A stretch of DNA of 64,000 nt from Edaphobacter lichenicola. Its GTDB lineage: Bacteria; Acidobacteriota; Terriglobia; Terriglobales; Acidobacteriaceae. The position numbers and the translations under genes were made by a program. Under the pieces are notes generated by a model. That model searched no databases, was not told where the DNA came from, and worked only from the letters and a program-made list of their open reading frames with translations. Shown here piece by piece: positions 1-64,000 of the stretch (positions are counted from its first letter, which is position 1; every line of letters begins with the position of its first letter). The DNA lies in assembly GCF_025264645.1 (NCBI RefSeq), contig NZ_CP073696.1, forward strand, positions 1,674,001-1,738,000, written 5' to 3'.

Positions 1-1217
1 CCCTGAATGAGGATTGGAAGCCCGAGGGGTCAACCACTCGCTATTCCCAAGGCTCCGTTCTCTCGGTTGATCTCGACGATATCAAGCAGGATCCCCTGCA
101 CCTTAGGCCCACTCTTATTTTTGCGGCTTCAACGCACGAGTTCGTGCAGTCCGTCGCGGTGACCAAGAACCGCCTTCTCATCACCACGCTCGACCACGTC
201 CAGGGGCGCGCTTATGTCTACAGACGTGATGCAATGGGTGAGTGGACTCAACGCCGACTGCATGTACCTGACAACGTCTCGGTTTCCATCGTCACGGCCA
301 GCAATACCACTGGTAAATTCTTTCTGAGCGTCACCGGCTTCACCACGCCTACCACCCTTTTGCTTGGAGATACAAGGACCGCCAGCCTAAGGACGGTGAA
401 AACTTCACCGTCACAATTCAACGCTACTGATCTTGTTGTGGAGCAGATGGAGACGTCCTCAACCGACGGCACTAAAATTCCTTACTTTACGGTCCATCGC
501 AAAGATATTCGATACGACGGCTCCAATCCAACGCTCCTATATGCCTACGGTGGCTTTCAGTCTTCGCAAACTCCGGGCTACAACGGAAAGATCGGCAAGC
601 TATGGCTCGAGCGCGGAGGAGTCTACGTCGTGGCAAACATTCGTGGCGGAGGTGAGTTCGGCCCTGCGTGGCATGACGCCGGTCTCAAAACCAATCGGCA
701 ACTCATCTTTGACGACTTCGCTGCCGTTGGCAAGGACCTCACGGAACGAAAAATCACTTCACCCCGACGGCTCGGAATCTATGGTCGGTCGAACGGGGGC
801 CTTCTTATGGGCGTAATGTTCACGCAACACCCTGAGATGTGGAATGCCGTCGTCATACAAGTCCCTGTGCTCGACCTAATGCGCTTTGAACATATAGCTG
901 CAGGGTCATCTTGGGTTGGCGAGTATGGTTCAGTTTCAAACCCTAGTGAGCGGCAGTTTCTCGCTTCAGTTTCTCCATATAACCAGCTCAATCCGGTCTC
1001 CCATTATCCTGAACCGCTCATACTCACCACTACAACGGATGACCGTGTTGGGCCAGCCCACGCGCGTAAGTTTGCAGCGCGGCTGAAAGAATTCCATCAA
1101 CCGTTTCTTTACGAGGAAGCAACGAATGGCGGACACGGACCAGGGGCCGATCTGAAAGAGCAAGCCAAGACTTGGGCGACGATGTACACCTATCTCACCC
1201 GGAAGTTGATGGATTAG
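1..1217 (+). CDS. Prolyl oligopeptidase family serine protease (S9), 5' truncated
   Basis: The reading frame is already open at base 3, so the N-terminal beta-propeller part of the protein lies outside the window; about 404 C-terminal residues remain. The visible part carries the S9 alpha/beta-hydrolase domain: a YAYGGF oxyanion region, the nucleophile motif GRSNGG (Ser codon at 789-791), the acid residue in TDDRVGPAHARK, and the catalytic His in NGGHGPG near the C-terminus. Order Ser-Asp-His is correct and the tail ends where family members normally end, so the visible part looks functional. S9A enzymes cleave short proline-containing peptides and are usually periplasmic or cytoplasmic. No 3' terminator is evident; the next gene is convergent, 89 bp away. 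Confidence 0.93.
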   Translation, partial: LNEDWKPEGSTTRYSQGSVLSVDLDDIKQDPLHLRPTLIFAASTHEFVQSVAVTKNRLLITTLDHVQGRAYVYRRDAMGEWTQRRLHVPDNVSVSIVTASNTTGKFFLSVTGFTTPTTLLLGDTRTASLRTVKTSPSQFNATDLVVEQMETSSTDGTKIPYFTVHRKDIRYDGSNPTLLYAYGGFQSSQTPGYNGKIGKLWLERGGVYVVANIRGGGEFGPAWHDAGLKTNRQLIFDDFAAVGKDLTERKITSPRRLGIYGRSNGGLLMGVMFTQHPEMWNAVVIQVPVLDLMRFEHIAAGSSWVGEYGSVSNPSERQFLASVSPYNQLNPVSHYPEPLILTTTTDDRVGPAHARKFAARLKEFHQPFLYEEATNGGHGPGADLKEQAKTWATMYTYLTRKLMD

Positions 1218-1306
1218 CGGTGAGTGCATAGGTGATTTCGACACTCGATGAATGTCGAATGTTGATCCGTTCAAGTGAAGAAGTAGCCGGATTTGAGTTC
1301 GGAGGA

Positions 1307-1921
1307 CTAGTTCATACCGCAAACTACAGCGCTTCCACGGTGCTTCTGCATGAGATGTCGGATTCGCATTCTACGTGTTACGCCATCCTTGCTTGATTTA
1401 TCTGGCGCGAAATTCGGTTGCGCAGTGATTACGGCATTTGGGACTTCGGTCTTCAACGTTTGATCAATGAGTTCGCGTCCTGAGTGTGCGGCCTGCCGGA
1501 GTGAGTCTGGATGGGAAGATGCGAGAGCGGACCATGCGCCACGCCTAATCTCGACAAGATGAGAGTCAATTGAGGATAAAACCTCATCAAGCTCATCTAG
1601 GGCTTTTCGGGTCAAAGCGTCACGGCCTTTATCAGTGATCTCCAGCCAATCGTCCGGGATTGACAGGTCCGACATGGTTGGCCGAAGGAAGTCAGCAGCA
1701 ATGAGTTCTTCTAGAGCTTTTCGAGCTTGATTCCGTTCGTCACTGGTAAAGGTTTTATCCACCTTCCAGTCCCTTTCAAGCTCACCGGGGGTGTAGGGCT
1801 TACCGAGAACATCGTATTTCGCCAATGCGTAATTGCTCTTCGAAAAAACACGAAGAATGAGAAGTTTCAATTCGCTGTTGGACTGGGGCAGCATCGCAGC
1901 TTGATTATCCACACTAGCCAT
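1307..1921 (-). CDS. Winged-helix protein, possible truncated pPIWI-associating nuclease
   Basis: A 204-residue protein. Residues about 15-100 look like a winged-helix (alpha-helical start, then a DWLEITDKGRDAL wing typical of wHTH domains). Residues about 125-190 include GAWSALASSHPDSLRQAAHS, RELIDQTL and TRRMRIRHL, which I recall as the signature of the predicted pPIWI-associating nuclease family found in prokaryotic Argonaute/defence neighbourhoods; this assignment is from memory and is tentative. The protein stops soon after TRRMRIRHLMQKHRG, where that family usually continues, and no other downstream frame continues it, so the C-terminus is probably lost. No Argonaute or other defence partner is adjacent. 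An alternative is an unrelated transcriptional regulator. Confidence 0.55.
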   Translation of the reverse strand: MASVDNQAAMLPQSNSELKLLILRVFSKSNYALAKYDVLGKPYTPGELERDWKVDKTFTSDERNQARKALEELIAADFLRPTMSDLSIPDDWLEITDKGRDALTRKALDELDEVLSSIDSHLVEIRRGAWSALASSHPDSLRQAAHSGRELIDQTLKTEVPNAVITAQPNFAPDKSSKDGVTRRMRIRHLMQKHRGSAVVCGMN

Positions 1922-2266
1922 GTGTATCAGTACCGATATGTCGGCTTATGAGAAGCAATCCCCGAACGACGGACCTCTACTGAGGTTCGGCAGAGGTCGG
2001 CAACCTTCAGAAGTGTAAGCGTCAGAAACGTAGGTGGATGCCGAGGTGTTTCCGAAACGCGAAGGTGCCGACGGGTACTGAAGAATAGCTAACTGACAAC
2101 AAGCCCAGTCGTAAGGAGTAATCACTCGGGATTCCCCTTTGAGGGCCTTATTGGAGAATGACTGAAAGAGGAAAAACTTCCGTGCACCCAAGCCAAGCGG
2201 AGCCCCTCGACCGATATAGGCAAGACGAGGTCTCCGAGGCCATGCTCAATTCGTTCGATCATCGGG
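1922..2266. other. Gene-poor stretch between two minus-strand genes
   Basis: No convincing gene. An 81-codon minus-strand open frame (1946-2191) has no ribosome-binding site, no recognisable domain and a composition (many Ser, Cys, Pro) unlike the neighbouring genes. The stretch probably holds the promoter of the winged-helix gene and degraded DNA. Confidence 0.4.
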
Positions 2267-3514
2267 TCACTTATAGAGTAGATATTTCGCCCGCACTTTC
2301 TTGAAAACTTCCAGCTCAGATTGCCATCCCGCCGCGATTCTACGCGGGTCTTCGCCAGCTTTTGTCTGGTCCAGGACCTTATGGTTCAACAACAGACGAT
2401 CAACTTTGTCGACTTGAAAGCTCTTTGGATAGAGCTTCCAAAGGGCGGAGGCAGCCTCGATGCCAAGCTCCGGCGCGTCAAGCGCATTGCGATCATTGAC
2501 GATGATTTCGACGCCCTCCACTCGTTTTCCCCGGTAGGGATAAGGCTCTTCGCCGCTCGGCGGGGTGTACGAAATAGCCATGAAACTCACACCGGGAATT
2601 TTGCGAGCGTTCAGATACGTCGCGAGCTGGGTGGCAACAATCCACGGCGCACCAAAACGCACGAAGGGAGGCTCGGCCGGACCTTTGATGTTGACATTGG
2701 TGCCCTCGATTATCCCGGTTCCCGGGTAAATCATCTGCTGCGTGAGGCTGCGAATATTCGGGGACGGATTGATCCAGAGCAAACCGGTATTGTCGTACCA
2801 ATCTGTCCTGTGCCAGCCTGTCATCTTAATAACCGTCAGTTGCGCGCCGAGATGTTTTTCTCCGTTGAAGAGCTCGGCCAACTCTCCCATGGTCATTCCT
2901 GGACGCAGCGGCTCGGCGTAGAAACAGGTGTAGTCCTCACGCCCTGGCGTCGCCAATGGACCTTGCACCGCCACACCATTGATCGGATTTGGCCTATCGA
3001 GGACAATTATGTCCACTTTGTTCGCCGCAGAGGCTTCGAGAAAATATCCCATCAGTACTTGAAAGGTCCAGTAGCGGGCGCCCACATCCTGCAGATCGAT
3101 CACAACCGCATCGAGGCCGCTAAGCTGCTGCGCAGAGGGCCGCTTTTGCGATGGCTTAGAGCCGGAGATGCTCACGATAGGCAAGCCGCTCTCGGTATCC
3201 GTGCCGTTATCGATATCAAACTTATCGACAGCGGCCTGTATCCCGTGCTCCGGAGTGAAGATGACGTTGACGCTGAGACCAGGAACCGCGGCTGCGGCGT
3301 CCTTGCGCAAGACATCAATCGTCCTCTTCTCATGAGCATCGATGCCGACCGGATTCGTCAGCACTCCTAGCCGCAGATGGCCACTATGTCTCGCTGCAAT
3401 CTCTTTCAGCGGCGCAAAGTTCTGCTGCTCCAGAACATCAATACCGGTCGCAACCTGAGCGACTGCAGGCATGGCAGACGACAAGAGAAACAGGCCAATC
3501 GAGCGCAGGTTCAT
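2267..3514 (-). CDS. namZ: DUF1343 / NamZ-family exo-beta-N-acetylmuramidase, secreted
   Basis: A 415-residue protein with an N-terminal signal peptide (hydrophobic stretch ending AVAQ). It carries the hallmarks of DUF1343: LGVLTNPVG, FTPEHGI, DLQDVGARYWTF, LDRPNPING and a C-terminal helical domain. Characterised members (NamZ, glycoside hydrolase GH171) remove N-acetylmuramic acid from the non-reducing end of peptidoglycan fragments, which fits cell-wall recycling; anmK, which phosphorylates anhydro-MurNAc, is 12 kb away but not linked. One oddity: the usual EGTN-(S/N)-GRGT loop reads EGTNVNIKGPAEPPF here, so the glycine/arginine part of that motif is replaced. The start is well placed in front of the signal peptide. 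Activity may therefore be altered. Confidence 0.9.
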   Translation of the reverse strand: MNLRSIGLFLLSSAMPAVAQVATGIDVLEQQNFAPLKEIAARHSGHLRLGVLTNPVGIDAHEKRTIDVLRKDAAAAVPGLSVNVIFTPEHGIQAAVDKFDIDNGTDTESGLPIVSISGSKPSQKRPSAQQLSGLDAVVIDLQDVGARYWTFQVLMGYFLEASAANKVDIIVLDRPNPINGVAVQGPLATPGREDYTCFYAEPLRPGMTMGELAELFNGEKHLGAQLTVIKMTGWHRTDWYDNTGLLWINPSPNIRSLTQQMIYPGTGIIEGTNVNIKGPAEPPFVRFGAPWIVATQLATYLNARKIPGVSFMAISYTPPSGEEPYPYRGKRVEGVEIIVNDRNALDAPELGIEAASALWKLYPKSFQVDKVDRLLLNHKVLDQTKAGEDPRRIAAGWQSELEVFKKVRAKYLLYK

Positions 3515-3559
3515 CGATAATTTCCCTTCTAGAACGTGAGACGACGAAAGACTTCTCGC

Positions 3560-3676
3560 TCAGAAGGTCAAACGCAAGGCCGCTTGCAGAGAAGCGTGGG
3601 ATTCAGCACTTGGCAAGATAGTGGAAAGATAATCTGAGCGCAAGTAATGATAAACGCCTATTTGGTCAGTTATCTG
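3560..3676 (-). pseudogene. 3' remnant of an outer-membrane beta-barrel gene
   Basis: On the minus strand a short frame directly upstream of the NamZ gene encodes a peptide containing GVYHYLRSDYLST and ending SLQAALRLTF followed by a stop. The alternating pattern and the terminal phenylalanine are typical of the last strands of outer-membrane beta-barrel proteins. A stop codon (3677-3679) cuts the frame on its N-terminal side and there is no start signal, so this is read as the tail of a lost gene. It was found by hand translation; the family is not identified. Confidence 0.45.
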
Positions 3677-3759
3677 TTACTACCTATAAGCCGACTTCCC
3701 GTTATCAACAATGTGCGGTGCAGTGCCTAACTGAGGGATGCCATCTTGATTGCTTATAT

Positions 3760-5346
3760 CTACGGCTCATGGGGAGCGAAGCTCTCGGCGCTCGCAGGAT
3801 CACCTTTACCCTTGTACTTCGCTTCGAGCGGATAGGGGTACACTGGCCGGGTGAACGCTGGCCCACTCGGGCCATTATGAGTAGCGATGACCATGTCGGG
3901 AGCGCGCCCGTTCTCAACCCAAGTTTCTAGGTAGCTGATGTAATCGACGTTCGTGGCACCCTCCCCACCACCACAATGGCCCATCCCAGGAATCATGAAC
4001 AATCTGAAAAAATCACGCGTAGATGCCGGCCCGCCCATCGTCCTTTCCACCGTCTCGTAATAATGCACTACCTTCAAGGGCGGAACTCCACCTGCTCCGG
4101 CATCAGCCCATCCCTGATAAGCAATGAGCTTGCCGCCGCGAGATTTGAACGCTGTTAGATCCGGATTATTTGCTGCGTAGAGGGCGTCGGTCATACCGAA
4201 ACGCCGGCTGTAGCGCTCGAAATCCAGTTCGCTGATACGCCAATTCGGCCCCGGTGATGGCCAGAACGCCATAAACTTCAAATAGTCGGTGTCAAAGGAT
4301 GAGAAGTGCCCAGATTTGTAATATTCGCCGAAGGCGAGCTCCGAACCTGGCATCAGAGCGCCATCTTTATAGAGAATCGTGCCATCCGAAGCGGTAGGGC
4401 CGCTGTATATTTTCTTCAATGCGGCAAGCTGTTCTCTCGATAAGCACCTGCTCTGTTCGACACCTTTACAAAGCAAGGTCGCTATGTCGAATCGGCAGTT
4501 GCGGGGGTCCCCGATCAACCCGTCTCGCACTCCATCGTTCATGTCACAAGCAGATACGACGGATGTGTGAACAGTTTCCAGATCAGTCTCGCTCAGAATG
4601 GAACGTCCATCCGCCCTTCGTAGAGAGACGGCGGCCCAGAGTCTTATTAATATAGTTCCGGCTTGATCGGAGGCTGGAGCACCAGCAATTATGCCGTCGA
4701 AGTCACCAGGAAAGCGCTGGGCCTCCATCATTCCCTCGCGGCCACCAGTAGAACAGCCGCAGAAATAAGACTTACTCGGTGCTCTCGCATAGAAGCGCTC
4801 AGATATGGCCTTTCCGGCAAGCGCAGTCACATGCGCCGCACGGTAGCCAAAATCGACTTCCGCTTGAAGGTTGTTGTAGGCCCAGAGTTCGTCCTCAATA
4901 GTTCCTTGATGTCCCATATCAGAGGCAAGGCAGGCATAGCCTCTTTTCAATAGCGTTGGGCAGAGCCATTCCACCATTACGGTTCCACAGGCCGCAGCAC
5001 AACCAGTCTCAACAAACTTACCGTTCCAACCTGTAAGCGGTAACCTCAGCTCAAAGCGAACTTGTGGGGCCACGTAACCTTGTACTCGGCAGAAAGCCGG
5101 GCCATTTTCGGCAACATCTAGTTCCGCTCGCGCAATTGCCGTTGGTGCGTCCTCAAGGCGCGAGAAGTCTATTTGCGAGAGTTCAGTGCAGCGCAGCGCA
5201 GGAGTTGAACCCTGCGCCCCTAATTCCGCTGCAACATGCTGGGCAGTTGATTGCTGTGCGCCAGCACTGCGCGGGACCATGGCGACAAGCACCAACAGTG
5301 AGGACACAATCGTCAAGAGGAACGAAGGAGGTTTCATGGTCTTCAT
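3760..5346 (-). CDS. Tannase/feruloyl esterase family protein, secreted
   Basis: A 528-residue protein with a signal peptide (hydrophobic segment ending SAGAQQ). The nucleophile motif GCSTGGREG, preceded by a Cys, followed by AQRFPGDFDGIIAGAPA, and the C-terminal IPGMGHCGGG (catalytic His flanked by Cys) are the standard signature of the tannase/feruloyl esterase family, in which a Cys-Cys disulfide joins the Ser and His regions. Members hydrolyse ester bonds in plant polyphenols or feruloylated polysaccharides (also MHETase-type esters); the exact substrate cannot be told from sequence. Location is periplasmic or extracellular. An in-frame Met three residues after the chosen start is an alternative initiation site. 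Confidence 0.92.
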   Translation of the reverse strand: MKTMKPPSFLLTIVSSLLVLVAMVPRSAGAQQSTAQHVAAELGAQGSTPALRCTELSQIDFSRLEDAPTAIARAELDVAENGPAFCRVQGYVAPQVRFELRLPLTGWNGKFVETGCAAACGTVMVEWLCPTLLKRGYACLASDMGHQGTIEDELWAYNNLQAEVDFGYRAAHVTALAGKAISERFYARAPSKSYFCGCSTGGREGMMEAQRFPGDFDGIIAGAPASDQAGTILIRLWAAVSLRRADGRSILSETDLETVHTSVVSACDMNDGVRDGLIGDPRNCRFDIATLLCKGVEQSRCLSREQLAALKKIYSGPTASDGTILYKDGALMPGSELAFGEYYKSGHFSSFDTDYLKFMAFWPSPGPNWRISELDFERYSRRFGMTDALYAANNPDLTAFKSRGGKLIAYQGWADAGAGGVPPLKVVHYYETVERTMGGPASTRDFFRLFMIPGMGHCGGGEGATNVDYISYLETWVENGRAPDMVIATHNGPSGPAFTRPVYPYPLEAKYKGKGDPASAESFAPHEP

Positions 5347-5397
5347 TCTGATATTGCTTCATTCTAATGTCAGCGTTTTCAAGTCACCCGCGGCCAT

Positions 5398-5435
5398 ATT
5401 CCAAAGGTGACACAGAATTCCAAAGGTGACACAGA
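5398..5435. repeat. 19-bp tandem direct repeat, two copies
   Basis: The 19-mer ATTCCAAAGGTGACACAGA occurs twice back to back (5398-5416 and 5417-5435), just upstream of the tannase gene. Perfect adjacent copies of an intergenic 19-mer can be an operator pair or the scar of a transposon end. Nothing in the window encodes a matching transposase. Confidence 0.7.
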
Positions 5436-5537
5436 CTCACCATAAACGCGCTTGTCGTCATCAGCTTGGTTGGTGTCTAGGATTGGGAAACGATCAATTC
5501 CATAAATGCTCTGACTGGTTTCAGTTGAAGCTAAGGG

Positions 5538-5555
5538 AGGGTGCTCGAGCACCCT
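5538..5555. repeat. 18-bp perfect palindrome
   Basis: The sequence AGGGTGCTCGAGCACCCT is a perfect inverted repeat without loop. Related pieces (GAGGGTGCT, AAGGGTGCT) recur at about 5661 and 5715. It lies in a gene-free stretch (5347-5776) where I see no coding sequence. It may be a regulator site or a relic of a mobile element end. Confidence 0.55.
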
Positions 5556-5776
5556 TCCGCACCCTCGGAATTCGATGACGCCGCATGTGCAGCAGACCTC
5601 TGCCCAGGTCGACCTCGCTGCCTATGCACGGCAGAGGTCAGGCTCTCAGCACCCGGTTTCTGCGAGGGTGCTGAAATTCTGAAACTGCGTTTTGCCCAGT
5701 GTTTTTTAGTGCTTAAGGGTGCTGTAGTTAGCCATCAACGCCCATGAAATCATTTAGATACAAACAGTTAGCGTAA

Positions 5777-5821
5777 CTGTCACGGCAGAGGTCGCGGGTT
5801 CGAGCCCCGTCGTCCCCGCCA
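5777..5821 (+). pseudogene. 3' half of tRNA-Asp(GTC): probable att-site remnant
   Basis: The 45 bases begin at the anticodon loop (CTGTCAC, anticodon GTC) and run through the 3' anticodon stem GGCAG, variable loop, T-arm GCGGG-TTCGAGC-CCCGT, acceptor strand CGTCCCC, discriminator G and encoded CCA. The 5' half (which would start GGGGACG about 45 bases earlier) is absent: the upstream bases do not match any tRNA. A tRNA 3' end starting in the anticodon loop is the classic duplicated attachment site made by tyrosine recombinases. An inverted repeat ATTCAATC/GATTGAAT follows. It is not a functional tRNA. Confidence 0.85.
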
Positions 5822-6232
5822 TTCAATCTTGAGAACCTACGATTGAATAGGACGTAAGTAACAGCAAAAAAATAAAGATTGTGGGTTCGATGGGTGCAAC
5901 AAGCACCCTATCTTGCGTTTTGAGTATGTGTGTTACCCCTCGTTTCACCCAGATTCGGAACGTCATCAGCGTTGCTCTGTGCCGCTTGCTTGTTGGAAGC
6001 ACTGCTTGCGTATAGACATCCCAACTGGGCGAGACCACTTATACGATGCCGGCAAAGCGACTTGGTATTTGCGACCCGAATTGAGAACAGCCGAGCGATA
6101 CTTCCCTGCCTTTCCAACTGTTACGACACTGGCACCCGCGAATGTCGCCCTGCAGAGCGCCAGAAGCTCAAAATCACTCACTAACGAACTTGTCCCTCCT
6201 ACAAAGCCTTTATTTGGGCCCACAGATCCATT
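5822..6232. other. Gene-poor stretch beside the tRNA-Asp remnant
   Basis: No gene is supported. Several short open frames of 70-114 codons overlap one another on both strands without ribosome-binding sites or recognisable domains. This may be residual island DNA. Confidence 0.4.
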
Positions 6233-6268
6233 AAGCAGAAGGGCTACCCCGGGGTAGCCCTTCTGCTT
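6233..6268 (-). terminator. Strong hairpin, likely katG terminator
   Basis: An 18-bp perfect inverted repeat without a spacer (AAGCAGAAGGGCTACCCC and its complement) lies 27 bp past the katG stop. There is only a weak T tract, but position and strength fit transcript end formation. Confidence 0.7.
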
Positions 6269-6295
6269 TGCGGAATTGGGGTATAAACCGACGAA

Positions 6296-8599
<2,304 letters not shown>

Positions 8600-8711
8600 T
8601 TAGCTAATTCTGGTTGTCACCTGCATGAGGCCAGGCACCGATCGTCAAATATTTGTTTGTAGTTTCCGTCCATATTGCAACTCGTTCAGACAGGTTAGCG
8701 AGTGGATAGTA

Positions 8712-9158
8712 TTAGCTACGTTTAGCTTTCTGGCACGCGGCACAGATTCCGATGACGTCAATAGCGTAGCGTTCGGCCTGAAAGCCTCCAGGCAAGCGCT
8801 GGAGAGCCGGAAGAACGCCGAGATCCTTTTCTTCGATGTCGGTGATGGCCTTGCAATGCGAGCAGACCATGTGGTGGTGGAGGTGGCGGTTCAGTTCGAC
8901 TCGGAGGGAGCCGTGGTGCATGCTGACTTCTTTTAGCACGCCTCTTTCGACGAAGAGATGAATATTTTTATAAACCGTCGCGAGGGAGATCGCGGGTATA
9001 CGCTTTTTGACCCGCGCGTAGACCTCTTCCGGGCTGGGGTGGCCAGGCATCGTCTGCATTATTTCGTAGAGAACCTGGCGCTGGTGGGTCGCGGTTAGCC
9101 CGTGATCCACACAAAGTTCACGGAAGGAGCGAGTTTCGACGCTGGAAGAAGTCTGCAT
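8712..9158 (-). CDS. perR: Fur-family regulator, PerR-like
   Basis: A 148-residue Fur-family repressor. Residues 1-85 form the winged helix with the ISLATVYKN recognition helix; the C-terminal dimerisation half has the structural zinc pairs CSHC and CAAC and a His-rich regulatory site (NRHLHHHMVC). An Asp (TDIEE) stands where B. subtilis PerR has Asp104 and Fur proteins usually have Glu, which favours peroxide sensing by iron-catalysed His oxidation; another PerR ligand position appears to be Glu rather than Asp, so this is not certain. It sits 20 bp after pqqE and just before katG, its likely target. A palindromic AT-rich site precedes its start, suggesting autoregulation. Confidence 0.9.
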   Translation of the reverse strand: MQTSSSVETRSFRELCVDHGLTATHQRQVLYEIMQTMPGHPSPEEVYARVKKRIPAISLATVYKNIHLFVERGVLKEVSMHHGSLRVELNRHLHHHMVCSHCKAITDIEEKDLGVLPALQRLPGGFQAERYAIDVIGICAACQKAKRS

Positions 9159-9170
9159 CAGAAGCTAGTA

Positions 9171-9186
9171 AACGATAATTATTGTT
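9171..9186 (-). promoter_or_regulatory. Putative PerR/Fur box upstream of perR
   Basis: AACGATAATTATTGTT is a near-perfect inverted repeat resembling Fur/PerR boxes (the TTATAATNATTATAA type). It lies 13-28 bp upstream of the perR start and overlaps the pqqE stop codon. Binding is inferred. Confidence 0.55.
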
Positions 9187-10351
9187 GTTCGTCAATCTGT
9201 GGAAATTTTGAAAGCGATGGGCTGGATTCCGAACTTGCGAGGATTCTATAGACCCATTGTGCGTTGTTCACTGGAGGCGCTTGAGTAAGAGCGACCAATT
9301 TCTCGTGTTGGTCGCTTAGACTGCAGGCAGGGTCAGTATTTGCGGCATCGCCTGTCAGCTGAAATGCCTGGCATCTGCAGCCGCCAAAGTCTATCTCTCT
9401 TCGATCGCAGTCGCTGCAAGGCGGAGCCATCCAGTCGTGGCCACGAAAACGATTGAAGGCAGGTGATTGTTCCCAGAGCCACTGCACGCTGTGCGTGCGG
9501 ATCGAATCGAACTCCAGGCCGGGGATAATACCGGCAGCATGGCATGGGAGCGCCTGCCCTGAAGGATCAATGAGCATCATCTGCCGGCCCCATCCGCCAA
9601 CGCAGGTCTTGGGGTAGCGTGCGTAGTAATCCGGCAGCACAGCTTGTAGTTGGATACGTCCACTGAGTCTCGATTGAGCCTCCGTAATCAAACGCACAGA
9701 CATCTCCACTTGCGATGGCGTCGGCATGAGTCTGTCGCGGTTGGTCAGGGCCCATCCGTAGTATTGAACATGTGCGACTTCGATTCTTTGCGGTTCGAGC
9801 GATTCAGCCAGAGCAAGAATGTCTTCAAGGTGGTCGAGATTTTCGCGATGCACTACTACGTTGACGGTGAACGCCATATCTCGCGCGCGAATCAATTCAG
9901 CGAGCTTTAACTTATGGGCGTGTGCGCGAGCGCCTGCGAATTCGTTTGCTTTTTGCTCATCTGCATCTTGCAGGCTCAGCTGAATGTGTTCGAGGCCGGC
10001 GTCCTCAAGTTCGCGCAGACGGTCGGCAGTAAGCCCAAGGCCCGATGTGATCATATTGACGTAGAGATTCGCTTCCCTGCCTGCTCTTACCAGGTCTGCT
10101 ATATCTTGGCGCGCCAAGGGCTCACCGCCAGTGAGATGAAGATGAAGTACTCCTAGCGCGGAAGCTTGCTGAAAGACTCGCACCCATTCTTCCGTGCTCA
10201 ATTCATCCTCGCTTGACTGCATTTGGAGCGGATTTGAGCAATAGACGCAGTGCAACGGGCATCGATGGGTGACCTCCGCCACCAGCGAGAGCGGCCCCGG
10301 GATGGAGTTCGCAGTGCCTACTGTTGCGTGAGATGTGACTGCCAGTTCCAT
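9179..10351 (-). CDS. pqqE: PqqA peptide cyclase PqqE (radical SAM)
   Basis: A 390-residue radical SAM/SPASM enzyme that joins Glu and Tyr of the PqqA peptide by a carbon-carbon bond, the first step of pyrroloquinoline quinone synthesis. The radical SAM cluster motif CPLHCVYC is at about residues 31-38, GGEPLAR follows, and the C-terminal SPASM cysteines (CVGGWG, CHAAG, CSDCDRREIDFGGC, CRCQAF) bind auxiliary clusters. It is the last gene of the pqq operon, five bases after pqqD. Length is normal for the family. Confidence 0.97.
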   Translation of the reverse strand: MELAVTSHATVGTANSIPGPLSLVAEVTHRCPLHCVYCSNPLQMQSSEDELSTEEWVRVFQQASALGVLHLHLTGGEPLARQDIADLVRAGREANLYVNMITSGLGLTADRLRELEDAGLEHIQLSLQDADEQKANEFAGARAHAHKLKLAELIRARDMAFTVNVVVHRENLDHLEDILALAESLEPQRIEVAHVQYYGWALTNRDRLMPTPSQVEMSVRLITEAQSRLSGRIQLQAVLPDYYARYPKTCVGGWGRQMMLIDPSGQALPCHAAGIIPGLEFDSIRTHSVQWLWEQSPAFNRFRGHDWMAPPCSDCDRREIDFGGCRCQAFQLTGDAANTDPACSLSDQHEKLVALTQAPPVNNAQWVYRILASSESSPSLSKFPQIDEQQ

Positions 10352-10356
10352 GGAAC

Positions 10357-10644
10357 CTAATCCTTGTAGAGAAGGACGCTACGTGCGTGAAGCTTTTCGA
10401 TGAATTGCTTTACCTCAATAGCGATGCGGGAAGCCTCACTGGAGGCATGTTTTTCCTGGAGTAGAGTCGCAATGGCATCAACGGAACGATGCCCGTCGAT
10501 CAGGGAGATAATCTCGCTGGCTGCACCCCTGAGGCGCAACGCGCCCTCCGGAACTAGAAGCATCGCTTCGTCGGCCGAGAGAGTGCGTACACGACATCCA
10601 ATTGCGAGACGCGGCACTCTTGAGTCGGGGATTGCTTCACTCAT
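10357..10644 (-). CDS. pqqD: PQQ biosynthesis peptide chaperone PqqD
   Basis: A 95-residue protein that binds the PqqA peptide and presents it to PqqE. The family pattern is visible: PRLAIGCRVR, LLVPEGALRLRGAASEIISLIDG, then a helical C-terminal half. The frame stays open far upstream into pqqC, but the right start is the ATG at 10644, which overlaps the pqqC stop as ATGA; this coupling is typical of pqq operons. Confidence 0.95.
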   Translation of the reverse strand: MSEAIPDSRVPRLAIGCRVRTLSADEAMLLVPEGALRLRGAASEIISLIDGHRSVDAIATLLQEKHASSEASRIAIEVKQFIEKLHARSVLLYKD

Positions 10645-11411
10645 GAGGCCTCTGGTCGAAATAGAAGCGGTTGTGGCGGGAGTGATCCCGGGTCGACGTA
10701 GCAGTATTGCAGAGCGTCGAGCTGAGCCCAGAGTAGAGCACACTTTCGCTCCAGGGATCGAACGACCACCGACTGCAAGTGAGGTGTGTCGGCATGCTCG
10801 AAGGCGTAGTCGAATGCAAACGCCGCATCTTCTGGAGCTTGGGTCAACCGACCCTGAAAGTAGGCAAGGCCGTGTTGCAGCCACGGATAATATTTGGCGA
10901 GAGCGTCCATACGCAAAGCAATCAATTGTCCGGCAAACAGTTCGGTGAGCGACGAGGAGACTGCCTCCAGCAAACTGCCGTTGCGAACCAGATCGATGTA
11001 GGCGTCGACTGCATAGCGGACTCCAGGAAGAATGGCGCTGCCGCGGGCGACATAACTGCGGTCGAGGCCTGTGGCCTCAGCTAGTTGCAGCCACTTCTCG
11101 ATGCCGCCAACTCCGGTGTCGCCGTCGTGATCGACGATGCGTTTTCGCCATGCCCGACGAAAACCAACATCATCGGACTTGGACAAGATGATGGCGTCTT
11201 TGATCGGAATCGAGCTTTGATAGTAGTAGCGATTCAACACCCATGCCTGCATCTGCCCTCGTGTCAGTTCGCCTGCGTGCATGCGTAGATGAAAAGGGTG
11301 GCGGTGATGATACATCGCTTCACCAACCTGCTGTAGGCGCTGGCGTAACTGTGTCTTGTCGAGCAAAACCGCTTCAGATTGTCCTAGATCGTTATCTCTT
11401 GTCCGTCCCAT
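10641..11411 (-). CDS. pqqC: Pyrroloquinoline-quinone synthase PqqC
   Basis: A 256-residue cofactor-free oxidase that catalyses the final ring closure and eight-electron oxidation giving PQQ. Family motifs present: YHHRHPFH, LNRYYYQ, IPIKDA, and IVDHDGD followed by GGIEKWL; the C-terminus WAQLDAL is typical. Its start overlaps the end of pqqB by 28 bases and its stop overlaps pqqD by four, showing translational coupling. A later start is possible, but the overlap is common in this operon type. Confidence 0.96.
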   Translation of the reverse strand: MGRTRDNDLGQSEAVLLDKTQLRQRLQQVGEAMYHHRHPFHLRMHAGELTRGQMQAWVLNRYYYQSSIPIKDAIILSKSDDVGFRRAWRKRIVDHDGDTGVGGIEKWLQLAEATGLDRSYVARGSAILPGVRYAVDAYIDLVRNGSLLEAVSSSLTELFAGQLIALRMDALAKYYPWLQHGLAYFQGRLTQAPEDAAFAFDYAFEHADTPHLQSVVVRSLERKCALLWAQLDALQYCYVDPGSLPPQPLLFRPEAS

Positions 11412-12298
11412 GCCACTTCCCAGCCTGCGTCATCCACTTGCTGACGCTCCGAACTTTGCTCATTCAAGATCGGGTTTGTGTTGTTGATATGTGTGTATAT
11501 CTTCCGCGGGCCGTTCAGGTCGCGAAGAGTCGAAAGAGAGCCATCCTGACCGCTGATAGGAAGATGCCCCATGGAACGGGACAGAGGAGTTCCTGGTTGG
11601 ATACGTTGAAGCTCGTCATCACTCCAAAAGGTTCCGTCGATAAGGATAGCTGAGCAAGTACAAAGGAGCTCCTTCAGTGAAGGTGAGACGGAAGAGAGTG
11701 CCGGCAAGTATGCAATGCGAGCACCATTAACTTCTTCAAGAAGAACGCCGATGGTTGCGCCGGTCAGGTCCAGATCCGCCCTATCCTCTTCTCGGACGTA
11801 CGCGGGGAGACTGCCGGACAAGGCGATAGGAGTGCATATTAGATTTTGTCCAAGATGAAAGCTGACACCCGGTTCGATGGTGGTCCAACGACTCTGCCCT
11901 GGGAGACGATCAAGCATCTGGAAGAAGCTATTTTTCTTGAGGATGCTGATGACCGGCCGGGTGGCGTAGATTCGAACCGGCGTAAACTCACGCATCAAGA
12001 GAAGACCAAGAACGTGATCGAGATCGGCGCTCGTAAGTATCACCCCGGCTACGGGAGTGTCGCGCAGGTGATTCTTGGAATTTGGATGAAGGTCTGGGTA
12101 GCCGATCAGCTGATCACGAAGGTCTGGAGATGCGTTGACCAGAAACCACGAGTCATTTTCAGCAGCGACCGCCAACTGAGACTGGCTGCGTGCGCGAATG
12201 TTCGGTTCGTTGTTCCGTACAGCAGAGCAGTTCGTACAAGCGCAATTCCATTGTGGAAGGCCGCCACCTGCGGCGGCCCCCAGTACTTTAATCCTCAC
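11384..12298 (-). CDS. pqqB: PQQ biosynthesis protein PqqB
   Basis: A 304-residue metallo-beta-lactamase-fold protein. It starts MRIKVLGAAAGGGLPQWNC with the CxxC pair (CACTNC) expected of PqqB, which hydroxylates the PqqA-derived tyrosine part during PQQ synthesis. The SADLDHVLGLL motif supplies metal-binding Asp and His. It follows pqqA by 10 bases and overlaps pqqC. Confidence 0.96.
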   Translation of the reverse strand: MRIKVLGAAAGGGLPQWNCACTNCSAVRNNEPNIRARSQSQLAVAAENDSWFLVNASPDLRDQLIGYPDLHPNSKNHLRDTPVAGVILTSADLDHVLGLLLMREFTPVRIYATRPVISILKKNSFFQMLDRLPGQSRWTTIEPGVSFHLGQNLICTPIALSGSLPAYVREEDRADLDLTGATIGVLLEEVNGARIAYLPALSSVSPSLKELLCTCSAILIDGTFWSDDELQRIQPGTPLSRSMGHLPISGQDGSLSTLRDLNGPRKIYTHINNTNPILNEQSSERQQVDDAGWEVAWDGQEITI

Positions 12299-12308
12299 AC
12301 AGCCCTGC

Positions 12309-12395
12309 TTACAGCTCTACAGGCGCGTAGGAGTTGATCTCGCAATTAAGGGAAATTTCCTCGAAGTCGGGCGTGGCCCAAGTCGTTTGTGTCAT
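12309..12395 (-). CDS. pqqA: PQQ precursor peptide PqqA
   Basis: A 28-codon gene too short for usual gene-finding cut-offs. The peptide begins MTQTTWATPDFEEI and ends with the conserved EINSYAPVEL, which holds the Glu-x3-Tyr pair (Glu19 and Tyr23) that PqqE crosslinks to build PQQ. AGAGG lies a few bases before the ATG. It is the first gene of the pqqABCDE operon; its promoter must lie in the 230-bp divergent space shared with mutS. Function is assigned from the motif plus position. Confidence 0.95.
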   Translation of the reverse strand: MTQTTWATPDFEEISLNCEINSYAPVEL

Positions 12396-12627
12396 GAAAA
12401 CCTCTCGATAAAGATCAGAACAATTCAATTCCGAGTTTAGGCCATCCTGTTCCTGCGTGCAATGGACGAACTGTTTTTGTATCGAATATTTGAATAGAAA
12501 GAAATCTCTTGTTCATAAACTACGGGAAAGCATGTGGATTGGCTTGTGCGATGTCACCGGTTTTGAACAGGGAGAACGAACGACGCCACTCTTTATGAGT
12601 GCCAGTACGGTATTCTGCGGTTCTGCG

Positions 12628-15294
12628 ATGACGAACGAGACGATAACGAATTTGGCGAATGAAGCAGCTGGATTGACACCGGTGATGCGTCAATATTTTG
12701 CGGCCAAAGAGCAATATCCAGACTGCCTGATGTTCTGCAGGATCGGCGACTTCTATGAGCTGTTCTATGAGGACGCAATCCTAGTCTCAAAGGAGTTGCA
12801 ACTGACTCTGACGGCTCGCGATAGAGAAAAGAAACAGCCGATGTGCGGAGTTCCATATCACGCGGCGGAGGCGTATCTGCAGCGATTGCTGCGCAAAGGC
12901 TACAAGATCGCCCTGTGCGAACAGATGGAAGACCCGAAGCAGACAAAGACGATCGTGCGACGGGAGGTGACCAGGGTGCTGACGCCTGGGACATCGCTTG
13001 ATCCGACCTTAGGGGCGGAACAAAGTAATTATTTAGCAAGTGTGGCGTTGCTCGGAGCGGGGCCAACGATGGTCTGTGGCTTGGCGCTGGTGGATCTCTC
13101 AACGGGGGAGTTTAAAGCGACTGAATTCAGTGGACAGGGTGGTTGGGCGAGTGTCGTCGATGAGTTGGGACGCGTGCGCCCTGTGGAGTTACTCTATGGA
13201 AACGGATTGCTGGGCGGAGTGAATCTTGCGGGCGAAGATGAGACGGCAGCCGGACTAGACGCGATCCGAACCAAGACTGCGGTTGAGGAGTGGGTGTTTA
13301 CCGCAGAGTATGCGATACCGCTGGTACGAAACCATTTCAAAGTGCACTCGCTGGATGGAATGGGACTGGGCGGTCATGAGGCTGCGGCAGTCGCTGCAGG
13401 AGCGCTTCTGCACTACATGCGCGCGACCAAGCAAGGCGGATTGGAACATATTGATGGGCTGCGATTTTACGAGCGATCGACTTGTCTCGAACTTGACGCG
13501 GTGAGTGTGAGGAACCTCGAGTTGGTGGAACCGCTATTTTCTGGTGAGTCGGTGCAGACGACGTTGTTCTACACGATGGACGCCTGCTGCACACCGATGG
13601 GAAAGCGCCTGCTGCGAGCGTCGCTGCTGAGGCCGGCGAGTGAGTTGGCGGAGATCGAGGCGCGACTCGATGCGGTTGGCGAAGCTGCAAAGGATCTGCG
13701 ACGACGTGAGGGCTTACGGCGGTCGATGGATGGACTTCTTGATCTAGAGAGGCTTCTAGGAAGAGTGGCGTTGGATTCGGCCGGACCAAGAGAAGTCATG
13801 GCATTGGCGAATACGTTGGGCTGCGTCCCGGGAGTCGTGGAGGCAGTGAATATGTTTGAAGCGGCGCGATGGCGGGAGTTATCTGCGAGCGTTGATCCGT
13901 TGGAAGATCTGCACGAGATGATTGTCAGGACGATCTCGGATGAGCCACCAGTGTCACTGGGTGACGGCGGGACGATTCGCGAAGGTGTCGATCCAGAGTT
14001 GGACGAGCTTCGAGAGTTGAGCCGGAGCGGACGGCAGGCTCTCGCCGCTATTGAGGAGCGGGAGCGGGAGAGAACAGGAATCGGCTCACTGAAGGTGCGG
14101 TTCAACAGCGTCTTTGGCTACTACCTTGAAGTGACCAAGGCGAATGCGAAGGCAGTTCCGGCTGACTATGAGCGCAAACAGACGTTAGTGAATGCCGAAC
14201 GGTTTACGACTCCGGAACTGAAAGAGTATGAGACGAAGATTCTCACCGCACAAGAACGGAGCGGAGAGATCGAACGCAGAATATTCGCCGAGTTGAGGAG
14301 GCAGTTGCTGGATGCCGCAGGCCGAATGCGTGAGACGGCTCGGAAGATCGCAGAGATCGATCTGCTTGGCTGCTTCGCACACCTTGCAGCCCTGCGTGGG
14401 TGGGTCAGGCCGCAGGTAGAGAGTTCGGGAGTACTTGAGTTTGCGCAGGCTCGTCATCCGGTCGTCGAGAGGCGGCTCGAAGAGTCGGGCGGCGGACGGT
14501 TCGTGCCTAACTCGGTCCATGTGAACGCTGACACAGGACCTGCCGTGTTGCTGATCACGGGACCGAACATGGGAGGTAAGAGCACTTACCTGCGAATGGC
14601 GGCACTCCTGGTTGTGATGGCGCAGATCGGTTGTTTTGTTCCCGCTGAAACGATGCGATTGGGGCTCGTGGACCGTATCTATACGCGGATTGGGGCGAGC
14701 GACAACGTAGCGCGGGGACGGTCCACATTTATGGTCGAGATGACCGAGACGGCAGCAATTTTGAACACTGCGACAAACCGGTCTCTGGTGCTGCTCGATG
14801 AGATGGGGCGAGGCACGGCGACCTATGATGGCCTGAGTCTGGCATGGGCCACGGTCGAACATCTCCATGACCGCATTGGTGCACGGACATTGTTTGCAAC
14901 GCACTATCATGAGCTGACGTTGTTGTCTGAGCGGCTGGCCCGACTTACGAATCTGCGCGTGACGGTTAAAGAGACCTCCGGGGGTATTGTTTTTTTGCAT
15001 ACAGTTGAAGCTGGACCGGCAAGCAAGAGTTACGGAATCGAGGTGGCGAAGTTAGCTGGCTTGCCCGCAGGCGTTATCGCACGGGCGCGGGAGGTATTGA
15101 AGGTGCATGAGCGAGCGGAGACACAGCAGGTCAGAGAGGCTTCGCCAATCCAGACAGTACAGATGACGATGTTTACACCGTTGTCGCAGAGAATTGTGGA
15201 TCGGCTGGCAGAGGCGGATGTCGACGGGCTGACACCAAGGGAAGCGTTGAATTTGCTTGCCGAGCTACAGAGGGAGTTGAGGGGCAGTGCGTAG
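12628..15294 (+). CDS. mutS: DNA mismatch repair protein MutS
   Basis: An 888-residue mismatch-recognition ATPase. The N-terminal mismatch-binding domain shows FCRIGDFYELFYEDA with the Phe-x-Glu intercalating motif; the connector, lever and clamp domains follow; the ATPase has GPNMGGKST (Walker A), then TFMVEM, LLDEMGRGT (Walker B) and ATHYHEL. The C-terminal helix-turn-helix region is present. I chose ATG 12628 (MTNETITN...) because conserved MutS homology begins there (LTPVMRQYF); the frame is open to 12457, with other Met codons at 12535 and 12595 that lack clear ribosome-binding sites. It is divergent from pqqA. Confidence 0.97.
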   Translation: MTNETITNLANEAAGLTPVMRQYFAAKEQYPDCLMFCRIGDFYELFYEDAILVSKELQLTLTARDREKKQPMCGVPYHAAEAYLQRLLRKGYKIALCEQMEDPKQTKTIVRREVTRVLTPGTSLDPTLGAEQSNYLASVALLGAGPTMVCGLALVDLSTGEFKATEFSGQGGWASVVDELGRVRPVELLYGNGLLGGVNLAGEDETAAGLDAIRTKTAVEEWVFTAEYAIPLVRNHFKVHSLDGMGLGGHEAAAVAAGALLHYMRATKQGGLEHIDGLRFYERSTCLELDAVSVRNLELVEPLFSGESVQTTLFYTMDACCTPMGKRLLRASLLRPASELAEIEARLDAVGEAAKDLRRREGLRRSMDGLLDLERLLGRVALDSAGPREVMALANTLGCVPGVVEAVNMFEAARWRELSASVDPLEDLHEMIVRTISDEPPVSLGDGGTIREGVDPELDELRELSRSGRQALAAIEERERERTGIGSLKVRFNSVFGYYLEVTKANAKAVPADYERKQTLVNAERFTTPELKEYETKILTAQERSGEIERRIFAELRRQLLDAAGRMRETARKIAEIDLLGCFAHLAALRGWVRPQVESSGVLEFAQARHPVVERRLEESGGGRFVPNSVHVNADTGPAVLLITGPNMGGKSTYLRMAALLVVMAQIGCFVPAETMRLGLVDRIYTRIGASDNVARGRSTFMVEMTETAAILNTATNRSLVLLDEMGRGTATYDGLSLAWATVEHLHDRIGARTLFATHYHELTLLSERLARLTNLRVTVKETSGGIVFLHTVEAGPASKSYGIEVAKLAGLPAGVIARAREVLKVHERAETQQVREASPIQTVQMTMFTPLSQRIVDRLAEADVDGLTPREALNLLAELQRELRGSA

Positions 15295-15344
15295 CCGCTC
15301 TCACAGAGCTAGCAAAGATTCGTCGAGAACTATCGGAGGTTGAG

Positions 15345-16538
15345 TTGGCTAAGTCGATGGTGGTGGCAGGGGTGATGAGTGGAACCTCGGTGGATGGAGT
15401 TGATGTCGCGATTTGCAGGGTCTCCCCGGCGATAGATGCAAGTTCAACACCACGCGTGAAGCTGTTTGGGCATGTGGGCTCGGCATATCCAAAGGCAGTA
15501 CGGGCTGCAGTGCTCCAGGCAATGGATGCAAATGCGATCTCGGTTGCCGAGCTGTCAAGGTTAAATTGGCGACTAGGCGAGATCTATGCGGATGCGATTG
15601 AGAAGGCACAGAGTCAGCTTGGCCTGAAAGCGGCGCTGGTGGGGTGCCATGGACAGACGGTGTATCACCAGGGAGCGGTGGAAAAATATCTAGGCAAGCC
15701 CCTTCGAACAACCTGGCAAATAGGGGAAGCGGCAGTGATCGCGGAGCGATTGCGAGTGCCGGTCGTGAGCGATCTTCGACCTGCCGATATAGCTGCCGGT
15801 GGACAGGGCGCGCCTCTTGTACCGATGCTCGATTACTGCATGTTTCGGTCGGCGAAGGTGACCCGGGTGTTGCAGAATCTCGGCGGAATTGGAAATTTGA
15901 CCGCGATTCCCGCGGAGGGTGGGGTAGATGGCATCATGGCGTTCGATACGGGGCCTGGAAATATGGTGATCGACGCTTGCATGAGGCGATTGTATGAGCG
16001 AGAGTTTGATCGAGGCGGAGCGGTGGCGCGCACCGGGCAGGTGGTGCCGGGAGTTGTGGAGCAGTTGCTCGCAACAGAGTACTTCACTTCCCTGCCTCCA
16101 AAATCGTGTGGCAGAGAGCAATTTGGAGAGAGATTTGTTTCCCAGTTTATCGCGATGTGCCGAAATGCCGCTCGTGATGTGCGGGATGAGGATGTGATTG
16201 CGACAGCTACCGCGTTGACCTCCGCTTCGATTGTGGATGCCTACCGCAGATTTGTGTGGAGACACGTGGGGCAGGCGGCCCCATTGTCGCGAGTGGAGTT
16301 TGTGGCGGCAGGAGGTGGAACCAAGAATGGCACCCTGATGGGAATGTTGCGCGATGGCCTTGAACCTCTCGGCGTAAAGCTCCGCTTGATGGACGAGTTC
16401 GGAGTGCCTGCCCAGGCGAAAGAAGCGATAGCGTTTGCGCTATTGGCCTGGTTGAGCTGGAATGGATTGCCTGGGAATGTGCCAGCGGCAACCGGCGCAC
16501 AGCGCGCTGTGGTGCTGGGGAAGGTTAGCTACGGATGA
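15345..16538 (+). CDS. anmK: Anhydro-N-acetylmuramic acid kinase
   Basis: A 397-residue kinase of murein recycling: it opens and phosphorylates 1,6-anhydro-MurNAc to MurNAc-6-phosphate. The signature GVMSGTSVDGVD is at the N-terminus, with GCHGQTV, GGQGAPLVP, NLGGIGNLT and FDTGPGNM later, all AnmK landmarks. The TTG at 15345 is favoured as start because GGAGG lies five bases upstream; an ATG at 15357 would put that site 17 bases away. It follows mutS by 50 bp, probably co-transcribed, and overlaps the next gene by four bases. Confidence 0.95.
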   Translation: MAKSMVVAGVMSGTSVDGVDVAICRVSPAIDASSTPRVKLFGHVGSAYPKAVRAAVLQAMDANAISVAELSRLNWRLGEIYADAIEKAQSQLGLKAALVGCHGQTVYHQGAVEKYLGKPLRTTWQIGEAAVIAERLRVPVVSDLRPADIAAGGQGAPLVPMLDYCMFRSAKVTRVLQNLGGIGNLTAIPAEGGVDGIMAFDTGPGNMVIDACMRRLYEREFDRGGAVARTGQVVPGVVEQLLATEYFTSLPPKSCGREQFGERFVSQFIAMCRNAARDVRDEDVIATATALTSASIVDAYRRFVWRHVGQAAPLSRVEFVAAGGGTKNGTLMGMLRDGLEPLGVKLRLMDEFGVPAQAKEAIAFALLAWLSWNGLPGNVPAATGAQRAVVLGKVSYG

Positions 16539-18154
16539 GTCTTGCGATGGAGCGGACAAGCGTAGTGTATGATAGTGAAATTTTAAGAAACTTGCAAAGA
16601 CTAGAGCGTCAAATCTGCGGCGGCTTGATAGTACTGCTTTGCCTGAGTTTGAGTGGATGTTCCCGCCGGGTCGATGATCCATCTACGGTCGTCATGATTC
16701 TCGAAAGCAGTCCAAATAATCTGGATCTTCGGCAAGGGACGGACGCCCAGTCGGAGCGAGTGGGTGGGCTCATCTTCGACGCGCTCGTGAAGAAGGATGA
16801 GCATTACGAGTTACAACCTTGGCTAGCTACGAGTTGGGATCAACCGGATGCGCTGACATGGGTGTTTCATCTACGAGACGGGGTACAGTTCCACGATGGA
16901 AGGCCCCTTGAGGCGCCTGATGTGGCCTATACCATTGAGAGCCTCCTTGACGGCTCACTCGTGACGGCAAAGTCTGGGAGTTTTGCGACCGTTGATCGGG
17001 CGGAGGCAAAGGATCGGCTAACGGTCGTAGTCCATATGAGGCGACCCGATGCGGGTCTGCTGTTCAATGTAAGCGATGGATTGTTTGGAGTAGTGCCTCG
17101 GGGCAGCGGAAGAGATTTCGGGTTGCGCCCAATTGGGTCTGGGCCGTTCAAGTTTGTGAGTGCAGTGCAGGATAAGGAAGTAATCCTGGAGCAAAATCAC
17201 CACTACTGGTCAATAGCACCCGAGGTGCCTGCAGATGCACAAAGAATCGAGCGAGTACGGTTCGAGGTCGTGCCGGATGCGATAACGAGCGCGCTGGAGT
17301 TGAAGAAGGGGTCCGCGGATCTTGCCAGCAACGTGGTGACTTTGGATATGGTGCACACGTTGCAGAGCGCGGCGAATCTACAGGTGGAATCGGGCGTGGG
17401 TTCTCCGGTAGTTTATGTGACATTCAATGTTACAGATCCAGTGTTGAAGGATAAGAGAGTACGTCAGGCAGTGGCTTGTGCGATTGATCGGCACGCGATT
17501 GTAGACGCGATCTGGCGAGGGCAAGCAAGGCTGGCTGACACACTGCTGCCGATAGGGCACTGGGCTGCGGCTACAGATGCAGAGTTGGGGCAATATCCCC
17601 ATGACGTCGGCAGGGCGCAAAGACTCCTCGAGGAGGCTGGCTTTCCTGCTGGCAAAGACGGGGTTAGGTTGCGGCTGACTCTGAAGACGAGCACGGACGA
17701 GACGACTCGACTGATGGCAGCGGTGCTGCAACAACAGTTGCGTGCAGCAGGGATTCGGCTGGAGATTCGATCGGCCGAGTTTGGGACGTTCTATGCCGAC
17801 GTGACCAAAGGTGCGTTTCAGATCTATGCGCTACGGTGGATCGGAAGCAACGAAGATCCGGATATCTTTCGGTATGCGTACGGTTCGGGCAGCTTTCCGC
17901 CGAAGGGAGGAAATCGTGGTCGGTATTCCAACCCACAGGTGGATGCGCTGCTCGCAGATGCTGCGGGTTCAACGGTCCGAGCAGTGAGAAAGGCGGACTA
18001 TGTTAAGGTACAGAAGATTTTGGCGGAAGAGTTACCAGGAATACCGCTTTGGTATCCGAATAACGAAGTGATTCACACTCGCCATGTGCAAGGAGTTGTA
18101 GCGAGGGGTGCAGGAAGCTTTGATTTTTTGCGCGAGGCGTGGGTGGTGCGGTAG
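16535..18154 (+). CDS. ABC transporter substrate-binding lipoprotein (SBP_bac_5, peptide/nickel type)
   Basis: A 539-residue extracellular solute-binding protein of the oligopeptide family: LQPWLATSWDQPD, FHLRDGVQFHDGRP, DVAYTIESL, and VTFNVTDPVLKDKRVRQA are conserved family stretches. A hydrophobic segment ending LSLSGC is a lipobox, so the protein should be anchored to a membrane. The chosen ATG overlaps the anmK stop as ATGA, implying coupled translation; that leaves about 30 residues before the hydrophobic segment, longer than usual for a signal peptide. No permease or ATPase genes are adjacent. The link to anmK hints at uptake of cell-wall peptides, but this is inference. Confidence 0.9.
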   Translation: MSLAMERTSVVYDSEILRNLQRLERQICGGLIVLLCLSLSGCSRRVDDPSTVVMILESSPNNLDLRQGTDAQSERVGGLIFDALVKKDEHYELQPWLATSWDQPDALTWVFHLRDGVQFHDGRPLEAPDVAYTIESLLDGSLVTAKSGSFATVDRAEAKDRLTVVVHMRRPDAGLLFNVSDGLFGVVPRGSGRDFGLRPIGSGPFKFVSAVQDKEVILEQNHHYWSIAPEVPADAQRIERVRFEVVPDAITSALELKKGSADLASNVVTLDMVHTLQSAANLQVESGVGSPVVYVTFNVTDPVLKDKRVRQAVACAIDRHAIVDAIWRGQARLADTLLPIGHWAAATDAELGQYPHDVGRAQRLLEEAGFPAGKDGVRLRLTLKTSTDETTRLMAAVLQQQLRAAGIRLEIRSAEFGTFYADVTKGAFQIYALRWIGSNEDPDIFRYAYGSGSFPPKGGNRGRYSNPQVDALLADAAGSTVRAVRKADYVKVQKILAEELPGIPLWYPNNEVIHTRHVQGVVARGAGSFDFLREAWVVR

Positions 18155-18268
18155 TACGATCTCATGCGTTGGTTGCCACTACGGATTCACACACAACGAT
18201 GATAGATAGGAATATCAGCATTCTTGTAGCGAGTTTGCATGAGGCCTCCCCCCTTGCAAGTCGGACGG

Positions 18269-18294
18269 AAACGGCATCGAAGCTGATGCCGTTT
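18269..18294. terminator. Hairpin between convergent genes
   Basis: Ten-bp perfect stem AAACGGCATC/GATGCCGTTT with a six-base loop, overlapping the stop codon of the minus-strand pilin-like gene. No T tract is visible, so its role as a terminator is likely but unproven. Confidence 0.5.
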
Positions 18295-18862
18295 ACATGG
18301 CCTGCGCCACTATAAAAAGAACTCCCGTATACGTAGCAGCAGGCAGTTGCGGCAAGCTCGACAGGTTGATGCTCAGGCTCAGGTTGTCCGTGCGGCTGGC
18401 GTCGCCGAGGCTTAGGATCGAAGATATGGTGAAGAGCTGAAGACTGCTCCCGGTCCCAAAGGGACTTGTCTGAGTAAATGGAGTAAAAGTAGTGGGGAGC
18501 CCAGTTGGGACCTGCCCGCTGACGCATGAAGACGGTATAGAAGTGATGGGCGCACTGCTGCTGAGGGCTGTCGCGGAACTACCGAAAAATGCATACTCGT
18601 TAAGTGTGGATACAAGCGCTAATCCGCTCCACGAAGTTGTCACTGCAATCGGATTCGATCCGGGGGCAACTCCACTTGGAACCAGATTAAAGTTTATCGT
18701 GGCTGGCATTGCCGTTACCGTGATGCTGCCCAGGATTATGCCACGAGGCGCGGGCCGATGCGTGCCAACCGACAACACCTGCGCCTGTGCGGTACCAAAC
18801 CATACGCACCCCGCAATCCACGCCAGCAGCAGATGTCGTCTCCGTTGATTGAGCAGAATCAT
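18293..18862 (-). CDS. Secreted pilin/spore-coat-U-like protein, second copy
   Basis: A 189-residue protein with a signal peptide (ending AQAQ), then a Ser/Thr/Gly-rich beta-structured domain. It is a paralogue of the first gene of this operon (21241-21816): both share ITVTAMPATINFNL/VSATPTTVNFAL, a TTSWS/TTTWS strand, the IPSS...V.G...GLPTT(F/Y)T.FTQT stretch, and an ending (A)ATYTG.(L/M)...AQA(M/L). That layout resembles small fimbrial or spore-coat-U (Csu-type) subunits, but no clear family signature allows certainty. It starts one base after the barrel gene's stop, so it is certainly in the same operon. Confidence 0.75.
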   Translation of the reverse strand: MILLNQRRRHLLLAWIAGCVWFGTAQAQVLSVGTHRPAPRGIILGSITVTAMPATINFNLVPSGVAPGSNPIAVTTSWSGLALVSTLNEYAFFGSSATALSSSAPITSIPSSCVSGQVPTGLPTTFTPFTQTSPFGTGSSLQLFTISSILSLGDASRTDNLSLSINLSSLPQLPAATYTGVLFIVAQAM

Positions 18863-18863
18863 C

Positions 18864-20474
18864 CTAACTTCTGCCCCGTGGAGTCTTCTCCACTACAACG
18901 GTCATGACTGTCTGATCTTCGCTTGCACTGCTGGTCGCCTCTGCCGGAGCGGACACGACGCGATAGCTTCCACCATTCAAAAATTGATCCACCAGTACCG
19001 TAAGGGGATGCGTGCGCGGTTTGCGCTCTCTCACGTAGAAGTACCCATCCGAGTCGGTATAAACCGAAAGCTGATCGACTAAAAGCGCGGCGCCCATTAC
19101 GGGTTGTCCCGATAAGTCGAGCACTCTTCCGCGAACCATCATGCCACCCATCGAATAGTGCTGATAAGCGGCGGTTTCCATGCCTTGTTGGCGCGACACT
19201 GCACCTTCCGCCTCAGCCGTGTACAGTAACTGTCCGTCGGCAGCGACAAACGTTCCACCATTCAATGCGAGCTTTCCAAAAAGATGAATCTGAGCATTCA
19301 GGATCAGGGCTTGCTCGAAGGGAGACTCCACCCTGGCAGGAACATAATATGTCTGATAGTCCGCGCTCAACGTCGCCAGGTTGGACAAAAACGATCCCCC
19401 GAAGCCAAAGGTATTCTGCCCGTTCGATGTGTTGACAGACTGTGATAACACCCAGCGAGGGCTCAGCGTCTCTTGAACAGTAGAGATGAGCTCATCTGTA
19501 CTGTTTGAACCCTCCGGCCGGCTAACGAGATAACTTGCGCCAACATGGACTCGCGGTGTTACATCCCGACTTGCTGAGTAGACCATCGCGACATCGCTAC
19601 GACCGTCGTAGGTCGACTGAAATAACATCGCGGACATCGCGACACCCACGACCTGCAGACTGGCTGAACCTTGATTCACTGTACTGCGCAGATTATTTTG
19701 TGACTCGTAAACCGGCGTCAGATAGTTCTGCCTTCCTGCCGTAAGAGTGAGATACGGCGTCGGCCTCACCGTTAGCAGGATATTTTCGCGAGCGGGCTCC
19801 GAGGAGATTGGAGTCTGCACATCCGCACGCCTGAACTGACTCCCCGATTCGTAATAGGCCGCCTTGAGGTCAATTCGTTGCCGGTTGATTGATAGACTCG
19901 CGGCCGCGTAAGGCTGGTAGGATCCCATTCCTCCTGAGAACGCGACCTGTGTCCCTCCGCCTGAGTTCCATTCCATGCTGTACAGGGCAGTCACCTGTCT
20001 TGCCACAATGACATGTGCCGACCCCGTCCATTGTGGTGCGACTTTTCCAGTTACAAATAGAATGCCTGCCGGCGTCGCAGTGCGAGCGCCATTGAAGAAC
20101 GGACTATTGAACGTGTTTGACGTGGCTCCTGCAAATGCGTAAAGATTTGCGTCGTCCACTTTCGTTGTTACTCCCGCGCCGACTCCAGTCAAATAGTGAC
20201 CGCTGTCAAAGATATCCGTCGGAAGATTGAAAGGAATGTTGTCGATGCCCAATGTGTATCTGGCCCGTTCCGTTGCCTTCACTAGCTGCGCTCCACCATA
20301 GAACTGCCCCCCCACCGTACCCGCCCCCACCGATGTTGTATAGGTCCCGTTGCGGATGCTCACCGTTCCACCCTGCGACTGGTAGAGCGACGAGGTACCT
20401 CCGCTTAACTCGACGATCTGGGCGTTAAGAAAATCTCCGCCCACAAAGACTAAAACCAGAACGAGAACCCTCAC
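18864..20474 (-). CDS. Outer-membrane beta-barrel protein with C-terminal regulatory-like plug domain, possible short usher
   Basis: A 536-residue protein with a signal peptide (ending FLNAQ). Residues about 30-430 alternate polar and hydrophobic residues with many Gly, Tyr and Ser, typical of an outer-membrane barrel. Residues about 450-510 (VRGRVLDLSGQPVMGAALLVDQ...YTDSDGYFYVRE) resemble a carboxypeptidase-regulatory-like or usher C-terminal beta-sandwich. The start is GTG 20474, preceded by a strong GAGGAGGAGG. It lies between a chaperone-like gene and a pilin-like gene, the place of an usher, but classical ushers have about 800 residues, so this would be a reduced form. It could instead be an unrelated porin or assembly factor. 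Confidence 0.7.
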   Translation of the reverse strand: MRVLVLVLVFVGGDFLNAQIVELSGGTSSLYQSQGGTVSIRNGTYTTSVGAGTVGGQFYGGAQLVKATERARYTLGIDNIPFNLPTDIFDSGHYLTGVGAGVTTKVDDANLYAFAGATSNTFNSPFFNGARTATPAGILFVTGKVAPQWTGSAHVIVARQVTALYSMEWNSGGGTQVAFSGGMGSYQPYAAASLSINRQRIDLKAAYYESGSQFRRADVQTPISSEPARENILLTVRPTPYLTLTAGRQNYLTPVYESQNNLRSTVNQGSASLQVVGVAMSAMLFQSTYDGRSDVAMVYSASRDVTPRVHVGASYLVSRPEGSNSTDELISTVQETLSPRWVLSQSVNTSNGQNTFGFGGSFLSNLATLSADYQTYYVPARVESPFEQALILNAQIHLFGKLALNGGTFVAADGQLLYTAEAEGAVSRQQGMETAAYQHYSMGGMMVRGRVLDLSGQPVMGAALLVDQLSVYTDSDGYFYVRERKPRTHPLTVLVDQFLNGGSYRVVSAPAEATSSASEDQTVMTVVVEKTPRGRS

Positions 20475-20501
20475 CGCGACCTCCTCCTCGCTGTCTCGTT
20501 C

Positions 20502-21188
20502 TTACTGTGTGCTGCCTGTAATCGGCCGCTTGAGGTCGAAGTGCTCAAAACGAAAGTCGATCTCGGTGGGAGACTGACTCTCAGGCCAATCCATCTCTAT
20601 GTGTCTCGATCCCCCGGGCAACAAGGGGAAACCGGCAAGATCCCCGTTCGCATGATCTCCAGTAGCTTTGACCGATTGAACTCTGGCGAGAGCGTCACCA
20701 TCATTTTCGATATCGCAGCTCAACCGGCGGGTCCCGACACTGTACGAGAGATTCTTTACCTGGACTTCACTCGCCGTCAGCGGCTGCTTCTGATAGAGAT
20801 AGACCGTATGAGGCAGCATGATTCGCACATCTAAACCGTCACTGTGCCGCGGGTTTGAAAATGTGGCGTACACGGTAAACCATGCGGGCAGTTTATCCGC
20901 CGTGGCTTTGTAAAAGACGTAGTAGGTCTGTTTTGGTTGAAGCCGGACACTCATCGACGAAAGCTGAACGTGGATGTTACTGTCAAGCGGTCGAAACTGC
21001 CCCTTCCCTTCCGGAGTAATGCTGAAGCTTTTCGGCTCCAGTATCACAACCATCGGGGACAAGGTGTTATTGGTAAGCATCAGTTTTCCATCAGCTTTAC
21101 CTTTGTATTCAACGATGACTGGTTGAACAGTCTGTGCCAACACGGACGCACCAAGCCATAATGTGCCTATGAGAACTCGAAAAAACAT
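20502..21188 (-). CDS. Periplasmic pilus-chaperone-like protein
   Basis: A 228-residue protein with a signal peptide (ending VLAQ). Its first domain has the beta-sandwich layout of PapD-type chaperones: a strand of small and hydrophobic residues (KLMLTNNTLSPMVVILEPKSF), SVRLQPKQTYYVFYKA where chaperones have the pattern R-hydrophobic-x-P-G-Q, then LPAWFTVYATF, and IMLPHTVYLYQKQ before the interdomain link. The second domain is shorter. Identity to classical chaperones looks low and the assignment leans on gene order: it sits between a pilin-like subunit gene and a beta-barrel gene on the same strand. Confidence 0.6.
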   Translation of the reverse strand: MFFRVLIGTLWLGASVLAQTVQPVIVEYKGKADGKLMLTNNTLSPMVVILEPKSFSITPEGKGQFRPLDSNIHVQLSSMSVRLQPKQTYYVFYKATADKLPAWFTVYATFSNPRHSDGLDVRIMLPHTVYLYQKQPLTASEVQVKNLSYSVGTRRLSCDIENDGDALARVQSVKATGDHANGDLAGFPLLPGGSRHIEMDWPESQSPTEIDFRFEHFDLKRPITGSTQ

Positions 21189-21240
21189 GACGTCTCCCTA
21201 GTCCGTCCGAAAAGACGGAATGTCTGGCAAACCCTCTTGT

Positions 21241-21816
21241 CTAGAGGGCCTGTGCTTGAAGGGTCATGGTTCCCGTATAGGTTGCAGCAGCAAGCGTCAG
21301 CCCGGTGGTGTTGATCTCCAGGAGCAGACTGTCGACGCGAACGAAGGACCGGTTAAGCGCAGTCAGGGGAACGGTATAGATTTGCAGGCCTGCACCTGCG
21401 GTACCGAGAGCATCTGTCTGCGTAAATGCGGTGTAAGTCGTCGGCAGGCCGAGCAGATCTTCGCCAAGCACTGCCGACGAAGGGATGTTCGATACCGGTG
21501 GTCCTGCGTAAGTCAGGGCAGCAGTGGGGCTCGACAGTGAAGCAACCAGAATCACGTTGGCACGGCCAACGGCTAGTGACCAGGTTGTTGTGACAACGAC
21601 AGGAACGCTGCCCAGCGCGGTGCCAGGGACAGTGGGGAGTGCGAAGTTGACTGTGGTTGGGGTGGCTGAAACGCCAATGGATTCGGCGAGGGTTGCGTTG
21701 AGGGTGACGCTGGCTGTGTTCGAGTTAAGCTGAGCGAAGGCAAGCTGCGAACCAGGGATGAGTGTAAGAGCGACAAACAGAATTTTGAAGAGTGAAGTTG
21801 CTTTATTGCTCGGCAT
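21241..21816 (-). CDS. Secreted pilin/spore-coat-U-like protein, first gene of the operon
   Basis: A 191-residue protein with a signal peptide (hydrophobic segment ending LAFAQ). The mature part is almost all beta-type: SVTLNATLAESIGVSATPTTVNFALP, VVVTTTWSL, then an ending ATYTGTMTLQAQAL that resembles the last strand of fimbrial subunits. It is homologous to the fourth gene of the operon (18293-18862), suggesting duplication and a division into major and tip or minor subunit. The chaperone-like gene follows 52 bp downstream. No cysteine is present in the mature domain, unlike type 1 pilins. Confidence 0.75.
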   Translation of the reverse strand: MPSNKATSLFKILFVALTLIPGSQLAFAQLNSNTASVTLNATLAESIGVSATPTTVNFALPTVPGTALGSVPVVVTTTWSLAVGRANVILVASLSSPTAALTYAGPPVSNIPSSAVLGEDLLGLPTTYTAFTQTDALGTAGAGLQIYTVPLTALNRSFVRVDSLLLEINTTGLTLAAATYTGTMTLQAQAL

Positions 21817-22128
21817 AAGAAGGGCTCCGGAGATAATGTGGATTCGGCATCGTGCCGCGATCTATTTTTTGGTGACTAAGCTCCTATTGCAGTACTGCTG
21901 AAACGCAGGTATTGGATGAATTGAAAATGCCCAAGACGAATCCTGGCAGAATAAATCAACGAAACGTTGGATCGGTGAAACCATCGAACAATGCTTCAAT
22001 GCAACGAAGCATAGACTTTTCAGCGGCAATTTGGATACAACTTTTGGTGAGGTCTCCGGTACTTTCCCATTTTGATCCACCAAGTTGCTCCTTCGGGAAC
22101 GTTATGAATACGATTTCTGCCTCGGCTT

Positions 22129-23265
22129 TCAATACTCCGCAATGACTTCGCTAACGTAATCCTCGACAACGAACCGTTGCAGTTCCACGCCGCGCTCGTC
22201 CTCAATCATCCAGACATGCTGAAAAAAAGTCTTTTCTATGATGCGGTTATAAGGACCCAACTCTCCCATCGGATGAAACGCGCCATCGGGATCCATCCAG
22301 AAAACTCTGATCCTTTGGTCGCTGTTATTGATCAGTTGAAGTTCAGCCTGCCTCGAACTAACGCGCGACAGCGCCAGCTTCGAGACGCTGCGCGCACGAA
22401 TTGCTTCGATTGCAATAGGGCGCTTCCTTTGCTGGTAGAGAAGATCGAGCAGCGCAAAACCGGCTATATCCTCTTTACGCTTTGACTGCGCCTCGGCGGT
22501 ATCCGGACCGAAATACCACATCGAGAGTTCAGCCCAGTAGTCTTCTGGACTCCTCGCCGCACGGGATCCCCTCCAACGCCCGGCATTTACCGACAGTCCG
22601 AACTGAGCCTCGATCAGCTTTCGAATCTCTTCATCCAAGCCATAGTTCATCAATGCAATCGCGAACTCGCGCATGCAGAGATCGGTGGTGTCATCACCCC
22701 GGTGCGAGGCAGCTGACAGCAGACTTTCTTCTCCGCAGGCACTGTAAATACCAGACTCTGCGCGACCGCCGTCCGGGTTGCTCTTCTGTGTTGTCGCACC
22801 GCCATCGTTAATCGGGTGTCGCCCGTGATTCTCAGGGAGCTCCAAAAGACCTTGTCCTTTGCCAAGAAGATGCAGCTCCACTCCACGTTGTCTAAGATTT
22901 TGTTTCGCCACGTCCATCGAAGCCAGCATGGTTTGCATCCGCATACATCCGTCTACTAGCGCACGATCCTCTACCAACGCGGAGCCACGTATAAAGACTC
23001 CGTCGCAATCAATCGCTTTCGTATAAAAGCCGAAGTATGGCGGATCAAAGCGCTCGATCCCGGGCATCCCCGTCCCAATCTGAGCCCGTGCCGCACCCGC
23101 CATACCGTACGATAAGACAAACAGAGCTGTGGCCGGGATTCGAAACTTGAAGAATCTCTGTTCAGCGAAACCTGGGCACATCGTGGTTGAGTGGGCGCTT
23201 TCTCTGAGGTCACTCCAGCGCTGCCAGCATAGCCGACAATTACCGAAAGTAAAAGCTTTCTTCAA
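22129..23265 (-). CDS. Secreted protein with VHL-like C-terminal beta domain and probable degenerate metallopeptidase region
   Basis: A 378-residue protein. Residues about 285-372 (LQLINNSDQRIRVFWMDPDGAF...LGPYNRIIEKTFFQHVWMIEDERG) match the pattern of the von Hippel-Lindau beta-domain fold: a strand with asparagines, V-x-W-x-D-x-x-G, a T-F-x-x-H-x-W core. The central part (DCDGVFIRGSALVEDRAL...WAELSMWYFG) resembles a family I recall with an HEFAH-type zinc site, but here the corresponding stretch reads MREFAIALMNYG, lacking both histidines, so catalysis is doubtful. The TTG start has AGGTGG seven bases upstream; the hydrophobic signal-like segment begins only about 43 residues in, and a start at 23181 is possible. 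Confidence 0.65.
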   Translation of the reverse strand: MKKAFTFGNCRLCWQRWSDLRESAHSTTMCPGFAEQRFFKFRIPATALFVLSYGMAGAARAQIGTGMPGIERFDPPYFGFYTKAIDCDGVFIRGSALVEDRALVDGCMRMQTMLASMDVAKQNLRQRGVELHLLGKGQGLLELPENHGRHPINDGGATTQKSNPDGGRAESGIYSACGEESLLSAASHRGDDTTDLCMREFAIALMNYGLDEEIRKLIEAQFGLSVNAGRWRGSRAARSPEDYWAELSMWYFGPDTAEAQSKRKEDIAGFALLDLLYQQRKRPIAIEAIRARSVSKLALSRVSSRQAELQLINNSDQRIRVFWMDPDGAFHPMGELGPYNRIIEKTFFQHVWMIEDERGVELQRFVVEDYVSEVIAEY

Positions 23266-23440
23266 AAATGTTCCACCTTAGATAACGCTGAAGATCTGAT
23301 ATCGCCCCCATTCTTTCGTGTAGCAGGTTCTTTGGATTGGAAGAAGAAATCCACACACATCAGAGCAGCAAACTGATGTCGGAACCTGATCTTCGGCAGA
23401 TTTTGGCTGCGACAAAAAGATGAGCCTGGATGTCAGCCTG

Positions 23441-23781
23441 TCACTGCATCATCGCGGCGCGGTGCGTCAGATACTTCGCGTGATCGATAGGCCACAGCCA
23501 TGTTGTTGCGCTTCATGTGAATGAGCTGAATTCGATATGCGCACCATCGAATCCATTCTCATTTAAGAATCGACGATGCCACCCCACGGAAACATGTCCG
23601 GTCATGCGGTCTTGAGAGCCGAGCCGATAAAGTGCGTGCAATATCGTGTTGTTGCCCATGGCTTATTTTTATTATTGGCTCCGGGGAACACTAATCTCCC
23701 TTTACCCGTGAGCAGTTTGCGTGCCCGCGATACTTCCATGGCGTGACGTGTCAAGGGAACCATATGGACTTTAGAAGGTGC
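23441..23781 (-). pseudogene. Tyrosine recombinase (P4-type integrase) C-terminal pseudogene
   Basis: Hand translation of the minus strand in shifting frames gives KVHMVPLTRHAMEV, LLTGKGRLVFPG, NNTILHALYRLG, RMTGH, FLNENGF, QLIHMKRNNMAVAY and DHAKYLTHRAAMMQ in that order. This is the conserved order of the catalytic half of P4-type integrases (VPLSxQA..., LTGxGxxVFP, NNTxxxALxRLG, TGHGFR, LNExGF, AYNxAEYLxxRxxMMQ). At least three frame changes break it, the region with the catalytic Arg is garbled and the N-terminal half is missing. The fragment abuts the 3' end of tRNA-Gln, the normal position of such an integrase. Confidence 0.85.
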
Positions 23782-23786
23782 GTAGC

Positions 23787-23860
23787 TGGTTGCCCCCCAG
23801 GGATTCGAACCCCGATTGATCGGTTCAGAGCCGACTGTTCTACCATTGAACTAGGGGGCA
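23787..23860 (-). tRNA. tRNA-Gln (anticodon CTG)
   Basis: On the minus strand: acceptor TGCCCCC pairs with GGGGGCA, discriminator A and encoded CCA; the anticodon arm GTCGG-CTCTGAA-CCGAT holds anticodon CTG (reads CAG, glutamine); the T-arm is CGGGG-TTCGAAT-CCCTG. D-arm GTTC/GAAC is present. All stems pair, with ordinary wobbles, so the gene looks intact. The integrase pseudogene starts six bases past its 3' end, so this tRNA gene served as an integration site. Confidence 0.96.
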
Positions 23861-23994
23861 AAGTGCGTAGCGTGGTGCGCTCTGCGTCGCGAACGGGTGC
23901 TCGCTGACTGCCTTCTAAGAGTGTACGAGGTGAGGAAGATAAGGTCAACGTTTGGACCGCTACCACGTGTTCCGTTCTAGGTAGAATTGTGCCT

Positions 23995-24498
23995 ATGACG
24001 ATGTTGCATGATGTGATTGCTCGTGACTTTCTGGATGTTTCCTGTCGCAGGTTGGATCAGATGACTGAGTGCCTTGAGGTCTGCCTGCGCAAGTTGAGTG
24101 ATGAACAGGTTTGGCAGCGCCAGGGAGCACATGAAAATGCTGTCGGAAATCTTGTTTTGCATCTTTGCGGAAATGCGCGGCAGTGGCTCATCCACGGAGT
24201 GGGTGGGGCGACTGACATCAGAGTGAGGGATGCGGAGTTCAGTGCCGATGGAGGCAAAAGTGGAGCGGAGTTGATCGCTTTGTTCCGAAGTACGATGGCT
24301 GAAGCTAAGAGCGCGATCTCTGCTGTGTCGGCTGAGCGGATGGCCGAGAGAATAACTCCGCAGGGACGCGATGTGAGTGTGCTCGAGGCGATCTATCAGG
24401 TGGTTGGGCATGTGCAACAGCATGTGGGCCAGATTATTTTGCTGACCAAGCAGATGACAGCGACGGATCTTGATCTGACGATGCCTCGTCCCCGGTGA
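23995..24498 (+). CDS. DinB/DUF1572-family protein
   Basis: A 167-residue four-helix-bundle protein of the DinB-like superfamily. Metal-ligand histidines are in positions expected for the family: NLVLHLCGN in helix 2 and HVQQHVGQI in helix 4. These proteins include thiol S-transferases (YfiT/BSH-type) and proteins of unknown function; the activity here cannot be named. ATG 23995 was chosen; a GTG six bases upstream is in frame and AGGTAG precedes both. It diverges from the tRNA-Gln gene and is probably a single-gene unit. Confidence 0.85.
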   Translation: MTMLHDVIARDFLDVSCRRLDQMTECLEVCLRKLSDEQVWQRQGAHENAVGNLVLHLCGNARQWLIHGVGGATDIRVRDAEFSADGGKSGAELIALFRSTMAEAKSAISAVSAERMAERITPQGRDVSVLEAIYQVVGHVQQHVGQIILLTKQMTATDLDLTMPRPR

Positions 24499-25039
24499 GA
24501 TTGCGGAGTAAATCACGCCGACAGGGTGGATGCAGGCCAGGGATGGGTCGTCGCCGCGAGACAGGAAGCGGGTGCAGACGCTGAGGCCTGACAGGCTTCA
24601 GAGTGGCGAGCGGGATGGTGATCGAGTGTTGTAGGGAAACTACTCGCATTTCATCTCCTGCTCGTCTCGTCGTTACGTGTGTGGATTAGTGTTTTGCGCA
24701 CAGTTTGGGTACCCCCTCCCACCCCCGGGGTATCTTGCGCGTAAAATACTTATTTTCAGCGACTTGAGAACCACAACTGCCTGCAAATTATTCATTTTAG
24801 GTGACTTGCGCGCAAAATATTGATTTCAAGCGGCTTAGTGCCGCATATGACTCTTTGTTAACGTGTCTTTTTTCACCCACTTCTTTTAAGTATAGTTACT
24901 CCAGTCGCGGTAATACGCCACGCATAAGTGTTTATATTTCAATGACTTGGCTGGCGCAAGGGCTTGACATGCTGATTTGCTTGCGTTTCTACACTCTGAC
25001 ACGCTTGCTTCTCGCGCAAGTGACAGGACCTAGGCTTGT
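24499..25039. other. Intergenic stretch of 541 bp holding a dispersed repeat
   Basis: No gene is supported. The first 200 bp hold nothing I recognise; from about 24709 on there is the repeat block described separately. Confidence 0.5.
24709..24945. repeat. Dispersed intergenic repeat: C-run followed by degenerate units
   Basis: The block opens with GGTACCCCCTCCC and a further C-run, followed by TATCTTGCGCGTAAAATACTT. Degenerate units then recur: CTTATTTTCAGCGACTTG (about 24749), ATTCATTTTAGGTGACTTG (about 24790), TTGATTTCAAGCGGCTTAG (about 24820) and TTATATTTCAATGACTTGG (about 24932). A second copy of the opening C-run plus following bases lies on the minus strand near 61770-61715. I believe such blocks recur in related genomes, but that is memory, not shown here. 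Confidence 0.65.
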
Positions 25040-25723
25040 CTAGCGTGCTCTGTAAGCACCAGGGGGAATTGTGATCCGGAACGTATCCGGGTTGAAGGTG
25101 GGGCGGTCCTCAAAACTGAGAATGGTGGTGGTGGTGATTGATCGGAAGCCCTTTGCCTCGTTCTCTAAATCCACAACATCTCGCAGAATGACGGGTCGAG
25201 TAGGATCTATGCACATTGTGCGAACACCATGCTCCGATTCACGTACCACCACGACACGCACTACTAAACAACGCCTCTCGCCATCCGTGAGACGGACGTG
25301 GTCTTCGCCGATAACCGTTACGGACGATGGATTGCTGGTTGGCCCGATAAAATTCATGAGCGATGGTTCGTAAAAGGATAGGAGTGTGAAGCTGCACTGT
25401 CCGCCCGCCTCATTCAGGTAATAGCTAAGGCCGTCACCTGAATAGAACTGTTGGGTACCGTCGCAGATCATCGCTGTTCGGTCGTCCCCGCTGTTCACTC
25501 TACTCATCTTGAACGGAGCTTCAGCAGCAAGTTTGATGTGAATCTCAGAGCTGGGGATCTTCATCCCAGGCATAGACACCTGTGATGTCTGAACGGCTTC
25601 AGCTCTCCAACTTCGCGTGCTTTCTCCAAAACTCTTCGCCTTTTGTAGCAGTTCAGTTGCATCCGGGGCACGCTGAGCCTGAATAGCACCAGTCAAGAAC
25701 ATCACCCACAAAAAATTGCGCAT
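25040..25723 (-). CDS. Secreted LolA/DUF2092-like outer-membrane lipoprotein-sorting fold protein
   Basis: A 227-residue protein with a short signal peptide (MRNFLWVMFLTGAIQAQ). The pattern (helix with ATELLQKAKSFGESTRSWRAEA, then antiparallel strands with PFKMSRVNSGDDRTAMICDGTQQFYS) resembles the LolA/LppX/DUF2092 half-barrel that carries lipids or lipoproteins across the periplasm. The ATG at 25723 is chosen because the signal peptide starts there; a longer frame to 25780 has no clear site. No Lol partner is adjacent, so a role in sorting is only inferred from fold. Confidence 0.65.
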   Translation of the reverse strand: MRNFLWVMFLTGAIQAQRAPDATELLQKAKSFGESTRSWRAEAVQTSQVSMPGMKIPSSEIHIKLAAEAPFKMSRVNSGDDRTAMICDGTQQFYSGDGLSYYLNEAGGQCSFTLLSFYEPSLMNFIGPTSNPSSVTVIGEDHVRLTDGERRCLVVRVVVVRESEHGVRTMCIDPTRPVILRDVVDLENEAKGFRSITTTTILSFEDRPTFNPDTFRITIPPGAYRAR

Positions 25724-25814
25724 GGGCGTGATGCTATCACCGGTAACGCTGAAATCGGGTTGTGCTCGTGAGAGACCCACACCAACTCCTCATAAGTCGG
25801 CTTGTCGTCAGCAA

Positions 25815-25958
25815 TCAGCCAACTTTCGCCAGCCGCAACTCCTGAAGCCTCTCCAGATACTCGTCGGATTCATGCCCAGGGTTTGTCTCCCGGTAGGTCC
25901 TATTCTTAAATTTATGTACGATGTCGCACAGCGACCTATGCTGGGGTTGAGCTACCAT
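25815..25958 (-). CDS. Small ORF, 47 residues, unknown
   Basis: An uninterrupted frame begins MVAQPQHRSLCDIVHKFKNR and ends DEYLERLQELRLAKVG. The amphipathic, charged C-terminal helix (EYLERLQELRLAKVG) looks protein-like and the codons match local usage. No good ribosome-binding site is seen before the ATG. It could be a small protein or the surviving tail of a lost gene; no function is proposed. Confidence 0.35.
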   Translation of the reverse strand: MVAQPQHRSLCDIVHKFKNRTYRETNPGHESDEYLERLQELRLAKVG

Positions 25959-26044
25959 CGGGCACAGACAGTACGATCCGTAGCCGACTCGATGAGAAAT
26001 CCAAACGATTTTGCAATCAACTCTGCACCCATAGGAGAACGACC

Positions 26045-26422
26045 ATGCCGTTCGCTCGTATCGACCTGCTTAAAGGGAAGACTTCTGAATATCGGGCTAT
26101 TTTGGCCGATGTCGTGTACCGAGGGATTGTCGATGTCTTGAAGGCTCCGGATGGGGATCGCTTCATCGTTGTCGGCGAACATTCACCCGATAATCTGATC
26201 TACGATCCCCACTTTCTCGGTTGGGAGCGATCGTCTGACTTCATCTTGATCCAGGTGACCAGCACCGTTGGAAACGATAAAGAGTCTAAGCTTGCCTTCT
26301 ACCGATACATAGCCGACGAGCTGAAGAGAAAGCTATCGGTTCGCCCCGACGACGTCATGATCAACATGGTCTTTGTCGACCGTTCGGATTGGTCGTTCGG
26401 CAACGGCGACCCATGGACTTAG
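26045..26422 (+). CDS. Tautomerase family protein
   Basis: A 125-residue protein starting MPFARIDL: the N-terminal Pro2 exposed after Met removal is the catalytic base of the tautomerase superfamily (4-oxalocrotonate tautomerase/MIF fold). The length (about 125) and the RPDDVMINMVFVDRSDWSFGNG C-terminal part match the single-chain Tautomerase_2 group, which acts on small keto-enol substrates; the substrate is unknown. ATG 26045 is preceded by GGAGAACGACC. It stands alone between convergent and divergent neighbours. Confidence 0.9.
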   Translation: MPFARIDLLKGKTSEYRAILADVVYRGIVDVLKAPDGDRFIVVGEHSPDNLIYDPHFLGWERSSDFILIQVTSTVGNDKESKLAFYRYIADELKRKLSVRPDDVMINMVFVDRSDWSFGNGDPWT

Positions 26423-26535
26423 TGTGGGTTATCGGTCGACTGTTTTCGCCAGGTCGTTTGGTGGTGTTACGTGGTTGTTTGGTGGCGTTATGTGGTCATT
26501 TGGGTGGTGATACCGGCCGGACGTTGCGACGACAG

Positions 26536-27708
26536 CTACTCGACGGGGAGCTTGGCGTTATAGCCGTCGCGGGCGATGACGGAGTACTTCTGGGGCTTGC
26601 CCTTCTCGTCCTGCATACGTAATGGGTGGCCTTCGTTGTCGACCAGAAGAACTTTGACCTTACGATAGCTGCCATCGTTTTTGGTGTTGGTGGGGCGGTA
26701 GGTGAGGACGTACTCGTTGCGGATGGAGTCGTTGATCGTGCCGAAGATGTCGGGGAGCTCGCCCTGGAAGATGGGAGCGAAGCTGAGGCCACCGGTCATC
26801 GAGGCAAAGGTCCTGAGCTGGTTCTGAGCCTGCAGGTAGTCGAGCTGGCGAGGGCCACCGCCGCCGCTCATCTCGTTGAGCATGGCTCCGGTGCTGATGG
26901 TAAAGATAGTGACGTTTTCTGCGGCTTTGACCTTGGCGAGCATCTTGTCGAGGGTGAGTTTGGAGAAGGTGTCGCGGCCGGAGCCGATGAGGATGATGTA
27001 CTTGCGGCCCTCGATGCGGCTGGTGCGGTCGAGCGTCTCGTAAAGGGCGTCGAAGAGGTTGGTGTCGGAGAAGCCGGGGATGACCAGGGACTGAAGCGAC
27101 TGGGCGATGAGTTCCTTGTTGTTGGTGAAGTCGGTAAGGATGTGGGTGCGGAGGTCGTAGGTGACGACGGCGACGTAGTCGTCTTTGCGCAGCGTACGGA
27201 AGAAGCTGTAGGAGGCGTTGCGCATGTCGTTGATGAGGTAGTAGCTGTTGGCGGCGAACTCAAGCAGCATGACGGCGGTGATAGGCGTCTGGGTGGTGCG
27301 GACGCTGGTAACGGTCTGGGGCACGCCGTCTTCGAGGATAAGGAAGTTGTTGGCCTTGAGGCCGGGGACGAACTGGTGCGTCTTGTCGAGGATGACGTTG
27401 GCGTCGATGTTGACGATGGGGACGTCGATGCGGAGAGAGTAGGTGTCGTTGTTTGGGTTTTTGACCTTGGGGGCTTCGGGAGCCACGGGCGGCGGCGGAG
27501 GCTCGTCGGCCTCCTTTTTCTTTTTGAGGACGATGTCGCCGCTGTCGGTCTGGGGGCCGGGCTCGTCGGTGGGCGCGGTGGTGGGCTTTTGCGGCGGGTT
27601 CTGGCTGGAGGGGGCGTCCTGCGCGTGGGCGCATGGGAAGACGGGGATGGAGAGGCAGAGGGCTAGAAGAAGCAAACGGGCCTGATGGTGAGGGGCGATG
27701 GTCATCAT
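26536..27708 (-). CDS. VWFA-related Acidobacterial domain protein, secreted
   Basis: A 390-residue protein with a signal peptide, a Pro/Lys-rich linker (residues about 35-75) and a VWA-like domain. The start of that domain (SLRIDVPIVNIDANVILDK...FVPGLKANNFLILEDGVPQTV) is the recurring stretch of the family annotated as VWFA-related Acidobacterial domain (TIGR03436). The metal-adhesion (MIDAS) DxSxS is not preserved: the equivalent strand reads MLLEFAANS, so metal binding is doubtful; later ILIGSGRDTFSK and YVLTYRPTN are normal. Function in the family is unknown, perhaps adhesion. The gene is monocistronic and ends near the tautomerase gene. Confidence 0.9.
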   Translation of the reverse strand: MMTIAPHHQARLLLLALCLSIPVFPCAHAQDAPSSQNPPQKPTTAPTDEPGPQTDSGDIVLKKKKEADEPPPPPVAPEAPKVKNPNNDTYSLRIDVPIVNIDANVILDKTHQFVPGLKANNFLILEDGVPQTVTSVRTTQTPITAVMLLEFAANSYYLINDMRNASYSFFRTLRKDDYVAVVTYDLRTHILTDFTNNKELIAQSLQSLVIPGFSDTNLFDALYETLDRTSRIEGRKYIILIGSGRDTFSKLTLDKMLAKVKAAENVTIFTISTGAMLNEMSGGGGPRQLDYLQAQNQLRTFASMTGGLSFAPIFQGELPDIFGTINDSIRNEYVLTYRPTNTKNDGSYRKVKVLLVDNEGHPLRMQDEKGKPQKYSVIARDGYNAKLPVE

Positions 27709-27753
27709 CTGAAACTTTACTCCGAATATTGGACGGCTTTTCTCTTCCTTTGT

Positions 27754-28251
27754 TTACGTGGCAGGTTGCACGATCTCCCGGATCGAAGCCCAGCCCGTCG
27801 GACTGGGAGGATAGCGAACGTAAACCACCATGGAGCGGCCTTTGAAGATCGAGGAGGCACCGCCTGCTTTGGGGGTGATCTTTATGGCGAAGAGGCTCTC
27901 CTCCACCGCCGTTTCACCCTGGAACAAGGTGTTTTCGACCTGGTTTTCGATGAACTCCAATTTGACGGCTTCGAGCGTTCCTTGCAGCTCCTGCCGGAGA
28001 GCGTCGATACCGTTCAAGTACTTCTGGTAGCTGAGAGCTTTGATCACTTCGGGGTGGTGGTATGCCAGGATGCCGGGGACATCGCCACGTCCGAATGCAG
28101 ATCGGATGGCGTCGCCGGTTTGTTTGAGTGATTCTCTTTGCTCGGGAGAACCGAAGTACTGCTGGGCGGAGGTTGTCGATTGGCTGGCGGTCGTCAGCAG
28201 CATGCAGGGCGCGGCACGACAGGCCGTCGTGAGCAGATCTCTCCGGTTCAT
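27754..28251 (-). CDS. Secreted SnoaL/NTF2-like protein
   Basis: A 165-residue protein starting MNRRDLLTTACRAAPC, a twin-arginine-like or lipoprotein-like leader with Arg-Arg and a Cys at residue 10 and 16. The rest (QTGDAIRSAFGRGDVPGILAYHHPEVIKAL ... LEFIENQVENTLFQGETAVEESLFAIKITPK) has the helix-then-curved-sheet pattern of DUF4440/SnoaL-like NTF2 folds. No catalytic residues can be assigned. It lies upstream of the VWFA gene on the same strand, 45 bp apart, and may be co-transcribed with it. Confidence 0.7.
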   Translation of the reverse strand: MNRRDLLTTACRAAPCMLLTTASQSTTSAQQYFGSPEQRESLKQTGDAIRSAFGRGDVPGILAYHHPEVIKALSYQKYLNGIDALRQELQGTLEAVKLEFIENQVENTLFQGETAVEESLFAIKITPKAGGASSIFKGRSMVVYVRYPPSPTGWASIREIVQPAT

Positions 28252-28320
28252 CGTGCCTCATATATTCGCATACCGTGCCACTGGCGGCCGCTTGAGGGTA
28301 GTTTCTAGTAGTCTGTAGAC

Positions 28321-30168
28321 GTGATTTCGGCGGCAAAGACTCGATGGTGGATGTTCGGTCTGGCATTGGGCGGGATGGTTTCGGGTTCAATGCTGGTGGG
28401 TGGGGCTCGGGCACAAACGCCGAGCGTTGGAGTGGTGGCTGCAGCAGCAGGGGGATGGTCTCCGGTGCCGATGCCTGCGGCTGCTCCCGCGGTGACGAAG
28501 TTCTTTCCTCTGTCTGAGGTGAAGCGTGGAATGCGCGGAGTCGCGTACACGGTCTTTGAAGGGGTGAACCCGGAGCCGATGCAGGTGGAGATTCTTGGCG
28601 TGTTGAAGGAGGCGCTGGGGCCAGGGCAAGACATGATTCTGGCACGGCTGCACGGCGACAAGCCGGAGTACACGGGCGTGGTCGCAGGCATGAGCGGCAG
28701 TCCGGTGTACATCGAAGGACGATTGGTGGGTGCGCTGAGCTATCGCATCGGGCAGTTCAGTAAAGAGCCGATTGCGGGGATTACACCGATCGAGTCGATG
28801 TTGCAGGTTCGCGATGATGACGGCGCAATGGGGATGAAGCTGGCGCGCGTTAGTTCTGAGGTTGAAGGCCAGCCAGAGATGCGGGCGATGGAGACTCCCC
28901 TGGTCTTTGGCGGATTTAGCGAGGAGACAGTAGAGCGGTTTGGGGATCGATTCCGAGCGATGGGACTGACGCCGGTGGTTGGGCTGGGTGGTGCGGATTC
29001 GGCAGCGGTGCAGCCGGAGCCTTTGGTGCCTGGTAGCGCTGTAAGTGCGGTGCTGGTGCGGGGAGATCTTTCAATGGCGGGTACCTGCACGGTGACCTAC
29101 CTTGACCCGAAGCGGCTGCTGGCATGCGGGCACCCGATTACGCAGTACGGCCCGGTGGATATGCCGATGACGAAGGCGATGGTGCTGGCTACGCTGGCGT
29201 CACCGCTGAATGCGTTCAAGATCATCAACACGACGGAGACGGTGGGTGCGTTCACCGAAGATCGTGCGTCGGCGATTATGGGCCGGTTCGGGGTCGAGGC
29301 GCGGATGATTCCTGTTGTGGTGGAGGTGGTGCCGCCGCCGAATATGGATAAGGCAGCGCCGTCGCAGACGAAGACGTTTCACTTTGAGGTGCTGGATAAC
29401 CGGCAACTGACGCCGTCGGCGATGCTGGTGTCGGTGTATCAGAGCCTGCAGACGAACAACACTGCAGCGGAAGAGTTGAGCTATCGCCTGACGGGAGAGA
29501 TCGACGTAAAGGGCCTGCCACCGGTGCGGATGCAGGGGTTGATGGCGCAGAACGAGCTGAACCCGGCGACGATCAATGCGGCGCTGCTGGTGAATGACCG
29601 CTTCAGCAAGGTGTATGGAAATGCGCTGGAGCAGCCGGTGGTGACGGGATTGCGATTGAAGGTTGAGGCTATTCCATCGCGTATGACGGCGGTACTTGAG
29701 TCGGCGCGACTGGGCCGGATTGAGGCGCACCCGGGTGACGAGATTGAAGTAGAAGCGACGCTGCACCCTTACCAGGCAGAGGCGAGACTGGTTCGTTTGA
29801 AGGTGAAGCTGCCTGCGGAGTTGAGTGCGGGACCGATGCGGGTGGTGGTGAGCGATGGCGGGACGGTGGATCGTCTGACGACACGAACGGGAGCGGACCG
29901 CTCGGTGGGACTGGCCGATGCGGTGGCTGCGATGAACCGTATGCATGCGAACGATCGTGTGTATGTGACGCTGCTGGATCATGCGGCGCAGGCGGTTTTG
30001 GACGGAGAGGCCTTGCCGGGAGTGCCGCTGTCGATGGCGAACGTGCTGGAGCCGTTGAAGGAGGCGCAGAAGATGCAACTAACGGGTGAGAGTGTGGTGG
30101 AGGCGGGATCGGTCGATGCAGGGTATGCCGTGACTGGATACCAAGTGTTAAATCTTATGGTGAAGTAG
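28321..30168 (+). CDS. SpoIVB/S55-type serine peptidase domain protein, exported
   Basis: A 615-residue protein with a signal peptide (ending GGARAQ). Residues about 60-300 match the SpoIVB peptidase S55 domain: LSEVKRGMRGVAYTVFEG, then VVAGMSGSPVYIEGRLVGAL (nucleophile Ser in GMSGSP), and CTVTYLDPKRLLACGHPI holding the His region. The C-terminal 300 residues are beta-rich and unassigned. In Bacillus SpoIVB triggers sigma-K processing; here no sporulation genes are near, so it likely acts in envelope proteolysis. GTG 28321 is the start used. It is divergent from the SnoaL-like gene. Confidence 0.88.
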   Translation: MISAAKTRWWMFGLALGGMVSGSMLVGGARAQTPSVGVVAAAAGGWSPVPMPAAAPAVTKFFPLSEVKRGMRGVAYTVFEGVNPEPMQVEILGVLKEALGPGQDMILARLHGDKPEYTGVVAGMSGSPVYIEGRLVGALSYRIGQFSKEPIAGITPIESMLQVRDDDGAMGMKLARVSSEVEGQPEMRAMETPLVFGGFSEETVERFGDRFRAMGLTPVVGLGGADSAAVQPEPLVPGSAVSAVLVRGDLSMAGTCTVTYLDPKRLLACGHPITQYGPVDMPMTKAMVLATLASPLNAFKIINTTETVGAFTEDRASAIMGRFGVEARMIPVVVEVVPPPNMDKAAPSQTKTFHFEVLDNRQLTPSAMLVSVYQSLQTNNTAAEELSYRLTGEIDVKGLPPVRMQGLMAQNELNPATINAALLVNDRFSKVYGNALEQPVVTGLRLKVEAIPSRMTAVLESARLGRIEAHPGDEIEVEATLHPYQAEARLVRLKVKLPAELSAGPMRVVVSDGGTVDRLTTRTGADRSVGLADAVAAMNRMHANDRVYVTLLDHAAQAVLDGEALPGVPLSMANVLEPLKEAQKMQLTGESVVEAGSVDAGYAVTGYQVLNLMVK

Positions 30169-30335
30169 GTTAGGCGTTTTGTGTTTTAGTAAGTGGTGAC
30201 GGGCGTTTCGTGAGAGGGGCGTTCCGATGGTGCGATTGGTCTGTCGATGTTTTTCTTTTTGCTCGGTCGGGTGTTGTAGCATCAAAGAGTAGGCGCTGCG
30301 GACAACGCTCTGCGCCAAAAAGGGAAAGATTTCGA

Positions 30336-31343
30336 ATGAGTGAAATACATGGTCTCGCTGTGCATGCGGCCGGCGCACACTTACTAGCTTACAAATACGA
30401 TCCGGGTGAGTTGAAGGCCCATGAGGTAGAGATCAAGATCTCGCACTGTGGTGTCTGCCACAGCGACGTTCACCTGATCGATAACGATTGGGGGATCAGC
30501 AAATATCCTTTCATTCCAGGACACGAGATTGTGGGCACGGTTGTGGCGGTGGGCTCGGACGTGACCGATCGAACGATGGGAGAGCGTGTCGGTGTGGGCT
30601 GGCAGGCGGATAGCTGCGGCATCTGCGAATGGTGCCGACAGGGTGAGGAGAATCTCTGCGCGAAGGCACAGCCGACGTGTGTCGGGCGTAACGGTGGATT
30701 TGCGGATCGGGTTCGCGTGAATTCGCGGTTTGCGGTTCCAGTACCGACCGCACTTGAGAGTGAAAATGCCGCTCCGCTGATGTGCGCGGGAATAACGGTG
30801 TACTCCCCGCTGCGCAACTACGATGTGCGTCCTTCGTCGCGCGTTGGCGTGATCGGGATTGGTGGCCTGGGACACCTCGGGATCCAGTTTGCGAAGGCAT
30901 TCGGCGCAGAGGTGACGGCGTTTTCGACCTCGAAGGATAAAGAGGCAGAGGCGAAGTCGCTGGGAGCGCACAACTTTGTGAACACGCGCGATACAGGTGC
31001 ACTGAAGAAGGTGGCGGGGTCCTTCGATCTTCTGCTTTCGACGGTGAGTGCGGATCAGGACTGGCAGGCGTATGTGAATGCGCTGCGGCCGAAGGGGATG
31101 TTGTGCCTGGTAGGCGCGGCGCCTGCACCGGTACAGGTTCAGGCTGCTTCGCTCATCACGCACCAGAAGGCAATCTCGGGCAGCAACACTGGCAGCCCGC
31201 ATGATCTGGCCGAGATGCTGGATGTTGCAGCGCGGCATGGCGTCAAGGCGATTACGGAGCGGTTTGCCATGGCGAAGGCAAACGATGCCGTGACGAAGGT
31301 GAAAAAGAACCAGGTGCGGTATCGGGCTGTTCTCACGAACTGA
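30336..31343 (+). CDS. Zinc-dependent NAD(P) alcohol dehydrogenase, CAD/YahK type
   Basis: A 335-residue medium-chain dehydrogenase/reductase. Catalytic zinc ligands are in CGVCHSDVH and GHE; the structural zinc lobe CGICEWCRQGEENLC has the four cysteines; the Rossmann motif GIGGLGHLG binds NAD(P). This pattern fits cinnamyl-alcohol-dehydrogenase-like enzymes (YahK group, usually NADPH and broad aldehyde substrates). ATG 30336 (MSEIHG) is chosen because AGGGAAAG precedes it; an open frame runs further upstream without support. A terminator follows, so it is probably monocistronic. Confidence 0.95.
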   Translation: MSEIHGLAVHAAGAHLLAYKYDPGELKAHEVEIKISHCGVCHSDVHLIDNDWGISKYPFIPGHEIVGTVVAVGSDVTDRTMGERVGVGWQADSCGICEWCRQGEENLCAKAQPTCVGRNGGFADRVRVNSRFAVPVPTALESENAAPLMCAGITVYSPLRNYDVRPSSRVGVIGIGGLGHLGIQFAKAFGAEVTAFSTSKDKEAEAKSLGAHNFVNTRDTGALKKVAGSFDLLLSTVSADQDWQAYVNALRPKGMLCLVGAAPAPVQVQAASLITHQKAISGSNTGSPHDLAEMLDVAARHGVKAITERFAMAKANDAVTKVKKNQVRYRAVLTN

Positions 31344-31380
31344 TCCTGCGAGTTTCTCGTTTTAGATAAAGTATTGGAGG

Positions 31381-31416
31381 AAGGCGAGGGCTTTGGCTCT
31401 CGCCTTTTCCGTTTCC
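31381..31416 (+). terminator. Rho-independent terminator after the alcohol dehydrogenase gene
   Basis: Stem AAGGCGAG(GGC) / (GCT)CTCGCCTT with a short loop, followed by TTCCGTTT. It lies 38 bp after the stop codon. Confidence 0.8.
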
Positions 31417-31456
31417 GCGTCGAATGATGGGACGGTGCTTTAGACTCAGGATCAGA

Positions 31457-33676
31457 ATGATACGACGAGTGTTGGTGACAGGATTGGTGGCGGTCGCTGG
31501 ACTGCTGCCCGGGTTGGCGGGTGCGCAGGGCACGAAGCTATGGAGTGTCGAGCGCTATGACGAGATGGAAAAGGGGTCGACCGACGGCGTTGCCATCCGA
31601 AGCGATGGGCGGCTGGAGGCGGGACCGGCCACTTCCCTGCTCTATGAGTCAGGCAAGAGCTATGTCTGGTCGATGGCGAGCGATGGTGCCGGAGATAGTT
31701 ATGTAGGACTGGGTGGAACAGCTGCCGGGTCGGCGCTGGTGATGAAGGTGACGCCTGATGGGAAGGGCGGCTCACAGGGCTCACAGATCTTTGCGGGTAA
31801 GGAGCTCGCGGTGCAGGCACTGCGCGTGGCGGGAGATGGAAGCGTGTTGGCTGCGACGTCGCCGGATGGAAAGGTGTATCGGATTCCGCGGGGTGGTGGC
31901 ACGGCTACGGTTGTATTCGATCCGTCGATGACGGAGGAGAAGCCGAAGTATCTTTGGGACCTACAGGTGGGTAAGTCGGGTGAGATTTATGTAGCGGCGG
32001 GAGCGCCGGCGGTGGTGTATCGCGTGCCTGCCGGTGGGGGCAAAGCGGAGGTATTGTTCAAGACGGCGGATCAGCATATTCGCAGTCTGCTGCTGGCTGC
32101 GGATGGAACGCTGTGGGCGGGATCGGATGGATCGGGCGTGGTCTATCGATTTGCGACGGGGACGGCCGGGGCGAAGCCATTTGCGGTGTATGCCGCGGCG
32201 CGACGTGAGATCACAGCATTGGCGATGGACGCGTCGGGCAATGTGTATGCAGCGGGTGTCGGGACCAAAGGACATACGACACTGCCGCCGTTGCCGGTGA
32301 CGGGTGGCGTTGGAGTGACGATCACGTTTGTGCAGCCGGGGTCTTCGACGGCGGCTGGATCGAATTCTCTGGTGCCGGACGGATCGGAGATCTACAAGAT
32401 CGCGGTAGATGGAAGTCCGCAAAAGCTGCTGACGCTGAAAGATGATGTGGTGTATGCGTTGACGGTGCGCAATGGGAGTCTGTTCGCGGCTACAGGAAAT
32501 CGGGGGCGCGTGTATCGGGTGGATACGAAGGACGCCGGACGATTTACCGACGTCGCGCACCTGGAGGCATCGCAAGGGATGGCGTTTGCTGTTGGGAAAG
32601 ACGGGCTGCTCGTTGCGACCAGTAACAGCGGAAAGGTGTTTCGGCTAGGCGATGGGATTGCTCCGACCGCAACGTACACGAGCGACGTATTCGATGCGCA
32701 GGGATTCGCACAGTGGGGGCGAGCGGAGGTGAGGGCGAGTGCGCCGTCGGGGTTCGAGCTGTTTGTACGAAGCGGGAATGTTGAGTCTCCATTGATGGGA
32801 TGGAGCGACTGGACGCGCGTGGGGCCGGATGGGAGTTTGACGGTGCCTGCGGGTCGGTTCGTGCAGTGGAAGGCGGTGTTTCGCGAGGGCGGTCTCGTCG
32901 ATACAGTGGCGTTGAATTATTTGCAGAAGAATGTTGCTCCAGTGGTGGATGAGGTTGTGGTGCAACCGGGGGCGCGGGTCGCTACGAATACTCCGCCTGC
33001 GACGAATGCGACGGTGCAGATTGGGTTCCCTCCTGCTGCTGGGGCTTCGCCGGTTGCGGTCTTCACACCGGATGCGAGTGCTACGCCATTGACGGCACAG
33101 AGGGATAAGACTGCGGTGACCGTGCGATGGATGGCGCATGACGACAATGGGGACGACCTGATCTTTGCGGTGTGGTATCGCGGGGTGGGCGAGGCGAATT
33201 GGCGGTTGCTGAAGGACAAGATCTCGGAGAAGTTTTATAGCTTCGATTCGGCGCTGCTGCCCGATGGAAGATATGAAGCGAAGGTGGTGGCGAGTGATGT
33301 TCCGGATCATACCGATGCAGAAGCGCTGACGGGCGAGCGAACAAGTGAGGCGTTTGTTGTCGATACAACTCCTCCGATGCCTGGCGCGCTGACGGCGACG
33401 TTGGTAACGGGCTCGCCGCCGAGGATTCATGCGACGTTGGAAGCCCGGGATGCTACGTCGCCCATTACGCATGCGGAGTATTCGGTGGACGCAGGGCCGT
33501 GGCAGTATCTTGAGCCGGTGGGCAAGGTCTCGGATTCGCTTACGGAGCGGTATGACTTTACGGTGGAAGTACCCGCGGCGACGACTCCTGTGGCAGATGC
33601 GAAGGAGCATGTGCTGGCGGTGCGGGTGTACGACCGCTACGACAATGTCGTGGCCGTGAAGGCGGTCGTGCGTTGA
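31457..33676 (+). CDS. Secreted beta-propeller protein with FnIII-like C-terminal domain
   Basis: A 739-residue exported protein (MIRRVLVTGLVAVAGLLPGLAGAQ signal). Residues about 50-420 hold repeated four-stranded blade patterns (LWSVERYDE, SDGVVYRF, GTIYRIPRGGG, VYAAGVGTKG) typical of NHL/SGL-type propellers. Residues about 560-740 have an Ig/FnIII-like pattern ending FVVDTTPPMPGALTATLVTGSPPRI and a Pro-rich joint. No catalytic site is recognisable; such proteins often bind sugars or other proteins on the cell surface. ATG 31457 is chosen (AGGA six bases upstream). The last codons overlap the next gene, so translation is coupled. Confidence 0.75.
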   Translation: MIRRVLVTGLVAVAGLLPGLAGAQGTKLWSVERYDEMEKGSTDGVAIRSDGRLEAGPATSLLYESGKSYVWSMASDGAGDSYVGLGGTAAGSALVMKVTPDGKGGSQGSQIFAGKELAVQALRVAGDGSVLAATSPDGKVYRIPRGGGTATVVFDPSMTEEKPKYLWDLQVGKSGEIYVAAGAPAVVYRVPAGGGKAEVLFKTADQHIRSLLLAADGTLWAGSDGSGVVYRFATGTAGAKPFAVYAAARREITALAMDASGNVYAAGVGTKGHTTLPPLPVTGGVGVTITFVQPGSSTAAGSNSLVPDGSEIYKIAVDGSPQKLLTLKDDVVYALTVRNGSLFAATGNRGRVYRVDTKDAGRFTDVAHLEASQGMAFAVGKDGLLVATSNSGKVFRLGDGIAPTATYTSDVFDAQGFAQWGRAEVRASAPSGFELFVRSGNVESPLMGWSDWTRVGPDGSLTVPAGRFVQWKAVFREGGLVDTVALNYLQKNVAPVVDEVVVQPGARVATNTPPATNATVQIGFPPAAGASPVAVFTPDASATPLTAQRDKTAVTVRWMAHDDNGDDLIFAVWYRGVGEANWRLLKDKISEKFYSFDSALLPDGRYEAKVVASDVPDHTDAEALTGERTSEAFVVDTTPPMPGALTATLVTGSPPRIHATLEARDATSPITHAEYSVDAGPWQYLEPVGKVSDSLTERYDFTVEVPAATTPVADAKEHVLAVRVYDRYDNVVAVKAVVR

Positions 33677-34323
33677 AGGCGCTGCGCGATTGGTTTCCGA
33701 AGTACAGGCAAGATGTGGTGCTGTTGGCGGTCGACCTGGTGGGGACGTTTGTCTTTGCCGTCGAAGGTGCGCTGGCAGGTATTCGTGGGGATCTGGATCT
33801 GCTGGGGTTGCTGGTGGTGTCGTTCGTGACCGCGCTGGGTGGAGGGACCGTGCGCGATCTGCTGATTGGTGCAGTGCCTCCGAACAGCATTCGGGATTGG
33901 CGGTACGGTGCGACGGCGTTTGCCGGTGGTGGCGCAGTGTTCTGTTTCTATCAAGTCTTCGAGCACGTGCCGCTGCAGGTGTTGACTACGCTCGATGCGG
34001 CTGGGCTGGCGTTGTTTGCGGTGGCTGGTGCGGGTAAGGCGCTGGAGTTTGGAATCAATCCCATGATCGCTGTGCTGATGGGCGTGTTGACAGGAGTTGG
34101 TGGAGGGACGATTCGGGATGTGCTGTTGACGACCGTGCCAGGGATCTTGAACACGGATATCTATGCTTCGGCGGCTCTTCTGGGCGCAGCAGTGATGGTG
34201 ATCGGACTTGCGTTGAAGGTGCCGCGAACGATTGCGATGACGGCTGGTGGGGTGTGCTGCTTTACTCTGCGGATGGTCGCGGTGGCGTTGCATTGGAATC
34301 TGCCGAAGGTGCTGACGCACTGA
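33673..34323 (+). CDS. TRIC/UPF0126 family cation channel protein
   Basis: A 216-residue membrane protein with two homologous halves, each with a GGGT(V/I)RD(L/V)L motif (residues about 56-63 and 142-149) and three hydrophobic segments, the hallmark of UPF0126 (glycine_transporter) proteins, now known as prokaryotic TRIC trimeric cation channels. It should lie in the inner membrane. The TTG start overlaps the stop of the propeller gene by four bases; no other start with a better ribosome site is near. Functional linkage to the propeller is unclear. Confidence 0.92.
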   Translation: MKALRDWFPKYRQDVVLLAVDLVGTFVFAVEGALAGIRGDLDLLGLLVVSFVTALGGGTVRDLLIGAVPPNSIRDWRYGATAFAGGGAVFCFYQVFEHVPLQVLTTLDAAGLALFAVAGAGKALEFGINPMIAVLMGVLTGVGGGTIRDVLLTTVPGILNTDIYASAALLGAAVMVIGLALKVPRTIAMTAGGVCCFTLRMVAVALHWNLPKVLTH

Positions 34324-34462
34324 GGCAGCGTCCTGGCGGACGGCCCACTGCGCGTGGAGCGGTCACTTCGTGACTTTTGTACCGGTCCGGGGACGATGAG
34401 AACTTTTGAGTTCCGAGCGTTGCTCGGCACGAGCGGAGTGCTGGATAGTAAGCTGAGACTCG

Positions 34463-35731
34463 ATGCGATTTGAATTTTTTATTGCGGCGCGATATCTGCG
34501 GGCGAAGCGGCGGCAGGCTGTGGTTGGGGTGATCACGGCTATCTCGGTGATCGGAGTCGCTGCGGGCGTGGCGTCACTGATCATCGCGTTGGCAATTACG
34601 AATGGAATGCGCAGGGATCTGCAGGAGCGGCTGGTGGGATCAACGTCGCATGTGGATCTGATGCGGGTGGCCGGGGACGGAATACGCGACTGGCGGCCGC
34701 TGCTGGCACGGTTGCGAGAGGTGCCACACGTGACGGCGGCCGCTCCAGGACTTTATGGGCAAGTGTTGATCTCGAAGGGGGCGCGCAGTGGCGGCGCGCT
34801 GGTGAAGGGAGTCATTCCGGCGGACGAAAAGACCGTCGGCGACCTGCTGCAGAGCGTGACACAAGGATCGGCTGCGGCGTTGGAACCAGTGAGCGGCGAG
34901 TCCGCTGGACAGCAGGTGGGTGGAACGGCCATGCAGGCGATTCCGCCGATTGTGATCGGACAAGATATGGCCGAGACCCTGGGAGCAAAGGTTGGAGATG
35001 GTGTGCTGGTGACGAGTCCGCAGGGAGAGTTAACCCCGCTGGGATTGGTGCCGAGGTATCAGCGATTTCAAGTCGCGGGAATCTTCAAATCGGGGTTCTA
35101 TCAGTACGACTCGAGCTACGCGTTTCTCCGCCTGGTCGACGCTCAAAGACTGTTCAGTGAGCCGGATCTAATTTCGGTGGTCAGCTTCAAGGTGGATGAT
35201 CTGTACCACGCCGATCGCGTAGGGCGGACGATTGAAGATGCTGCGGGCAAGGGGTTTCAGACGACGAACTGGATGGAACAAAATCGCGAGCTGTTTCGGG
35301 CGTTGAAGCTGGAGCAGGTCGTGACGTTTATCGTGCTTGCGTTGATTGTTTGCGTCGCGGCGCTGAATATTTTGATCGCACTGACCATGATGGTGATGGA
35401 GAAGACGCGGGACATCGCCGTGTTGATGAGCTTTGGCGTAAGGAACGATCAGGTACGCAGGATCTTCTTGCTGCAGGGTTTGCTGATCAGCGTGATCGGA
35501 ACGGTTCTTGGATTGGTTGTGGGATATGGGTTGAGCTGGCTAGGCGGGCATTATCGTTTTATCCGGCTCGATGCTGCGGTCTATTCGATCGACTATCTAC
35601 CGTTTGCGCCGAGGGTGTTGGATGCCGTGATTGTGGCAGCGGTTAGCTTGGGCGTGAGTTTGATCGCTACAATTTATCCCAGTGGATCAGCGGCAAAGGT
35701 GCTGCCGGCGGAGGCGTTGCGATATGAGTAA
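34463..35731 (+). CDS. LolC/LolE-family lipoprotein-releasing ABC permease
   Basis: A 422-residue permease beginning RFEFFIAARYLRAKRRQAVVGVITAISVIGVAAGVASLIIALAI: an amphipathic interface helix, then a first membrane segment, then a large periplasmic domain (residues about 70-290), and three C-terminal membrane segments with FtsX-like VLMSFGVRNDQVRRIFLLQG. This matches LolC/E, which extracts lipoproteins from the inner membrane for LolA. Only one permease gene is present, so it may work as a homodimer. It overlaps the AhpD-like gene by eight bases and lies upstream of the LolD-type ATPase gene. Confidence 0.93.
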   Translation: MRFEFFIAARYLRAKRRQAVVGVITAISVIGVAAGVASLIIALAITNGMRRDLQERLVGSTSHVDLMRVAGDGIRDWRPLLARLREVPHVTAAAPGLYGQVLISKGARSGGALVKGVIPADEKTVGDLLQSVTQGSAAALEPVSGESAGQQVGGTAMQAIPPIVIGQDMAETLGAKVGDGVLVTSPQGELTPLGLVPRYQRFQVAGIFKSGFYQYDSSYAFLRLVDAQRLFSEPDLISVVSFKVDDLYHADRVGRTIEDAAGKGFQTTNWMEQNRELFRALKLEQVVTFIVLALIVCVAALNILIALTMMVMEKTRDIAVLMSFGVRNDQVRRIFLLQGLLISVIGTVLGLVVGYGLSWLGGHYRFIRLDAAVYSIDYLPFAPRVLDAVIVAAVSLGVSLIATIYPSGSAAKVLPAEALRYE

Positions 35732-36239
35732 TCCGAGATTGAAGTATGGACAGTTGGCGCCTGAGGGTCTGGCGAAGATGACGGCGCTGGAACACTACCT
35801 GAATACAGGCGCGGCGCTTGAGGCTTCGCTGCTGGGCTTTGTAAGGCTAAAAGTTTCGTTGATGAATGGATGTGAGTATTGCATTCATCTGCATACAGCG
35901 GAGTTGAAGAAGCTGAACGAAACGGGCGAGCGGATCGCTGGCGTCGCCGACTGGCGTGGGCTGGACGTTTACACGAAGCGGGAGCGGGCTGCGCTTGCGT
36001 GGGCCGAGGCAGTGACGAACATTCAAGACGGGCATGCACCAGACCCAATCTATGACGAGGTGAGAGCGCACTTCAGCGACGTCGAAACCGTGAATCTGAC
36101 GCTTGTGGTTTCGACGATCAATGCGTGGAACCGGATTGCGATCTCGTTGGGGGCGTTTCCCGGCCATGCGGGTCAGGATGATTCGGAGCGCAGTGAATCG
36201 AGCCATGGCTCAGGAGAAGCAGGCGGGGTGGGGGCTTGA
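35724..36239 (+). CDS. AhpD-like/carboxymuconolactone decarboxylase family protein
   Basis: A 171-residue protein with the alkylhydroperoxidase D core: the redox motif CEYCIHLHTAEL (Cys-x-x-Cys-x3-His, at about residues 52-58), AALAWAEAVT and a helical bundle. Such proteins reduce peroxides with help of a disulfide or decarboxylate carboxymuconolactone; here the CxxC plus His favours the redox type. ATG 35724 has GGAGG 10 bases upstream and overlaps the permease stop by eight bases. It sits between the lipoprotein-transport permease and ATPase genes, so all three are translated together; a shared role is unclear. Confidence 0.9.
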   Translation: MSNPRLKYGQLAPEGLAKMTALEHYLNTGAALEASLLGFVRLKVSLMNGCEYCIHLHTAELKKLNETGERIAGVADWRGLDVYTKRERAALAWAEAVTNIQDGHAPDPIYDEVRAHFSDVETVNLTLVVSTINAWNRIAISLGAFPGHAGQDDSERSESSHGSGEAGGVGA

Positions 36240-37039
36240 TCGATCCGATCGATGGCGATGTGGAGTTCGAGAATGAAGGCACGCTGGAGCCGCTGCCAAT
36301 CGTAAAGGAGCGGTCCGTCGTAATGCGGGCGGTGGGTCTGACGAAGACGTATGCGGCGGTGTCTGCGGGGCGTGGCGCAGGGCGGCCCGCGCTTGAGTTG
36401 TTTCGCGGATTGGATTTGAAGGTGCATGCGGGCGAGATGGTCGCGATTGTGGGCGAGAGCGGTGCCGGGAAGAGTTCCCTGCTGCATCTACTGGCCGCTC
36501 TCGATACGCCGACGGCTGGCGATGTCTGGTGCGGCGAGACCAGGCTGAGTGGATTTACGCCGAGACAGGCAGCGGAGTTTCGCAATCGCGACGTTGGATA
36601 CGTGTGGCAGTTTCACTATCTGCTGCCGGAGTTTTCTGCGCTGGAGAATGTTGCGATGCCGCTGCTGGCTCGTGGTATGGCGCGCAGCGAGGCCTTGGAG
36701 AAGGCACGATACTGGCTGGGCGAGGTAGGGCTGGCGGATAGGGCAGACAATCGCTCGGGAGAGTTGAGTGGTGGAGAGCAGCAGAGGGTGAGCCTGGCGC
36801 GGGCTTTGGTGACGGAGCCGAGGCTGCTGCTGGCGGATGAACCGACGGGCGATCTGGATGGCAAGACAGCCGAGGCGGTATTCACGTTGATTCAACGATT
36901 GCATGAGACACATGGGCTGACGAGCGTGTTGGTGACACATAATCTGGAGTATGCGGAGAGGTGCGATCGCGTGTTGAGGCTGCGTGAGGGGCTGCTGGTC
37001 GATGCGCGAACGGTGGGTGGAGTTTCGACCGCCGGTTGA
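36236..37039 (+). CDS. lolD: LolD-type lipoprotein-releasing ABC ATPase
   Basis: A 267-residue ATP-binding protein: Walker A GESGAGKSSLL, signature LSGGEQQRVSLARAL, Walker B LLLADEPTGDLDG, H-loop VTHN. Group MacB/LolD/FtsE. The TTG start at 36236 overlaps the AhpD-like stop (TTGA); an ATG at 36323 (MRAVGLTKTY, AAGGAG upstream) would remove a 29-residue acidic N-terminal extension and gives a standard LolD length, so the real start is uncertain. It should power the LolC/E-like permease two genes upstream. Confidence 0.92.
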   Translation: MIDPIDGDVEFENEGTLEPLPIVKERSVVMRAVGLTKTYAAVSAGRGAGRPALELFRGLDLKVHAGEMVAIVGESGAGKSSLLHLLAALDTPTAGDVWCGETRLSGFTPRQAAEFRNRDVGYVWQFHYLLPEFSALENVAMPLLARGMARSEALEKARYWLGEVGLADRADNRSGELSGGEQQRVSLARALVTEPRLLLADEPTGDLDGKTAEAVFTLIQRLHETHGLTSVLVTHNLEYAERCDRVLRLREGLLVDARTVGGVSTAG

Positions 37040-37222
37040 ACGGACGTGTCTGGCCGAAGTTTGATACGAAACTGACACCGAGCACGTTTTGGCTTTCTTC
37101 TTTCTTTCCCGATTTGGTTTCATGCTGCGGTCTTCGTCGCGCTTTTGAACTTGAGATGGAACACACCTGCAGTTCGTACGAATTGACGTAACAGTCTCAG
37201 TCGAGCGGCCGATAAAACTGTC

Positions 37223-38551
37223 ATGGGGCAACCGTCGCTCGGCGTTTCGATGATCGTGAAGAACGCCGAGGCGACCCTGGCACGGTGCCTGGAGAGCGTG
37301 CTTCCCTTGGCGGATGAGATTGTGATCGGCGATACCGGTTCGACCGACACGACCGTAAGCATCGCACGGAGGTATGGTGCGCGAGTGATTGATGTTCCGT
37401 GGGAGAACGACTTTGCGCGGGCACGAAACAGAGTGCTGGCAGAAGGCCGTTGCGACTGGGTTCTGGTGATGGATGGCGATGAGATGCTGGACCATGAGGC
37501 ACGGCTGCTGATTCCTCCGCTGCTGGAGATAAAGGAGATCTTTGGCTACGCCGTGTGCCATTGGAACTATGTCCGTGAACGACACGGGCGAGCCGGAGCG
37601 GATGCCGCGTTGCCGAATCCCATGCGCGTGGAGGAGTCACGGGGCTATCCGGCCTATCTGACGTCGGTCAATACGCGGCTGTTTCGGCGAAGCCCTGAGA
37701 TCTACTTTGAACATCCGGTACACGAGACGGTCGCGGAACGGCTGGAATCGCTGGGACGGAAGACCCCGTTGGCGCCGTTCGTGATTCACCACTTCGGATA
37801 CGTGGAGGATTCGAAGTTGGTCCGGGAGGGCAAGAATGAGCTCTACCACCAGCTCGGGCAGCGGAAGCTTCGTGCCAATCCTGGCGACGCGCATGCCTGC
37901 TTTGAGTTGGGCAAGAGCGAACTGGAGCATCGCCACGACGCTGCTGCGGCACTCAGGCTCTTCGAACGCGCGTATGAGCTGAATCCTTCGCGGGCGGATC
38001 TCTGGATCTTTGCCGGAGTCAGTTTGTTGCGCCTTGCACGACCTCAGGAGGCGATCGCCCGGCTGCAGCACGCTCGACTGCTTGGGTCACGGAGCGCCGT
38101 TTTGTATGAGGCGATGGGAGATGCGTTGTATCACTGCGGCGAGTTCGGTCTAGCCTGTGCTGAATATGAGCAGTGCGGTGGAGTTTCGCCGCTGGTGGAG
38201 AGCAAGTACGGGGCGGCTGAGGTGCGGATGGGCCAGACGGTGCGCGGAGTGGAGCGGATGCGCGATGCCGTCGCCAAAGCCCCAGAGTATGCCGAGCTAT
38301 ACGACATCCTGGCAGCGGGAGCGTGGATGGCCGGGGACCGGACGCTGGCGATCGAAGCGGCTCGGATGCGGCTCTCGGTGGGGTCGCCCTCCGCTGACAA
38401 CTTTTTGCTCGCTGCAAAACTTTGCTCGTTGTCGGACAGAGGTGGGGAGGCTCACGCGATTGTCACCATGGGGCTTACGCGATTTCCCCAAGACGCCGGG
38501 CTGCGATCCGCTCTTCACGAACCTGAGAAGCATCCCCTGACTTCGCTCTGA
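37223..38551 (+). CDS. Family 2 glycosyltransferase with C-terminal TPR repeats
   Basis: A 442-residue protein. The N-terminal 200 residues are a GT-A domain: LGVSMIVKNAEATLARCLESV, IVIGDTGSTDTTVSIARRYGARV, then FARARNRVL, and VLVMDGDEML carrying the metal-binding DxD. Residues about 210-440 are tetratricopeptide-type repeats (AALRLFERAYELNPSRADLWIFAGVSLLRL and later). Such GT2-TPR fusions add sugars to cell-surface glycans or modify proteins; substrate unknown. It stands between the Lol operon and clpC, 183 bp after LolD. Confidence 0.9.
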   Translation: MGQPSLGVSMIVKNAEATLARCLESVLPLADEIVIGDTGSTDTTVSIARRYGARVIDVPWENDFARARNRVLAEGRCDWVLVMDGDEMLDHEARLLIPPLLEIKEIFGYAVCHWNYVRERHGRAGADAALPNPMRVEESRGYPAYLTSVNTRLFRRSPEIYFEHPVHETVAERLESLGRKTPLAPFVIHHFGYVEDSKLVREGKNELYHQLGQRKLRANPGDAHACFELGKSELEHRHDAAAALRLFERAYELNPSRADLWIFAGVSLLRLARPQEAIARLQHARLLGSRSAVLYEAMGDALYHCGEFGLACAEYEQCGGVSPLVESKYGAAEVRMGQTVRGVERMRDAVAKAPEYAELYDILAAGAWMAGDRTLAIEAARMRLSVGSPSADNFLLAAKLCSLSDRGGEAHAIVTMGLTRFPQDAGLRSALHEPEKHPLTSL

Positions 38552-38929
38552 ATCAAATAGGCTAGCGGATTCGTCGCCAGTCTGTGGCCAAGGTGCTGAC
38601 GATTTGATCTGACAAAATCCGCCTTCATTTGTCTAACGTAGAGAAGATCATCAGGTTGTTGATTTCTGTGGGGTATCGAATTGGGTTGCACCTAATTTGG
38701 TGCTAGTTTTGCACAGGTTGCGTCTAACGAAGAGTGCTAAGTTATGCATAACTTTTGAGGGATTTCGAATATTTGGTGCAGACGACTACACTGATAGGAG
38801 TGGGATGGGTGCTTCGCAGGTTGAAGTAGCCTGATTTGTCTCCGGGAGTGAGCGGCACGGAGACGGTTGTTGGGACCAACGGCGCTACGCGGCCTTCGGG
38901 CTGGTGGTGGCCGGCTTGAAGGGGAGAAC
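38552..38929. promoter_or_regulatory. clpC leader and promoter region
   Basis: No gene is seen. The stretch holds a perfect 16-bp palindrome AAGTTATGCATAACTT at 38739-38754, next to GAGTGCTAA (38732-38740), which equals one half of a CIRCE (HrcA) operator but has no partner half. A hairpin GTCTCCG/CGGAGAC (38838-38864) lies in the likely 5' untranslated region. Heat or stress control of clpC is plausible but not proven. Confidence 0.45.
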
Positions 38930-41398
38930 ATGTTCGAACGCTATACGGAGAAGGCACGACGGGTGATTTTCTTTGCTCGCTATGAGGCTAGTCAGTTTGG
39001 ATCGCCTTACATCGAGACTGAGCATTTGCTGCTTGGGTTGCTGCGTGAGGACAAGGCTTTGACGAACCGCTTTCTGCGGTCGCACGCATCGGTGGAGTCG
39101 ATACGCAAACAGATTGAAGGGCATACGACGATTCGGGAGAAGGTGTCGACTTCGGTCGATCTGCCGCTGTCGAATGAGTGCAAACGGGTGTTGGCCTATG
39201 CCGCCGAAGAGGCTGAGCGGCTTTCGCATAAACATATTGGAACCGAACATCTGCTGCTGGGATTGCTGCGCGAGGAGAAGTGCTTTGCGGCAGAGATCTT
39301 GCAGGAGCGCGGTCTGCGGCTGCCGGCAATCCGCGAGGAGCTGCAGCGGACGACACAGGAGAAGGCGCCAGCTTCCGGAAGCGGTAAGGGGCAGCGTGGC
39401 GAGCAGAGCATGCTTGCTGAGTTTTCGCGGGATCTGACGCAGTCTGCGATGGATCAGCAGCTTGATCCGCTCGTTGGCCGCGACGCAGAGGTGGATCGTG
39501 TGATCCAGATTCTGTGCCGCCGGACGAAGAACAACCCAGTCCTGATCGGTGAGCCGGGTGTCGGTAAGACAGCGATCGTTGAAGGCCTGGCGCAGAAGAT
39601 CGCCGATGGCGAGGTACCGAGTTTCCTGGCGGACAAGCGGGTGCTGGCGCTCGATCTCTCGTTGATCGTTGCAGGCACAAAGTATCGCGGGCAGTTTGAA
39701 GAGCGGCTGAAGACGATCATGAAGGAGCTGATGGAGAATCAAAACTCCATCGTATTCATCGACGAGCTGCACACGCTGGTAGGCGCGGGATCGGCAGAGG
39801 GTTCGCTCGATGCCGCGAACATTCTGAAGCCTGCGTTGAGCCGGGGCGAGATTCAGTGCATCGGCGCGACGACTCCTGCGGAGTATCGCAAGTCGATCGA
39901 GAAGGATCGCTCGCTTGAGCGCAGATTCCAGGCGGTGAAGGTGCCTCCGCCGAACGAGGAAGATGCGATCAAGATCATCATGGGGATCAAGGAGAAGTAC
40001 GAGAAGTTTCACGCGGTCAGCTATACCGACGATGCGATTACTTTTTCGGTGTCGCATTCGAGCCGGTACATCCCTGATCGGTTCCTGCCGGATAAGGCGA
40101 TCGACCTGATCGACGAGGCTGGTGCGCGGGTGAAGCTGCGGCAGACCTCGATGCCCGAGGAGCTCACCGAGGTACAGAAGCGAATCAAGTTCATCGTCCA
40201 TCGCATGGAGAACGCGATTGCGAACCACGAGTTCGAGAAGGCAAGGTTCTACTCGGATGAGGAGCGCAAGGAGCGGGAGAATCTGCGGGCTCTGCGCGAC
40301 AAGTATCATCTGGATGATTCTTCGGCGGGCATTGTGACGCGTGGAGACATCGAGGATGTCGTGAGCCGCTGGACGGGCGTTCCGATTACTTCGCTGAAGG
40401 AAGAGGAGACGCAGCGGTTGCTGCGCGTCGAAGAAGAGCTGCACAAGCGCGTGATCTCGCAGGACAAGGCGATCTCTGCGCTGGCGCGTGCGATTCGGCG
40501 GTCTCGAGCTGGTTTGAAGAACCCAGCACGGCCGATCGGCAGCTTCCTGTTCCTTGGACCTACAGGCGTCGGCAAGACGGAGATGGCACGGACCCTTGCG
40601 CAGTTCCTCTTCGGCAGCGAGAAGGCGCTAATCCGCTTCGATATGTCGGAGTTCATGGAGAAGCATTCGGTGTCAAAGCTGATCGGTTCGCCTCCGGGTT
40701 ATGTGGGCTACGAGGAGGGCGGCCAGCTGACGGAACGCGTGAAGCGGAATCCGTACTGCGTGGTGCTGCTCGACGAGATCGAAAAGGCGCATCCCGATGT
40801 CTTCAACCTGCTGCTGCAGGTGTTTGAAGATGGGCAACTGACGGATGGGCTTGGCAATACCGTTGATTACAAGAACTGCATCATCATCATGACCTCGAAC
40901 ATTGGAGCGAAGCACCTGCAGAAGCGGCAGGGGCTGGGCTTCCAGAGCGACAAGGAAGACATGGTGATGGACAAGATGGAAGAGCTGGTGCGGGGCGAGG
41001 TCAAACGAACCTTCAATCCGGAGTTCCTCAACCGTCTGGACGAGATCATCATCTTCACGTCGCTGTCGGATGCTGACCTGATGCAGATTCTCGAGCTGCT
41101 GGTGCAGCAGTTGAACGTGAACCTGGTACACAAGGCGATCACGATCTCCGTTGCCGATGATGCCAAGAAGTGGATCATCGAAAAGACGGCGTCAGACCGC
41201 AGCTACGGTGCGCGTCCCCTGCGTCGTGCGCTGCAGCGATATGTCGAGGATCCCTTGTCGGAGGCGCTGATCGGCGGCGGTATCGTCGAACGGCCGGCGT
41301 TCCTCGAGGTCTACATGGAGAACAACAAGCTGTTCTACCGTCCGATCTCCGCCGATGGCGAAGAAAAGATGGCGGGGCTCGAACTGACGACCGTATAG
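38930..41398 (+). CDS. clpC: ATP-dependent Clp protease ATPase subunit ClpC
   Basis: An 822-residue HSP100 unfoldase. The N-terminal Clp-N repeat pair ([30 protein letters not shown] twice), two AAA+ modules with Walker [10 protein letters not shown] and GPTGVGKTE, and an intervening UVR-like helical segment ([31 protein letters not shown]) identify ClpC rather than ClpB. It unfolds damaged and regulatory proteins for ClpP, whose gene is 5 kb downstream. ATG 38930 is chosen (GGGGAG upstream); a longer in-frame stretch is probably untranslated. Confidence 0.97.
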
Positions 41399-41420
41399 TT
41401 TCAAAACAGAGTGCAATGAC

Positions 41421-41453
41421 ACGCCCCAGCTTATATGCTGGGGCGTATCGTTT
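41421..41453 (+). terminator. clpC terminator
   Basis: Perfect 10-bp stem ACGCCCCAGC/GCTGGGGCGT, six-base loop, followed by ATCGTTT; 22 bp after the clpC stop. Confidence 0.85.
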
Positions 41454-41475
41454 AACGCGGAGGACTTTGTCGATC

Positions 41476-41928
41476 ATGGATCGTCGTGAATTTGCTGTTT
41501 TACTTCCCGCGCTGCTGGCCGGTAAAGCTTTACTGCCCGAGGTCGCCGAGGCGCAGGCACCTGCCGCCGGTAGCTTATCGGTCATCGAGTCAGGGGTGTT
41601 TCATCCGTCACCGTCGAAGCCCGGTGCCCAGGAGGGGCACTCATCGCGGCGATATCTTTCGGGACTTCTGGAGGCTGGAAATATACGATTGGAGATGCAC
41701 GAGTCGACGATCCAGGCAGGCGCGCCGCATGAGCCGATCGGAACTCATCTGCATAGTGAGATCTGGTTGGTGCGGGAGGGGACCGCGGAACTGACGACCA
41801 ATGGGATTGCAAAGAAGATGGTGCCGGGTGATATCGGAATCTGCGTTGCAGGGGACAAGCACTACATAGCGAATATCGGCGACACGCCGGTAACCTATTT
41901 TGTTGTCACGGTCGGACCACCGGAGTAA
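41476..41928 (+). CDS. Exported single-domain cupin
   Basis: A 150-residue protein. The N-terminus MDRREFAVLLPALLAGKALLPEVAEAQ has an arginine pair and a hydrophobic stretch like a twin-arginine or Sec signal. The mature domain is a small cupin barrel: GTHLHSEIWLVREGTAEL (metal-binding His-x-His and Glu of motif 1) and PGDIGICVAGDKHYIANIGDTP (motif 2 with the last His). Substrate unknown. A long frame runs upstream from inside clpC, but ATG 41476 with an AGGA at 13 bases is the natural start. It lies between two terminators. Confidence 0.85.
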   Translation: MDRREFAVLLPALLAGKALLPEVAEAQAPAAGSLSVIESGVFHPSPSKPGAQEGHSSRRYLSGLLEAGNIRLEMHESTIQAGAPHEPIGTHLHSEIWLVREGTAELTTNGIAKKMVPGDIGICVAGDKHYIANIGDTPVTYFVVTVGPPE

Positions 41929-41942
41929 GGGCTGACGCAGAA

Positions 41943-41967
41943 CATCCCGGCTGATCAGGCCGGGATG
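41943..41967. terminator. Bidirectional hairpin between convergent genes
   Basis: Stem CATCCCGGC/GCCGGGATG, seven-base loop, placed between the cupin stop and the YtxH stop on the opposite strand. Confidence 0.75.
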
Positions 41968-41988
41968 CCTTCGCTGCGTAATATTCAC

Positions 41989-42285
41989 TTAGACGAGGGA
42001 TTGTGCGGTCTTGACTGCGCTCTGGACGACATCTCCTGCCTTGTCGACTGCGCTATCAACCTGACCCTTGGTACGTTTGATTGCCTTCTGGGCCTCGTCG
42101 CTGAGGCGCTCTGCCTGAGCCTTCAGGTAGTTTCCGGCATCTTCCAGGTAGTCACCGGCGTCTTCCGCTCTCTTGCGAAGCTGCTTGCGGGTCTTGGTGC
42201 CGGTTTGTGGAGCGTAGAGGAGGGCGATTGCGGCTCCTGCGCTGACGCCAATGCCGAAGGCGAACCAGTAATTCTTTGCACTCAT
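41989..42285 (-). CDS. YtxH-family protein
   Basis: A 98-residue protein: a short N-terminal hydrophobic segment (YWFAFGIGVSAGAAIALLYAPQTG) with the GxxxGxxxALLYAP signature of YtxH (general stress, DUF948-type neighbours), then a long charged helix of heptad type (Lys, Glu, Ala, Asp). Likely inner-membrane anchored with the helix in the cytoplasm or periplasm. Role unknown; the family is often induced by stress. Confidence 0.85.
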   Translation of the reverse strand: MSAKNYWFAFGIGVSAGAAIALLYAPQTGTKTRKQLRKRAEDAGDYLEDAGNYLKAQAERLSDEAQKAIKRTKGQVDSAVDKAGDVVQSAVKTAQSLV

Positions 42286-42527
42286 TCGAAGTACCTCGTA
42301 AAAGAATTTGCGTCTCAGGTTTCTTGCTTTTCTGACAATCTTCTTGCTTTTCTTTCCTGATTGATTGGATTCGACTCTCTTGGGATTGGTTGGTTATTTA
42401 TTGGCCATCCCGAAAGCCGGAAGCGACGTAAGAGGAATCCTATCAGGTAATGCCTGCAGCAGTTCCTACTCTGCCGTTCGTCGCAAAGACCATCACGCAT
42501 CAGGCTAGAGTGAAGTTGAGGTGATGC

Positions 42528-42623
42528 GTGAAAGATATTTTGATGGTGACCGTCTTCGTTGCAATGATCGTAGGACCAGCGTTCGCGGCCTTGAACGTGT
42601 TTGCAGAGAAGAATCGTCTCTAG
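42528..42623 (+). CDS. Small hydrophobic protein, 31 residues
   Basis: Not reported by length-limited gene finders. Begins (GTG) KDILMVTVFVAMIVGPAFAAL and ends NVFAEKNRL: one membrane span or a signal-like segment, with a short charged tail. GAGGTGAT lies just upstream, a near-perfect Shine-Dalgarno sequence, which supports translation. No family recognised. It faces the convergent uracil-DNA glycosylase gene. Confidence 0.5.
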   Translation: MKDILMVTVFVAMIVGPAFAALNVFAEKNRL

Positions 42624-42648
42624 ACGGCCATCACGAGAGAGCCATCTC

Positions 42649-43365
42649 TCAGACAGCGAGACCGGCCAGTTCCCTTGCCCGCAAAAAAACCTTCGTGAAC
42701 ATCGTGCTGTTCAAGCGGCCCGTATTGGTGTTGCGTAAGGATGGGTGATAGGTGGCGAGCAGATGAAGGCCGTTGGGGAGAAGATACTGTGCCCCATGCG
42801 AAAAGTGATACTCACTCTTGCGAGTAATGACGCCGGCATGAAGCAGGTGGGCAAGGTATCCATCGAAGGCGATGTTTCCGAGACAGACGACGACGCGGAC
42901 ACGTGGCAGTGCCTCGATCTCTCCAGCGAGGTGGGAGGAGCAGTTACGAATCTCCTGGGGCTGCGGCTTGTCCCCGGGTGGAGCACAGCGGACGACCGAG
43001 GCGATCCAGGCATGGCGAAGCTTGAGGCCGTCCTCGCGATGGACGGCTCGCGGTTTGTTGGCCAGGCCGAGTTCGTGCAGGACGGGATACATGAAGTCGC
43101 CCGAGCCATCGCCGGTAAAGGGGCGGCCGGTGCGGTTGGCGCCGTGTGCGCCGGGGGCGAGGCCGAGAATCAGGATGCGTGCGCGTGGGTCGCCGAAGCC
43201 GGGAACGGGACGGGACCAGTAGGTTTGATCCAGGTAGGCACGGCGTTTCGTTTCGCCTATGCCGCGACAATAGTCGCGAAGGCGGGGACAGCGTTCACAG
43301 GTAATGATGGAGTCACGAATCTGATGAAAGAGTGGGGACGTATTCTGTGCGTTGAGAGATGTCAC
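42649..43365 (-). CDS. Uracil-DNA glycosylase, family 5-like (UdgB)
   Basis: A 238-residue DNA repair enzyme. CERCPRLRDYC begins a four-cysteine iron-sulfur cluster (further Cys in RCAPPG and the CSS region). GLAPGAHGANRTGRPFTGDGSGDFMYPVLHE is the active-site signature of family 5 uracil-DNA glycosylases, which lack the usual Asp or Asn and remove uracil and other deaminated bases; ATYHPS is the second catalytic motif. The start is uncertain: the frame is open to 43668 but overlaps the upstream gene, and GTG 43365 gives a normal length; no strong ribosome-binding site is visible. Confidence 0.9.
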   Translation of the reverse strand: MTSLNAQNTSPLFHQIRDSIITCERCPRLRDYCRGIGETKRRAYLDQTYWSRPVPGFGDPRARILILGLAPGAHGANRTGRPFTGDGSGDFMYPVLHELGLANKPRAVHREDGLKLRHAWIASVVRCAPPGDKPQPQEIRNCSSHLAGEIEALPRVRVVVCLGNIAFDGYLAHLLHAGVITRKSEYHFSHGAQYLLPNGLHLLATYHPSLRNTNTGRLNSTMFTKVFLRARELAGLAV

Positions 43366-43477
43366 TGCATCTGATGATAGTAGGTGCGAGAAGTTCCCGT
43401 GAAATGCGGATCGGATCGAATGGCTTAGTAGAATGGTGTTCGTACAGTTCCTATAAACGACAGGGGTAGGCGGCGAG

Positions 43478-44809
43478 TTGGAAGATCCAAGGCTGAGCAG
43501 GATGTACTGGGCGCTTTTTAAGCAGTGGGCCGCCAAACGACGCAGGAGCATTTGGCACGCAGCCGTCATGCGTTCCGGAATGCTGACGATCATCGTGTTG
43601 GCGCTGTTGCTGGCGGGATTGGCGTTTGGTTGGCACGAGCACCAACTGGGGCACTTTGGAAGACTCAAGAAAGAACTCGCTCAAAAACCCAAAGTCGATG
43701 TAGTGGTTCGCCCCGGTGGACAGGACGTACTCAAGCTGGAGCGTTCGCCGTTGGTAGGCGGGAGTGGGCCGGAGTTCCTCTCCGCAACGCTGCTGCCAGG
43801 ACGCGGGATGAATATCCTGCAGATCACGGCTTATCTTCCACAGAAAGGCGAGGTTAACCTGCTCGCCTCTCCTACGCTGGAGGAAGCTGCGCAACGAATG
43901 ACCGGAAGTGGTGATGATGCGAGCGGAGCCCAGAGCCTGGCCATGGGAGCAGCGATTGAGGCGCCCTGGGCAGGTCGAATATCGGGTGTCGCGACGGCGG
44001 ATGGGCAGAACTTAACCACGGTATGGCGCGGAATGCACTTTACGTTGCCAACCGGCGTGAAGGATAGCTACGGTCTCGATAACACGATGGCGACCGGCGG
44101 CTTGCTGCTGCAACAACCCTCCTACTCCGTGAACACAAACGTAATGCCGGATGGCGGGGAGGCCCAGGCGACGTTTCGTCCCGGCAGCTTCGAGGATCGT
44201 TGGCCGTCGCAGACGGAGTTTACAACGGCGATCGTACTCAGCGGCCGTGCGATCGAGATGAAGATCACCGCGCGCAATACCGGTAACGCCCCTGAACCGG
44301 TTGGCATAGGCTGGCATCCACGTTTTGCGATTCTGAGCGGCCATCGCGGGCAGATGGTCTTGCGGCTGCCGCAGGGTATGCGGGCCGAAGTGAAGGACCG
44401 GCGCACCGGGGAGCTGAGCGGGAAGCTGCTGCCAGTTACAGGCACCGAGTATGACTTTACCGACCAGAATGGCGCCAGGCTGGGCGGACTCCACCTGGAC
44501 GACACCTTCGTTCACTTGAAGCAGGGATTAATGGAGGATGGGGCTGTTGCGGAGCTGCGAGACCCGGAGAGCGGCTACGGTCTGCGAATCACTGCGCTAT
44601 CCCCCACAATCAAGGCGATGCGGGTCTATGCGCCGCCGGATGGATCGTTCATCTCGATTGACCCGCAGTTCAACTACGACGATCCGTTCGGGCGGGAGTG
44701 GGAGCGGGTTGAGGATACCGGCATCGTGGTGCTGCAACCAGGTGAATCAACGCAGTGGAAGGTCCGGCTGGAGATATTTTCGCTGACCTCCCCGGCTGGG
44801 CATCTCTAA
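43478..44809 (+). CDS. Aldose 1-epimerase-like protein with N-terminal membrane anchor
   Basis: A 443-residue protein. Residues about 34-52 are one hydrophobic segment (GMLTIIVLALLLAGLAF), so the rest should be periplasmic. The core is a galactose-mutarotase-like beta-sandwich: EISVTARNTGNAPEPVGIGWHPRFAI (catalytic His), LDDTFVHL, and the C-terminal SISIDPQFNYDDPFG with the acidic catalytic residue. It probably interconverts or binds sugars. The start codon is TTG 43478 or ATG 43502; neither has a strong ribosome-binding site. It precedes the tig-clpP-clpX group. Confidence 0.8.
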   Translation: MEDPRLSRMYWALFKQWAAKRRRSIWHAAVMRSGMLTIIVLALLLAGLAFGWHEHQLGHFGRLKKELAQKPKVDVVVRPGGQDVLKLERSPLVGGSGPEFLSATLLPGRGMNILQITAYLPQKGEVNLLASPTLEEAAQRMTGSGDDASGAQSLAMGAAIEAPWAGRISGVATADGQNLTTVWRGMHFTLPTGVKDSYGLDNTMATGGLLLQQPSYSVNTNVMPDGGEAQATFRPGSFEDRWPSQTEFTTAIVLSGRAIEMKITARNTGNAPEPVGIGWHPRFAILSGHRGQMVLRLPQGMRAEVKDRRTGELSGKLLPVTGTEYDFTDQNGARLGGLHLDDTFVHLKQGLMEDGAVAELRDPESGYGLRITALSPTIKAMRVYAPPDGSFISIDPQFNYDDPFGREWERVEDTGIVVLQPGESTQWKVRLEIFSLTSPAGHL

Positions 44810-44988
44810 GTCGTCCCCGTCCCTCACTCCAATGCCCATGTCGGGGGCCGGGGACGTTCGTTCCGGCAAGGGAGACGGCCGATGGTTTGACCCTCCCTAC
44901 CCAAGCTCGTACAGTAGATAAGAGGCGTGGATCGCGCTCGCCAGCGTACCGGCGACGCCGCGGCATACACAAGCGCTATTTGGAAGGC

Positions 44989-46434
44989 ATGGAATTGACC
45001 CCGACTGAGATGACAGAGACAAATGAGACTGCGGACCTGCAGACAGAAGTAGCGAATACCCAAGAGCATGAGCATCATGACCATGACCACACGCATGAGC
45101 ACGATCATGAGCACACGCATCAGCACGCCCCCGCGCTGAACCCCGAACTGACCCGAGAGATCGAAGTCGAGGCTGGTGCGGATGAGGTGTCGAAGAGCTT
45201 CAAGACAGTGGTGAAGCGTTATCAGAAGCTGGCACGAATCCCCGGCTTCCGCGCCGGCAAGGTGCCAGAGTCACTGGTCCGATCGAAGTTCGCGAAGGAA
45301 GTTCGGCAGGAGGTTCTGGAGAGCCTGGTGTCGGCGCGCTTTCGCCAGGCGATCGATGAGCAAAAACTGCGCCCGGTCTCGGAGCCACAGCTGCTCGATC
45401 TTCAACTCTTTGATGGCCAGCCGTTGAAGTTCAAGGCGGCCTTTGAGGTTGCACCCGAGATCAACGTTGCAGGATACGACAGCGTCTCCGTTACGAAGCC
45501 CGATGCTGCACTAACCGACGAAGAGTACGACGCAGAGCTTGCCCGTGTGCTCGACAGCCATGCCACGATTGAGTCTGTCGAAGAAGACCGTCCACTGGTA
45601 GATGGCGACTGGGCTGAGATTCAGTTCCGTGGCGAAGTAAAGGATCTCGCGCAGACGGTGACCGAGGATGGAGTGCAGAGCGCTTCACCCAGCGAACCGA
45701 TCACAGGCGAGGATGTGTTGATCGAGATCGGCGGGAAGAATACTCTCGCTGCCTTCAACGAAGCCCTGCGAGGAGCAAAGGCGGGGCAGGAGCTGAAGTT
45801 CGAGGTGGACTATCCTGCGGACTTCGGCGAGCGTCGCCTGGCAGGCCAGACCGTGAGCTACGACGTGACCGTGAAGGGCATCAAGCATAAGAGCTTCCCG
45901 GAGCGCGATACAGAGTTCGCCAAACAGCTCGGCAACTACGAGAGCTGGGACGAGTTCGAGACCAAGCTGCGTGAGCATGCGTCGGATCGCAAGAAGGCTG
46001 CTCTCGAGAGTGCTGCGAAGGACAAGATGCTCGGCGAGTTCATCGAGAAGTTCCAGTTCCCTGTTCCTGAGGCGTTCGTGCAACAGCAGATTGAGGCGCG
46101 ACTGGATCGCGGACTTCGTGCGCTGGCACAGCAGGGCATGAAGGTTGAGGACATGCGCAAGCTGGACTTCCAGCAGTTGCGTGCCTCACAGCGCGACCTG
46201 GCAGTGAACGAGGTGAAGGTCTCGATGATCCTCGATCGCATCGCCGAGGTGGAGGGTGTCACGTTGAGCGAAGAGGATCTGGAGCGCGAACTTCTGATGC
46301 TCTCGATTCAGTCGCGTGAGCCACTGGAAACGCTTCGTGAAAGACTGTCGAATGATGGCGGGCTGGACCGGATTCGCGAGCAGATGCGGCGCGAGAAGAC
46401 TGGAAGCGTGCTCTACGAGAAGCTGGCTTCGTAG
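44989..46434 (+). CDS. tig: Trigger factor with His-rich N-terminal extension
   Basis: A 481-residue ribosome-bound chaperone and peptidyl-prolyl isomerase. Residues about 50-160 are the ribosome-binding domain with GFRAGKVP (the GFRxGxxP ribosome-docking loop), 175-270 the FKBP-like domain, and 280-480 the helical chaperone domain. Unusually, residues about 25-47 are a run of His, Glu and Asp (EHEHHDHDHTHEHDHEHTHQH), a metal-binding-like extension before the conserved start. It leads the tig-clpP-clpX cluster, a common arrangement. ATG 44989 with GGAAGG upstream is chosen; the frame remains open upstream. Confidence 0.95.
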   Translation: MELTPTEMTETNETADLQTEVANTQEHEHHDHDHTHEHDHEHTHQHAPALNPELTREIEVEAGADEVSKSFKTVVKRYQKLARIPGFRAGKVPESLVRSKFAKEVRQEVLESLVSARFRQAIDEQKLRPVSEPQLLDLQLFDGQPLKFKAAFEVAPEINVAGYDSVSVTKPDAALTDEEYDAELARVLDSHATIESVEEDRPLVDGDWAEIQFRGEVKDLAQTVTEDGVQSASPSEPITGEDVLIEIGGKNTLAAFNEALRGAKAGQELKFEVDYPADFGERRLAGQTVSYDVTVKGIKHKSFPERDTEFAKQLGNYESWDEFETKLREHASDRKKAALESAAKDKMLGEFIEKFQFPVPEAFVQQQIEARLDRGLRALAQQGMKVEDMRKLDFQQLRASQRDLAVNEVKVSMILDRIAEVEGVTLSEEDLERELLMLSIQSREPLETLRERLSNDGGLDRIREQMRREKTGSVLYEKLAS

Positions 46435-46478
46435 AGTGAAGTTGTCGGATTGCTAACGGACAAAAGAAAGAGAGTGTT

Positions 46479-47069
46479 ATGGGACTAGTACCGATGGTGA
46501 TCGAGCAGACGAGCCGGGGCGAACGCGCCTACGACATCTACAGCCGTCTGCTGCGGGACAACATCATTTTTCTGGGCACACCGATCGATGACAACATCGC
46601 CAATGTAATCATTGCGCAGATGCTGTTTCTGAGCGGCGAGGACCCGGAGAAGGACATTCAGCTCTACATCAACTCGCCGGGTGGCTCGATCACAGCCGGT
46701 CTGGCGATCTACGACACGATGCAGTACATCAAGAACGATGTGGTGACGTTCTGCATCGGACAAGCCGCCAGCATGGGAGCGTTCCTGTTGATGGCGGGTA
46801 AGAAGGGCAAGCGTTTTGCCCTGCCGAACTCGCGCATCCTGATCCATCAGCCGTCGATGGGCGGGTTGAGCGGACAGGCGACCGATATCGACATCCACGC
46901 GCGCGAAATTTTGCGCATTCGCGAGATCACGAACAAGCTGATGAGCGCCAGCACGGGCCAGACGCTGGAACGGATCGAGCGGGACGTAGAGCGCGACTTC
47001 ATCATGACAGCCGCGCAGTCGAAGGAATATGGCATTATCGACGACATCATCGATCGGCCTCGCACGTAA
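46479..47069 (+). CDS. clpP: ATP-dependent Clp protease proteolytic subunit ClpP
   Basis: A 196-residue serine protease forming the Clp barrel. Catalytic Ser is in [11 protein letters not shown], His in [10 protein letters not shown], Asp in [10 protein letters not shown]-type C-terminal segment (DVERDF). Start ATG 46479 follows AAAGAGAG. It follows tig by 44 bp and is followed by a terminator, so clpX is transcribed separately or by read-through. Confidence 0.97.
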
Positions 47070-47088
47070 TTGATTCAGGATGTGTACG

Positions 47089-47120
47089 AAGAAGCCCGGG
47101 CCGTCTGGTTCGGGCTTCTT
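47089..47120 (+). terminator. clpP terminator
   Basis: Stem AAGAAGCCCG/CGGGCTTCTT with a 12-base loop, followed by GTTTGTT. Confidence 0.8.
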
Positions 47121-47275
47121 GTTTGTTCCCGTTGCAACCCTGGTTCGTTATATGCACGTATATGACCAATTCGAGGTACGTGGTTGGCGCCTCCCGTCAT
47201 GCTTTACGACATGAACGGGTGTAAACTTATAAGAAGACCTTGCAAGCGTGGAACGGGTCAGGAGAAGTCGCATCT

Positions 47276-48562
47276 ATGAAAACGTCACGGGGCTCAGACG
47301 AATCTCTTCGTTGTTCCTTCTGCCATAAATCGCAGGATGCTGTTGCCAAGCTGATCTCATCGCCGTCGGACTATCCACGCGCCTACATCTGCGATGAGTG
47401 CGTAGCAGTGTGCAATTCGATTCTGGAAGACGACCGTACCGAGACCCAGCCTGGTGCAGCACCGGCCCACCTGCCCAAGCCGCAGGAAGTAAAAGCCTTT
47501 CTCGATGAATACGTCATCGGCCAGGATCAGACCAAAAAGAAGCTCGCCGTTGCGGTCTACAACCACTACAAGCGCATTCAGATGAACAAGACGCGCGGCA
47601 ACGATGTGGAACTTGCGAAGTCGAACATCCTGTTGGTAGGCCCGACCGGTTCGGGTAAAACGTTGCTCGCGCAGACGATGGCGAAGATGCTCGACGTGCC
47701 GTTTGCCATTGTGGATGCGACCACCCTGACAGAAGCCGGCTACGTCGGCGAAGACGTCGAGAACATTATCCTTAAGCTCCTGCAGGCCGCTGACGGCGAC
47801 GTACAGCGCGCTCAGAGCGGAATCATCTACATCGACGAGATCGACAAAATTGGCCGTAAGGACGAGAACCCTTCGATCACCCGCGATGTCTCGGGTGAGG
47901 GCGTGCAGCAGGCGCTGTTGAAGTTGCTGGAGGGCACAGTCGCTAACGTTCCGCCACAAGGTGGCAGAAAGCATCCGCATCAGGAATTTACTGCCGTTGA
48001 TACGACGAACATTCTTTTCATCTGCGGCGGCGCATTTGTCGGCCTCGAAAAGGTGATCGGACGACGAATCGGCAAGAAGGCACTTGGATTCAAAGCCATC
48101 GCCGATCCCGATGCGAAGGACGGCGATGTAACGCCGATCCGCGCACAACGCGACGCGGAGCTGCTGCGTCAGGCCGAGCCTCAGGACCTGCTGAAGTACG
48201 GGTTGATCCCTGAGTTCGTAGGCCGTCTGCCGGTGCTCGGCATCCTCGATGAGCTGGATGAGGCCGCTCTGATTGAGATCCTTACCAAGCCGCGCAACGC
48301 GATCCTCAAGCAGTACACCAAGCTCTTCGACTACGAAGGCGTGAAGGTGACCTTCGCCGACGAGGCCGCTCGTGAGATTGCTCGCGAGGCGCTCCAACGT
48401 AAGGTCGGCGCACGCGGCCTTCGTATGATTCTCGAAGAGTTGATGCTGGATCTGATGTACTACGTTCCCGGCAACAAGAAGGTCAAGGAGCTCTTGATCA
48501 CGGCTGAGATGGTCAAGAAGCACAGCCTGACGCTGCCAATGCTGCTCGAAAAAGCCGGCTAG
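47276..48562 (+). CDS. clpX: ATP-dependent Clp protease ATPase subunit ClpX
   Basis: A 428-residue hexameric unfoldase. The N-terminal zinc domain (CSFCHKSQ ... CDECVAVC) has the four cysteines; Walker [11 protein letters not shown], Walker [11 protein letters not shown], then the pore-loop region ([12 protein letters not shown]) and [12 protein letters not shown] sensor stretch. It selects substrates for ClpP. ATG 47276 has GGAG upstream; a frame extension to 47240 is not needed. Strong hairpins flank it. Confidence 0.97.
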
Positions 48563-48587
48563 CGAAAGGCAAAGCAATTCAAACTAC

Positions 48588-48619
48588 GGAGCACCTCAAT
48601 CGGTGCTCCTTAGTTTTTT
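48588..48619 (+). terminator. clpX terminator
   Basis: Stem GGAGCACC/GGTGCTCC, six-base loop, followed by TTAGTTTTTT: a textbook rho-independent terminator. Confidence 0.9.
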
Positions 48620-48708
48620 GCACCTCGCACGCAAACTGTTACCCTACACAAAATTTCAAACTTTAGTTTTGACGCTGTCGGCGCCCGTTGCTACCCTCAT
48701 CACCACGG

Positions 48709-49926
48709 ATGGCGCCGACTCCCAACTCGCTCGCAACCACCTGCTGCATCATCGGCGGAGGCCCTGCCGGCATCATGCTCGGCTTTCTTCTGGCTCGCGC
48801 CGGTGTAAAGGTCACAGTCCTCGAAAAGCATAAGGACTTCTTTCGCGACTTCCGCGGCGACACGATCCACCCCTCCACCCTCGAGCTTCTCTACGAACTC
48901 GGTCTCCTCGAAAAGTTTTTGAAAATCCCTCACTCCCAGGTCGCAGCGCTCTCGGCAACCATCGGCGGTGAACGGTTTCCCATCGCCGACTTCTCCCACG
49001 TCCCCACTCACTGCAAGTTCATCGCCCTTATGCCGCAGTGGGACTTCCTCAACTTCCTCGCCAGCGAAGCCACCCCTCTGCCCAGCTTTACCCTCCGCAT
49101 GGGCTGGGAGGCCACCGGCCTCATCCAGCAAAACGGCGTCACCACCGGCGTTCGCGCCAACACTCCCGACGGCCCTGTCGAAATTCCCGCCACACTGACA
49201 GTCGGCTGCGACGGCCGCCACGCCATCTCACGCGACGCCGGCCATCTTCCTCTCGAGAACCAGGGCGTCCCCGTCGACGTCCTCTGGCTGAAGCTAGCCC
49301 GCCAGCCCTCCGACCCCGAAAACGCGCTCGGCTACATCAACTATGGCCGCCTCATTATCCTTATTAACCGCAACGACTACTTCCAGGTCGGCTACATCAT
49401 CGCGAAAGATACCTTCCCGCAGATCCAACAAGCCGGCATCCCTGCCTTCCAGCAAAGCCTCGAACGTGTCGTTCCCTTCCTCGTCGGGCGCACCGGCGAG
49501 ATCGACTCATGGGACAAGGTAAAGCTCCTCACCATTCAGGTGAATCGCCTTCAAGAATGGTCCTCCCCTGGTCTTCTCTGCATCGGCGACGCAGCCCACG
49601 CCATGTCTCCCGTCGGAGGCATCGGCATCAACATCGCCATTCAGGACGCCGTAGCCACCGCCAACATTCTCACCGAAGCGTTGCTCTCGAACACACTCAC
49701 CCAGCATAATCTGGCGCAGGTCCAGCACTATCGCGAAAAAACAGTCCGCAACACCCAGCGCGTGCAGGTATTCGCCCACCGCATCCTCAACCGTGTCCTT
49801 CGCGAAACTGGCCCCATCAAGCCACCGCTGGCTCTTCGCATCCTCACCAGCATCCCCGGCTTCCAGAACATCCCTGCACGCTTCGTCGGCATCGGACTCC
49901 AGCCGCAGCACATCAAGAACTTCTAG
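48709..49926 (+). CDS. FAD-dependent monooxygenase (PHBH fold)
   Basis: A 405-residue flavoprotein: N-terminal GGGPAGIMLGFLLARAGVKVTVLEKHKDF (FAD ADP-binding), GCDGRHAISRDA (DG motif), and C-terminal GDAAHAMSPVGGIGINIAIQDA (GD motif binding the ribityl). This is the p-hydroxybenzoate hydroxylase fold, which hydroxylates aromatic rings or other substrates using NAD(P)H; the substrate is unknown. ATG 48709 was chosen; a TTG seven codons earlier is in frame, and neither has a clear ribosome-binding site. The gene is C-ending-codon rich, unlike those before 48.6 kb. Confidence 0.93.
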   Translation: MAPTPNSLATTCCIIGGGPAGIMLGFLLARAGVKVTVLEKHKDFFRDFRGDTIHPSTLELLYELGLLEKFLKIPHSQVAALSATIGGERFPIADFSHVPTHCKFIALMPQWDFLNFLASEATPLPSFTLRMGWEATGLIQQNGVTTGVRANTPDGPVEIPATLTVGCDGRHAISRDAGHLPLENQGVPVDVLWLKLARQPSDPENALGYINYGRLIILINRNDYFQVGYIIAKDTFPQIQQAGIPAFQQSLERVVPFLVGRTGEIDSWDKVKLLTIQVNRLQEWSSPGLLCIGDAAHAMSPVGGIGINIAIQDAVATANILTEALLSNTLTQHNLAQVQHYREKTVRNTQRVQVFAHRILNRVLRETGPIKPPLALRILTSIPGFQNIPARFVGIGLQPQHIKNF

Positions 49927-49929
49927 CCT

Positions 49930-50517
49930 CTACTCAAACTCGCGATTCCAGCTGGAGATCACACGCGTCTCCCGCTCCCATCCCATCACACTGACGCTCC
50001 CTGTTCCCAGCGCCAGCATGCTTCCACCGGTCGCAGGCAATCCGATCCATCGCGCCGCCAGAATCCGCAGAATATGCGCATGGGCAAACAACGCGACCTT
50101 ACCTCCAGCAGGAGTAGCCGCCAGCGCACGAGCGATCACTCCATCCGCACGTTCGCCCACATGCTCCACCGTCTCACCGCCAATAATCTCGTTCTTCCAC
50201 ACCGACCACCCCGGAATCTCCGCCTGAATCTCCTTGGTCGTCTTCCCCTCGTACACCCCGTAGTCCCACTCCTTCAGACCGTTCTCCACCACGGCCTGAT
50301 CGCCAAAGCCAGCAATCGCGCAAGTCTCCCGCGCACGCTGCATCGGGCTTTCAAACACCGCATCGAACTTCGTCCCCTTCAGATAGTCGCGCAACTCCTC
50401 CGCACGCTTGCGTCCATGATCGGTCAGAGGAATATCTGTCCGGCTGGTATGCGCTCCGCTTAAACTCCACTCCGTCTCTCCATGCCGCACCAGCCACAAC
50501 TCAGTTCCTACACTCAT
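49930..50517 (-). CDS. Histidine phosphatase family protein
   Basis: A 195-residue phosphoglycerate-mutase-like enzyme. LVRHGETEWS has the phosphorylated His; SPMQRARETC gives the phosphate-binding arginines; FAHAHILRILAARW supplies the second His. No substrate can be told; the family includes broad phosphatases and CobC. Convergent with the FAD gene, stops three bases apart. Confidence 0.92.
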   Translation of the reverse strand: MSVGTELWLVRHGETEWSLSGAHTSRTDIPLTDHGRKRAEELRDYLKGTKFDAVFESPMQRARETCAIAGFGDQAVVENGLKEWDYGVYEGKTTKEIQAEIPGWSVWKNEIIGGETVEHVGERADGVIARALAATPAGGKVALFAHAHILRILAARWIGLPATGGSMLALGTGSVSVMGWERETRVISSWNREFE

Positions 50518-50564
50518 CGCAACCTCCAGTTGCTCTCAAAAAGCTCTGCCACTTTGAATCAAAC

Positions 50565-50628
50565 GTCATCTCGACCGAAGCGACGGACAGTCTCACCGTC
50601 CGCCGCGAAGTGGAGAGATCCCCGCATT
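50565..50628. repeat. REP-like intergenic repeat
   Basis: The segment starts GTCATCTCGACCGAAGCG, contains a CGGAC/GTCCG hairpin and ends GAAGTGGAGAGATCCCCGCATTT. Such GTCAT...CGAAG...GATC inverted pieces resemble the GTCATCCCCGAAGGGGATCTGC units near 61310 and 61455. It lies in the uvrB leader. Confidence 0.5.
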
Positions 50629-50692
50629 TCGCCTTTGTTGCTGCTCTTCTCACTCTTCGCAACCAACGCTCTCAATAAACTATCCTATAGAG

Positions 50693-52681
50693 ATGGACTT
50701 TCAGCTCTCGACCACCTACAAGCCCCAGGGCGACCAGCCCCGCGCCATCTCTGAGCTCGTCTCCGGCATTCACGCCGGAGAAAAAGATCAGGTCCTCCTC
50801 GGCGTCACCGGCTCCGGCAAAACCTTCACCATGGCGAAGGTCATCGAAGAGCTGCAACGGCCCGCACTCATCCTCGCGCACAACAAAACTCTCGCCGCCC
50901 AGCTCTACCACGAGTTCAAAACCTTCTTCCCCAACAACGCCGTCGAGTACTTCGTCTCCTACTACGACTACTACCAACCCGAAGCCTACATCCCCGCCGG
51001 CGATCTCTTCATTGAAAAGGAGTCAACCATCAATGAAGAGTTGGATAAACTTCGCCTCGCCGCAACGCGCAGCCTCTTCGAGCGCCGCGACGCCATCATC
51101 GTCTCTTCCGTCTCCTGCATCTACGGCCTCGGCTCGCCCGAAGCCTACTACGGCATGTTGATGATGCTCGAAAAAGGCCAGAAGATAAAGCGCGAAGACA
51201 TCACGCGCCGTCTCGTCGAGATACTCTACGACCGCAACGACGTAGACTTTCGCCGCGGCACCTTCCGCGTACGTGGCGACATCATTGAGGTCTACCCCAC
51301 CTATGACGAAAACGCCTATCGTATAGAGCTCTTCGGCGACGAAATCGATTCACTCTCGCAGATCGATCCACTCTTCGGCACCGTCAAGCAGAAGTACTCT
51401 CGCCTGCCCATCTATCCGAAGTCACACTACGTCGTACAGCCCGAACGCAAGACGACTGCCGTCAACTCCATCCTCGAAGAGATGGAGTGGTGGGAGAAAG
51501 AGCTGGAAAACCAAGGCCGCCTCGTCGAATCCCAGCGCATCCACCAGCGCACCCGCTTCGACCTCGAGATGATCAAATCCGTAGGCTTCTGCCACGGCAT
51601 CGAAAACTACTCGCGCCACTTCTCCGCTCGCCTCCCCGGCGAACCCCCACCCACGCTCCTCGACTACTTCCCGCAAGACTATCTCCTCTTCATCGACGAG
51701 TCCCACGTCACCGTCCCGCAACTCCACGGCATGTGGCACGGCGACCGCAGCCGCAAACAAAACCTCGTCGACTACGGCTTCCGCCTTCCCAGCGCGATGG
51801 ACAATCGCCCACTCCGCTTCGAGGAGTTCGAGTCCCGCACCGGCCAGATCATCTACGTCTCCGCCACCCCCGGCGCCTACGAACTAACAAAATCCGCAGG
51901 CGTAGTCGTCGAACAGATCATCCGCCCCACCGGCCTCATCGACCCCGTCGTCGAAATCCGCCCCATCAAAGGCCAGATCGACGACCTCCTCGCCGAGATC
52001 CGCGATCGCACCGCAAAAAACCAGCGCGTCCTCGTCACCACCCTCACCAAGCGCATGTCCGAAGACCTCGCCAGCTACTACACCGAAGTCGGCGTCCGCT
52101 GCCGCTACATGCACTCCGAGATCGAAACCCTCGAACGCATCAAGCTCCTCCGCGATCTCCGCAAAGGCGAGTACGACGTCCTCATCGGCATCAACCTCCT
52201 GCGCGAAGGACTCGATCTTCCGGAGGTCTCGTTGGTAGCAATTTTGGACGCCGACAAAGAAGGCTTCCTCCGCTCGCAAGGCTCTCTCATCCAGACCATC
52301 GGCCGTGCTGCCCGCCACGTCGAAGGCCGCGCCATCCTCTACGCCGACAAGATGACCGACTCCATGCAGCGCGCCATCAACGAGACCGACCGCCGCCGCG
52401 AAAAGCAAGTCGCCTACAACGAAGAAAACGGCATCACTCCCGCCAGCATCATCCGCCCAATAGAGATGGGCCTCGCCGGCATCCTCAAAGCCGACTACGC
52501 CGACCTCACCGACGAAGCCGAAGGCATGCCCGACTTCTCCACCCAGCAAGAACTAGACACCTACATCGGCAAACTAGAATCCGACATGCGCGAAGCCGCC
52601 AAAAAATTCGAATTCGAAAAAGCCGCCAAGCTCCGCGACACAGTAAAAGAACTCCGCACCAAAGAGTTTTTGTTCAGCTAA
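50693..52681 (+). CDS. uvrB: Excinuclease ABC subunit B
   Basis: A 662-residue helicase-like subunit of nucleotide excision repair. Walker [11 protein letters not shown], the beta-hairpin tyrosines in [12 protein letters not shown] that insert between DNA strands, DESHV-type motif II ([11 protein letters not shown]), and C-terminal UVR domain ([20 protein letters not shown]). Length is standard. No uvrA, uvrC or uvrD is in the window. The stop is followed by 82 bp, then the AT-richer NACHT gene. Confidence 0.98.
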
Positions 52682-52763
52682 AACGCACCAGCTATATGTA
52701 ACCTGCCGGATCAAATATTAATGCTCGTCGCTTATAAAATGCGACTCCTCTATACTCCGATGC

Positions 52764-55694
52764 ATGGAACCATTGGCTTTGATCCTAACCTCCGCGAAAG
52801 TCGTGAAGGCAATACATGATTTTGCCTTTGACGAGACCAAAGCTCTTAGCAAAAGCGCAGCTCAGCACGGCGTCCAAAACATAATCCAAAGATTGAAGCC
52901 ATCGGATCGTGAGAAGGCTATCAAGAGCGCAATCAAACATTTTGCAGAAGCTTGGTACTCAGAATTAGAAGACACGGTGACTTTGACGGCTGCCCTTCCG
53001 GGATATCAAGATCAACTCGCCAATCTGATCGAAGCCGCTCCAATCGAAATTGGAGAATGGATGGATCCCGAAGTTGGGGATATCGATCTAGGCCCGATAG
53101 AACGAATTTGGCGTGGCGTAAAGGATCCCGAGGTGGAATTGCCAAAGGATTTCGATTGGAAACAAGTGGCACTAAAATACAAGCGATCCCTGAAGAGGCA
53201 ATTCCGTGATGATCCAGCTTTGCGTGGGATATATGAGACAGTCCTTCAAGAACGCAGTTTAGAGGTCTTAGAACGCGCTGCGGTGGCGACAGAGCGAATA
53301 GCAGGGCCTGTCATAGTTTTTAGCACAGAGACCTACAAGAAGTTTCTGGTGGAAAAAAAGTGCAACAGCCTCCAGCTTTCGACGCTCGATATTAGCGGTT
53401 ACACAGTGGATCGTAAAGTCTCTCTCTGGAATGTCTTTGTTCCACAGTCTGCAAGAGGATCAGCCCCAATTCTTGGAGTTCCTCCGGAAATCTTGCGTGA
53501 AATGCTTGAGGAAGGGGAGATCGAACAAAACGGCGACGAAATCGATACAAAAGAGCTAATAAAAAGATACCAATCTGTTCCGATTCGTCCGATTCTCGAA
53601 ATCCTCTCAACGGGGTCCAAAGAGGGGCATCATGTAGTCGTAACGGGTGACCCTGGGGCGGGCAAGAGTTCTCTACTCAAATATCTCTGCCTGCGTTGGG
53701 CTACAGAAAGTAGTGGCCCGACGCCGGTGTTGGTTGATTTGAAAGAGTACGGCAAATCCCTAGGGGGGATTGTGGCGTTCTGTCAGTCGTGTTTGACGAT
53801 GCCCCGTTTCAACAAAGCCGAATTAGACTCTTGGCTCAAGACCGGAGCAGCAGCTCTGTATCTCGATGGCCTAGATGAAGTTTTCTCTCCACAGATTCGC
53901 TACGCGGTGATCGGAGAAATCGCGACACTATCGTCGGAATATCCGAAAGCGCAAATTATCGTCACATCGAGAAAGGTCGGATATCAACCGGAGCGATTGG
54001 CCAACGCAGGTTTCACGCATGCGAATATCGAAGACTTTAGTCAATTACAGATAGAAGAGTTCCTCAATAAATGGCATGGACTTGCAGAAGACGATGAAAA
54101 TAAGAGTTTACGACTTAAGGAACGTCTAATGCGAGCCATAACGGACAATAGGTCAATCCGAGAGCTAGCCGGAAATCCTTTGCTTTTGACAATGATGTCT
54201 ATCCTAAACCGAAGTCAAGAACTCCCACGGAATAGGGTTTCGCTCTATCAAAAAGCGAGTGAAGTTCTCTTGCATGATTGGGATGCTGACCGGGCGCTCA
54301 GCACTGAAAATACTTTAGACAGAGACGACAAGCGAAAGCTCCTTCTCGATCTTGCGGGAGAGATGCAACAGGCAAAGGCTAGCTTGGCAGGAAACTTGAT
54401 TGAGAAAGAAAGAGTAGTCGCATGTTTTAAGAAATCTCTAGATCAACTAGAGATACATGATAGCCGTGCGAGCGCGATAGCCTTAGTACGGCAATTAGAA
54501 GAACGAAATTTCATATTAGCATCTGCTGGCGCCGGTCGGTTTTCCTTTGTGCACAGGACATTTTTAGAATTTTTTTGTGCGGCTTGGTTCGTGGAACGAC
54601 TGTCACATAAGGAAGGTACGGACTTATTTTTATCTCTTGAACAACTCAAACGAGACGTCTTTCTTCAACACTGGAAAGACGAGAAATGGCGAGAAGTGCT
54701 TCGGCTGATCACTGGTATGGTCCACGAGACAAAAGCTGATGAATTAATCAAATTGGTGATAGAACAAGACGACACTGAACATCGTGCCGCGAATCTAATC
54801 CTCGCAGCGGGCTGTCTGAGTGATGTTCGTGCGCGGAAAGCACTTCGAGAAACAGATCAAATACTTTGGCAGAGACTCACTACAGAAGCACGCAAGATCA
54901 CAACACCTGAAGCAGATACTGAGGAAAGTGATTCAAGGACAGATGCTCGTGCCGAAGCTGTTCGTGCTCTAGCACATACTTGGCGGACTGAAAGCCTCGG
55001 TTGGTTAAAAGAAAACGGGGAAGACGGTCCTACATCGATTCTCAGAGTAACCGCAATTGAGGTATATGCGCGCGGGTGGAAGGACGATCCGGAAACTCTA
55101 GCTTGGCTGAAGGTTCAGGCTGAAACTAACACAGAAGAGAATGCTTGCGGAAAAGCGGTAGAGGAAATCGGGAGTGGATGGCGAACCGAATCTAGCACAC
55201 TTGATTGGCTTAGAGAAATTGCCGTCAACTCCGGTAAAACTGCTTCTCGTCAGGCAGCCATACAGGCCTTGGCTACAAATTGGCGCAATCAGGAGGGCGT
55301 TCGTGACCTAATCATCGAGCGAGCTGCTCTTGATGACAACATGACTGTTCGCAGCATAGCGTGCCTTTTCATCGGCATAGTATGGCAACACGACCCCGTT
55401 GTTTTCCCAACGTTGCGACAACGATTTAGCATCGAAACAGATGACACTCTGCGCTACCTCATATTAATAACTATTTTTGCAACCAACAAGGAGGCTCCAC
55501 AATTGCAAGAATTCTTCAGAGAGGTCGCCGCAGGTCCTAAAAGCGACGCTCAACGCTTCGCCGAAAACCACCTAAAGCAGATCGATTCTTCCGCTTCAGC
55601 AATCGCGGATTCGCAAGATTTGTCCGATAGCGGTCGTAAGGAAGGGGCGGAGTCAACAGTACGAAGACGACACCCTAACCCTGAGTCAGCGTAA
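52764..55694 (+). CDS. NACHT-domain STAND NTPase with HEAT-like repeats (bacterial NLR-like)
   Basis: A 976-residue protein with the three-part layout of bacterial NLR-like immune proteins. Residues 1-200 are mostly helical and unassigned (possible effector/N-terminal helical domain). The NACHT ATPase has Walker A GDPGAGKSS (295-303), Walker B LYLDGLDE (365-372, with the small residue plus acidic pattern typical of NACHT), TSRK sensor (about 400), GNPLLLTMM and a winged-helix end (FSFVHRTFLEFFCAAWF). Residues about 700-940 show repeated W(R/K)-(T/D)-(D/E) ... helical units like HEAT repeats (sensor). The gene is AT-richer than its neighbours, has a TATACT box (52751-52756) only eight bases before the ATG and no ribosome-binding site, suggesting a leaderless transcript. 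Anti-phage defence is inferred from the family. Confidence 0.88.
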   Translation: MEPLALILTSAKVVKAIHDFAFDETKALSKSAAQHGVQNIIQRLKPSDREKAIKSAIKHFAEAWYSELEDTVTLTAALPGYQDQLANLIEAAPIEIGEWMDPEVGDIDLGPIERIWRGVKDPEVELPKDFDWKQVALKYKRSLKRQFRDDPALRGIYETVLQERSLEVLERAAVATERIAGPVIVFSTETYKKFLVEKKCNSLQLSTLDISGYTVDRKVSLWNVFVPQSARGSAPILGVPPEILREMLEEGEIEQNGDEIDTKELIKRYQSVPIRPILEILSTGSKEGHHVVVTGDPGAGKSSLLKYLCLRWATESSGPTPVLVDLKEYGKSLGGIVAFCQSCLTMPRFNKAELDSWLKTGAAALYLDGLDEVFSPQIRYAVIGEIATLSSEYPKAQIIVTSRKVGYQPERLANAGFTHANIEDFSQLQIEEFLNKWHGLAEDDENKSLRLKERLMRAITDNRSIRELAGNPLLLTMMSILNRSQELPRNRVSLYQKASEVLLHDWDADRALSTENTLDRDDKRKLLLDLAGEMQQAKASLAGNLIEKERVVACFKKSLDQLEIHDSRASAIALVRQLEERNFILASAGAGRFSFVHRTFLEFFCAAWFVERLSHKEGTDLFLSLEQLKRDVFLQHWKDEKWREVLRLITGMVHETKADELIKLVIEQDDTEHRAANLILAAGCLSDVRARKALRETDQILWQRLTTEARKITTPEADTEESDSRTDARAEAVRALAHTWRTESLGWLKENGEDGPTSILRVTAIEVYARGWKDDPETLAWLKVQAETNTEENACGKAVEEIGSGWRTESSTLDWLREIAVNSGKTASRQAAIQALATNWRNQEGVRDLIIERAALDDNMTVRSIACLFIGIVWQHDPVVFPTLRQRFSIETDDTLRYLILITIFATNKEAPQLQEFFREVAAGPKSDAQRFAENHLKQIDSSASAIADSQDLSDSGRKEGAESTVRRRHPNPESA

Positions 55695-55704
55695 AGCCCG
55701 CAGC

Positions 55705-56313
55705 TTGCTAAAACCCCTCCCACGACGCTTCTACTCCCGCTCCCCCGAGATCGTAGCCCGAGCCCTCCTCGGCAAGCTTCTCATCCGCGACCTCCAAGGC
55801 GAGCGCCTCACCGCCCGCATCACCGAAGTCGAAGCCTACCTCGGCCTCATCGACCCGGCATCCCACGCGGCCCGCGGTCTCACTACCAGCAACGCAATCC
55901 TCTTCGGCCCATCCGGACACGTATACGTCTACTTCATCTACGGCATGTACTACTGTCTCAACGTCGCCTCGCATCTTCCCGGCGAAGCCGGAGGAGTCCT
56001 CATCCGAGCCCTCGATCCAATCGACGGCCTCGAAACCATGGCCGATCTCCGCAGCCTTCCCCACAACGCCAAACCCAAACTCCTCACCGGAGGCCCCGGC
56101 CGTCTCTGTCAGGCTCTCGACATCACCCGCAACAACTCCAATGGCCTCGACGTAACCTCACCCACCTCCGCCATCCAAATCGCCGACGACGGCCACCATC
56201 CCACCGAAATTCTGACCACCCCACGCATCGGCATCAGCAAAGCCGCCGACCGCCCCCTCCGCTTCCTCATCGGCGAAACCGCCAAAGCCAAGCGCTCCGC
56301 ATCCCGGCCCTGA
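55705..56313 (+). CDS. DNA-3-methyladenine glycosylase (Mpg/AAG family)
   Basis: A 202-residue base-excision repair enzyme for alkylated purines: LPRRFYSRSPEIVARALLGKLL start, TEVEAYLGLIDPASHAARG (the general base Glu), FGPSGHVYVYFIYGMYYCLNV and GGVLIRALDP. The proposed start is TTG 55705, 10 bases after the NACHT stop. The same frame is open further upstream (reading LTLSQRKARSLLKPLP just before), so the native N-terminus may extend into the NACHT gene end, or the NACHT insertion may have replaced the original start. Confidence 0.93.
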   Translation: MLKPLPRRFYSRSPEIVARALLGKLLIRDLQGERLTARITEVEAYLGLIDPASHAARGLTTSNAILFGPSGHVYVYFIYGMYYCLNVASHLPGEAGGVLIRALDPIDGLETMADLRSLPHNAKPKLLTGGPGRLCQALDITRNNSNGLDVTSPTSAIQIADDGHHPTEILTTPRIGISKAADRPLRFLIGETAKAKRSASRP

Positions 56314-56570
56314 GGTGTGGTTTCGCTGCCCCCGCACCATCCCAAAGCTTCGTGACGCCGTCAAGAACTCCGCACAAATAAATTCTCTTCCGAACTCGCG
56401 TGTCGTTTGCTTTAGTCCAAGAATATGCCATCGAACATCACATACCACCACAACTTTACCCCAAGAATTACGTCAACTCTAATGGAAAGAAAATGCCTCC
56501 TCTTAGGAGGAGAGGCACACAACGTTCTGTGAAACGAGATCCGTTCCTCTCGCATCCAAAGAAAGAGATT

Positions 56571-57569
56571 ATGAATAAACTCGGCCCCCGCATCCTTCAC
56601 ACTGTACTTTTCAGCACCCTCACAGCATCTGCCTTCGCACAGGCTCCTATCGTCCGTCAGCCACCACCACCGCCACCGGCCGATCAGCAACAGGCAGCGC
56701 CAGCATATCCCCAGGCTGGCCAGCCAACTGATCCGCAAGCCATGCCTCCGGATAACACCCAGGCAGGCCAGCCGCAGTACCAACAGCAGGCTCCTCCGCC
56801 CGGCCAGCAGCAAGGCCCTCCGCCACCGCCGCCGCTGGCGCCCCAACAGCTCGATCAGCTCGTCCAGCGCATCGCCCTCTATCCCGATCCGCTCCTCGCG
56901 CAGGTCCTCACCGCTTCCACCTATTGGGACCAGATCCCCGACGCAGCAACCTGGGCCCAGCAGCACGCGACCATCACCGGCGACGCCCTCGCCCAGGCTA
57001 TCCAGGCCGATAACCTCCCATGGGACCCCAGCGTCCTCGCGCTGCTTCCCTTCCCGTCGGTCCTCGACATGATGGCCCGTGACCCGCAGTTTACCGGTAC
57101 GCTCGGCAACGCAGTCCTCAGCCAGCGCAGTGACGTCATGGACGCCGTCCAGCGTCAGCGTCGCATCGCTCGCGGCTACGGCTACCTCGCTCCCAACTCC
57201 TACGACACCGTAGTCGACGATGGCGGCTACATCGCAATCCAGCCTGTCAACCCGGCCTACTACTACGTCCCGGTCTACAGTCCGGCGGTGGTCTTCTACG
57301 CTCCACGCCCCGGCTTCTACGTTGGCGGAGCACTCCGCTTCGGCCCTGTCGTCACCATCGGCCCAGCCTTCGGCGTCTACGGCTGGTATGGCGCAGGCTT
57401 CGGCTGGGGAACGCACGCAATCCTCATCGACCACCGCCCCTGGGGCCGCACGTATTACAACCGTAGCGTCTACGTTCACCCATACGCCCACCCCTACGTG
57501 CACCCAGCATCTCCCCGCGTAGAGAGCCACGCCCACTACGAAGAACACGGCGGCGAGCACCACCACTAA
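56571..57569 (+). CDS. DUF3300 family protein, exported
   Basis: A 332-residue protein with a signal peptide (MNKLGPRILHTVLFSTLTASAFAQ), then a Pro/Gln-rich linker (residues about 25-80), then the DUF3300 core (LDQLVQRIALYPDPLLAQVLTASTY, AATWAQQH, VLALLPFPSVLDMM, YVPVYSPAVVFY) and a His-rich tail ending EEHGGEHHH. DUF3300 proteins are small secreted proteins of unknown role, often Tyr/Pro/Gly-rich. ATG 56571 is chosen as the signal peptide start; the frame is open further upstream. Confidence 0.85.
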   Translation: MNKLGPRILHTVLFSTLTASAFAQAPIVRQPPPPPPADQQQAAPAYPQAGQPTDPQAMPPDNTQAGQPQYQQQAPPPGQQQGPPPPPPLAPQQLDQLVQRIALYPDPLLAQVLTASTYWDQIPDAATWAQQHATITGDALAQAIQADNLPWDPSVLALLPFPSVLDMMARDPQFTGTLGNAVLSQRSDVMDAVQRQRRIARGYGYLAPNSYDTVVDDGGYIAIQPVNPAYYYVPVYSPAVVFYAPRPGFYVGGALRFGPVVTIGPAFGVYGWYGAGFGWGTHAILIDHRPWGRTYYNRSVYVHPYAHPYVHPASPRVESHAHYEEHGGEHHH

Positions 57570-57583
57570 ACTTCGTCGTTCGT

Positions 57584-57628
57584 AAACAGCATGTCCAGCA
57601 GACACCCTCTGCTGGACATGCTGTTTAA
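57584..57628. terminator. Strong hairpin between genes
   Basis: Perfect 19-bp stem (57584-57602 and 57610-57628, bounded by TAAACAG and CTGTTTA) with a seven-base loop, just after the DUF3300 stop. Confidence 0.8.
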
Positions 57629-57694
57629 CCCCGATCAACAATTCCTTGCTACCCTTATCCACCAAGCCCACGCAGGCGATCAACGAGGAAAAAC

Positions 57695-58480
57695 ATGATC
57701 ATCGTCAACGACGAGTACGTCACGCTCGACACCCCCAACGGCCCCATGCGGACCCACATCGTCCGCCCCGCCGCCCCGGGCCGCTATCCCGGCATCGTCT
57801 TCTACTCCGAGATCTTCCAGATCACCGCGCCCATCCGCCGCACCGCCGCCATGCTCGCTGGTCATGGCTACATCGTCGCCATGCCCGAGATCTACCACGA
57901 GTTCGAACCCGCCGGCACCGTCTTCGCCTACGATCAGGCCGGCTCCGACCGCGGCAACGTCCTCAAGACCACCAAAGAGCTCTCCAGCTACGACGCCGAC
58001 GCCCGCGCCGCACTCGACCACCTCAAATCCCGCCCCGACTGCACCGGTCATCTCGGAGCCATGGGCATCTGCATTGGCGGCCACCTCGCCTTCCGCGCCG
58101 CAATGAATCCCGACGTCCTCGCCACGGCCTGCTTCTACGCCACTGACATCCATAAAGGCTCCCTCAGTAAAGGCGGAGACGACTCCCTCGATCGCGCGAA
58201 AGACATCAAGGGTGAACTCCTCATGATCTGGGGTCGCCAGGACCCCCACATCCCCACCGAAGGCCGCATGGCCGTCCTCACGCGCCTCAATGAACTCGGC
58301 GCACGCCTCACCTGGCACGAGGTCAACGGCGCCCACGCCTTCATGCGCGACGAAGGCATCCGCTACGACCCAGAACTCGCCCTCAGCCTCTACGGCCTCG
58401 TATTCGACCTCTTCCACCGAAAGCTGGGCGAAGGCGACCAAACCACGCAAGCAGCAGCCTCAACCGAAACCCACCACTGA
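57695..58480 (+). CDS. Dienelactone hydrolase family protein
   Basis: A 261-residue alpha/beta hydrolase. GICIGGHLAF has the catalytic Cys of the dienelactone hydrolase family, MIWGRQDPHIPTEG the Asp and NGAHAFMRDEG the His; EIFQITAPIRRTAAMLAGHGY gives the N-terminal fold. DLH enzymes open the lactone of chloromuconate or similar; the substrate here is unknown. ATG 57695 is chosen (ACGAGGAAAAAC upstream). Confidence 0.93.
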   Translation: MIIVNDEYVTLDTPNGPMRTHIVRPAAPGRYPGIVFYSEIFQITAPIRRTAAMLAGHGYIVAMPEIYHEFEPAGTVFAYDQAGSDRGNVLKTTKELSSYDADARAALDHLKSRPDCTGHLGAMGICIGGHLAFRAAMNPDVLATACFYATDIHKGSLSKGGDDSLDRAKDIKGELLMIWGRQDPHIPTEGRMAVLTRLNELGARLTWHEVNGAHAFMRDEGIRYDPELALSLYGLVFDLFHRKLGEGDQTTQAAASTETHH

Positions 58481-58655
58481 GGCGTCGATAAGTGTTCGAT
58501 TACGAACAGATGTTTCTGTATACGAACAGTCCAGATATCTGAAGTGATCGCTCTGCGCTCGCACCGTATAGAAAAAAGGCAAGATACATTGCAGCCGGTT
58601 TGGCTTCCAACGTGCAATGTTCTGTGTACGGCGCGGCACGCCCGGAGGATCTTTC

Positions 58656-61181
58656 ATGCACACGTTCGTTCAAAACCTGCGCTTCGCTCTACGCCAACTA
58701 CGCAAGTCGCCAGGTTTTGCGCTAACCGTAGTCGTCACGCTGGCATTGGGAATCGGTGCGAACGCAGCCATCTTCACACTCTTCGATCAGGTCTTGCTGC
58801 GCATGTTGCCGGTCGACCGGCCAAAGGAGTTGGTGCGTTTCGAGTGGACGGGCGGCTTCTCCGGTTCGGGCACCAGCTTCGGCGGCGATTTGACCAACTA
58901 CTTCTCCTATCCCATGTACAAAGACCTGCGCGACCAGAATCAGGTCTTTGCCGGAGTCCTTGCGGCGGACCGATCCAACGTCGGCATCTCCTGGCACAAT
59001 CAGGCCGAAGACGAACCCGCCGAGTTGATAAGCGGCAACTACTTCGATCTCTTAGGTCTCAAGCCCGCGCTTGGGCGGCTCATCAACGCGCAGGACGAGA
59101 CATCCAAAAATTCGAATCCAGTCCTGGTGCTCAGCTATGACTACTGGAAAACACGCTTTGCCGCCTCGCACGACGTCGTAGGACAGACAGTGCTGATCAG
59201 CGGCCACCCCTTCACCATCCTGGGAGTTGCTCCGCCGAACTTCCAGTCGGCCATCGGTGGTTACAAACCAGGCATATTCATACCGCTCACCATGTCAGAG
59301 ATAGCGATGCCTTGGACGATACCTCGTGACAACCAGAACAATCATCAGTCAATCTGGCTCACACTCGTCGCACGCTTGAAGCCAGGCGTCTCCCCCACCC
59401 AGGCTCAGGCCAGCCTGGGGCCTCTGTGGCACTCTCTGCGAGACCATGAGCTGACACTCTACAAGGCACCCACCGAGCGTTTCAAAAAACACTACCTCGA
59501 CGATTCGCGGCTCAAAGTCTTGGACGATTCAACGGGCTTCTCCCCTGGCCGCATGGAGTTGAAGACACCTCTCATCATTCTGATGAGCATGGCGGGTCTG
59601 CTGGTAGCCATGTGCGCCATCAACGTAGCCACTCTGCTGCTGCTAAAAGCGGCCGGCCGCGCGCGGGAGATGTCGATGCGCTACGCCTTGGGCGCCAGGC
59701 GTAGCCGGATCATATCGCAGCTGATGCTGGAGGGCGGTGTGTTAGGAATCGTCGGCGCAGTTGCAGGGCTCGTGATGGCTCCATTCGTAACAAACTCGCT
59801 GGTGCGGTTGCTGGTCAATACAAATCCCGGCGAGGAGCCATATTCAGCGGCCATCGATACCCGCGTACTCCTGTTTACGCTGGGTGTCGCTGTGGTGGCG
59901 AGCCTGCTGTTCAGCATGGCTCCGGTATTCCACTTCCTGCGTCCCGATCTGGCCAATTCATTGCGCCAGAGCACGGGAACTGCATCCAAAAGCTCGCAGC
60001 GATTTCGTCAGGCGGCAGTCGGTGTGCAGATTGCCCTCAGCGTGCTGCTGCTGGGCGGTGCGGGCTTGTTCGTGCGAACGCTGGATCATCTTCGCCATCA
60101 GCAGGTAGGCTTCGAGACTGGACATCTTGCAACCTTCAGCTTTGATCCGGCAGACTCTGGCTACGGGGAAGATCGCATCGTGCCCGCCGTGAACAATGCG
60201 CTGGATGCGGTGCAACGGATTCCCGGTGTCACTTCTGTTGCAGCAACGTCTGATCCCGAACTTGACGGAGACTCGAACTCCGATGGTTTCGTGGTCGAAG
60301 GTCATAAGGCGAGCGAAGACGAAGAGATGGGCTTCGAAGCTCCGTGGATCACGCCTGGCTACTTTAAGACACTCAGGCAGCCGTTGCTGACAGGCAGAGA
60401 ATTCACTGCCGCAGATGTACGAGAGGCGCCGAAGGTGGCGATCGTCAACCTGGCATTCGCCAAGCGGTTCTTCGGTTCGGCACAAAACGCCCTGGGTCAT
60501 CAGGTGGGTACGAGCGATACAGAAGAACCAGCCAAACCCGACACCACCATCGTAGGTGTCGTGGCCGACATCAAACATAAGGACCTGCGAACCGAAATTG
60601 GGCCTGCGGTCTACCGCTCCTTTCCGCAAAGATCCCATCCGCTTGGCGTTGCAATCTATGCCCGCACAAGTCAATCTCCAGAGATGATTGAAACAGCGAT
60701 CAGACAGGCCATCCATGGTCTGGACCCCACGCTCGTCGTCGATCACATGCGAACGATGGACACTCAGATCGATGAGAGCGCTTCGGATGAACGCGCACTG
60801 GCCATTCTTGCGATTGCCTTTTCGGGTTTAGCCATGCTGTTGGCCGCAGTCGGTCTCTACGGTGTGCTGGCCTACTCCACCGAACAGCGTACGCGCGAGA
60901 TCGGTGTTCGGCTCGCCCTTGGCTCACAACGAAGCGGCGTGGTCCTGCTCGTTGTGCGCGAGATGTCAATTATTGCCGCAATTGCCATCGCGCTCGCGTT
61001 GCCCTCGATCGTGGTCCTCGCTCGGCTCTTTCGCAGCCAACTCTATGGCGTGACCACCTCTGATCCCCTTACGCTCGCCGGAGCCGTCATCCTCTCGTCC
61101 GTCATGGTGGTGTTAGCCGCGGCACTTCCCGCTCGCAGAGCCGCTTCGATCGAACCCATGCAGGCGCTCCGCACCGAATAG
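58656..61181 (+). CDS. ADOP-type ABC permease (MacB/FtsX-like)
   Basis: An 841-residue permease of the acidobacterial duplicated orphan permease type: MHTFVQNLRFALRQLRKSPGFALTVVVTLALGIGANAAIFTLFDQVLLRMLPVDRP is the family N-terminus, followed by a MacB-like periplasmic domain, an FtsX segment (MRYALGARRSRIISQLMLEG), a second periplasmic domain and a second FtsX set (RTREIGVRLALGSQRSGVVLLVVREM). No ATPase gene is adjacent, hence orphan. GGAGGATC precedes the ATG at 58656. Substrate unknown. Confidence 0.95.
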   Translation: MHTFVQNLRFALRQLRKSPGFALTVVVTLALGIGANAAIFTLFDQVLLRMLPVDRPKELVRFEWTGGFSGSGTSFGGDLTNYFSYPMYKDLRDQNQVFAGVLAADRSNVGISWHNQAEDEPAELISGNYFDLLGLKPALGRLINAQDETSKNSNPVLVLSYDYWKTRFAASHDVVGQTVLISGHPFTILGVAPPNFQSAIGGYKPGIFIPLTMSEIAMPWTIPRDNQNNHQSIWLTLVARLKPGVSPTQAQASLGPLWHSLRDHELTLYKAPTERFKKHYLDDSRLKVLDDSTGFSPGRMELKTPLIILMSMAGLLVAMCAINVATLLLLKAAGRAREMSMRYALGARRSRIISQLMLEGGVLGIVGAVAGLVMAPFVTNSLVRLLVNTNPGEEPYSAAIDTRVLLFTLGVAVVASLLFSMAPVFHFLRPDLANSLRQSTGTASKSSQRFRQAAVGVQIALSVLLLGGAGLFVRTLDHLRHQQVGFETGHLATFSFDPADSGYGEDRIVPAVNNALDAVQRIPGVTSVAATSDPELDGDSNSDGFVVEGHKASEDEEMGFEAPWITPGYFKTLRQPLLTGREFTAADVREAPKVAIVNLAFAKRFFGSAQNALGHQVGTSDTEEPAKPDTTIVGVVADIKHKDLRTEIGPAVYRSFPQRSHPLGVAIYARTSQSPEMIETAIRQAIHGLDPTLVVDHMRTMDTQIDESASDERALAILAIAFSGLAMLLAAVGLYGVLAYSTEQRTREIGVRLALGSQRSGVVLLVVREMSIIAAIAIALALPSIVVLARLFRSQLYGVTTSDPLTLAGAVILSSVMVVLAAALPARRAASIEPMQALRTE

Positions 61182-61766
61182 GAGATGAGAGCGACTGCTA
61201 ACTCTGCTCCGAAGCCAAAGGACAAGATCCCCTAAACTTCCTGTTTGTTGGCAGCTGTATTTTGCTCTTGCCTTTTGCAGTTGCCGTTGCCGTTGCTTGT
61301 TCTTTTGTTGTCATCCCCGAAGGGGATCTGCGTTTGTCTTTTGCGTTTGTCTTTTGCGTTTGTCTTTGCGTTTGTCTTCGCGTTTGTCTTTGCTTCTGTC
61401 TTTGCGTTCGTCTTTGCTCTTGCTCCTGCCGTTGCTTGTTCTTTTGTTGTCATCCCGAAGGGATCTGCTTCCTGTCTTTGCTCTTTTGGACACTGTAGAA
61501 ATCCTGTCAAGCCCTTCCAGCGCATATCTCAAATAAAATCAGCAACATACGCGTGGCGTATGAGTTCCACTCAATCCGCTAAACTAGATCTTAGAGTTAA
61601 AAGCTGGAAGAAAGAGGAGCAGCCACCTTATCGAGGTAACGTAAACCCTTTGGTTGCAAATATTTGGCCGTAAACCCTTTATTTAGACATATTTGCAATG
61701 GGACCCTCCACTTAAGTGTTTTATTAAGAATAATTTACGTGAAGATATAGGGGGGGGAGGGGGTAC
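61182..61766. other. Repeat-rich intergenic stretch
   Basis: No gene is supported. It holds a pyrimidine-rich low-complexity tract (61330-61430, roughly GCGTTTGTCTTT repeats) and two blocks described separately. Open frames on both strands here encode only Leu/Phe/Val or Lys/Thr/Asp/Arg runs and are shadows of the repeats. Confidence 0.6.
61287..61470. repeat. Direct repeats around degenerate 12-13-bp tandem units
   Basis: TTGCTTGTTCTTTTGTTGTCATCC, followed by a hairpin ATCCCC-GAA-GGGGAT and CTGC, appears about 61287-61330, and a close second copy (ATCCC-GAA-GGGAT) about 61433-61470. Between them GCGTTTGTCTTT-like units repeat about nine times with drift. Similar REP-like pieces occur elsewhere in this window (50565-50628). 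Confidence 0.65.
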
Positions 61767-61770
61767 CTAC
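61636..61770. repeat. Second copy of the C-run dispersed repeat (minus orientation)
   Basis: GTAAACCCTTT-led units (GTAAACCCTTTGGTTGCAAATA at about 61640 and GTAAACCCTTTATTTAGACAT at about 61671) are followed by AATTTACGTGAAGATATAGG and a G-run GGGGGGGGAGGGGGTACC (about 61750-61768). Read on the minus strand this is GGTACCCCC...then CTTCACGTAAATTATT, matching the block at 24709. Confidence 0.6.
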
Positions 61771-62177
61771 CGCCAGCTCACCGCGAGGTGCCACCGCATG
61801 CTGTGATCCGCCGTCTTCTCGAGCACATGGGCGTACTCAAGCAGCTCAGAGAGCACCTGTTCCCCCTCGGTTCCCAGCTGCTGCGGATCGTTCTCCAGGG
61901 CCCTCAGCAGAGCACGCACGGTCGTCAGGCCTTCACTGGGGGAGTACCACTGCGGCGGCGGCAAACGGCGCAACAGATCCTGGTTCCCGGCACCCTCTTC
62001 AATCAGGAGCGACATCGAATTCTCATCCGCCGAAAAGAACTCGATCAGCGGCCGAACCCCTAACCGAAGCGCCAACCGCTCCAGCGCATCCTCGTGACGC
62101 GCCAGCGAGCGCCCGTTCACAAAAATATCGAATCCAGGGTCCTCGCCCTCGACCACAATGTACATGGAAGCAGCCAT
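61767..62177 (-). CDS. Uncharacterised protein, 136 residues
   Basis: No family recognised. The chain begins MAASMYIVVEGEDPGFDIFVNGRSLARHEDAL and contains LLIEEGAGNQDLLRRL; it looks like a small alpha/beta cytoplasmic protein with no signal peptide or membrane segment. Met5 (62165) is an alternative start. It is followed by a low-complexity intergenic stretch, and the neighbouring membrane protein gene lies 39 bp upstream on the same strand, so the two may be co-transcribed. Confidence 0.6.
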   Translation of the reverse strand: MAASMYIVVEGEDPGFDIFVNGRSLARHEDALERLALRLGVRPLIEFFSADENSMSLLIEEGAGNQDLLRRLPPPQWYSPSEGLTTVRALLRALENDPQQLGTEGEQVLSELLEYAHVLEKTADHSMRWHLAVSWR

Positions 62178-62216
62178 TAACCGCAGTGTACCCCGCCGGT
62201 CAAGCGCAGGAAAGTA

Positions 62217-63095
62217 TCACCGAAGCGACAGCATGGTCTCCTCTTCACCGGAGTTCAAAAAGAGAAGCATCCCTGCACCTGCAGCCAGCAGAATCGTGCC
62301 ACAGGCAAGCCGCACCGTCACCTCAGGCCCAACCAGAACATAGCTCTCCAAAATTGTCAGCAAAGGAATCAACAAACACCGTGCAGCAAACCGCACTGGA
62401 GGCATCTCCCGCAGCAACCAGACGATGAGGACAACCTCGACCACATCCACCAACGACCCGAGTGAGATAACCGAAGCCAATCCGCTCACTCTCCAGACGG
62501 CGTCCCGGCCAACAACACTGCAGGCCAGCAAAAAAGCTGCATTCGCAAGGCAAACCGCGGCCACCGCCTGCAGCAGATCAACTCCTCGCAGCAGTCGATA
62601 CAGCCACACACTCGATAGCCCAACCAGCACCACCGCGGCACAAACCGCGCCAAGCATCAGTCGGCCGAGAAGCGTCCCGGAGAAGCCCATCGGCAACAGC
62701 AGCAAGAGACCGCCCAGCCCTGCCAGCGCCGGAATAAGAAACCGCCTGACGCCGCGCTCTTCCTCTCCAGCCGCGACCGCCATCACGACAACCACAGGAA
62801 CCATCGCAAACAACGCTGATCGACTGATCTCCGAAACGCTCCCTTGTGTCCACTCCACAATCGCCACAGGAACCCCGAAGAATCCCACACTCATCAAGCC
62901 CAGACGCAGGCCGCCACTCCACGACCACCCTCTGTTCCCCCCAAGCAATAGAGCAAACACTCCAATCACCGCATAACGAACGCCCTGTTGCTCAATGACT
63001 GGCAACTCCTGCCCATGAGGAATCACCCACGACGTCGCAGACAGGATACAAAGCACCGCAAACGCACTCCACACAGAACGGCTCATGATCTCCAC
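62217..63095 (-). CDS. EamA/DMT-like membrane protein
   Basis: A 292-residue protein with about nine or ten hydrophobic segments. Two halves are alike (SVSEISRSALFAMVPVVVVM and PLLTILESYVLVGPEVTVRLACGTILLAAGAGMLLF), the pattern of EamA/DMT transporters (metabolite or drug export). Met4 (63086) is a probable start. Substrate unknown. Confidence 0.8.
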   Translation of the reverse strand: MEIMSRSVWSAFAVLCILSATSWVIPHGQELPVIEQQGVRYAVIGVFALLLGGNRGWSWSGGLRLGLMSVGFFGVPVAIVEWTQGSVSEISRSALFAMVPVVVVMAVAAGEEERGVRRFLIPALAGLGGLLLLLPMGFSGTLLGRLMLGAVCAAVVLVGLSSVWLYRLLRGVDLLQAVAAVCLANAAFLLACSVVGRDAVWRVSGLASVISLGSLVDVVEVVLIVWLLREMPPVRFAARCLLIPLLTILESYVLVGPEVTVRLACGTILLAAGAGMLLFLNSGEEETMLSLR

Positions 63096-63112
63096 TCGCG
63101 ATAGAGACAGAA

Positions 63113-63134
63113 AGACCGCGCCAATGCGCGGTCT
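63113..63134 (-). terminator. Likely pnp terminator
   Basis: Stem AGACCGCGC/GCGCGGTCT with a four-base loop, followed on the minus strand by a U-rich TTTCTGTC. Confidence 0.7.
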
Positions 63135-63158
63135 CTCTGGTAAGGACTAAGGTACAAC

Positions 63159-64000
63159 CTATCGATTGCCGCCACCACCCGAAGGTGCACCGGAACCCGT
63201 ACCACCTGGCCTGCGACCACCGCGGCGACGTCTTCCGCCACCCGGCCGGCGCTGGCCGCCAGGAGCATTTCCTGCCTGGCCGCCGCCTGCCGGAACAGGA
63301 ACAGCACCATCAGCGCGATTAAAGTTAGGCTCGTCCGAGGACTCGTCACCATCCTCGTCGAAGTCGTCGCCGTCATCGTCCGTAAGATTGTCTCCAGCGG
63401 GAGCATGCTCCGCCACAGGCCGCGATGTACCAGCTTCGACACTCGCTCCATCGGTCCCAATCTGACCCGGCTCCGGAAGACCAAGCTTCGCGCGCTGTTC
63501 ACGCAAGACAGCTTTCCTTGAGAGCTTGATGCGGTTCCCTTCGATCGCCAGCACCTTCACCAGGATCTGATCGCCTTCGCGCAGCTCATCCTTGACCTCC
63601 TTCACGCGATGTTCCGCGATCTCGGAGACATGCAACAAGCCGTCGGTTCCAGGGAAGATCTCAACAAACGCGCCGAACTCAGCGAGACGAACCACCTTGC
63701 CCAGATACGTCTTTCCAATCTCAGGCACCGCAGTCAGATCGCTGATCATCTGGATCGCCCGGGCAAGACCATCCGCATCGCTCGAAGCGACGTTGACTCG
63801 TCCCGTATCGTCCACATCGATCTTGACGCCGGTCGCATCAATGATGCCGCGAATCACCTTGCCACCCGGCCCAATCAGATCGCGGATCTTATCCGTAGGA
63901 ATCTGAATGGTGTGAATGCGCGGCGCAAACTGCGACTTCTCCTGGTTCGCACCAGCGATCACCCCATCCATCGTGTCCAACAGAAAGAGCCGGCCTTGCC
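63159..64000 (-). CDS. pnp: Polyribonucleotide nucleotidyltransferase (PNPase), C-terminal part
   Basis: The frame runs off the window end, so the two RNase PH domains are missing. Visible: end of the catalytic core (QGRLFLLDTMD), a KH domain (IPTDKIRDLIGPGGKVIRGI), an S1 domain (GKVVRLAEFGAFVEIFPGTDGLLHVSEIA) and a long acidic then Gly/Arg-rich tail (GGGRRRRGGRRPGG), which is unusually basic and may bind RNA. PNPase degrades RNA 3' to 5' in the degradosome. A hairpin follows the stop. Confidence 0.95.
   Translation of the reverse strand, partial: QGRLFLLDTMDGVIAGANQEKSQFAPRIHTIQIPTDKIRDLIGPGGKVIRGIIDATGVKIDVDDTGRVNVASSDADGLARAIQMISDLTAVPEIGKTYLGKVVRLAEFGAFVEIFPGTDGLLHVSEIAEHRVKEVKDELREGDQILVKVLAIEGNRIKLSRKAVLREQRAKLGLPEPGQIGTDGASVEAGTSRPVAEHAPAGDNLTDDDGDDFDEDGDESSDEPNFNRADGAVPVPAGGGQAGNAPGGQRRPGGGRRRRGGRRPGGTGSGAPSGGGGNR

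Follow-up and report, generated by a model that had tools for sequence, protein, structure and literature searches.

Chaperone/usher (CU) machinery is the system that many bacteria use for building surface fibres (pili). In the usher FimD a 24-stranded barrel is accompanied by an N-terminal domain, a plug and two C-terminal domains, and according to the mechanism established for FimD and PapC each subunit is recruited by the N-terminal domain while the plug shuts a very wide pore (PMC3650583); a paper cited there reports that the C-terminal domain of PapC is structurally homologous to the PapC plug. On the chaperone side, the carboxylate of the subunit is anchored by two basic residues of domain 1 in classical chaperones and by Arg89 and Tyr196, aided by Arg174, in archaic and alternative ones, and one proline of strand D1 (Pro59 in CsuC) is reported to be invariant across the CU superfamily (PMC4654587). 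The canonical archaic CU operons of the phylum studied here, one of which (L103) occurs in the same genus as our host genome, are arranged in the order subunit-chaperone-usher-tip, and the canonical ushers of the phylum, including the one from the same genus, have a length of ~760-890 aa in most cases.

The operon compared here with these systems lies in the window, i.e. the whole stretch of 64,000 nucleotides that was analysed, which belongs to a complete, 5.66-Mb genome whose nearest named relatives in a tree are Granulicella isolates. An ORF check confirmed the places, lengths and spacings of the four minus-strand genes that had been proposed by a sequence-only reading of the window, with ORFs of 191, 228, 536 and 189 aa separated by 52, 27 and 1 bp in the order subA-chaperone-barrel-subB. 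The 536-aa barrel ORF has a GTG start and is preceded by a GAGGAGGAGG-type ribosome site. Signal peptides were read from the sequences of both subunits, the chaperone and the barrel, and a scan for promoters and terminators gave nothing above shuffles. The features are as follows:

21241-21816, minus strand: subA, main (probably polymerising) subunit, 191 aa; ORF whose family directly precedes the chaperone gene in 53 of 54 loci, paralogue of subB.
21733-21816, minus strand: signal peptide of subA, residues 1-28; hydrophobic stretch ending in AFA before Q, at the same position in relatives.
21682-21732, minus strand: N-terminal extension of mature subA, QLNSNTASVTLNATLAE, candidate donor strand with alternating A-V-L-A-L; a motif of the upstream subunits.
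20502-21188, minus strand: PapD-like periplasmic chaperone, 228 aa; from HMM-HMM comparison, fold match and a blind genome match.
20787-21134, minus strand: chaperone domain 1, residues 19-134, whose last strand, LPHTVY, is the putative G1 donor; boundary deduced from model strands and conservation.
20505-20786, minus strand: chaperone domain 2, residues 135-228, with N162, R169, GFPLLPG and R195; from alignment to canonical domain 2.
18864-20474, minus strand: usher-like outer-membrane barrel protein, 536 aa; from the model, Foldseek and VIA.
20196-20231, minus strand: conserved barrel loop, residues 82-93 (FxLPTDxFDxSH), near-invariant in the alignment of relatives.
19791-19844, minus strand: conserved barrel loop, residues 211-228 (FRRxxVxxPxxSEP), near-invariant in the same alignment.
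19194-20417, minus strand: predicted beta-barrel, residues 20-427, with 26 predicted strands and no plug-sized insertion; from the model and the alignment of relatives.
18882-19142, minus strand: single periplasmic C-terminal beta-sandwich, residues 445-531, CarboxypepD_reg-like (Pfam E=4.7e-6).
18293-18862, minus strand: subB, second subunit and candidate tip, 189 aa; ORF with 42% identity to the subA core, in downstream position.
18728-18781, minus strand: N-terminal segment of mature subB, QVLSVGTHRPAPRGIILG, Arg/Pro-rich and without the donor-strand motif; from comparison of upstream and downstream subunits.

Protein searches for the chaperone were performed in genome sets drawn as samples from the family, order, class and phylum, and gave matches in 36/300 family genomes, 42/298 order genomes and 32/299 class genomes; in the phylum-wide sample all matches came from the host's family, except for one weak match outside the class Terriglobia. 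Within this class the order subunit(s)-chaperone-barrel was present in 39 of the 40 loci of a first collection and in 14/14 loci of a later one, the latter all from two other families of Terriglobia and with unchanged order (53/54 together). The usual layout comprises one to three subunit genes, the chaperone, the barrel and often one more subunit downstream, while the lone exception (L069) is a very divergent chaperone homologue adjoining a histidine kinase. The sequence-only reading had left it to a search of other Acidobacteriota whether its gene order recurs, and it does so in dozens of genomes, not once. An arrangement kept in 53 of 54 Terriglobia loci marks a real, conserved operon, and chance is excluded by the recurrence of the gene order together with the maintenance of four protein families at 20-93% identity.

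The chaperone is a homologue of the CU chaperones and has their fold. Compared by HMM-HMM alignment with seven canonical CU chaperones of the same phylum, it reached a probability of 98.3% (E=1.6e-14, 212 columns) and a score of 106.7, which was reached by 0/100 column-shuffled templates (maximum 24.3). The sole match outside the class in the phylum sample (G372, E=4.7e-5) was a blind one, to a chaperone that stands beside a canonical usher in a canonical CU operon (L106). Structure models in this study were built on alignments of 11-22 sequences, and the best Foldseek and VIA matches of the chaperone model were CfaA (Z 11.7), EcpB, CsuC, CupB2, PapD and FimC. The protein had been called chaperone-like from its sequence, and this call is upheld by the HMM-HMM comparison, the blind match and the CfaA/CsuC/PapD fold; the predicted fold is thus related to PapD, not unrelated to it. 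Pfam and NCBIfam scans gave no match for the chaperone, and phmmer/hmmsearch yielded no useful PDB match. In a maximum-likelihood tree 48 chaperones of the new family and the seven canonical ones fell on opposite sides of a fully supported split.

The positions of CsuC Pro59 and Arg89 in the new family were placed via PDB alignment and the remaining ones via the chaperone alignment, that of Tyr196 being deduced from the Tyr conserved in domain 2 of canonical chaperones. A proline equivalent to Pro59 was found in 0/47 new-family chaperones (present in 6/7 canonical controls) and an equivalent of Arg89 in the F1 strand in 0/43 (Arg in 7/7 controls), while the Tyr196-equivalent is absent, with Pro in its place in 44/49 (Tyr in 7/7 controls). 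No invariant Arg or Lys was found in domain 1 among the relatives, so that there is no equivalent of the classical Arg8/Lys112 either. In domain 2 the Asn (N162) and the position of R195 are kept, and R169 falls close to the Arg174 site in the alignment. Two further residues, W103 (invariant in new-family chaperones) and H127 of the LPHTVY strand (40/49), are candidates for new subunit-contact residues.

The barrel protein was modelled with moderate confidence (pLDDT 72, pTM 0.59) as 24-26 strands followed by a C-terminal beta-sandwich. Foldseek ranks 1-13 were all FimD or PapC (E 7e-9 to 3e-6), ahead of LptD, and VIA aligned 327 residues with the FimD translocation domain (3ohn_B, Z 17.7, rmsd 4.4 Å), the aligned span of FimD being 138-658; a relation of the predicted fold to ushers is therefore borne out. 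At the sequence level the HMM-HMM comparison with canonical ushers was marginal (23.4 vs a maximum of 22.1 in 60 shuffles) and searches of the barrel profile against PDB sequences (phmmer/hmmsearch) gave no useful match, so the homology of the barrel rests on the mid-confidence model. The Pfam Usher family (PF00577) had no match in 34 barrels, with E=2e-34 for the control L103, and no Pfam usher was found anywhere in the complete host genome; CooC_C was matched weakly by three barrels (E about 1e-3). Marginal similarity of this kind, and the occurrence of LptD and porins in the same Foldseek list (VIA Z 13-15), would also suit an unrelated large outer-membrane transporter, LptD-like or porin-like, that stands beside a CU-like chaperone gene by happenstance. 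We consider this explanation very unlikely, as the chaperone adjoins the barrel in 53/54 loci, only ushers occupy the top 13 structural ranks, and both the number of strands and the aligned FimD span fit an usher pore.

What separates this barrel from a complete usher is its domain content. The usher N-terminal domain is absent, as the signal peptide leads straight into the barrel in 34/34 relatives; the plug is absent too, with no barrel insertion >25 residues among these 34 and with the longest between-strand gaps in the model at ~15-18 residues; and a second C-terminal usher domain was not found by the Pfam scan or in the model, which gave one beta-sandwich only. According to the model, the protein is a full-size usher-like pore with neither N-terminal domain nor plug and with a single C-terminal domain instead of two, its missing length being due to the absent domains and not to a smaller pore. 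The short usher proposed earlier hence stands as a 536-aa protein of usher-type fold, without the pore itself being reduced. Its C-terminal domain had been described as resembling a carboxypeptidase-regulatory fold, and the match to CarboxypepD_reg (residues 447-499, 27.3 bits, E=4.7e-6) is real though below the Pfam cut-off, recurring in 33/34 barrel relatives. In two relatives a SPOR domain is fused to the C-terminus of the barrel, which indicates that this end is periplasmic, as in ushers.

The two subunits are indeed paralogous, with 42% identity over 153 residues (E=3e-11), and YTGTLxLQAQA-COOH is the conserved final strand of both types. Most upstream subunits carry a segment of the type (N)S(N/G)xAxVxLxAxLxESLxV after the signal peptide, while most downstream ones start with Q-A-(V/I)-(R/K)-V and continue with a Pro/Arg-rich stretch. 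A donor-strand-like N-terminus that is present upstream and absent downstream fits a chain-forming pilin plus a tip protein, and these sequence patterns suggest that the upstream subunit is the polymerising pilin and the downstream one the tip protein. In the model the N-terminal segment of subA lies outside any strand or fold and has low pLDDT. The subunit-chaperone model (a stop-read-through fusion of locus L002) had a pTM of 0.43 and no confident interdomain arrangement, and donor-strand pairing is thus unsupported by it. The subunits had no match in Pfam or NCBIfam scans, and no PDB chain was matched by sequence or profile search. A match to SCPU pilins (E=5.7e-4) was rejected, since the signal peptides had been included and it did not survive trimming and shuffling; in the HMM-HMM comparison with SCPU pilins (PF05229) 10/100 shuffles scored as high. 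As sequence homology with SCPU pilins could not be shown, stepwise polymerisation is a process that we infer.

These subunits could alternatively be two beta-sandwich proteins that a CU-related system exports and anchors as a non-polymeric surface coat or adhesin pair, the chaperone escorting them and the barrel passing or holding them. The small number of subunit genes (the chaperone is preceded by one to three) and the lack of a plug or N-terminal domain for processive cycling agree with such a role, and a SPOR domain, where barrels carry it, would fix the pore to peptidoglycan. However, the alternating hydrophobic N-terminal segment of donor-strand type in upstream subunits would be pointless without chain growth, and the layout is that of pilus operons, for which reasons we regard the coat or adhesin pair as rather improbable.

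We think it probable that the operon is a divergent, minimal CU-type system inherited as a unit across the class Terriglobia. The sequence-only reading, which had seen in it a divergent fibre-assembly system, is largely supported by the chaperone homology, the usher-like barrel and the conserved order; that fibres are formed is what we infer. Against the CU-type reading it must be said that a plugless usher without an N-terminal domain conflicts with the established FimD/PapC mechanism (PMC3650583), and that the known subunit-anchoring residues of the chaperone are, by alignment, missing.

In a CU-type system of this kind both subunits, the chaperone and the barrel would be exported to the periplasm via their signal peptides, after which the two-domain chaperone would bind the presumably incomplete Ig-like subunits. 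The G1 strand of the chaperone (LPHTVY region) would supply what the subunit fold lacks, and the conserved C-terminus of the subunit would sit in the cleft between the two chaperone domains. Since the barrel has no recruiting N-terminal domain, the chaperone:subunit complexes would dock on its periplasmic C-terminal beta-sandwich. SubB, which lacks the donor-strand N-terminus, may enter first as tip or cap, to be followed by copies of subA, each new copy using its N-terminal strand to displace the chaperone from the subunit before it, and the chain exiting via the large barrel. Without a plug, gating must come from other parts, which may be the single C-terminal domain, the conserved inward/extracellular loops or a resident subunit. 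The structural homology between the C-terminal domain and the plug of PapC, reported by a paper that PMC3650583 cites, makes gating of the pore by the single C-terminal domain conceivable, if speculative.

Searches of the open-access literature for CU systems in Acidobacteria or Granulicella, or for ushers without an N-terminal domain, yielded no description of such an operon, and this operon of soil acidobacteria seems to be undescribed. An usher-like pore without N-terminal domain and plug would show which parts are truly needed for pilus assembly, and a much smaller machine would make gating and recruitment directly testable. The operon would also mean that soil bacteria of a large group have a surface-fibre system invisible to Pfam and NCBIfam.

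Among the known systems, archaic CU (Csu type, e.g. L103) shares with the operon the gene order, a homologous chaperone, an usher-like barrel and a C-terminal subunit strand of the G-x-Y-x-(D/G) type, and its tip gene follows the usher just as subB lies downstream of the barrel. In contrast, the archaic usher has about 770 aa, compared to the 536-aa barrel without N-terminal domain or plug; the new system has no PF00577 or PapD_N match, its chaperone lacks equivalents of Pro59, Arg89 and Tyr196 (PMC4654587), and 51/78 of its subunits are cysteine-free in their main part, whereas archaic SCPU pilins mostly have at least two. To the alternative/class 5 systems (CfaA-CfaB, CooC) it is linked by CfaA as best structural match of the chaperone, by the weak CooC_C matches of three barrels and by cysteine-poor subunits in both, but the usher N-terminal domain and plug as well as the alternative-type Arg89 are absent and the subunits show no sequence match. 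With classical CU (FimC/FimD, PapD/PapC) it has in common a chaperone of two Ig domains and a barrel that aligns with the FimD/PapC translocation domain, while the N-terminal domain, the plug, the second C-terminal domain and the Arg8/Lys112 equivalents are lacking. As defining features of the classical, archaic and alternative classes were looked for and not found in the operon, it should not be filed under any of them; it would work in the manner of a CU system and is a separate, new branch of these systems. Whether this branch amounts to a fourth, Terriglobia-specific CU class, in which an usher lacking recruiting domain and plug would assemble fibres by means of its pore and single C-terminal domain alone, with chaperone anchor residues unlike those of the known classes, is in our estimate an evenly balanced question.

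The gene upstream of the operon in the window (22129-23265, on the operon's own strand) encodes 378 aa; its C-terminus weakly matched the VHL beta-domain (E=0.0028), and it was encountered only next to the operon of close relatives (loci L002, L003 and L041). An extra subunit paralogue adjoined the operon on the opposite strand at L006:11077-11661, L048:2378-3055 and L049:2-535.

The barrels at L050:5693-7741 and L051:3885-5936 bear an additional SPOR (peptidoglycan-binding) domain at the C-terminus. Those encoded at L116, L117, L119 and L123 are 712-739 aa long and are extended C-terminally by ~170 residues for which no Pfam match was obtained. At L127, the chaperone ORF (5015-5488) is just 157 aa long, perhaps a chaperone of one domain, perhaps a degraded copy, and adjoins a 470-aa barrel (3602-5014). 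In the L069 region (4919-9965), a highly divergent chaperone homologue has no barrel after it; in its place come a 139-aa ORF and a hybrid histidine kinase of the PAS/GAF type.

Regarding canonical chaperone/usher (CU) components, the host genome has no Pfam usher despite a single isolated SCPU-type pilin (PF05229, E=2.8e-17; G000:C1:72457-72840, locus L111). The new system and canonical archaic CU co-occurred in none of the genomes sampled for both; the same-genus genome G130 lacks the new system and carries a canonical archaic CU operon (L103:4237-8220), the gene order of which is identical to that of the new system.

Follow-up and report, generated by a model that had tools for sequence, protein, structure and literature searches.

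Remnant of a tRNA-Gln-integrated element with a decayed P4-type integrase at an integration hotspot in Edaphobacter lichenicola

The tRNA-Gln locus and its integrase remnant

We analyzed a 64-kb window (the whole stretch of 64,000 nucleotides) of the Edaphobacter lichenicola genome, in which a tRNA-Gln gene and an adjoining insert lie between two backbone genes. The features of the locus are the following:

16535-18154, plus strand: SBP_bac_5 solute-binding protein, left backbone gene
18155-23786: insert that separates the two backbone genes; congeners lack it or have different DNA here
18293-18862, minus strand: 189-aa subunit-like protein, the second of its kind, sharing 39% identity with the product of 21241-21816
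18864-20474, minus strand: 536-aa protein that matches CarboxypepD_reg weakly, outer-membrane- or usher-like by eye only
20502-21188, minus strand: 228-aa protein without a database match, chaperone-like by eye only
21241-21816, minus strand: 191-aa secreted subunit-like protein, gene one of the cluster
22129-23265, minus strand: 378-aa open reading frame with an uncertain start codon and a weak match to the VHL beta domain; its homologue (L104:6039-7127) lies beside the same cluster in G029
23387-23769, minus strand: pseudogene of a P4-type integrase that retains the C-terminal third (about residues 280-404 of 408), with five frameshifts and one stop, by frameshift-aware alignment
23770-23786, minus strand: 17-nt spacer between the tRNA and the start of the integrase homology, where about 1 kb has been deleted
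23787-23806, minus strand: att core of 20 bp, equal to the tRNA 3' end, sole copy in its own genome
23787-23860, minus strand: tRNA-Gln, anticodon CTG, CCA encoded, the integration target, by ARAGORN and sequence
23989-24498, plus strand: DUF1572/DinB-like protein, right backbone gene

The integrase remnant lies directly past the tRNA 3' end and runs in the same direction as the tRNA. We compared it with ten integrases by frameshift-aware local alignment, and its best partner was the protein of G077 (Granulicella sp. L60), with a score of 322 and 81 of 122 aligned residues identical, as against a mean of 31.7 (sd 3.8, max 46) for 120 dinucleotide shuffles and a best score of 52 among 60 random pieces of the window. 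The homology is to the catalytic domain, and Pfam confirms the domains of the G077 integrase used as reference. An earlier note on this DNA had read an integrase pseudogene from motifs in shifted frames; these motifs are indeed present, in three shifted frames, the alignment score bears the reading out, and the tblastn search that the note suggested also found integrase similarity (linked E = 4.9e-24).

Some details of that reading had to be revised. The homology starts 17 nt after the CCA end and not six bases from it. In G077 the same codon lies about 1,037 nt past the CCA, indicating that about 1.0 kb is missing here, namely the leader and residues 1-279 of 408; the N-terminus is therefore gone as claimed, but the loss comes to about two thirds of the protein rather than half. 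Five frameshifts fall between 23658 and 23486 and an in-frame stop lies near 23443, past which the integrase similarity is weak, so that the earlier count of at least three frameshifts was right as to their presence and incomplete as to their number. Considering that the N-terminal Arm-DNA-bind_3 domain is deleted and the full open frame is broken, the remnant is a pseudogene of the P4-type family and not a working member.

Changes specific to the remnant reach 13% at codon position 1 and 7% at position 2. None of nine control integrases has as many, which fits decay that followed a functional period. The third positions are still the most changed, so much of the divergence is older than the decay. 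The three in-frame pieces, scanned singly against NCBIfam and Pfam, gave no match, and the remnant site was also absent from the hits of a genome scan with PF00589; we take these misses to mean that the pieces are too short for the NCBIfam, Pfam and PF00589 models. We also noticed that the string GCTACGCAC flanks the tRNA on both sides (23861-23873 and 23772-23783), a pair that is perhaps part of the deletion junction, or chance.

The tRNA-Gln site across the genus

The far-side backbone, consisting of mutS, an anmK-like gene and the solute-binding gene (12457-18154), is conserved in relatives. We measured the distance from the solute-binding gene to tRNA-Gln in the 32 genomes in which the two share a contig, keep the same orientation to each other and lie within 200 kb. 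Results showed an empty or nearly empty site in six of them (34-191 bp) and a distance of 1.2-198 kb in 26, which are the genome of the window (5.6 kb) and 25 congeners. The two ranges identify the locus as an integration hotspot and 18155-23786 as an insert, which base composition does not mark out. This count excludes G014 and G074 (tRNA inverted), G012, G023, G031 and G075 (a distance of over 500 kb), any genome that has the two genes on different contigs or is missing one of them, and G084 and G085, which were not in the solute-binding gene search. The tRNA-Gln of G014 (L032) and G074 (L087) is inverted relative to the backbone genes, which places an inversion breakpoint at the hotspot.

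We oriented the 58 genus loci on tRNA-Gln and looked for integrase homology within 3 kb of it: 21 loci have it past the 3' end of the tRNA, and none (0/58) before the 5' end. Of the 21, nine are open over their full length, two carry a single lesion (a stop in G025, a frameshift in G031) and ten are pieces, the window included; L056 and L057 matched only one of the ten integrase queries. As the contig breaks off near the tRNA in some of the 58 (e.g. L051, L057, L058, L061), 21 is a lower bound. The intact congener copies lie about 200-255 bp beyond the same tRNA-Gln.

The att core is GAATCCCTGGGGGGCAACCA, the 20-bp 3' end of tRNA-Gln. A second copy (attR) was found in 5 of the 12 genomes searched (G005, G029, G069, G070 and G080), and a similar element flank precedes it in all five. 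These relatives agree with the proposal of the earlier note that a P4-type integrase acted at tRNA-Gln, since they carry an intact integrase at the same tRNA, some with the 20-bp attL/attR repeat, and the six empty or nearly empty sites likewise support the former element that it placed here. On the contrary, the second partial copy of the tRNA 3' end that it asked for did not appear: a genome search found the att core in a single copy, giving no direct repeat for attR, and neither a second partial tRNA 3' end nor the right-end motif of the element was found in the 64-kb window. As attR is missing, the far end of the element is undefined, and with a single core copy we term the locus a remnant and not an island with defined ends. 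In G070, the attR copy (L101:5741-5760) is followed by the N-terminal piece of a second integrase, an arrangement of tandem islands at the same tRNA.

We also asked how the related integrases are distributed over tRNA genes. In a protein search of 60 genomes, in which matches of 330 residues or more were counted as near-complete and compared by hand with tRNA positions, all 11 near-complete matches at 67% identity or more were at tRNA-Gln, versus none of the 21 at 56% or less. A tRNA scan of named genomes took in 40 of 80 fetched loci. Of 13 loci at 66% identity or more, all but that of Silvibacterium bohemicum are preceded by tRNA-Gln(ctg) at about 200-255 nt, and five of these loci duplicate genomes of the genus set; among 27 more distant loci, nine are without a tRNA and 18 have one (Ser 5, Met 3, Asn 3, Gln 3 with one ctg and two ttg, and Leu, Cys, Trp and Arg 1 each). 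By these tallies the clade is largely a tRNA-Gln specialist. Its intact members possess the Arm-DNA-bind_3, Phage_int_M and Phage_integrase domains, and the remnant nests inside it, its exact placement being weakly supported. In Silvibacterium bohemicum, an att-like core with 2 mismatches (L117:4508-4527) lies 0.3 kb downstream of the related integrase, with no tRNA upstream.

Inserted genes and proposed history

The insert contains five sizeable open reading frames, all on the minus strand. Those at 18293-21816 form a cluster of four whose gene order is kept in several congeners. The 536-aa gene occurs in 11 of the 60 genus genomes, its own included, and in the other ten it is never at tRNA-Gln and sits in varying places. 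The cluster (homologues in L063-L073, L104 and L105) encodes secreted-looking proteins without a known family: a PHROGs search returned nothing for it, Pfam gave weak domain matches at most, PDB profile searches with three of the proteins found no convincing relative (the best, a SusC-homologue fragment matched by the 536-aa protein, had an E of 0.023), and single-sequence folds were poor (mean pLDDT 46.5 and 32.1).

DNA identity to G077 is 88% over 18267-22181, as against 75-77% for the backbone from mutS to the solute-binding gene, and the G077 copy of the cluster sits elsewhere in its genome. This difference points to horizontal exchange with the G077 lineage. Versus G029 there is no such difference, cluster and backbone both being at about 74-75%. 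At 2.3 kb beyond the G077 copy of the cluster lie an IS91-type transposase and a tyrosine integrase (L105:14480-15972), a pair that is a possible vehicle of the cluster.

We are confident that the locus is the remnant of an element integrated at tRNA-Gln, whose integrase gene decayed while the insert stayed as 5.6 kb of probably fixed DNA. Judging from the anatomy of the relatives, a P4-type tyrosine integrase would have recombined attP with the 20-bp 3' end of tRNA-Gln(CTG), presumably restoring the tRNA and leaving the integrase gene beside it. A deletion of about 1 kb, itself visible in the sequence, removed the integrase leader and the N-terminal two thirds; the remainder decayed through frameshifts and a stop, and the far att copy is gone, both being apparent from the present state of the locus. 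As integrase and attR are lost, the segment should be unable to exit by its own means, and the five open genes sit in an insert that is probably fixed. The identity contrast shows that at least four genes (18293-21816) were exchanged horizontally within the genus, and they most likely arrived as island cargo at the hotspot. The earlier note had taken the DNA between 18 and 23 kb for cargo: that it is inserted (18155-23786) and that its genes were horizontally exchanged both hold, but that the cluster was cargo of the element of this very integrase, though most likely, is weaker than the rest, attR being gone and no intact element carrying the cluster having been found.

The stub and the cluster may instead be unrelated, an old element having left the integrase stub and the cluster having come later by another route, e.g. 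an IS91-type transposon. We regard this as possible if rather doubtful. It would fit the placing of the cluster away from this site in each of the ten other genomes with the 536-aa gene, as well as the IS91-type transposase and integrase near the G077 copy; yet no transposase open reading frame was identified in 18155-23786, the gap holds only the stub and cluster genes, and inserts at the hotspot are the rule in the genus. It is very improbable that the two backbone genes ancestrally enclosed the cluster and that relatives later lost it: its presence in 11 of 60 genus genomes could be read that way, but none of the ten others has it at the tRNA-Gln site, the backbone genes nearly abut in six genomes, and the identity of the cluster to G077 is far above that of the backbone. 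A sequencing artefact in an intact integrase is hardly credible, even though the remnant is known from assembled sequence only, as two thirds of the gene are deleted, five shifts and a stop fall within about 220 bp, and codon positions 1 and 2 have changed faster than in intact relatives.

Within the preferred reading of an integrated element with a decayed integrase, a more speculative and, in our opinion, unlikely extension is that the insert is a domesticated island, which lost its integrase and attR and in which selection kept the horizontally exchanged cluster to build an undescribed acidobacterial surface fibre or coat, the tRNA-Gln hotspot being one of several landing places. The putative parts, whose likeness was judged by eye, would be the two subunit-like proteins, the chaperone-like protein and the outer-membrane-like protein.

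Comparison with known systems

Hotspots at tRNA genes and islands of the P4 type are textbook matter. The find is of an ordinary kind, though well documented: an island remnant at a tRNA integration hotspot, the underlying principle of which is already well known. What it offers is one tRNA gene at 58 loci of one genus, with intact, single-lesion, decayed and empty states together with attL/attR repeats; such a range could allow island gain, decay and loss in Acidobacteria to be traced on the species tree.

The remnant shares with the P4-type integrases of tRNA-targeting islands (Arm-DNA-bind_3, Phage_int_M, Phage_integrase) its homology, its site past the tRNA 3' end, its direction and an att core equal to the tRNA 3' end. 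It differs from them as a two-thirds-deleted pseudogene, from a clade specialised on tRNA-Gln(CTG).

Among the papers that literature searches on these bacteria listed, none describes a tRNA-Gln hotspot, judged by title and abstract. The relevant passages on Acidobacteria treat integrases, prophages and candidate islands near tRNAs, without a tRNA-Gln hotspot (PMC5900883, PMC3174227). The candidate islands of Solibacter usitatus, predicted by composition, resemble our case in lying near the tRNA genes of an acidobacterium and in containing mobile genes that have decayed, and those passages mention neither a tRNA-Gln site nor att repeats or empty sites (PMC3174227). Integration hotspots at tRNAs in Sinorhizobium meliloti (PMC11476347) and at the Asn tDNAs of Klebsiella (PMC4891358) are similar in that a single tRNA gene carries different islands across related genomes; in contrast, the present hotspot belongs to another phylum and another tRNA, and its tRNA-Gln site spans from empty to 76 kb (in one case 198 kb) across species.
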